From positions 1-25,486 of the IMG/VR virus record IMGVR_UViG_3300017782_000195: DNA of 25,486 nucleotides. One strand, 5' to 3'. Within the stretch, counting starts at the first letter, position 1. The number at the start of each line of letters is the position of its first letter. Under the pieces are notes generated by a model that saw only the letters and a program-made list of their open reading frames with translations, had not been told where the DNA came from and did no database searches. Made by a program: the position numbers and the translations under genes. Below are positions 1-25,486 of the stretch, piece by piece. Origin of the DNA: a virus.

Positions 1-15
1 AGTGAAATCACTCAT
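1..15 (-). CDS. Start of a further left-arm gene, cut by window edge
   Basis: Only the first five codons (Met-Ser-Asp-Phe-Thr) lie in the window. The ATG overlaps the stop codon of the upstream gene in an ATGA arrangement, as throughout this operon. A GGAGGCGAG Shine-Dalgarno stretch lies just upstream. Nothing can be said about its product. Confidence 0.5.
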
Positions 16-230
16 TCGCTCGCCTCCGCAATTTTTTCCTTCAATTCTTTTAGGGGTAAAGCAATGTGCCAAGTCTCGCCGTCGACAACGAGTAAAGACA
101 TGTTGTCTCTCTTGTAATCGGACAAGACAAACGGCGGCGTAAGGTAGAAAGTAGCCACACATTTTTTAGGACTCATACCAATCCTCGCTTGAGGGTCTAT
201 CGGTAAATCAATGACAATAAACGGCCTCAT
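12..230 (-). CDS. Hypothetical 72-residue protein
   Basis: No family is recognised. It is a soluble-looking 72-residue protein: a hydrophobic, beta-like N-terminus, a central aromatic and hydrophobic stretch, and a charged helical C-terminus rich in Lys and Glu. Its ATG overlaps the stop of the preceding gene (ATGA), and its own stop overlaps the start of the next gene, so it is translationally coupled on both sides. It is the third gene of the operon led by the ArdA-like gene. The position suggests a small early accessory protein, possibly anti-defence, but that is inference from location only. Confidence 0.75.
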   Translation of the reverse strand: MRPFIVIDLPIDPQARIGMSPKKCVATFYLTPPFVLSDYKRDNMSLLVVDGETWHIALPLKELKEKIAEASE

Positions 231-442
231 GCGACTCGCCCCTTTGGTTTTAGTGTGTAATGTTCGATTCGGTAGACATGCCCGCTATATGGATTTTTAG
301 ATTCTACGCATTTTATACGCTCTATCCGCATACCCATCGGAATATCCTCGCAAAAGTCGATGAACGATTCGCGCTCATCCGACGAGAATACTATATCCCC
401 AAAAGTATTGAAAACAGTAATCACATTTGTAACAATATTCAT
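227..442 (-). CDS. Hypothetical 71-residue protein coupled to the ArdA-like gene
   Basis: No family is recognised. The start chosen is the ATG at 442, which overlaps the ArdA-like stop codon as ATGA and follows a GGAGAG Shine-Dalgarno site about ten bases upstream. The longer reading from 457 would place its start inside that ribosome site. The protein mixes a beta-like N-terminal half with an acidic middle (SSDERESFIDFCED) and a basic, tyrosine-rich end. Coupling to the ArdA-like gene suggests joint production at a fixed ratio. Confidence 0.75.
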   Translation of the reverse strand: MNIVTNVITVFNTFGDIVFSSDERESFIDFCEDIPMGMRIERIKCVESKNPYSGHVYRIEHYTLKPKGRVA

Positions 443-972
443 CGAACATCTCTCCAAAATACATGCCCGTTGTCGGTGACATACACTAATTCAATCGACA
501 TATCGAAGCCAAATGCCTCATAGTCAAAATATCTCATGGCGATGTCGGGTAAATCACACATGTAATCTAAATCATGCACGAGCCACTCGCCAATGGATTT
601 ATTTTTATTCCATCCGAGGTCAATTTTACCGGCATACCGTTCTGTGAAATCGTAAATGTCGGTATAACCCCATTCGATATACGCGTTTACGGCGCGATAT
701 CCGTGTTCTTCGACCATTTGGGCAGTCTCTACAACCCCTTCGGGGTCGGGATATTCGCCTAAATTGGGCATGTTGTCATAATCATGTATGGCGTATTCTT
801 CATGGGTCGGCCTTTGGCACTCATGCTCATAATCCGCATACTCATCGGCATCTATCCATTTACCATTCAGTCGGCCTTCGTTGTAGCAACCTAAACACGC
901 CACATACACGCGTGGTTGGTTGTTCAAGCCGTATATTTCATGCGCTCTTTGTTCTCCCGTTTTGTTTTTCAT
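439..972 (-). CDS. ardA: ArdA-like antirestriction protein (DNA mimic)
   Basis: The 177-residue product has the ArdA hallmarks in order. An N-terminal PRVYVACLGCYNEGRLNGKW segment runs into an acidic WIDADEY. EEYAIHDYDNMPNLGEYP fills the middle. PDIAMRYFDYEAFGFDM is followed by a C-terminal NGHVFWR. Length and marked acidity match ArdA, a family of elongated DNA mimics that bind type I restriction-modification enzymes. The start at 972 was preferred to the ATG at 981 because AAGGA abuts the 981 codon but lies about nine bases from 972. It is the first gene after its TTAGTCGC promoter, with a 5' leader of about 45 bases. Family assignment is strong. Activity against archaeal type I systems is inferred. 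Confidence 0.88.
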   Translation of the reverse strand: MKNKTGEQRAHEIYGLNNQPRVYVACLGCYNEGRLNGKWIDADEYADYEHECQRPTHEEYAIHDYDNMPNLGEYPDPEGVVETAQMVEEHGYRAVNAYIEWGYTDIYDFTERYAGKIDLGWNKNKSIGEWLVHDLDYMCDLPDIAMRYFDYEAFGFDMSIELVYVTDNGHVFWRDVR

Positions 973-1019
973 ATTTATCATTCCTTTTTTTGTGTGTCGG
1001 CGGTTCTCTCCCGCTCTAT

Positions 1020-1075
1020 TTAACCATACCCGTTCAAGTATAAAAACCTTCCGATACGACTAAATCAGCGACTAA
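1020..1075 (-). promoter_or_regulatory. TTAGTCGC compound promoter P1 (ArdA-like operon)
   Basis: Read on the minus strand: TTAGTCGC (1075-1068), TTAGTCGT exactly 12 bp downstream (1063-1056), ATCGGAAGG, then the TATA box TTTTTATA (1046-1039). Eleven bases further comes ATGGTTAAATAGAG, a sequence shared with the promoter at 4907-4943. Transcription should start about 25 bases after the TATA box, near 1021-1024. Confidence 0.85.
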
Positions 1076-1076
1076 T

Positions 1077-1346
1077 TTATTGCATCTCCTTTATGGTTTT
1101 TACAACGGCATTTTTTTGCCAAGAGTGACGGTGAAGCGGTGCTTGATAACCACATTGAGGGCATTGCCAATCGACAACCCCAATTTTACTTTTAGGGTCA
1201 ATGTAAGTTATCAATTTTAACCTTGCGCGATATTTGGTAATGCGACTCAAACAAATGTTTGCACATATCGTTTCAGGGCAATAGGGCCGGTCGGAATCGC
1301 GTAGCGAATTGACAATTTCAACATACTCTAAGGTTTTATCGGTCAC
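1077..1346 (-). CDS. Small zinc-finger-type protein with RITKYR motif
   Basis: An 89-residue basic protein of unknown family. Cysteine pairs suggest metal binding: an N-terminal Cys/Cys pair (CPETICANIC) and a C-terminal CPQCG knuckle followed by histidines (LHRH). The central SRITKYRARLK stretch is strongly basic and is echoed at the start of the protein at 1817-2347 (NRITKYRDRRK), with 20 identical bases at DNA level. Its ATG overlaps the upstream stop by four bases. A nucleic-acid-binding role is plausible and would fit an early regulator, but it is not shown by any recognised domain. Confidence 0.78.
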   Translation of the reverse strand: MTDKTLEYVEIVNSLRDSDRPYCPETICANICLSRITKYRARLKLITYIDPKSKIGVVDWQCPQCGYQAPLHRHSWQKNAVVKTIKEMQ

Positions 1347-1732
1347 TCTTCTTCACCCCAATTGTTGTCCTTGTTGAGAGTGTCGTCTCGCTCATGTCGA
1401 GGCCATACTGAAATGCTGTAACGCGAAGTTTTCATGTAGAAGAAAGGTGTCATTTTACAATTTCTGTATTTTATTACTTCTTGATGTTTAGCCATGATTT
1501 TTTCGATTTTACCTAAAGGTAAAGTTAGCCATTCACTTGAACGCTCTTCGGATGATAGGTGTAACAAAATAGAACCGCGCAAACGGTGTATACTTTCGGG
1601 AAAGTCCTCAATGTTGGTTTTTCTTTGTCGGGCCAACATTTTACGGTAAACCGCAACGGCGTTCTTAGTGTCGACGCGAACCCATCCTTCAAATGTTCCT
1701 TCTGTTTCTGCTTTTGGTATTTTTATTTTCAT
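1343..1732 (-). CDS. Hypothetical 129-residue protein
   Basis: No family is recognised. The 129-residue product is charged and soluble, with several basic patches and a very acidic, asparagine-rich C-terminal tail ending WGEEE. The start at 1732 is supported by GGAGG about nine bases upstream. It is the first gene after the TTAGTCGC promoter at 1776-1812 and is coupled to the next gene by an ATGA overlap. Position alone suggests an early accessory function. Confidence 0.8.
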   Translation of the reverse strand: MKIKIPKAETEGTFEGWVRVDTKNAVAVYRKMLARQRKTNIEDFPESIHRLRGSILLHLSSEERSSEWLTLPLGKIEKIMAKHQEVIKYRNCKMTPFFYMKTSRYSISVWPRHERDDTLNKDNNWGEEE

Positions 1733-1754
1733 GTTTTTTGCCTCCTTCGGCTCT

Positions 1755-1812
1755 ATATCTACATATTAGTCCAAGTATAAAAACCTTCCGATGCGACTAA
1801 TTGTGCGACTAA
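1755..1812 (-). promoter_or_regulatory. TTAGTCGC compound promoter P2
   Basis: Read on the minus strand: TTAGTCGC (1812-1805), a second TTAGTCGC 12 bp on (1800-1793), ATCGGAAGG, then TTTTTATA (1783-1776) followed by CTTGG. The spacing is base-for-base the same as in P1. About 11 bases after the TATA box is ATATGTAGATATAGAG, resembling the start region of P1. It drives the genes at 1343-1732 and 1077-1346. Confidence 0.85.
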
Positions 1813-1816
1813 ATTA

Positions 1817-2347
1817 TTATTCTTCGACCGCCTCCACCTTTTTGTAAGGTTGGCCTACGGCGTATAATTTCAGGATTTTTCGCCGGTCTGTTCCGGTTTT
1901 TGGTGCTGTATCTACATGCACTTCGCCGTTGGCGTTTACAAGTAGAACATGCCCCTTGACATAAACGATGTATGCTGAAATTGAAATTGATGAGGTCGTC
2001 TGTTCAATCCAAGGTTCTTCGGATTCGGGACACCAATAATGCTTTTTTACGACGGACTTTTGACCTTCGGCCAATTCGTTGAAGTCGTTGAAATGTTTTA
2101 GGAATTGGTTTACCGTTAAAGGTATTTTTTTGTATTTTGTAGCCCACACGCTTTTTCGCGAACGGACACTCCACTTTTTACGGGCCGCCCGTAGAAGGTC
2201 GCCTAAATTGTGAAGGTATCGCACTTGGTCGGCAACGCCCAAACAATGCGCCACATGATGAGCGCATACATTTTGATTCGGGTTTTCCGAATTGTTTGAG
2301 TAGCGTTTTCGCCGGTCGCGATATTTGGTAATGCGATTCTTACTCAT
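1817..2347 (-). CDS. Papain-fold-like small protein (putative)
   Basis: The 176-residue product begins with a very basic tail (MSKNRITKYRDRRKR). The rest has the layout of small phage proteins with a papain-like cysteine-peptidase fold: a Cys-containing first helix (NVCAHHVAHCLG, Cys28), a basic middle, a TVNQFLKHF helix, and a strand pair AYIVYVKGHVLLVNANGEVH with His133, then Asp146. These residues are possible catalytic Cys/His/Asp, but the spacing is inferred and activity may be lost. Start at 2347 has GGAGGC upstream and an ATGA overlap with the preceding 33-residue gene. It is the last gene of the P3 operon. The fold assignment is from memory of similar phage proteins and is only moderately sure. 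Confidence 0.6.
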   Translation of the reverse strand: MSKNRITKYRDRRKRYSNNSENPNQNVCAHHVAHCLGVADQVRYLHNLGDLLRAARKKWSVRSRKSVWATKYKKIPLTVNQFLKHFNDFNELAEGQKSVVKKHYWCPESEEPWIEQTTSSISISAYIVYVKGHVLLVNANGEVHVDTAPKTGTDRRKILKLYAVGQPYKKVEAVEE

Positions 2348-2445
2348 TTTTTCGCCTCCAATTTTTCTTTTAACTTGGCGATTGTCGTTCTTGCGACCAC
2401 CAATTCGGGAGTGCGTTCAACAAATGGGGGAAACCAAACCTTCAT
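2344..2445 (-). CDS. 33-residue miniprotein
   Basis: A very small gene supported by context, not homology. Its ATG overlaps the stop of the upstream mini-gene (ATGA), a GGTGGCG ribosome site lies eight bases before it, and its stop overlaps the next ATG. The product starts MKVWFPPFVERTPELVV and ends in a lysine/glutamate-rich helix. No function is recognised. Confidence 0.6.
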   Translation of the reverse strand: MKVWFPPFVERTPELVVARTTIAKLKEKLEAKK

Positions 2446-2504
2446 TGAAATCGCCACCTATTGTATCGAATCGCGATTTGAATTAACCATGCCGTGAATA
2501 TCAT
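2442..2504 (-). CDS. 20-residue miniprotein
   Basis: The reading frame starts four bases after the upstream stop, with GGGGTTG before it as a possible ribosome site, and ends in an ATGA overlap with the next gene. The product is mostly hydrophobic then basic (MIFTAWLIQIAIRYNRWRFQ), so it could be a tiny membrane-associated peptide. It could also merely be a translational relay that keeps ribosomes moving between neighbours. Confidence 0.4.
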   Translation of the reverse strand: MIFTAWLIQIAIRYNRWRFQ

Positions 2505-2508
2505 TTTT

Positions 2509-2682
2509 TCACAACCCCAATTTGTTTCTAATCCATTGAACCGCCGACCAAAACTCTTCATCGGTATATCGCTCTTCGTTTTCGTCTAAAACGGTTGCTT
2601 GTAAGTAAAAACTGTTATGAGCATAACCTTGATTGACTATGCCGTGAGCGCATTCTTTGATTCTTTTTGTAATTCTCTTCAT
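2509..2682 (-). CDS. Hypothetical 57-residue protein
   Basis: No family is recognised. The start overlaps the stop of the zinc-ribbon gene upstream (ATGA), with GGCGGAG five bases before it. The product opens with a basic MKRITKRIKECAHG stretch, reminiscent of the RITKYR motif in two other genes of this arm, and ends in an acidic then tryptophan-rich helix (TDEEFWSAVQWIRNK). It sits second in the P3 operon. Confidence 0.65.
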   Translation of the reverse strand: MKRITKRIKECAHGIVNQGYAHNSFYLQATVLDENEERYTDEEFWSAVQWIRNKLGL

Positions 2683-2834
2683 TGTTCTCCGCCTCTCTTA
2701 ATCAATTTTGTATCGCAAGTAGGGCAACGGCACGAGTGAGAATCAATATTCCATGTTTCATCGCATTTAGGACAACGCCCGTCTTCATACCAATCCATGT
2801 GTTGTTCATCATATTGCCATTGTATTTTTCTCAT
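2679..2834 (-). CDS. 51-residue zinc-ribbon miniprotein
   Basis: Two or three cysteine knuckles are visible: RCPKCDE, then CRCPTCD. They are separated by a short aromatic and polar loop, the usual layout of a single zinc ribbon. A basic tail (KLIKRGGEQ) follows. It is the first gene after promoter P3, with GGAG about eight bases before the ATG. Many viral zinc-ribbon miniproteins act as nucleic-acid or protein adaptors. Nothing here fixes the target. Confidence 0.75.
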   Translation of the reverse strand: MRKIQWQYDEQHMDWYEDGRCPKCDETWNIDSHSCRCPTCDTKLIKRGGEQ

Positions 2835-2856
2835 TGTTTCATCTCCTTCCGGTTAA

Positions 2857-2913
2857 TTAACCATTCCCCTATCAAGTATATAACCCTGCCGATGCGACTA
2901 ATACTGCGACTAA
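2857..2913 (-). promoter_or_regulatory. TTAGTCGC compound promoter P3
   Basis: Read on the minus strand: TTAGTCGC (2913-2906), a second copy 12 bp on (2901-2894), ATCGGCAGG, then GTTATATA (2884-2877) followed by CTTG. The start region AATGGTTAATTAACC lies about 11-12 bases beyond the TATA box. It drives five small genes down to 1817. Confidence 0.85.
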
Positions 2914-2973
2914 TTTTGGGTTTCCCTGAGACGGGATGCCTCTTTTTAGCCACCACATCAGCCGTAAACGCGT

Positions 2974-4494
2974 TCACTTAGTCCATCCTCCGGTGATTGA
3001 GATTCGGTTGAGTGTGGTTGAACCGTTGCCTTGGTATTCGCCGTGTCGCTTGACCGTTCCGGTCAAAGTCAATTTAGCACCGGTCTTGATTCCTCCGACA
3101 TCGGCTTGACCGAAGGTGACAAACGCCTCGTTTTTGGCGGTTCTAAACTCGGTGATGGTGTAACCGTTGCGCGTCTCCCGTTGCGAGTGGTAGAATACTT
3201 TGACGGTAATTCTTTGACCGGCATCGGCGGTGTATGATTTGGTTTTCGATTCGGGTTTGATGTCGGACTTTTCTGCGAACCATTGCTCATGTATTTTTTT
3301 GAGCCATCGCGATGACGCGCCCGCATACACATTCCAAGTCTTTCGTTGAACCACTCCGCATTCAGCCACCGATAATACTTTTCGGGTAAAATCACTTGGC
3401 CGGTCATTTTTCATGTCCTCGACCGCTTGAGCAAAGTCCGACGCGAGCATCATAACTTTGGCCGACGGTCGCCACTCCATCATGTTAAGAAGCGTGTGCA
3501 TGGGTAAAGTATTGTTGATGTCGGCGTTGCGTTTGATGTTGAAAATATTTGGTAATTTGAGCAAGGGTCGCCATTCTACCGGTCTTGTCGGGTGTGTCCG
3601 AGACCATTGACCCAATTCTAAGAGGTCTTCATCCTCAAGATATTTTACGCTTGAAAATAAGAGTGTATGACCCAAACCGCTTTTGTATGGTATTTTTTGG
3701 GTCGCATACGCACCGATGAGCATGTTCATGAGCGAGGTTTCAAAAGTAGTCTCGGACACGCGACCGCCATGTGAGGTGGGTTCTTCCGGTGATGCCGTCG
3801 CATAGCGTAGTAAATCCTCAAGGTCTTTGGGGTCAAGGCCGGTGTAGGATTTGAGGCATGTTTTACCCACCCACCGTTTTTGACCCTTGGGGGATTCGAC
3901 GATGAAAACCTGTTTTCTACGCCTACGGCCCGATGTGCAGTGGTCGCATTGGTCGATGTATTTTTCCGGTAATTTTTTACGGCCTACGCGTTCGGGTATT
4001 TTTTCACCAAACATGGCCGTGTAAATCGCGGGCGTGTCTTGAGGATTGTTGGGGTCGGCCGGGTCGCACACGGAGATAACGCGCCACTTTGACGGTGGGG
4101 TATATCGGGCCTTGATTTGAACGGTCGAATATCCAACGAATTGAGATTCTTTGAAAACATCGGGTGGGGTGTGTAACTTTCCGATGTGGTCGAAGTTGCG
4201 CCATATTTTTTCGATGTCGGGAGATTTGAGTCGATAGAGCCGACGGTTGACTTTCGGATTAAAACGCCATTTAGCACCGGTCATATCCTGAAATTGGGCA
4301 TCGAAAACCGAACCGTGTTTTCTCTTGCATTTGACAAAGGCGCGATAAGTGGGTGGCGGTGAATCCTCAAACGAATATTTGAACGGAATGTCACGCGAGG
4401 CACATTTTTTGGAGAACCTCTCAAGCGACTTTTGAACGCGCGGCCATTGCGCGTGAGTGCATGAAAAATCGACATCAATATCATGCTTCGACAA
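2974..4494 (-). CDS. Zinc-finger plus OB-fold-like nucleic-acid-binding protein
   Basis: A 506-residue protein. A Cys4-type or related site is suggested by CDHC at residues 183-186, a basic SGRRRRKQVFIVE segment and GKTCLKSYTGL (Cys213). That arrangement recurs in phage and plasmid proteins together with a C-terminal OB-fold-like domain. Here the matching C-terminal segment (about 415-500) has ITVKVFYHSQR, an FRTAKNEAFVTF strand and TGTVKRHGEYQG. The middle (about 220-410) is unrecognised and helical. A TTG start is used: GAGGTG lies seven bases upstream, and the frame overlaps the preceding gene by 14 bases. Single-stranded DNA or RNA handling during replication is inferred from the domain types. 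Confidence 0.75.
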   Translation of the reverse strand: MSKHDIDVDFSCTHAQWPRVQKSLERFSKKCASRDIPFKYSFEDSPPPTYRAFVKCKRKHGSVFDAQFQDMTGAKWRFNPKVNRRLYRLKSPDIEKIWRNFDHIGKLHTPPDVFKESQFVGYSTVQIKARYTPPSKWRVISVCDPADPNNPQDTPAIYTAMFGEKIPERVGRKKLPEKYIDQCDHCTSGRRRRKQVFIVESPKGQKRWVGKTCLKSYTGLDPKDLEDLLRYATASPEEPTSHGGRVSETTFETSLMNMLIGAYATQKIPYKSGLGHTLLFSSVKYLEDEDLLELGQWSRTHPTRPVEWRPLLKLPNIFNIKRNADINNTLPMHTLLNMMEWRPSAKVMMLASDFAQAVEDMKNDRPSDFTRKVLSVAECGVVQRKTWNVYAGASSRWLKKIHEQWFAEKSDIKPESKTKSYTADAGQRITVKVFYHSQRETRNGYTITEFRTAKNEAFVTFGQADVGGIKTGAKLTLTGTVKRHGEYQGNGSTTLNRISITGGWTK

Positions 4495-4711
4495 ATTGAG
4501 TCACCTCGGATTCTGTAAGGGGGTAGTAGCCGTTTTTGAATTGCGCGTGTGTGATGTAGCGAGATGTTTTGAACATGCCGTTGATGGTGTCAAGGTGTGC
4601 AATTCGGGTGTGAGTTTCCGTGTGCGAGACTACAAAGATGATGTGATATTTTCTCAAGGGAAACTTTGTAGTGGTAACTGATACGGGTTTGAAGTATTGG
4701 GCCGACTTCAT
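4481..4711 (-). CDS. Hypothetical 76-residue protein
   Basis: No family is recognised. The ATG at 4711 was chosen because it follows the upstream stop by two bases and has GGGGTG about nine bases before it. A longer reading from 4807 would overlap nearly all of the zinc-ribbon gene. The product looks like a compact mixed alpha/beta protein with a strand-rich centre (KYHIIFVVSHTETHTRIAHL) and an acidic C-terminus. It is second in the P4 operon. Confidence 0.72.
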   Translation of the reverse strand: MKSAQYFKPVSVTTTKFPLRKYHIIFVVSHTETHTRIAHLDTINGMFKTSRYITHAQFKNGYYPLTESEVTQFVEA

Positions 4712-4713
4712 AT

Positions 4714-4872
4714 TCAAGCACCCCAAAGGAAAGTAAAAGTGCCACAGTGAATGCAACGGGCATTTTCGTTCGATACGCCGATGGGTGTAAACTTTTTGCA
4801 GCCACACTTTTTACAGCGCACACCTTTCAAGGTGATATGGTCGTTCTTGGGTTGGGTTGTTTGTCGGGTCAT
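4714..4872 (-). CDS. 52-residue zinc-ribbon miniprotein
   Basis: A clean one-domain zinc ribbon: VRCKKCGCKKF provides the first CxxC, and ARCIHCGTF the second, 17 residues further. A short polar N-terminus precedes it and the protein ends FLWGA. The start has AGAGGC about eight bases upstream and a 5' leader of about 15 bases from promoter P4. It is the first gene of the operon that ends with the 506-residue DNA-binding-type protein. Confidence 0.78.
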   Translation of the reverse strand: MTRQTTQPKNDHITLKGVRCKKCGCKKFTPIGVSNENARCIHCGTFTFLWGA

Positions 4873-4879
4873 TTTCTTT

Positions 4880-4943
4880 GCCTCTATTTAGCCATATACA
4901 TACTACTATTTAAGGCTTCCGACGCGACTAAAACTGCGACTAA
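4880..4943 (-). promoter_or_regulatory. TTAGTCGC compound promoter P4
   Basis: Read on the minus strand: TTAGTCGC (4943-4936), a second copy 12 bp on (4931-4924), GTCGGAAGC, TATA box CTTAAATA (4914-4907), 11 bases, then ATGGCTAAATAGAG, nearly identical to the start region of P1. It fires leftwards from the edge of the large TTAGTCG control region. Confidence 0.85.
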
Positions 4944-5880
4944 AAAGTGTTATCGACTAAATCAGCCCCTCGCGAGCGTGTGTGCGTTCATATTATTACG
5001 AGATTTGGGGCGGTATTTTTCGACTAATTTTTATCGACTAAATCGGCAACGCCTGATTCCGACGGCTCGAAAATTAGTTACGACTAATTAAATGTAACAT
5101 TTTCACACGGTTTTTAGTCGGGGTAACGAAAACGACTAATATTATTTTTTTTACTGCGATTATTAGTCGTGCCTAATTTTTCGGATGGATTTTTGTAGTC
5201 AATAATTTTTAAGTGTTTTTAGTCGGGGCTAATTTTTTAGGTGGCGTTTTTTACGAAAAACCTTGGCATCATCTTAGTCGTGGCTAATTTTTTTGGCGAA
5301 TCTTTTTGGGCGACTAATTTTTTATCGACTAAAACGCCATTAGTCGCGACTAAAATAGTTGCTCGCAGTCACGCCTTTAGTCGCAAAATTGAGACATCGA
5401 CGCTTAGGAGGGGGTAGTTGGGCCACAGTGAAGAATTGCGACTAAAACGCACACTGAAAGCCTGTTTATTAGTCGCGACTAAAATTAAACGCGACTAAAA
5501 ATATTGGTCGCAGTCACCCGTTTAGTCGCAAACCCAAAGTCGCCCACGCTGACACCCTCATAATCGTCTCCATCTTTTTTTTGCGACTAAAAGGCACACT
5601 GCGCTCTACTTTATTAGTCGCGACTAAAATCGGCGTTAATCGCGACTAAAATACAGGGGCGACATACATCGTTTAGTCGCAAAATCCTCACGCTCACGCC
5701 GAACCCCACCTATTCGTCGCCACCTCAAAATTATCGACTAAAACGCTTACCGAGGCCCATAAAATTAGTCGCGACTAAAGCCGAATTAGTCGATAAAAAT
5801 ACGCAAAACGACTAAAAATAAAAAAATAGTCGCGATTAAAAGTTACTGCTCAGGTCAAAATTAGTCGCCTAATTAGTCGC
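4924..5880. repeat. Dense TTAGTCG/CGACTAA array in the divergent control region
   Basis: About 33 exact copies of TTAGTCG in either orientation lie in under 1 kb, with no convincing gene. The left part (5114-5290) holds single or degenerate head-to-head sites such as TTAGTCGTGCCTAA, TTAGTCGGGGCTAA and TTAGTCGTGGCTAA at 5163, 5219 and 5274, each followed by a T-run. The right part holds perfect palindromes TTAGTCGCGACTAA at 5340, 5469, 5614 and 5765, and imperfect ones at 5636 and about 5827. The array lies between the divergent promoters P4 and P5 and shares their box. Possible roles are master operator, replication origin or partition site. Confidence 0.9.
5340..5778. repeat. Three-unit higher-order repeat, 145-151 bp period
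   Basis: Each unit runs palindrome TTAGTCGCGACTAA, then TTTAGTCGCAAA (5376, 5521, 5672), then a 43-48 bp core, then TTGCGACTAAAA or TTATCGACTAAAA (5436, 5581, 5731), then the next palindrome (5340, 5469, 5614, 5765). From unit to unit each element repeats at 145 then about 151 bp. The two inner elements are inverted and bracket the core. CGCAGTCAC precedes the TTTAGTCGC element in the first two units, and GCACACTG follows the right element at the first two right-hand sites. Confidence 0.85.
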
Positions 5881-5913
5881 ATCGGTGGGTATAAATAGGT
5901 GCAGCCCGTAGGG
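5861..5913 (+). promoter_or_regulatory. TTAGTCGC compound promoter P5
   Basis: TTAGTCGC at 5861, a second copy exactly 12 bp on at 5873, ATCGGTGGG, a consensus TATA box TATAAATA at 5890-5897, 11 bases, then TAGGG at 5909. It mirrors the minus-strand promoters and faces right. The start region GCAGCCCGTAGGG is closely matched in P6. Confidence 0.9.
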
Positions 5914-5930
5914 TAACTTGGAGATATAAT

Positions 5931-6185
5931 ATGAGCCCCACCCCGAAAACTGATACATGGATTGACATTAACACCTTTGATGTGCCGATAGCCGAATACA
6001 GACAATTAGGCTACCTGCACCAAAAAGGCGAATACAAGAACGCAGACACGAACGACCACCCACACTTCACCTTTACAAAGTATGTAGCCGCCACCGCAAT
6101 GAGCATCGCCTTGCCCGCTCGCTGGTTGCCGTCGAATACAGACATGGTGCGAGTCTGTTACACCTTCTACCCCGTAGACGAATAA
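5931..6185 (+). CDS. Hypothetical 84-residue protein
   Basis: No family is recognised. A GGAGAT ribosome site lies six bases before the ATG, and the gene stands alone between promoter P5 and a strong hairpin terminator. The product is hydrophilic with several aromatic residues and histidines (NDHPHFTFTKY), followed by an alanine-rich segment and a YTFYPVDE end. A monocistronic gene with the best TATA box in the window is probably strongly expressed early. A role in takeover of the host is possible but unproven. Confidence 0.8.
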   Translation: MSPTPKTDTWIDINTFDVPIAEYRQLGYLHQKGEYKNADTNDHPHFTFTKYVAATAMSIALPARWLPSNTDMVRVCYTFYPVDE

Positions 6186-6210
6186 TTCTCAACCTGAGAA
6201 ATTAGATTAC

Positions 6211-6465
6211 CGACTAAAAGTCGTTGCCGCCCTGCTCTCCGGTTCGCCGGAGGGTGGGGCTTTTTTTACGACTAATTTTTTTAGCGACTAATTTTTTTTA
6301 TCGACTAAATTATTTAGCGACTAAACCCGACTAAAATATATCGACTAAACCCGACTAAATTAGTCGAAACAAATGAGATAATTAGTCGCGACTAAATTAC
6401 TATCCTCACGCTAAAAAATAGTCGCGATTAAAGTGTGATGCTTCCTGCGACTAAAAAATTAGTCG
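6211..6465. repeat. Second TTAGTCG/CGACTAA array
   Basis: About 13 exact CGACTAA/TTAGTCG sites lie between the gene at 5931 and the promoter at 6459, including one perfect palindrome TTAGTCGCGACTAA at 6382-6395 and an outward-facing CGACTAAATTAGTCG. Several sites on the plus strand read CGACTAATTTTTTT, combining the box with a T-run. No gene is visible here. Confidence 0.88.
6229..6267 (+). terminator. UUCG hairpin terminator with T-run
   Basis: A 14-bp stem, with three G-U pairs and a perfect CTCCGG/CCGGAG top, closed by a TTCG tetraloop. Seven T follow directly (6261-6267). It ends the 5931 transcript. This is the intrinsic-terminator form familiar from bacteria. The T-run alone would serve archaeal RNA polymerase. 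Confidence 0.85.
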
Positions 6466-6499
6466 AGTCGAGCATATGATATACTGCAAGGCCGTAGGG
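6448..6499 (+). promoter_or_regulatory. TTAGTCG promoter P6, variant box arrangement
   Basis: TTAGTCGA at 6459, nine bases, TATA-like ATGATATA at 6476-6483, 11 bases, then TAGGG at 6495, the same geometry as P5. The upstream box is inverted (CGACTAA at 6448), so the pair is head-to-tail reversed. Since the ATG is at 6505, the leader would be only about 5-10 bases. Confidence 0.75.
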
Positions 6500-6504
6500 A
6501 TGCC

Positions 6505-7065
6505 ATGGCAAACGACCATAACCCCGAAACCGGCCCTATTGAGGATGAATCCTCCGTTACCCGACAATCCCTTGAGGTTGCTATGATGCAATTGCATGAA
6601 GTCATTGACACCGTGGAGAACGAACAAGACTACATCATAGACGAAACTCACGGCCTTGAAGCCCTTGAAGAGATTATGACCCACCTTAAAGACGCTTACG
6701 CCGCCCTTGATACCAAAGCACTACCAACAGGCAACGAAGACAAGCAATGGGTGGATTCAGGATTCCTCGTCAACCTTCCTTCGCTTAACTGCGGTCACGC
6801 CCCAACCCACGCATACATGCAAACATGGATGGATGGGTCGAGAGACATGGTAGCCGAGTGCCACCGGTGCAATTACTCCGCCGTCGTCAACGAAGCATAT
6901 GACAATTACAACGGCAACGACATGAACACCGACACACACCCCGACTTCGATGACTGCGAAGGCGAGCGACAAGCCGAAGCCGAAGCCGAGCGTCAAGCCG
7001 ATGCTCAAGCCGAACTTCGAGCCGAAGCATGTTACGGAGACGACTTCGACGGAGGGTGGTATTGA
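6505..7065 (+). CDS. Acidic 186-residue protein with zinc site and Ala/Glu/Gln repeat
   Basis: No family is recognised. The N-terminal half is acidic and helical. A possible metal site consists of CGH (96-98) and CHRC (119-122). Near the C-terminus a degenerate repeat of Glu-Ala/Gln-Ala units (about 154-174) forms a charged helix. The start at 6505 lacks a Shine-Dalgarno site and lies within about ten bases of the predicted transcript start, so it is probably read from a nearly leaderless message. Overall acidity could indicate DNA mimicry or protein binding, but this is speculation. Confidence 0.8.
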   Translation: MANDHNPETGPIEDESSVTRQSLEVAMMQLHEVIDTVENEQDYIIDETHGLEALEEIMTHLKDAYAALDTKALPTGNEDKQWVDSGFLVNLPSLNCGHAPTHAYMQTWMDGSRDMVAECHRCNYSAVVNEAYDNYNGNDMNTDTHPDFDDCEGERQAEAEAERQADAQAELRAEACYGDDFDGGWY

Positions 7066-7349
7066 TGTTCGACATTTACACCAACGCCGATGAATATGAC
7101 TTCATATGGGAATGCTGTATCAGTGGATGCGGTCGCACCAACATTTGCGAACCACGCACCTCACCACGCAAAGCCTTCAAGGATGCCGTCAAACACGCTC
7201 AAGAATGCCTTACAGACCTCCGCACCCGTCAAGGCACTGATACATGGCCTTTGGACTACACCGTTGATGATTTCATGTCCGACTGCATGAGCATCAAAGC
7301 AACAGCACCTGCGATTTGGTCGAGAACCAAAGCCAACAAAAAATCCTGA
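7065..7349 (+). CDS. Hypothetical 94-residue protein
   Basis: No family is recognised. The ATG at 7065 overlaps the previous stop (TGATG), with GGAGGGTGG about seven bases upstream. A longer reading from 7029 lies inside the preceding gene. Five cysteines in the product (ECCISGCGRTNIC, plus QEC and SDC) suggest metal binding or disulphides. The centre is helical and basic. It is the last gene before the second hairpin terminator. Confidence 0.75.
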   Translation: MFDIYTNADEYDFIWECCISGCGRTNICEPRTSPRKAFKDAVKHAQECLTDLRTRQGTDTWPLDYTVDDFMSDCMSIKATAPAIWSRTKANKKS

Positions 7350-7369
7350 TTTCACAGGCTCGCACTTAA

Positions 7370-7581
7370 CGACTAATCCCCGCCCCCTTCGGGGGGTGGG
7401 TTTTCGGTATCGACTAATTTCGATGCCTTTTTTTTATCGACTATTTTTTTATCGACTAAATTATTTATCGACTAATTTTATACCGACTAATTTCGGTGAC
7501 TTTTTTTATCGACTAATTTTTTTTATCGACTAATTTTTTATCGACTAATTTTTCAGGCCTTTGAAAAATAGTCGCGACTAA
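7370..7581. repeat. Third CGACTAA array, phased at 15-17 bp with T-runs
   Basis: CGACTAA occurs at 7370, 7411, 7453, 7469, 7484, 7510, 7527, 7542 and 7575, with CGACTAT at 7438. Most are in one orientation and most are embedded in TATCGACTAATTTTT. Steps are 15-17 bp with gaps of 26-33 bp. The last site is an ATAGTCGCGACTAA near-palindrome. It follows the terminator of the 6505-7349 operon and contains no gene. Confidence 0.85.
7379..7404 (+). terminator. UUCG hairpin terminator
   Basis: Nine-bp stem CCCGCCCCC / GGGGGTGGG closed by a TTCG loop, followed by TTTT. It lies 30 bases after the stop of the gene ending at 7349 and has the same design as the terminator at 6229-6267. Confidence 0.75.
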
Positions 7582-7602
7582 TTTTAGTGGCTTCAAAATT
7601 AC

Positions 7603-7648
7603 ACTTAGTAACATTATGTTACTAAGTAACATAATTGCACTAAGTAAC
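7603..7648. promoter_or_regulatory. GTTACT-AGTAAC operator-like palindromes
   Basis: A perfect inverted repeat has 12-bp arms (ACTTAGTAACAT and its complement) around a single T at 7603-7627. It overlaps a second palindrome, GTTACTAAGTAAC, at 7618-7630, and is followed by CACTAAGTAAC at 7638-7648. This sequence is unrelated to the TTAGTCGC box and looks like a binding site for a second dimeric regulator. Confidence 0.65.
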
Positions 7649-7667
7649 AAAGTGGCACTCATGGAGA

Positions 7668-7701
7668 TTTCGGCCTTCCGAAAACATGAACGGGTCATGT
7701 T
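7668..7701. repeat. Two adjacent short inverted repeats
   Basis: TTTCGG-CCTT-CCGAAA (7668-7683) is followed by AACATGA-ACGGG-TCATGTT (7683-7701). Both are perfect, with 6- and 7-bp arms. They may be RNA hairpins or protein sites in the gene-poor stretch 7590-7750. Confidence 0.5.
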
Positions 7702-7752
7702 AATTGTGATGCCTCCGGCAATAGGCTCGCAGTGCATCGAATAGCCCTAAAA

Positions 7753-7890
7753 ATGAGGGAAAACAAGAACATGATTCAAAAAACCCCCAAAACAGCCCAA
7801 AAACGGCGTTTCATCAGGAGGGCGACGGCCCAAAAAAACGCGCTCGCACCGACCAAAAACCAACCAAAAAACGCCAATTTCAGCGTTTAA
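7753..7890 (+). CDS. Possible 45-residue very basic peptide
   Basis: An open frame of 45 codons with starts at 7753 or 7771 and a stop at 7888-7890. The product is lysine/arginine/glutamine-rich (for example KRRFIRRATAQK) with almost no acidic residues, as in small DNA- or RNA-binding peptides. It lies just downstream of the operator-like palindromes and upstream of the 423-residue gene. No clear ribosome site is seen. A-rich noncoding DNA could also produce such a frame. Confidence 0.3.
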   Translation: MRENKNMIQKTPKTAQKRRFIRRATAQKNALAPTKNQPKNANFSV

Positions 7891-7924
7891 TCGCTAAATG
7901 CTTATTACCCCCTCATACTTAGGG
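7887..7924 (+). promoter_or_regulatory. Weak promoter-like sequence before the 423-residue gene
   Basis: A one-mismatch box TTAATCGC (7887-7894) is followed by an AT-rich CTTATTAC (7901-7908), 11 bases and TAGGG (7920), reproducing the TATA-to-start spacing of P5 and P6. The box-to-TATA distance is 6 instead of 9 bp and the TATA match is poor, so this is tentative. Confidence 0.35.
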
Positions 7925-7930
7925 GGGGGC

Positions 7931-9202
7931 ATGGAGGAAAGGAATTACCAACATACCGAAGTAGAACCGGCGTTTGAGCAAATCGCTCAAGCATCCGAGA
8001 CACCGACCGACCTTTGCGAGGTTACGCAATTACAACGGTTCAAGCATGGCTTGAGTCATTGCTTGTTTACCGCTATTACGGGGACTGCAATGGATAAGAA
8101 AACCATGAAGACCCTAAGCAAAAAGCAACGCGAGCAAATAGGTTACAAAGGCACACCAATGCCCGACCGCGCCTTGATTCGCACCGCCAAGGTGACACCG
8201 AAGCAAGCACTTGATACCGATGCGCTGATGGAGGCGTATGGCAAAACTACCGTGTCATACATCAATCGAAATGGCGTTCTCGCTGATGTTGCCATTCAAG
8301 GAAACTTGTTCAAGCAATTGCTCAACGACACCACTTCAACCGCCAAGAAAATGCGAGACATCGCCCGTTCTATCATGGCCTATGATAGCATCCAGAAATT
8401 GAATGCCTTGGGCTTGACATCGAAGGACATTGCACACACCACGGTAGCCGATACCCTTGCACTTGAGGACTTGATTTCACACCGTTCAATCGAAGCGTTC
8501 GGACTCAAAGCCTCCGACCGTGTGCGACATGTCGAAGTCAACCCTTCGGATTTAGTCCGACAAGGCTTCACCTCGTTGCGATTGCATGAAGCGAACGGTG
8601 AGTATGACCCGTTGACCTCCATCTATCAACATGGAGTCAAAGTCCACACCTACGGCCCAACGAAGCACCTTGACAACGGCGTTTTAGGTTACTACCACTT
8701 GAGCATCAATGTCGATACGCTTGAAGACATCACGGTGTCGCCTAAACAGATGTATTGCTCAAAGGCTCAAGGCGGTTGCGGAAAACCACTCGGACTTCAA
8801 CAAGTCGCAAAGGGTGGCGCGAACGGGCCGAACACTTGTCCCCGATGTGGCAACCCGAAGCACTTGATGAGCATTCAATCCGCCGACATTGCTTTGCCTC
8901 AATTGTTGACCGGTGGCCGTCTCAAGACCCACGGTGGGCATCAAATCCACATGACTTCATGCCGAATCAACAAGAAGCAAGCCGAAGCAATCATGGCGGT
9001 CAAGCGTGGTGTTCTATCAGCCGAAGCCGCGTTGAACCTACTGATTGAGGGCGGTGTCCGTGTGAATTGCGCTCAAATCCGAAAGAAAGCACCGGCAAAA
9101 CTTGTAGTGTGCGCCTTCGATGTAGCGTATAACGGCATCACCTTCGGACTCGCAGTCGAGCGAATCGAAACAATTGACCGATACCTTCCGACCGACGCTT
9201 GA
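7931..9202 (+). CDS. 423-residue zinc-ribbon protein, function unknown
   Basis: No family is recognised. The N-terminal two thirds look helical and mixed, with a repeated Lys-rich region near residues 55-90. A zinc ribbon is indicated by Cys276 and Cys283 (CSKAQGGCGK) and Cys303/Cys306 (CPRCG). A basic helical segment (INKKQAEAIMAVKRG) and a beta-rich end follow. The ATG at 7931 was preferred to 7898 because TAGGG lies 11 bases before it, as the transcript-start element does in P6. Its size and isolated position at the end of the rightward arm suggest a core regulatory or replication protein. The reading frame has the same codon style as its neighbours. Confidence 0.82.
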   Translation: MEERNYQHTEVEPAFEQIAQASETPTDLCEVTQLQRFKHGLSHCLFTAITGTAMDKKTMKTLSKKQREQIGYKGTPMPDRALIRTAKVTPKQALDTDALMEAYGKTTVSYINRNGVLADVAIQGNLFKQLLNDTTSTAKKMRDIARSIMAYDSIQKLNALGLTSKDIAHTTVADTLALEDLISHRSIEAFGLKASDRVRHVEVNPSDLVRQGFTSLRLHEANGEYDPLTSIYQHGVKVHTYGPTKHLDNGVLGYYHLSINVDTLEDITVSPKQMYCSKAQGGCGKPLGLQQVAKGGANGPNTCPRCGNPKHLMSIQSADIALPQLLTGGRLKTHGGHQIHMTSCRINKKQAEAIMAVKRGVLSAEAALNLLIEGGVRVNCAQIRKKAPAKLVVCAFDVAYNGITFGLAVERIETIDRYLPTDA

Positions 9203-9561
9203 AGACCGACATTGAATCCAACGAACCGGAGGTAGACATCAAGAAAAACAAGGGATAGAAAGTCGAATGTGCATCCGTGTTCGACTTATCCAACACATGA
9301 AGAACGGATGGTTCTTTCATGTCGATTCAAAACCGCCGACCTACCTCAATCCTGAACATGCCTAAAAACAGCAATATAAACGCCTCTGTGAGCCTCCGAG
9401 GTATCAATAGGTCAATAGGTAGCACCGAATAATTTGAGGCCCATTTAGGGGTGGTTTTGGGGTGTTTTTCGTTTTTTACTCCAAAAGTTAGACAGACGGC
9501 GACACACACCATTGCTTAGTCTCCCGAAATATTTACTACAAAAAATTGTCAAAAGTAAGTA
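9203..9561. other. Convergent intergenic region with two hairpins
   Basis: This region separates two convergent transcription units. It contains AAGTCGAA...TTCGACTT (9260-9267 and 9280-9287, 12-base loop) and ATGAAGAAC...GTTCTTTCAT (9297-9305 and 9311-9320, one bulge), plausible RNA ends for the rightward transcript. Short frames at 9199-9258 (TTG start, 19 residues) and 9267-9365 (32 residues) are too weak to call. Nothing else is recognised to 9561. Confidence 0.5.
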
Positions 9562-11052
9562 TCAATACCTTTTGCGATTGACTGCTTTATATCCGCCACG
9601 CCTTCGAGCCTTAGACTTACCACCGGCCCATTCGCCTTTGCCCGATTTGCCAAATGCCAATACCGGCCCGTCTATTCGGCCCGAAAATTGGTCGACTGCG
9701 TGTGCCAACGCCATTACCAAATCGTTATGTCTTCCGGTGTCAACAATATCTCCGCCTTTCCAAGCGTGTGATTCTAATTCGTCAAGCAATTCGTTCATGA
9801 CTCGTCTTGTTGCGTCGTTACCATACGGGATAACAATTTTTTCTCGTTCAAACCACACCCTAAGCCTGTTCAACAGTGCTTGTTTCAAGCCTTTGTTACT
9901 AACTTTGCTTTCCCTGTAATCGACACCGATACCCTTAGCCTCCAACAGCGACTTAAACAGCCGTTGAAATCCGACATCTTCCGCCGCCAAAGGCGCACTG
10001 TATCTTTTACACCAATCACCTATCATGTCAGCCTGTTTGTCGGGAGGAAAGTCGTTGCGCCTCCATATGTTTGACACTACTAAATCACCGTTGCTTTCTT
10101 GACGAACAGCACAAAGAACCGAGTAGTCCTTACCCAATCCCTGCGAAGGGTCAAACCCAACAACATATCGACAGTTATCTCGTTTATCTGTATCAAGCAC
10201 TTGTTCTAAGTCCATATTTTTACGGGTATACTTACGGGGATATACTGCCGAGTCATCGTCAATAACTTTACACAGCAATTCTTGAGCAAACTCCAACTCA
10301 CCCATAGACTCTCGTTGTTCAAGTAAAAATTGCGTCGGCCTAAACTCCGGCCAAAGAGCCTCCAACTTTTCCGGTTCATGCTTATGCTCATCCCAATTAG
10401 GGAATGCCGACCATGTTCCGCTTTTCCATTGTTGATTGTCAAGCATTTCAGTATGGTATAAGTCGGTCATAGCCATTGGCGTTCCAACACAGTAAATAGA
10501 AGAACCGGGGTCAAGCATTGGCATAACAACTTTACGCAACCAATGTCGCAATTGTTCGTTGTTTAATTCCTTTTTAGCGTCAAGCAATACATCGTCAAGA
10601 GCAATTACGGCAGGATGCTCACCACGAATAGCCGAGCCGACAGAAGAACAACGAATTACAGCACCATTAGTAAAATACAACTCAACCTTACCACCACGCT
10701 TTGTATCGAGATAGCGAGACAATTCGGGATGCTTTGTCAAGTCGCTTCTTATTTCAGCCAAGCGACGAATAGCAGTATCACGACTTGCACTGAATAACCA
10801 TACCTGCAAAGGATTCCCATTAAACTTGTCAAACAAGCACTGATGCAATAACTTAACACCAAGGGTTGTGCTTTTACTATGCGAGCGAGGTGCAATAATA
10901 CATACGCGATGAACATGACTACCTTTCCTATCAGTGTATAAGTCCATCCATTTGCCTATGTGTTCGCCCCAAGCATAACCAAGCCAACGGTAAAAATATT
11001 GAACATCGTATCTTGCTCTTTCAAAGGCTAATGCTCGTTTTATACTTGACAT
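9562..11052 (-). CDS. terL: Terminase large subunit (DNA-packaging ATPase-nuclease)
   Basis: This 496-residue protein is the motor that pumps and cuts viral DNA at the portal. The ATPase domain shows a Walker A variant APRSHSKST (54-62, Lys60), a Walker B AVIALDDV with Asp153/Asp154, and a coupling motif YCVGTP (about 187-192). The RNase H-like nuclease domain has GFDPSQG (Asp301), AAEDV (Glu358) and RHNDLVMAL (Asp444), the expected acidic triad. A basic Lys/Arg-rich tail ends the protein. Length is typical. It is the last gene of the leftward packaging operon. No good ribosome site precedes the ATG, so the exact start is less certain. Confidence 0.95.
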   Translation of the reverse strand: MSSIKRALAFERARYDVQYFYRWLGYAWGEHIGKWMDLYTDRKGSHVHRVCIIAPRSHSKSTTLGVKLLHQCLFDKFNGNPLQVWLFSASRDTAIRRLAEIRSDLTKHPELSRYLDTKRGGKVELYFTNGAVIRCSSVGSAIRGEHPAVIALDDVLLDAKKELNNEQLRHWLRKVVMPMLDPGSSIYCVGTPMAMTDLYHTEMLDNQQWKSGTWSAFPNWDEHKHEPEKLEALWPEFRPTQFLLEQRESMGELEFAQELLCKVIDDDSAVYPRKYTRKNMDLEQVLDTDKRDNCRYVVGFDPSQGLGKDYSVLCAVRQESNGDLVVSNIWRRNDFPPDKQADMIGDWCKRYSAPLAAEDVGFQRLFKSLLEAKGIGVDYRESKVSNKGLKQALLNRLRVWFEREKIVIPYGNDATRRVMNELLDELESHAWKGGDIVDTGRHNDLVMALAHAVDQFSGRIDGPVLAFGKSGKGEWAGGKSKARRRGGYKAVNRKRY

Positions 11053-11121
11053 AGGACATCACATAATTTTCGATAGGGATTTGCCAAAATACGGTTTTTG
11101 TTATATTATACATAGTATCAT

Positions 11122-11250
11122 CTACTGCGGTCTAAGCGAGCGCATTCCACAATACGGACAGACTCTTGTTAAAGCCTTTCCCCTCATCATATATTTGCTC
11201 GCCCAACCGCATGAATCACACACTACCGCTTCTCGCTTTATTTCAGTCAT
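11122..11250 (-). CDS. 42-residue zinc-ribbon miniprotein
   Basis: A compact zinc ribbon with VCDSCGW and, 17 residues on, VCPYCGM, then a short basic tail (RSLRPQ). The start overlaps the stop of the preceding zinc-finger gene (ATGA). It lies between the metallophosphoesterase and terminase genes, so a packaging or late regulatory accessory role is possible. Confidence 0.72.
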   Translation of the reverse strand: MTEIKREAVVCDSCGWASKYMMRGKALTRVCPYCGMRSLRPQ

Positions 11251-11390
11251 CTTACAACCCTCATCATTCCGCAATAGACCATTTTTTTGTTTACATTATC
11301 CCAAACCTTATGACTTGTGTAACATACTTCGGATTCATAACCACATTTGACACATCGTCTTAATTTTCTTGACATAGGTTTGTGTGGCAT
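11247..11390 (-). CDS. 47-residue zinc-finger-type miniprotein
   Basis: Starts at an ATG sharing one base with the metallophosphoesterase stop (TGATG) and ends in an ATGA overlap with the next mini-gene. A basic N-terminus (KPMSRKLRR) precedes CVKCGYESEVC, and a further cysteine follows near the end (VYCGMM), giving a C-x2-C-x7-C...C metal site. Function is unknown. Confidence 0.68.
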   Translation of the reverse strand: MPHKPMSRKLRRCVKCGYESEVCYTSHKVWDNVNKKMVYCGMMRVVR

Positions 11391-12826
11391 CAATGCTCAC
11401 CAACAGGGGCAAACATAGAGCCAATAATTCCTTTTTCTTTGTCGATAATGTGTGCGGCTAACCCTGCCTTAGAAGTAGTGTAGCCTTGTCGTGCGTGGTA
11501 TCGGTCATGTCCTGCCAAACTCGGCAATTGGATAATGACACACCCTTTGCTTTCCAAAACCTTTCGATGGTGCAAATGTCCGTGAAACCAAGTGTGGTGT
11601 TCGCACTTACCCCATAACTCGCGTTGTTCGCATGACATTAACTCTTCAAGGTTCTTAGCCCCATCTCCGTGAATAAAGCCGAGAAGGTTATTACCATACT
11701 GAACATACTGTCGAGAAGCAGGAGATACTACAACCTCACAGTCTTCGCTTTCTTCGTATACTGCCGACAAATACATCATCAGTGCAATAGCACTCATGCG
11801 GTCGTGATTACCCGGCATAAAGACTACCTTAACAGGCGCAACTTGTCGGAGTAAATCAATGTGTTCACGCGCTAATTTACAACCGGTCATTAGGATTTCA
11901 GCAGGAGAGCCATACATGTCTTGAGGTGTTCCTTTGGTTGTCGTTCCGCCGTCGGTATCAACATGAAACCAGTCGCTACCGGTAGAGATAATGATTTGTT
12001 CCGGCTTACTGTAAAGACGGCTAATTAACTCTTGGGTCTTACCCATAAGTCGAGACTTAGCCTCTTCAAAGTTATAGGTTTCACCGACTTCATCGACCCA
12101 CCCATACTTACCCCAATGAAAATCAGTCGGGCTAATAACAAGAGAAAACGGGTCGCTACTTACAGGTAATGCCAATTGAGAGACACTTGTTGCCTTTTCT
12201 TGTATGAGATTCCTAAAGTCAGCAAGAACATTTGTCTCAAACAACCTATACTTGTCGGCATCTTCTTCTATTTCTTTCCACTTTTTACGCTCAAACTTCT
12301 TATGCAACTCATGTCGACGCTTGAGAACCAAGTCTTCTACCAACTGTTCCACATTTGACTCCATGATTTGTTCGTCGGTGTAAATATCCATGTCGTGAGT
12401 CCATCCGTGTCGTCGCCTATACTCGTCAAACCACGCTCGCGGTATACCAAACTCTCGACATACCTCATTGATAGATGCCGGTTTGCCAACCATACTGCTA
12501 TACGCAGTCTTCATGGCTCTATGCCTATCACCTTCGACCTTAATCATAGTGTTGGCAGTAGAAAGAAAGGTAAAGTATTCGTCGTTTACTTGGTCGTAAA
12601 AGTATGACTCCGGCACTTTTTCGGCAAAAGTATTATCGTTTTCGACTTGTTGGTGTTCAATTGTCAATTTTTTACTGTTCTTCATTTTAGTAATGCTCAT
12701 TTCCCAACCCTTAACAGATTTTTTGTTATCCATGTCGTGCAATATTCGAGCGTTTTCCATAACGCTCTTCGACGGGTCGTAAAACTCCAAAATTAAGTCG
12801 TGGCCGTAGTTAGGTGGTGCGCGCAT
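11390..12826 (-). CDS. HTH-metallophosphoesterase fusion
   Basis: The 478-residue protein has a C-terminal calcineurin-like phosphoesterase domain with all metal motifs in order: SPTDFHWG (Asp235, His237), GSDWFH (Asp285, His288), GNHDR (339-343), HGD (386-388) and HGHLHH (415-420). The N-terminal third contains a helix-turn-helix-like segment, NEVCREFGIPRAWFDEYRRR (about 120-139), followed by a charged helix. Such enzymes cleave phosphodiesters or phosphomonoesters with two metal ions. The substrate here is unknown. It is the first gene of the packaging operon, with a TATA box CTTATAAG 31 bases upstream and no ribosome site, so it is probably leaderless. No separate small terminase is seen, so the HTH part may supply DNA recognition. 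Confidence 0.88.
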   Translation of the reverse strand: MRAPPNYGHDLILEFYDPSKSVMENARILHDMDNKKSVKGWEMSITKMKNSKKLTIEHQQVENDNTFAEKVPESYFYDQVNDEYFTFLSTANTMIKVEGDRHRAMKTAYSSMVGKPASINEVCREFGIPRAWFDEYRRRHGWTHDMDIYTDEQIMESNVEQLVEDLVLKRRHELHKKFERKKWKEIEEDADKYRLFETNVLADFRNLIQEKATSVSQLALPVSSDPFSLVISPTDFHWGKYGWVDEVGETYNFEEAKSRLMGKTQELISRLYSKPEQIIISTGSDWFHVDTDGGTTTKGTPQDMYGSPAEILMTGCKLAREHIDLLRQVAPVKVVFMPGNHDRMSAIALMMYLSAVYEESEDCEVVVSPASRQYVQYGNNLLGFIHGDGAKNLEELMSCEQRELWGKCEHHTWFHGHLHHRKVLESKGCVIIQLPSLAGHDRYHARQGYTTSKAGLAAHIIDKEKGIIGSMFAPVGEH

Positions 12827-12849
12827 TAAACCTTGCTTATCGCTTCCCC

Positions 12850-12857
12850 TTATAAGC
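12850..12857 (-). promoter_or_regulatory. TATA box of the packaging operon
   Basis: CTTATAAG on the minus strand begins 31 bases before the ATG at 12826. That places the transcript start at or within a few bases of the start codon. No TTAGTCGC box is present, so the operon belongs to a different expression class. Confidence 0.6.
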
Positions 12858-13308
12858 GTTTATAATTTTATTCTTTACACAACAACAAAAAGAATTAAAT
12901 GCGACCCTATCTATCGTTTTTACATAATTATTTTATTGTTTCTTAGATGTAGAACGGCCCATCGACTGCTAACAATTACTATTGTAATAACTACTTTTCT
13001 TAAATGCCTTTGAAACAAAAAAAGAATTAACCCATATTCAACGCAGTAGCCCGTTTTATTATTTTTACAGTAATACAAACAATACAAAGAATCAACAATC
13101 ACTAACAGTTAAGAATCAAACATACTTATCCTTAAACATGATACAAGAAGAATACCGAGTGTGGCCGTCAAACATAGTTACGCCCGCACAACTACATTCT
13201 TTTTACCTTTGTTTGAAGTTATCACTATCGACTTTGAGTGCCGAAGAAATCTAAAAAAGTAAAAAATCAAACGAATACTTGATAAATCAGCGCACATACC
13301 CGTAAAAT
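12858..13308. other. AT-rich divergent intergenic region before the structural operon
   Basis: About 450 bases, clearly richer in A/T than the flanking genes, separate the divergent packaging and structural operons. TTGATAAA at 13279-13286 lies 30 bases before the portal ATG and is a possible TATA element for a near-leaderless transcript. TTAGTCGC boxes and ordered repeats are not seen. One short frame is listed separately. Late regulators could bind here, but no site is obvious by eye. Confidence 0.5.
13138..13254 (+). CDS. Possible 38-residue protein
   Basis: The frame begins MIQEEYRVWPSN, continues with a hydrophobic helix (LHSFYLCLKLSLS) and ends SAEEI. Its amino-acid make-up looks more protein-like than the surrounding AT-rich DNA. 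No ribosome site or clear TATA box is present, so it may be leaderless or not a gene. Confidence 0.35.
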   Translation: MIQEEYRVWPSNIVTPAQLHSFYLCLKLSLSTLSAEEI

Positions 13309-14679
13309 ATGGGCTTTTTTGACCGTTTTCGTTCTAAGCAGGTTGTTGCTGAAAAAAAACCTGCCCAAAGAGTCGGCTCTAATGTTTCGCTGTCGGTTGC
13401 CGCCGGTCTACCAAACATATTTGAAGAAACAGACAAGTTTCAACAAGACACTAATTACGACAATGAGTTTGATTTGTTTGACAGCATGGTAAAATTAGAC
13501 CCCGAATTAAACGGTGCTGTTCGTTCTGTTGCTCTTACAGCAAACGCATATACCGTTGACATGAAAAAAGCAAAAAACGCAACAATACGCACAGCCATAA
13601 ACCAAATGATTGAGTCGTTTGACTTTGATGACTTCTTAATTAACGCTATGCGTAACCTTATGGTTTACGGTAATGACATAAACAAATTGGTTGGTAGAGC
13701 CGGTGTTGGTATTACTGATGTGCAAAGTTTACCCATAAAACAAATTAGCATTGTTGACAAAAGAGGTGCGGCGGGGATGCCTTTTACCGCCAATGAAAAT
13801 AACCCTATTATGTCAAACGATTTCTACATTCTAAGAGAACAAGGGCTTGACCCTATGATATTTCCTAAGTCCGAAGTTATGCACTTTAGAATAGACTACC
13901 GGTCTAATTGGTTTGACGATACTAAATTGCGTAAGACTTACGGAGTATGGGGTGCATCTCGCTTTACCTCACTTAAACAAGCCATTCGTGCAAAATACAA
14001 CAGCATGAACAACCGCATTGCCTTTGAAGACGCATTGACAAAGCAATTCATCACTATTGACAAATCGGCTATCGAACACATACAAGACCCCGACGAACAA
14101 GTAGAGCGTCTAAACACCATTATGGATGATGTTATAGCGTTGTTTGAAGGGCTTCGTGGCGACCAAATGCCCATTCTACCATCCTATGTAGAATTGCACC
14201 ATGTAGACCTTAAAAATGCTGTTCCCGACAATTCCGGTTTCCTTGATATGGTAGGTGCGAATATTGCCGCCGTTTTGCATGTTCCTCGTGTAGCCGCCGG
14301 TCAAGAAAAAGGTTCTACCTTCGCCGCCACATACAACGCAAACATGTGGGCCAACACAGCAATTCGTCGTTTACAATATGTTGTAAAACAAGAAGTAATG
14401 AAATTATTCTCAAAGCACCTTGAATTGCTTGGCATCGAACACAAGATGTCCGACTTACCGGACTTTGACTTTGAACCGGTTGCCGAAGAATCACCTATGG
14501 ATTCAATGAAGCGAGCAGTCTTAGGTTATCAAGCAGGAATACTAACACTTAATGAATCACTCGACATCATAGGTCTACCGACGACAAAGGAAGGGGCATC
14601 TCGACAAGAGGGTAAAGACAAAGCAAAACTTGGTGAATTACCAAGAACCAACCAACAAGAAGGTAACAAGGAGGAATAA
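13309..14679 (+). CDS. Portal protein
   Basis: The 456-residue product forms the dodecameric ring at one capsid vertex through which DNA passes. It starts MGFFDRFRSKQ, as many portals do, and has the typical early acidic segment (DSMVKLDPELNGAVRSVALTA). A stem-forming middle includes FEDALTKQFITIDKSAIEHI, and a C-terminal helix-rich region carries a charged tail. Size and position at the head of the structural operon agree. No ribosome site precedes the ATG. A TATA-like TTGATAAA lies 30 bases upstream, which suggests a leaderless message. It is transcribed away from the packaging operon. Confidence 0.88.
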   Translation: MGFFDRFRSKQVVAEKKPAQRVGSNVSLSVAAGLPNIFEETDKFQQDTNYDNEFDLFDSMVKLDPELNGAVRSVALTANAYTVDMKKAKNATIRTAINQMIESFDFDDFLINAMRNLMVYGNDINKLVGRAGVGITDVQSLPIKQISIVDKRGAAGMPFTANENNPIMSNDFYILREQGLDPMIFPKSEVMHFRIDYRSNWFDDTKLRKTYGVWGASRFTSLKQAIRAKYNSMNNRIAFEDALTKQFITIDKSAIEHIQDPDEQVERLNTIMDDVIALFEGLRGDQMPILPSYVELHHVDLKNAVPDNSGFLDMVGANIAAVLHVPRVAAGQEKGSTFAATYNANMWANTAIRRLQYVVKQEVMKLFSKHLELLGIEHKMSDLPDFDFEPVAEESPMDSMKRAVLGYQAGILTLNESLDIIGLPTTKEGASRQEGKDKAKLGELPRTNQQEGNKEE

Positions 14680-14681
14680 TT

Positions 14682-15101
14682 ATGGGAAAAAGAGGAAATG
14701 ACACATTTAATGACCGCATGGTTAAAAGAACAGTGTTGCCAACAATTTACTTGTGGCTACTTGCCGCAGGTGCAGTAGTGGCTATGGGTATATGGAAACC
14801 TGATATTGTATTGACAAACCTTGACGGATTTATTGCATTGTTGGCAATTATTAGCGGCGTAGCCGTTCCTGCTCTTGGCACAGTCCTTCGTATGTGGGAA
14901 TCGGAACAGACTATTGAAATCGACAACATGGGTGTTGAGATGGAACATGAGCGAAAGCGTGATGCTCTCCGCAAACAACACATCATTGACATGGAAAAGT
15001 CTGCTTTAGACCACCAACAAGAAATGAAGACTTCGGAACAAACGCACATTCAAATTGTTGAAAAGCACAAAGAAACAATTGAAACAATGAAATTGGAATG
15101 A
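14682..15101 (+). CDS. Two-helix membrane protein with coiled-coil tail
   Basis: The 139-residue protein has two predicted membrane helices, about residues 16-38 (TVLPTIYLWLLAAGAVVAMG) and 49-71 (GFIALLAIISGVAVPALG), followed by a long charged helix (about 75-139) with coiled-coil character. A strong AGGAGGAATAATT ribosome site precedes the ATG, three bases after the portal stop. The layout resembles holins, but the long coiled coil and the place next to the portal would also fit a membrane-associated assembly or entry protein. Confidence 0.75.
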   Translation: MGKRGNDTFNDRMVKRTVLPTIYLWLLAAGAVVAMGIWKPDIVLTNLDGFIALLAIISGVAVPALGTVLRMWESEQTIEIDNMGVEMEHERKRDALRKQHIIDMEKSALDHQQEMKTSEQTHIQIVEKHKETIETMKLE

Positions 15102-15105
15102 TAAC

Positions 15106-15594
15106 ATGGCGTTGTTTGTCGATTCAATCAATGTTAATTTAGTGTTGATGCACGAAGACCTATGCGAAATGTGGGGTAAGCAATTACCTAAAGCATCGGA
15201 CAAAGGCTACCCTAAAATATTTGACGATATGGTGTATTGGGTTCTTATGATTAACGGTCAAGCCGCAGGACATACGGGTTCTTTAACAATAAAAGAGCCT
15301 AACAAAAACCGTTTTGTTTTGGTCGGTAACACATACATTCGCAAAAATTGGAGAGGTCATGGCTTACATTCTTACTTGCTAAACACAAGAAACAATTCCT
15401 TACACCTTAAAACAATACCAAAAATAACTGTCCTTAACCCGATTGAAGATTCTACTTTACCGCATTTAGCAAAAGTAGTAGAGCGTTTAGGTTACAAACA
15501 AGTAACTTGGTTTCCCGATGTAAGAGATATTATGACAAAAGAAACATACAAAAATATTCGTGACGAATCAAAACAAATATGGAGACTTGGCTAA
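15106..15594 (+). CDS. GNAT-family acetyltransferase-like protein
   Basis: The 162-residue protein carries the GNAT acetyl-CoA loop: after a strand (FVLVGNTYI), RKNWRGHGLHSYLL (79-92) gives the RGxG pyrophosphate-binding turn and following helix. Upstream, VYWVLMINGQAAGHTG is the usual strand-turn-strand. A C-terminal HLAKVVERLGYKQV matches the terminal helix and strand of the fold. Substrate is unknown. A place between the portal and protease genes suggests modification of a virion or host protein during assembly. The next gene overlaps its end by 16 bases. Confidence 0.72.
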   Translation: MALFVDSINVNLVLMHEDLCEMWGKQLPKASDKGYPKIFDDMVYWVLMINGQAAGHTGSLTIKEPNKNRFVLVGNTYIRKNWRGHGLHSYLLNTRNNSLHLKTIPKITVLNPIEDSTLPHLAKVVERLGYKQVTWFPDVRDIMTKETYKNIRDESKQIWRLG

Positions 15595-17795
15595 CACTTA
15601 AAAGTCAAATCAAAAGTGCTGAACACATGGATAACGATATTTTGCCTATTGTTGCCGCCGAATATCAAGGTAAACAAGTTACTCTTAACAAACCTTTCCG
15701 AACCAAAGGGGGAAAGAAAAAGTTTGCCGTTTATGTTCAAAACAGTGCAGGTAGAGTAGTTATCGTGCGCTTTGGCGACCCAAACATGGAGATTAAGCGT
15801 GACGACCCTAAGCGTCGAAAAGCATTCCGTGACCGCCATAATTGTTCCGAAAAGAAAGACAGAACCACACCCGGTTATTGGTCTTGTCGACAATGGCGAG
15901 GTAGTAACAAAGTAGAAGCAACCCTAAGTGATGAATGGGAAAGCAACGAAGAGCAACCTATTTTTGCTGACATCGAAGAAATTGACGAAGATTGTTGCGA
16001 CGACTGTTCCGAACACGCCGAAGCAAAAATGATTCGCAAAGATGTTTTCGACAATCCTGCCGAAGCAAACAAAAGAGCAAAAGAAATGGGATTAGACGGT
16101 ATTCACTCTCACGAAGAAGATGGTGAAAAAGTATTCATGCCCGGAAAAACACATGAAGAATACATGAGTAAGAATAAGGGCAAAGATATTCCCGAAGACG
16201 CATCATATGATGATGATGAAGAAAAAGAAGCAAGTTACGGTAAAGTGCTAAAGCGAGACAATATCGCCGCCGACGAACCCGCACCACCTAAAGACCGTAA
16301 AAAAGGCTCTAAGAAAAACCCAAAGGATTCGGCAAAGGATTCTAAGGGCGGAATTACTTTTTCCGAATCAGTAACTAAATCTTTATCAACAAAAGCAAAA
16401 GAGCATAACGCTAAGTCCGACAAAAAAGTTACCCTTGGTATGCTTAAGTCTGTTTACAGAAGAGGTTCGGGTGCATATTCTACTTCTCACCGTGAAGGTA
16501 TTTCAAGAGCCGCATGGTCTATGGCAAGAGTAAACGCATTCCTTAAATTAGTAAGAAGTGGTAAACCTTCTAATCCTAAGTATGTTCAAGACAATGACTT
16601 GTTGCCGTCAAACCACTCAAGAAAATCAAAGAAAGCATCCGAAGATTGTTCTTGTCCTATTGGTGAAGAATTGGTTGCGGGTGTTTGTCAACCGGTCAAT
16701 GTTACTATGGAGGTATCAGTAGATAGTATTTCCGCTAAAGTAGAAGCATCTACCGGACAAAGTATTATTGAGATTAAAGGAATAGCGTTTCACGAAGGTT
16801 ACAACAAAAACAATTGGTCGTTGACTCGTCGTGGTGCGGAAGCCGCAGTATCTCAAATGTTTGGTGCTGACCTTACACTTAATCACCCTAAAGCAAAAGA
16901 CATCGGGTTTGACCGTAACACTGATGGCGGAGTAAACGAAGCCAATGTTGGTGTAGTAACCTCCGCAACCATTAACGATATTGATGACGATAAGTATGAA
17001 GTGCGGTATGTTGCTCATGTTATGAGGGCTGAATTGTTTGAGGCTCTTGAGTCGGGACTATGGATGAAACCGGAATACGGAGTATCTATCGGCGGCTACG
17101 GTGTTCCTATCAAAGCCGACAAAGAAGGTATGGTGTTTGATACGGACTTTACTTTCGACCACCTCGCAATTGTGCATAAACCGGCCTATAATCGAGCAAA
17201 TATCGAAGAGGTAAAGCGTTTAAGCCAAAATAACGAAGTAGCAAGTGATTCAACAACCTTTATAGGTCATTCGTTAAGTGGGAAGAATCAACCAACGGTG
17301 AATCCAATGAGTGAAGATACCCAAGAAGAAACAATTCTCGCCTCCGAGATGGAATCAATTCAAGCAGAATTGGTTTTGGCTCGTGCTGAAATCGAACGAT
17401 ACAAGGCTAACGAAGCCGCTAAAGCAGAAGAAATCCGAAGTGAACTTGTTGCTAAAGCAAGCGAACTCGGCCTCAAAGGTCACGAAGACCTATCAACCGA
17501 TACTATCACTTCTTTGATTGCATCTTGGGAAGCATCCCGACCTGTTGTCGAAGAAAAGGTTTTAGCCCCTGCTGAACCTGCCTCCGAACCTGCGGTTGCT
17601 TCCGAAGCAAAGACCGCATCCGAACCTGTTGTCGCCAACTACCTAAACGGTAAGGTTGTCGAAACCCCTGAAAGTGTTTACAGTCAAGCATGGAACGCAT
17701 GGGCATCAACATGGAACAGCACCTTGTCGGGTCAAGAATCATCCGACAATCGCATTCGCGCCCCTAAATACAGCGAACTAAAGGAGATGAACTAA
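15579..17795 (+). CDS. Multidomain prohead protease-scaffold fusion
   Basis: This 738-residue protein links several segments. Residues 20-115 form a basic domain with DDPKRRKAFRDRHNC and TTPGYWSCRQWR. Residues 150-200 form a small helical domain. Residues 260-340 are another basic helical domain (RRGSGAYSTSHREGISRAAW). Residues 390-545 are a protease-like core with LTLNHP (His436), YGVSIGGYG (Ser503) and FDHLAIVHKPAY, as in XkdF/HK97-type prohead proteases. Residues 585-738 are a helical, Ala/Glu-rich scaffold. Cys-rich spots occur at 139-143 and 357-370. Cleavage of scaffold and capsid subunits is expected. The start at 15579 lacks a ribosome site, and Met17 at 15627 is an alternative. Confidence 0.8.
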   Translation: METWLTLKSQIKSAEHMDNDILPIVAAEYQGKQVTLNKPFRTKGGKKKFAVYVQNSAGRVVIVRFGDPNMEIKRDDPKRRKAFRDRHNCSEKKDRTTPGYWSCRQWRGSNKVEATLSDEWESNEEQPIFADIEEIDEDCCDDCSEHAEAKMIRKDVFDNPAEANKRAKEMGLDGIHSHEEDGEKVFMPGKTHEEYMSKNKGKDIPEDASYDDDEEKEASYGKVLKRDNIAADEPAPPKDRKKGSKKNPKDSAKDSKGGITFSESVTKSLSTKAKEHNAKSDKKVTLGMLKSVYRRGSGAYSTSHREGISRAAWSMARVNAFLKLVRSGKPSNPKYVQDNDLLPSNHSRKSKKASEDCSCPIGEELVAGVCQPVNVTMEVSVDSISAKVEASTGQSIIEIKGIAFHEGYNKNNWSLTRRGAEAAVSQMFGADLTLNHPKAKDIGFDRNTDGGVNEANVGVVTSATINDIDDDKYEVRYVAHVMRAELFEALESGLWMKPEYGVSIGGYGVPIKADKEGMVFDTDFTFDHLAIVHKPAYNRANIEEVKRLSQNNEVASDSTTFIGHSLSGKNQPTVNPMSEDTQEETILASEMESIQAELVLARAEIERYKANEAAKAEEIRSELVAKASELGLKGHEDLSTDTITSLIASWEASRPVVEEKVLAPAEPASEPAVASEAKTASEPVVANYLNGKVVETPESVYSQAWNAWASTWNSTLSGQESSDNRIRAPKYSELKEMN

Positions 17796-17796
17796 G

Positions 17797-18222
17797 ATGG
17801 TAGCATTTAACTCGGTAGACCCACGAAGCATTACATTGAAAGACGCTGAAACCGTTTCCGGTATCGGTATCATTCTCACCAATGATAGCACAAACAACAA
17901 GGCTAAAGTGCATCCGGGTGGGGCAGTCGTTCCTATCGGTATCAGTGTTGGCGAATCATCTCGTGATGCCGACCAAGTGCTTGAAACAACCGGTGCAACC
18001 GTTTCTTTCATGCCTCTTGTTGGTGTGCAAATGGTTCAATCCAAGGCTTCTCAAACATACACCTTCGGTCTACCTGTTTACGCAGGTGCTTCGGGACTAC
18101 TTCTTGACTCTCAAGACGCATCCGATAAGAAAATCGGAATCTATGTCGGTGAAGGCGAAGTTACATCATCCTCGAATGGCGATATGGTCGCTGTTCTCTT
18201 GAGTGGGGTAGCCCTCGCTTGA
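17797..18222 (+). CDS. Capsid decoration-like protein
   Basis: The 141-residue product is beta-rich with many small residues (Gly, Ala, Ser, Val, Thr) and no membrane segment or cysteine. Composition, length and position directly between the protease-scaffold and the major capsid gene match head decoration proteins that sit on the capsid surface. GGAG lies about 11 bases before the ATG. The segment KVHPGGAVVPIGISVGES and the repeated hydrophobic strands suggest a compact beta fold. No specific family motif can be named, so the call rests mainly on position and character. Confidence 0.68.
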   Translation: MVAFNSVDPRSITLKDAETVSGIGIILTNDSTNNKAKVHPGGAVVPIGISVGESSRDADQVLETTGATVSFMPLVGVQMVQSKASQTYTFGLPVYAGASGLLLDSQDASDKKIGIYVGEGEVTSSSNGDMVAVLLSGVALA

Positions 18223-18257
18223 GGATAAACAACAAAAAAAATATGGAAGTGAATATT

Positions 18258-19193
18258 ATGGCAAACAAATCATTAGAAGAAATCCTATCAGTTGGCGCGG
18301 CCGCAGGGCCATTCGGAACAGGAGACGAAGTTCTCCAACAAACTCTCCGAGACTTTATCCAACTCCAAAGCCGACGCTTGGCTATTGGAACACAACTTGT
18401 TGGCGCACGAACAGTCCCTTGGCTTGAGTTCAAGTGGTATACCGGCGTTGAAGGAACATTCAGTTACCCATTGGATGATTCGGCAACCACCGACCCAACC
18501 AAGATTGGAACAAGCAACTACACAGTCAAACTCGAAAAAGGACAAGGCCGATGTGTCTTCCTTGACACTGTTCGACTTCGTGGTGAATCTTTCGAGAACA
18601 TCGACCGACAGCAAATGGCTATTGTCCGAGGTCGTGCTGATGTTATCGACAACCTCATCCTAAACAAACTCCATGAAGGTGCAGGACAGTCTCAAGCGGC
18701 TACCGCAACTTTCGGTAGTGGCTCGGCTGACGAAGAAGGCGACCTTTTGGCTACAATGGATAAGGTGTTCGCAAACGCTCGTGTTTCGGGAGACGAAGCA
18801 ATGGCTCTCGTTCTACCTGCTTCTACTCGTAGTGCTTTGCTCAACACTCAACTCTACGGAAATGTTGTTGAATCTCTTCAAGACCACATGGCTCGAATCG
18901 CAAAGATGACTGTTTATTACACTCGTGATTACACAGGCGGAAAGACCCTTCTCTCCGGTAACACTGTTGGTGCTATCGAAGACGACGCTCTTTTGCTTAT
19001 TCCGGGTGCTGAAACTGCCGAGTTCTTTACCTACAACGGTGCGGGCTACCAAGAAACTGAATTGACTCGACTTCCGGGTGTTGGTTTCGATTGGCTTTTG
19101 ACCGGTTACATGGGTGCTGTTGTTCACCAACACCAAGATGGTGCATCAGCCGGTAACTCAAACAGAATTGCTAAGATTACAGGCGTAATTTGA
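18258..19193 (+). CDS. Major capsid protein, HK97 fold
   Basis: The 311-residue protein follows the protease and decoration genes, the standard place for the main shell protein. Features fitting the HK97 fold are an N-terminal helical arm, an extended loop region (GVEGTFSYPLDDSATTDPTK), a long spine-like helical segment (DRQQMAIVRGRADVIDNLIL) and a C-terminal beta-rich A domain (TLLSGNTVGAIEDDALLLI). The ATG at 18258 was chosen over the TTG at 18219 because GGAAGTG lies six bases upstream and the extra residues are lysine/asparagine-rich filler. It should be the most abundant virion protein. Confidence 0.85.
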   Translation: MANKSLEEILSVGAAAGPFGTGDEVLQQTLRDFIQLQSRRLAIGTQLVGARTVPWLEFKWYTGVEGTFSYPLDDSATTDPTKIGTSNYTVKLEKGQGRCVFLDTVRLRGESFENIDRQQMAIVRGRADVIDNLILNKLHEGAGQSQAATATFGSGSADEEGDLLATMDKVFANARVSGDEAMALVLPASTRSALLNTQLYGNVVESLQDHMARIAKMTVYYTRDYTGGKTLLSGNTVGAIEDDALLLIPGAETAEFFTYNGAGYQETELTRLPGVGFDWLLTGYMGAVVHQHQDGASAGNSNRIAKITGVI

Positions 19194-19203
19194 GGTGTTT
19201 TAG

Positions 19204-19677
19204 TTGGCACAAAACAGAAAGTTTCAAGACTTCGTAGAAACGAAGATGCTCAAGGCTGATTCAGTCACAGATGCTAAGACAGCAACTACGATTGAAAAGA
19301 CCCTAAAGTTTATCTTTGACGGCTCTTCACTAACAACAGGTGCTAAAACACTTACTGCAACTGACGGAACAGCACTCGCACTTGCGGGCGGCTCTCATCT
19401 AAAGGCTTTTTACATTGAAGTTACAGACCCATTGGATTCAGCCGGTAGTGCTACTATCGCTCTCGGACACACAGGTTCAGCCGCTTCTATTATGGCGGCT
19501 ACTGCTTACGACAATGCCGAGGTTGTTCTTGCTACTGCCGGATGGCGTTTTTGTGCTACCGGTGGCGCACAGGTTGGCGGTGTTTCCCCATCAAGTGTCA
19601 TTATGACTATTGCGGGCGCAAACCTCACAGCAGGTGCGTTTAACCTTTACCTAACTATCCAAGAAGAAGTCGCTTGA
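19204..19677 (+). CDS. Small beta-rich structural protein
   Basis: The 157-residue protein uses a TTG start supported by GAGGTG eight bases upstream. After a charged N-terminal helix (NRKFQDFVETKMLKADS), the rest is rich in Ala, Gly, Thr and Ser and predicted beta, with repeated strands such as LKAFYIEVTDP and SATIALGHTGS. It follows the capsid gene directly. It may be a capsid accessory, a vertex or a fibre-base protein. No family is recognised. Confidence 0.72.
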   Translation: MAQNRKFQDFVETKMLKADSVTDAKTATTIEKTLKFIFDGSSLTTGAKTLTATDGTALALAGGSHLKAFYIEVTDPLDSAGSATIALGHTGSAASIMAATAYDNAEVVLATAGWRFCATGGAQVGGVSPSSVIMTIAGANLTAGAFNLYLTIQEEVA

Positions 19678-19688
19678 GGTGATTAACC

Positions 19689-19841
19689 TTGACTGAACAA
19701 CTCAAAGAGTGGACTGAGGCCGACGGCACAGTTTATCGTCTAAACGCCGAGGGTAACTACGATGTTATCCCGCCAACAAAAAGTAAGAGTAAGGCAAAAG
19801 CAAAGCCTAAAGCAAAGAAAAGTAAGAAGGTTGTCGAATGA
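19689..19841 (+). CDS. 50-residue lysine-tailed protein
   Basis: A TTG start is supported by GAGGTG seven bases before it, the same arrangement as in the gene just upstream. After TEQLKEWTEADGTVYRLNAE the protein ends in a lysine-rich tail (KSKSKAKAKPKAKKSKK) and overlaps the next ATG by four bases. The tail could bind DNA or the capsid interior. No family is recognised. Confidence 0.65.
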   Translation: MTEQLKEWTEADGTVYRLNAEGNYDVIPPTKSKSKAKAKPKAKKSKKVVE

Positions 19842-20194
19842 GCGAAAAAGCGAAACTTGTTAAAGCACTAAAACAAAAAGGAATACCTATTCCTAAAGAC
19901 CCAAAGGTTGCTGAATTGCGACACAGAAATGAACATTGGTTGACCGGTGTTGGTTGGTTGCTTAGATTAGCAAAGCCTTCATCAAGAAAACCACAGTCTC
20001 CTGCTACTCTTTTACCCGACAAAAATACTTATTGGTTGCCCGATAGTAGAATGGCACATGATATTGTTAAGACTAAATTAGTTTTTGTCATGGGTCGTTC
20101 AGCATTGCCACCTAACGGAACAAATATTATTGATGTTCCGAAAGACTATAACAACAGATGGCCCGTAAAGCAACCAATAGGTGAAGAAGAATGA
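19838..20194 (+). CDS. Hypothetical 118-residue structural-operon protein
   Basis: No family is recognised. The start overlaps the preceding stop (ATGA). The N-terminus has a LeuLys-rich helix resembling a SAP-like fold (KLVKALKQKGIPIPKDPKVAELRHR). This is followed by a tryptophan-rich stretch (HWLTGVGWLLRLAKPS) and a basic proline-rich region. It may interact with nucleic acid or the virion. Neighbouring genes suggest head completion. Confidence 0.7.
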   Translation: MSEKAKLVKALKQKGIPIPKDPKVAELRHRNEHWLTGVGWLLRLAKPSSRKPQSPATLLPDKNTYWLPDSRMAHDIVKTKLVFVMGRSALPPNGTNIIDVPKDYNNRWPVKQPIGEEE

Positions 20195-20595
20195 CAGTCA
20201 CTACCGACAACATTCGCGATTTGCTTAACAGACCAAGAGGTTTGAATGAAGCAACAATCACTGAATACATTACAATGCGAACCGAACAAGTCAATAAGAC
20301 TTCTCGCAAAACAACATCTTCGGGTTTAGCGGCGGATTCAGCAAACGCTGTAACAACAGCACAAAAAGAGTCGGCCATCAAAGCACTTGTATGTGTTGAT
20401 TGTTTACAGGTTCTTATTGATACAGCCCCTTCATATGTAAGAGATAGCGAAAAGAAAGAAAACGACATTCGTTTTTCGGCTCAACTTAACTCGTTTAAGA
20501 AAAGGGCTGATGAATTGCTTGGCGTTATTCAAGAAAAGGGTGGTATGGCTGTATTGTCAAAGTTAAAATCCACCAAGACGAAGCAAAGTGAGTGA
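20191..20595 (+). CDS. Probable small head-completion protein
   Basis: The 134-residue product is almost wholly helical. It has an N-terminal segment (DNIRDLLNRPRGLNEATITEYI) typical of head-tail connector or adaptor proteins, an alanine/threonine-rich middle, and a charged C-terminal helix ending in a lysine tail. The start overlaps the upstream stop by four bases with GGTGAAG before it. The call rests on fold character and place in the operon. No family motif is certain. Confidence 0.6.
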   Translation: MTVTTDNIRDLLNRPRGLNEATITEYITMRTEQVNKTSRKTTSSGLAADSANAVTTAQKESAIKALVCVDCLQVLIDTAPSYVRDSEKKENDIRFSAQLNSFKKRADELLGVIQEKGGMAVLSKLKSTKTKQSE

Positions 20596-20596
20596 T

Positions 20597-23164
20597 ATGG
20601 CAACTATTACATGGATTGGTGGGACAAGTAATAGTGCCAATACTGCCTCTAATTGGCAAGGTGGGACAAAACCCGCCGCAGGTGATGTAGCACTTTTTGA
20701 CAACAACGCAGTAGCAAATTGCGTATGGGATATACCTTTACCTTCTACCGCTTTGAGTGTTGACGAAATAATTGTCGAAGATACTTACAAAGACACTACT
20801 ATTCCGAGAACAATAACTCTTAATGCCCAAGTAAGAATTAAAGGTCTTTTTCTTAACGGAACAATAGTAGCCGGAACACAAAATATAATACACTTTGAAA
20901 GCGGTTTTGGCTCATACAAAACATACAACAACAGATATGTTTTGAACGGCACTGATTCTGTTTCTACCGGTTTACAGTATAAAATGACAGGAACAACAGT
21001 AAAGTTTGATGACGGAAATTACCCGACTGTTATATTGGTAAGTGGCACTTATGGCCCTGATTATGTTGCGCCGACAAGCACAGCAGTAGGAAAAGCAGTT
21101 TTTACAAGTTTTGAAATACAGTCTAACGCTACCTTTGCGCCATTAACAGATTTAACCCCCGAAGACAGACAAAAAACATTTAGTTTTTTAGACACTCCTG
21201 CAATCGGAATACCTATATTCGATATGGGGCAAGCGGTTTTTGAAATGACAAGTAATAGTAGTGGTGTAAGAATACCAACAACAAGTCATACTTCAATGAC
21301 AAAATATCGCAAAGTAGTGTTGAAAGCGGAACAAGCAGGACAAAGAATCACTGTTGACGACAACACAATTCTTTCGTGCGACGAATTAGAAATACTTGAT
21401 GGTGTTATGCTAATAGGGCCAAAAGGCAATACGGCATACGGGGCTGACATACAAACTATTTTACCGCCTAAAATAAGAGGAACATGGTCTTTTTATCAAA
21501 TTAGCAACGGGTTGTATCGCAGTCCAAAAAACGCTGTTGGGCCTATGCCTATTCGACACCCACTACAATTTGGTGGAACGGCGGCTGTCGGTTCGGTAGC
21601 GGCAGGTAGTGTTTTTTTAGGTAAAAGTGGTGCAACAGATAATTTAACCCTAAAAAACGCAAACGGAGATGTAACTTTCGGCCCTGCGGCATCCGGCTTT
21701 ACTACTTTCGATAGTGGTTTAGATGTAACAGGAACAATCCGACAATCAAACGCTACATCAGCAATAATATATGCTGATGCTGACGGCGACTTAGAAGAAT
21801 TAACAGTCGGTTCGGGATTAACACTTACCGGTAGCACATTGGCGGCAAGCGGTGGTGGTGGTAGCGGAACAGTCACAAGCGTTGCTGTAAGCGGCTCAGA
21901 CGGCATACAAGTGGACTCCGGCTCTCCTATTACCACAAACGGAACAATCGCTCTTGGAGTCGATAAAAACACCCTTCTTTCACACATCAATGTCGATGAT
22001 GGTGCTAATGTAACAAATGCAACGACTGTCACAGCCGCAGGTGCGCTTATGGATAGCGAGGTTACAAATCTCGCTCAAGTCAAAGCATTCGACTCCGCCG
22101 ACTACGCAACCGCCGCTCAAAACGGAACAGTAACAAGCGTAGCAACAACAGCCCCAATTACGGGTGGCACTATTACAAGCACAGGCACAGTGGGCTTTGA
22201 CATTTCGGGCTTGACGGCCAATACAGCGATTGCCGACGCTGATTTGTTATTACTTGACGACGGCGCAAACGGAACAAACCGCAAAATTACTTTTACCGAA
22301 GTTAAAGAGTGGATTCGTGGAGAGGGTGTTAAACACGGAACAAACAGTCGAGATGGCGGAGTTAATCAGTTAAGAATCCGAGACTCAAGAGATGATGGCG
22401 AATTAACACCCGACGATTTTCTTAGTAAACAAGTGTCGTTTGACTTTACCGACGACATCGCAGGTTCAACAAACTCTTGGGATGGAGTTATGACAATGAA
22501 GGGTTGGACTGATTCATACCGTGTGTTTCAACTGTTTTCTTCGGCTTCGAGTGAAGGGTCAACCGGTATAAATACTGAACCTTTGTATTTTAGAAGCGGC
22601 GAGGACACAGGTTGGGGTGCTTTAAGACAAGTTTTAACATTTCCCGGAACAACCCCAAATGCCGATGGCTCGTCGGGGCAGGTTTTACAAACAAACGGTT
22701 CGGGCGCGCTTTCTTGGGCGACTGTATCGGGTGGAAGTAGCGCAAAAGAAACCTGCATGGTTCGCCTTGCTAATGACATTGCGTCTTTTACCCCCACAGG
22801 TGCTTATGTTTTAGTAAATGCCGCCGGTAATTGGACTTCTACAAATGTTGATTTTGATGAAAACACAGGACTTTACACCGCCCCGACCACAGGTGTGTAT
22901 CGCATTTCATGGACTATTTCGTTTCGTTTCACTTCTTCGGGCCAAACGCAAAACTCTCGCATTTATGTAAATGGTAATTATGCGGCTCAAGGTGCAGGAA
23001 ACTCAACGGGTAATTGGCCCGTTTTCGGCGGTTCTATTTTATTAAACCTTCAACAAGGTGATGAGGTAGGGCTGTATGTGTATATTTCAAACACTGGAAA
23101 AACGCTTGTTGGTGATTCTTTGGCAATGGGTGCAACACAAATGAGTATCAATGAGGTGGGATGA
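20597..23164 (+). CDS. Large fibre/adhesin with C1q-like C-terminal domain
   Basis: The 855-residue protein should mediate host contact or decorate the capsid. The N-terminus has WIGGTSNSANTASNWQGG and GDVALFD, as in secreted beta-helix adhesins, then beta-rich strands to about residue 300. A glycine linker (SGGGGSG) leads into two copies of GTVTSVA...TT/SGTI segments of the type found in phage tail fibres. The last 135 residues (FTPTGAYVLVNA, FDENTGLYTAPTTGVYRISW, LNLQQGDEVGLYVYI) match the C1q/TNF-like jelly roll that trimerises and binds ligands. The ATG at 20597 follows the upstream stop by one base. A start at 20588 (GTG) is less likely. Confidence 0.82.
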   Translation: MATITWIGGTSNSANTASNWQGGTKPAAGDVALFDNNAVANCVWDIPLPSTALSVDEIIVEDTYKDTTIPRTITLNAQVRIKGLFLNGTIVAGTQNIIHFESGFGSYKTYNNRYVLNGTDSVSTGLQYKMTGTTVKFDDGNYPTVILVSGTYGPDYVAPTSTAVGKAVFTSFEIQSNATFAPLTDLTPEDRQKTFSFLDTPAIGIPIFDMGQAVFEMTSNSSGVRIPTTSHTSMTKYRKVVLKAEQAGQRITVDDNTILSCDELEILDGVMLIGPKGNTAYGADIQTILPPKIRGTWSFYQISNGLYRSPKNAVGPMPIRHPLQFGGTAAVGSVAAGSVFLGKSGATDNLTLKNANGDVTFGPAASGFTTFDSGLDVTGTIRQSNATSAIIYADADGDLEELTVGSGLTLTGSTLAASGGGGSGTVTSVAVSGSDGIQVDSGSPITTNGTIALGVDKNTLLSHINVDDGANVTNATTVTAAGALMDSEVTNLAQVKAFDSADYATAAQNGTVTSVATTAPITGGTITSTGTVGFDISGLTANTAIADADLLLLDDGANGTNRKITFTEVKEWIRGEGVKHGTNSRDGGVNQLRIRDSRDDGELTPDDFLSKQVSFDFTDDIAGSTNSWDGVMTMKGWTDSYRVFQLFSSASSEGSTGINTEPLYFRSGEDTGWGALRQVLTFPGTTPNADGSSGQVLQTNGSGALSWATVSGGSSAKETCMVRLANDIASFTPTGAYVLVNAAGNWTSTNVDFDENTGLYTAPTTGVYRISWTISFRFTSSGQTQNSRIYVNGNYAAQGAGNSTGNWPVFGGSILLNLQQGDEVGLYVYISNTGKTLVGDSLAMGATQMSINEVG

Positions 23165-23165
23165 T

Positions 23166-23339
23166 ATGAAGACAATAACCGAAGCATTAGAATCTAATAT
23201 AACAGGGTATGAAGGTGCGGTGCATGGTTGCGTTCAAGACGATGGTAACGGCCCATACTTCCGCCGTGATTATTGGCCGACTGCTGAATTAGGAACAGCC
23301 CCAACAGATGAACAAATTAACTTATGGAGGAATGAATAA
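23166..23339 (+). CDS. Hypothetical 57-residue protein
   Basis: No family is recognised. The start at 23166 has GAGGTGG ahead of it and follows the fibre stop by one base. The 23151 reading is an overlap artefact. The protein resembles small phage proteins that read out a sequence position and end in a NLWRNE helix (NGPYFRRDYWPTAELGTAP). It may be a fibre chaperone or attachment factor because it immediately follows the fibre gene. Confidence 0.65.
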   Translation: MKTITEALESNITGYEGAVHGCVQDDGNGPYFRRDYWPTAELGTAPTDEQINLWRNE

Positions 23340-23340
23340 A

Positions 23341-23451
23341 ATGACACGATGTATATACTTAGACAAATGGTTTGACGAACAATCAAAAACCCTTGACAAA
23401 GAAGAAAAAAAACAAAAAAAAGATTTGATAACCGGTGAGAAAAATGAGTGA
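23341..23451 (+). CDS. 36-residue mini-gene
   Basis: GGAGG lies ten bases before the ATG, one base after the previous stop, and the end overlaps the next gene by eight bases. The product has an N-terminal hydrophobic-aromatic part (CIYLDKWFDEQ) and a very lysine-rich C-terminus (EEKKQKKD). No function is recognised. Confidence 0.55.
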   Translation: MTRCIYLDKWFDEQSKTLDKEEKKQKKDLITGEKNE

Positions 23452-23617
23452 AAAAAGAAAAGGTAAAATTGTATATCAGCCACCGGAACGGTGTTACACC
23501 AATGTAAACATTGAAGAGACACCCCATGGCTACAAGATTTATAGGGTTGGTGAAAACAGACCCTTTACCGTCTTACCGTTTAGCGCAGTAAAAGAAGTAT
23601 TATACCAAAAGGAATGA
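23444..23617 (+). CDS. Hypothetical 57-residue protein
   Basis: The ATG at 23444 is preferred to the GTG at 23435 because GGTGAG lies just upstream. The product begins with a basic MSEKRKGKIV and continues as a compact beta-like domain (YTNVNIEETPHGYKIYRVGE). No family is recognised. It is coupled to the previous mini-gene. Confidence 0.62.
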   Translation: MSEKRKGKIVYQPPERCYTNVNIEETPHGYKIYRVGENRPFTVLPFSAVKEVLYQKE

Positions 23618-23622
23618 GAAAT

Positions 23623-23922
23623 ATGGATGCCGAAATGATTATACTACTTGCCGCTATTGCCGTTGGTCTTGGATTGGCGGGCTACCGAATATACAAAAAA
23701 TTGATGGCCGATGGTGAAATTACTCTTGACGAAGTGCTTGAGTTAGCCGAAGACATCAAAGACATTGTAGAAGATTTACCGTCTCTTTCCGCAATCAAGA
23801 AAATGAAAAAGGCTGAGTTAATTGCTCTTGCTAACGACAACGGGCTTGATGTTGACGGAACAAAAGCCGACCTTATCTCCCGCCTTAAAGAAGCAAAGCA
23901 GGTGATTGAAAATGAACAGTGA
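23623..23922 (+). CDS. Membrane-anchored SAP-like protein
   Basis: The 99-residue product has an N-terminal membrane helix (MIILLAAIAVGLGLAGYRIY), an acidic helix (TLDEVLELAEDIKDIVEDL) and a C-terminal 35-residue stretch KMKKAELIALANDNGLDVDG...ADLISRLKEA. The last part matches a SAP motif, a small DNA-binding helix-extended-loop-helix. The ATG at 23623 has AAGGA about ten bases before it. A membrane helix joined to a SAP motif could tether viral DNA at the membrane. A holin-like role is the alternative. Confidence 0.68.
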   Translation: MDAEMIILLAAIAVGLGLAGYRIYKKLMADGEITLDEVLELAEDIKDIVEDLPSLSAIKKMKKAELIALANDNGLDVDGTKADLISRLKEAKQVIENEQ

Positions 23923-24064
23923 AGACCGTTTGGATAACTTAGAAGAAAGAACCCGTCTTCTTGAACAAGCCGTTCTTGAATTGTCTACTATGGCTAAATA
24001 TTTGAAATACGCCGCTATTGCCCTGTTCGCTTCGCTTGGCGTTGATGTTCAGGGGGTCATGTGA
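23912..24064 (+). CDS. 50-residue coiled-coil/membrane peptide, holin-like
   Basis: The start has AGGTGAT six bases upstream and overlaps the preceding gene by 11 bases. The first 30 residues form a charged leucine heptad-type helix (DRLDNLEERTRLLEQAVLEL), and the rest a short hydrophobic helix (YLKYAAIALFASLGVDVQGV). This coiled-coil plus membrane-helix design is common in phage hemolysin XhlA-like and holin-accessory proteins. The family is not proven. Confidence 0.62.
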   Translation: MNSEDRLDNLEERTRLLEQAVLELSTMAKYLKYAAIALFASLGVDVQGVM

Positions 24065-24600
24065 TGACTTACTACTGCTCTACCTCCGATGTCGGCTCTC
24101 GCCTTGGACTTGACAGCGCACAGCGCACAAGAGCCGCTTCTCGATTAACAAACGCTATTCGTCGTGCTACTATCGACATCGACCAAGAGTTTCGTGATTA
24201 CGGTCGTAGTGCGCCAAGCCGAGAGATAGGTGAGACTACTCTTAACGGCGCAATAGAAGCAGGTGCTACAAGTATTGTATTAACAAGCGGCTCATCCTTT
24301 GCTTCATCCGGTGCAGGTAACATTAACGGTGATTCTTTTTCTTATACCGGTAAATCTACGCACACACTTACGGGAGTTACCGGAATTAGTGCCGACCATA
24401 TCGACGGAACGGCTGTTCAAGAAGGTGAGTTTGCTCATGTGTTAAGAGAGATATGTGCCGACTTAGCCGCCGCTTATTATTTTGAAGATGAATCTATGTT
24501 TCAAACGACCACTACCGAAGGGTCGCTTCGCAGTAGCCCACTACGCGAAAGAGGTGAAAACAACCTCAAGCGACTTGCTCACTTGGGGAGTGTTGACTGA
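24064..24600 (+). CDS. Head-tail connector/adaptor with inserted beta domain
   Basis: The 178-residue protein begins with the helical connector pattern (MTYYCSTSDVGSRLGLDSAQ, then RLTNAIRRATIDIDQEFRDYG). A beta-rich insert (about 52-118: TTLNGAIEAGATSIVLTSGS, HTLTGVTGI, HIDGTAV) is followed by helices that complete the fold (LREICADLAAAYYF). The insert is of a kind recurrent in phage structural proteins. It should bind under the portal and help close the head. The ATG at 24064 overlaps the preceding stop, with GGGGG before it. Confidence 0.7.
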   Translation: MTYYCSTSDVGSRLGLDSAQRTRAASRLTNAIRRATIDIDQEFRDYGRSAPSREIGETTLNGAIEAGATSIVLTSGSSFASSGAGNINGDSFSYTGKSTHTLTGVTGISADHIDGTAVQEGEFAHVLREICADLAAAYYFEDESMFQTTTTEGSLRSSPLRERGENNLKRLAHLGSVD

Positions 24601-25229
24601 TGGCTCGCAAAATTACAATTAACTCTATGACCTTAAACGGCATGAGAATTGATGTTGATGTCACCCAACTTAACCGGATGATGAAAGACATTGAGAAAGA
24701 TGTTGCTTACGCTATGAAAAAAGGAATAAGTCTTGCTATGTCTCAAGTCAAAAGAAAAGCACAAGATAAATTGTATTCTCAATCGGGCCATATTCCCCAA
24801 GCAAAAAAAGTAGGACATTCTTTGGCTTTTGATTATGATGTTTACACAAAAGGCGACGAAGTTACAGCCGACGCAAGGTTCGGTTCAAGAGGGCCGTCTA
24901 TTCATGGCGGAACATTAGGTGGAGAAGGTGTTCATACCTCCACCGACGAAACCGGAGGCACTTACCCTATTGCTAAGGCTTTAGAGTTTGGGAATCCAAA
25001 AGGCGCACATTGGTTTAAGTGGAAAGGTGAAAGCGGTAATGGCACAGCACATATTAGAGGTCGTCAAGTGGGTAAAGCAGGTGGCTCTTCCGCTTGGATG
25101 CCCGCTAAAGACGGTCGTTCTTGGACTTACGGGTTTCCTGCTTTGGGTTACATCGAATCAGCACAGGATGATTTTAAGTCAAGAATTAGCGGGTATGTTC
25201 AAAGACAGTTAGACAAGAGGTTTTCATAA
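24600..25229 (+). CDS. Tail-completion/neck protein (HK97 gp10-like)
   Basis: The 209-residue product has the pattern of tail-completion proteins that join neck and tail: an N-terminal beta segment, a helix (VAYAMKKGISLAMSQVKRKAQDKL), a region with TYPIAKALEFGNPKGAHWFKW (the usual 'ALEFG' signature followed by aromatic residues), a Pro-Ala-rich loop (FPALGYIES) and a terminal amphipathic helix (DDFKSRISGYVQRQLDKRFS). The ATG shares one base with the upstream stop (TGATG). Position after the connector supports the call. Confidence 0.75.
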   Translation: MARKITINSMTLNGMRIDVDVTQLNRMMKDIEKDVAYAMKKGISLAMSQVKRKAQDKLYSQSGHIPQAKKVGHSLAFDYDVYTKGDEVTADARFGSRGPSIHGGTLGGEGVHTSTDETGGTYPIAKALEFGNPKGAHWFKWKGESGNGTAHIRGRQVGKAGGSSAWMPAKDGRSWTYGFPALGYIESAQDDFKSRISGYVQRQLDKRFS

Positions 25230-25486
25230 TGGCAGTCGCAACAACATCACAATTTTGGACTTCACGAATGGTCGGAGAAGACCCAACATCACCAACGGTT
25301 ACGGCGAATAATCAAGTGTTTTCTGTTACCGGTAGTGGTGCTTCGGCATCATCGGGATATTGGGCAGTAACAGACGCACAGTATCACATTACCCCGACCA
25401 CATCGGACTATACTCTTTTTAGCGTAATAAAATACGGTTCGACACCAACCGCAAACGAAGTTATTTTTTCTCTCGATAACGGAGAT
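25229..25486 (+). CDS. Start of a further virion gene, cut by window edge
   Basis: Its ATG shares one base with the preceding stop. Eighty-six codons are present and the frame stays open to the window end. The visible part is rich in Ser, Thr, Ala and Val with strands such as NNQVFSVTGSGAS and SDYTLFSVIKYG, so it is beta-like. Operon position suggests a tail or neck protein, but no family can be assigned. Confidence 0.7.
   Translation, partial: MAVATTSQFWTSRMVGEDPTSPTVTANNQVFSVTGSGASASSGYWAVTDAQYHITPTTSDYTLFSVIKYGSTPTANEVIFSLDNGD

Follow-up and report, generated by a model that had tools for sequence, protein, structure and literature searches.

Nested palindromic modules and matching early-promoter sites in a tailed virus, probably of marine archaea: a candidate viral replication origin

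Genes and features at the locus

The window, that is, the whole stretch of DNA that was analysed (25,486 bp; IMG/VR record IMGVR_UViG_3300017782_000195), contained a block of short repeated sites between the gene for a 52-aa zinc-ribbon protein and a fast-evolving gene for a 434-aa protein (Table 1). A small gene within the block was considered and rejected, as the ORFs there were short and showed no conservation. The Rfam scan of the window gave no match. Elsewhere in the window, the protein encoded at 439-981 matched the PHROG of an anti-restriction protein, and the equivalent region of a relative (G001, see below) had a member of the ArdA family. A 506-aa early protein (2974-4494) was assigned to phrog_2319 (function unknown), with a weak OB-fold match at its C-terminus; it was present in some array-bearing viruses, and tblastn found none in the fragments of others.

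Table 1. Coordinates of the features at the locus (positions in the window)
Feature	Position	Strand	Remarks
Tandem sites upstream of TATA	1057-1075	-	Early promoter
Tandem sites upstream of TATA	1794-1812	-	Early promoter
Tandem sites upstream of TATA	2895-2913	-	Early promoter
52-aa zinc-ribbon protein gene	4714-4872	-	Adjoins the block wherever relatives' contigs cover that side
Tandem sites	4925-4943	-	Promoter of the zinc-ribbon gene operon
AT-rich flank	5163-5307		Three direct repeats (5163, 5219, 5274) 55-56 bp apart; repeat family D9; candidate unwinding region
Palindrome TTAGTCGCGACTAA	5340-5353		Outer edge, module 1
Module 1, 129 bp	5347-5475		Half-modules 5347-5383 and 5439-5475; core 5384-5438 with central G-run
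Palindrome TTAGTCGCGACTAA	5469-5482		Outer edge of module 1, module 2 side
Module 2, 129 bp	5492-5620		Half-modules 5492-5528 and 5584-5620; core 5529-5583
Palindrome TTAGTCGCGACTAA	5614-5627		Outer edge, module 2
Module 3, 129 bp	5643-5771		Half-modules 5643-5679 and 5735-5771; core 5680-5734
Palindrome TTAGTCGCGACTAA	5765-5778		Outer edge, module 3
Two tandem TTAGTCG, 12 bp apart	5861-5879	+	10 bp upstream of TATAAATA; promoter of the 5931-6185 gene
Site cluster, mostly one orientation	6211-6395		Between two early genes; ends in fifth palindrome (6382-6395)
One-way cluster, nine CGACTAA	7370-7581		Several sites followed by T-runs; ends in ATAGTCGCGACTAA
434-aa fast-evolving gene	7898-9202	+	Other side of the block; C-terminal half with four invariant Cys

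The 434-aa protein was 39-50% identical among close relatives, compared with 92-93% for the terminase. Its structure models had a pLDDT of 62 (whole protein) and 71 (C-terminal half). For the C-terminal half, Foldseek ranked single-strand-binding proteins and MCM subunits highest, at E values of 0.07 or worse, and the Z values from VIA-align were 2.4 or less. Given these weak E and Z values, an OB fold with a zinc insert was taken as a lead only, and the modelled half may bear a weak resemblance to an OB fold, with or without such an insert.

The relative G001 (IMGVR_UViG_3300025168_000072; 68,595 bp) was taken as complete because of a 126-bp end overlap. The block contained its largest intergenic stretch and was located between two divergent transcription arms; genes pointed away from it on both sides, except for the terminase-exonuclease pair, and the arms converged near 30 kb, roughly opposite the block. 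Of 74 sites in this genome, 63 were inside one 3-kb stretch. By profile, a family-B polymerase and an RFC-like AAA clamp loader were encoded. The genome also had two nucleases (ERCC4 and PD-(D/E)XK), a GroEL-type chaperonin, terminase, and portal, and PCNA-like and primase-like proteins were recognised by eye. The same gene content has been described for magroviruses of Poseidoniales (PMC10768690, PMC12999244), and the Magrovirales gene set (family-B polymerase, clamp loader, chaperonin, and tailed-virus structural genes), as profiled in PMC10768690, was found in G001. Judging from this gene content, the uncultured window virus is probably a virus of marine archaea; a host search based on the chaperonin gave no match.

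Sites and ordered modules

The 14-bp palindrome TTAGTCGCGACTAA, which an earlier note on this DNA had placed at 5340, 5469, 5614, and 5765, was exact at all four positions, and the scan of the window added a fifth exact copy (6382) and a copy with one mismatch (7568). With up to three mismatches allowed, 21 matches were found against 1.0 expected from dinucleotide shuffles (largest shuffle, 4). The half-site CGACTAA/TTAGTCG occurred 61 times, every copy within 1057-7575; 100 first-order Markov simulations gave 3.1 copies on average and never more than 8. The earlier note had also claimed a period of 145-151 bp. The steps between the four block palindromes were 129, 145, and 151 bp; the two longer steps were therefore present, but the first was shorter, and the distance between modules varied among relatives. 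Since the inter-module period was not conserved, a nucleosome-like period was rejected. Mobile inverted-repeat elements were also rejected because the modules were at the same places in relatives.

The ordered unit was a 129-bp module, CGACTAA-N23-TTAGTCG-N55-CGACTAA-N23-TTAGTCG, present in three copies in the window, in which site starts were spaced 30, 62, and 30 bp (approximately 3, 6, and 3 helical turns). When the same number of sites was placed randomly in the intergenic region, the mean was 0.00005 modules. A GCAGT element occupied a fixed place in most of the 23-bp spacers and was inverted between halves, so that the module was a palindrome of two 37-bp halves. Both GCAGT and ACTGC were present in module 2, whose G-run was on the strand opposite to that of module 1, and the GCAGT elements of module 3 were degenerate. 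The right inner arm of module 3, previously given as TTGCGACTAAAA, was actually TTATCGACTAAAA. The 55-bp core was A/T-rich at its edges and contained a G-rich element close to the dyad, the orientation of which varied between modules and between relatives. The order of the array proved to be real and stronger than had been noted; neither the GCAGT elements nor the tandem promoter sites had been recognised, nor had the one-way clusters at 6211-6395 and 7370-7581.

Sites in the modules were inverted, without T-run-linked sites. The clusters between short early genes were mostly one-way, with T-runs after some sites. At 6231-6270, a GC-rich hairpin (CTCCGG...CCGGAG) followed by a T run and then by tandem CGACTAA was terminator-like in appearance.

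Conservation of the module among relatives

Fifteen IMG/VR stretches contained the exact module. A motif-relaxed pattern, which omitted CG and the variable third base, matched 20 contigs among 2.9 million viral contigs and gave no match in about 85,000 bacterial and archaeal genomes; the block DNA itself had no match in 50,697 phage records. At least 13 contigs had several copies of one initiator-like site clustered in cis at fixed spacing (30, 62-63, and 30 bp between site starts), and this geometry was kept despite changes in the site and in most of the intervening sequence. Module length was 129-131 bp throughout the relatives, with a core of 55-56 bp. The gene order terminase, 434-aa gene, block, and zinc-ribbon gene was common to the compared relatives as far as their contigs reached, and the order of elements, on which the earlier note had staked its proposal, was kept as well. 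Terminase identity among relatives ranged from 100 to 75%. The blocks of the window and G001 were 68% identical, with nearly all sites and internal spacings the same.

Distant relatives (terminase identity of approximately 60%) had different repeats in the corresponding region. In G016 (IMGVR_UViG_3300030372_002896), 93 copies of GTTACAAA, mostly tandem, were located between early genes (41958-49515), and G014 (IMGVR_UViG_3300030376_005461) had 20 copies of CCTACGAA at the corresponding locus (20352-23000). The 37-55-37 module was looked for in both genomes and was absent, so the ordered module is a property of one clade, and the locus may have carried a dense array of repeats for longer than the module. 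One inverted GCAGT/ACTGC pair in G014 (22685), 78 bp apart compared with 87-89 bp in modules having both elements, is possibly a relic of the module. G016 looked complete from its end overlap, and several of its early promoters had in common a TTACGCTGCGCCA-like element upstream of TTTAAATA.

Site dialects of early promoters and block

At early promoters, the 7-mer was always directed towards the gene and lay 10-14 and/or 21-23 bp upstream of a TATA-like sequence. Promoters of the window and G001 had two sites, 11-12 bp apart; only the proximal one was present in G007, L024, and L052, and only the distal one in G003 and L019.

The sites within each virus shared a preferred eighth and third base. 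Variants among the relatives were CGACTAA plus A, T, C, or G, as well as CGTCTAAC and CGGCTAAC. By virus, the dialect was CGACTAAT in G001, CGACTAAC in L024, CGACTAAG in L052, CGACTAAA in L048, L049, and L053, CGTCTAAC with CGGCTAAC in L057-L059, and CGGCTAAC in L019/L056; the eighth base of the window sites was mixed, A and T. Module geometry and GCAGT were retained in the CGTCTAAC group, and the CGGCTAAC virus was also matched by the relaxed module pattern.

Promoter sites were nearly always in the block dialect of their own virus. All 12 in G001 ended in T, all five in G007 were CGACTAAA, and all three in L052 were CGACTAAG; the same held for three of the four in L024 (CGACTAAC) and the one in L019 (CGGCTAAC). 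The five in G003 all had C as their last base, and their third base was T, G, or C, like its own block. Because of this agreement, it is well supported at the level of sequence that one co-evolving DNA-binding protein serves both the early promoters and the block. The earlier suggestion that block and promoters are bound by the same factor likewise gained good support from the shared site, the fixed distance to TATA, and the matching base changes. As the motif changed in step at both places, the block very likely serves as the docking platform of a single master protein.

The dialects could also track host lineages, if the virus exploited a host transcription factor and different dialects stood for different hosts, and no viral binder was found in the families scanned. 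We consider this improbable, since only a few kb of the viral genome carried the site, the whole set of sites in a virus shifted together among otherwise close relatives, and the module pattern was missing from the bacterial and archaeal genomes searched. Pfam and PHROGs scans of early genes recognised no clear DNA-binding family and no initiator. Four small G001 proteins (12280-12687, 7298-7714, 1030-1362, and 5916-6236) were winged-helix-like by eye and are candidate site binders.

Proposed function of the block

Four features were observed directly: the sites are ordered, this order is conserved although the motif changes, promoters carry matching sites, and the dialects of these sites co-vary with those of the block. 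On this basis we propose that the block is a cis-acting nucleoprotein platform for a single virus-encoded DNA-binding protein, predicted to recognise the 8-bp site CGNCTAAN. At early promoters, the protein would occupy one or two sites, one helical turn apart, immediately upstream of BRE/TATA, where it would most likely activate transcription. Archaeal activators typically bind directly in front of the BRE, from which we infer activation rather than repression. In the block, it would bind the inverted pairs CGACTAA-N23-TTAGTCG around the GCAGT element, with two half-modules facing each other across the 55-56 bp core. Bound proteins would be approximately 3 and 6 helical turns apart, so that the DNA could be folded into a defined complex. 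The three modules would most likely act as the viral replication origin, at which this complex would load the virus's own replisome.

A viral replication origin is the best reading of the block, because it lies between the divergent arms of a complete relative that has its own polymerase and clamp loader; we hold this reading with about even confidence. Position, geometry, and gene content fit the origin suggested in the earlier note, but the GC skew was ambiguous. The cumulative skew of G007 had its maximum at 54,362, inside the block, whereas in G001 the maximum at the block was local and the global one was at the convergence of the arms; third-position skew mostly tracked the coding strand. 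No clear unwinding element was indicated by AT content. Several relatives had a weak AT-rich patch to the same side of their modules, with similar patches elsewhere too. Against an origin, large promoter regions are also capable of high order, and the distant relatives without recognisable modules at the locus must replicate too.

The main rival to the origin reading is a purely regulatory block, namely a dense operator or enhancer of the divergent early operons, with the one-way clusters acting as roadblocks between genes and without any origin function. The early promoters use the same site in the same dialect, and the one-way clusters with their T-runs point in this direction. We nevertheless regard it as less likely than an origin: the modules have inverted sites, separated by 3 and 6 helical turns, and none that is linked to a T-run; they contain GCAGT, which had no fixed place in the promoter sites; and the block is located where the two arms of the whole genome diverge. 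We also know of no archaeal enhancer of this size.

Synteny leaves room for a packaging (pac) start site, as the terminase gene is approximately 4 kb away in all relatives and the circular complete relative with its 126-bp overlap is compatible with headful packaging. Control of early promoters by the same site would be unexpected for a terminase subunit, and known pac sites, to our knowledge, carry far fewer than about 60 sites; a pac function is thus very improbable. A partition/centromere or tethering site, keeping the viral genome in dividing cells, had been among the earlier suggestions, and arrays of inverted sites do resemble centromere-like sites in general form. It found no positive support and appears the most remote of the readings considered: Pfam detected no partition (ParA) or integrase family among 46 scanned proteins of G001, and a lytic life cycle is predicted for related magroviruses (PMC10768690, PMC12999244).

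Novelty and comparison with known systems

Arrays of sites for viral origins or regulators are known as a kind. In the searchable literature, a scope outside which the original magrovirus paper and a 2025 paper on Poseidoniales viruses fell, no published description of the module, of an array in this host group, or of rewritten codes was found. We tentatively suggest that the block may represent a new class of element that combines a viral replication origin with master control in tailed viruses of marine archaea, in which nested palindromic modules of 129-131 bp serve one viral protein and the code has been rewritten several times, with approximately 60 origin and early-promoter sites switching together. 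There is so far no experimental knowledge of how replication starts and early genes are switched on in tailed viruses of uncultured marine archaea, and the block supplies a concrete, testable candidate sequence with a defined binding-site code. As the code of relatives changed at some 60 sites at once, co-evolution of the protein and its set of sites is directly testable.

Archaeal chromosomal origins (ORB, bound by Orc1/Cdc6) have inverted, repeated protein sites with a G-rich feature nearby, as in the block. The block motif is presumably unlike ORB, and no Orc1/Cdc6 family was detected by Pfam among the 46 G001 proteins. Inverted repeats also occur at the Rep-Arvir rolling-circle origins of archaeal viruses, but those of pleolipoviruses have a conserved hairpin downstream of the rep gene, unlike the block; Poseidoniales and magroviruses are not mentioned in that paper (PMC13107129).

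Iteron-type origins with dual-role initiators (plasmid Rep, geminivirus Rep) resemble the block in that a short site is repeated many times at one locus and recurs in related form at promoters, with a site specificity that shifts between relatives. Here, however, inverted pairs are nested in 129-bp palindromic modules with GCAGT, the virus is a tailed one of probable archaeal hosts, and the initiator is only predicted. In Epstein-Barr virus, one viral protein (EBNA1) binds clustered sites with strict spacing at the origin oriP, and the oriP clusters differ in geometry, as do the clusters here (PMC2654434, PMC3095595). In contrast to that system, the present virus is of archaeal type and tailed, with no related protein; module size, spacing, and GCAGT differ, and the origin role is putative.

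Mycobacteriophage Cluster A stoperators are likewise tens of short asymmetric sites that mostly point one way between genes and whose motif drifts among related phages; they are dispersed over temperate phage genomes and bound by the immunity repressor (PMC6550527, PMC9283540). Such genome-wide dispersal was not found here, where most sites were within about 3 kb (63 of 74 in G001) and in modular order, with no sign of lysogeny (integrase or ParA family) among the 46 G001 proteins scanned. Site orientation followed transcription, as in stoperators, at the mostly one-way clusters and the promoter sites, whereas the sites of the modules were inverted.
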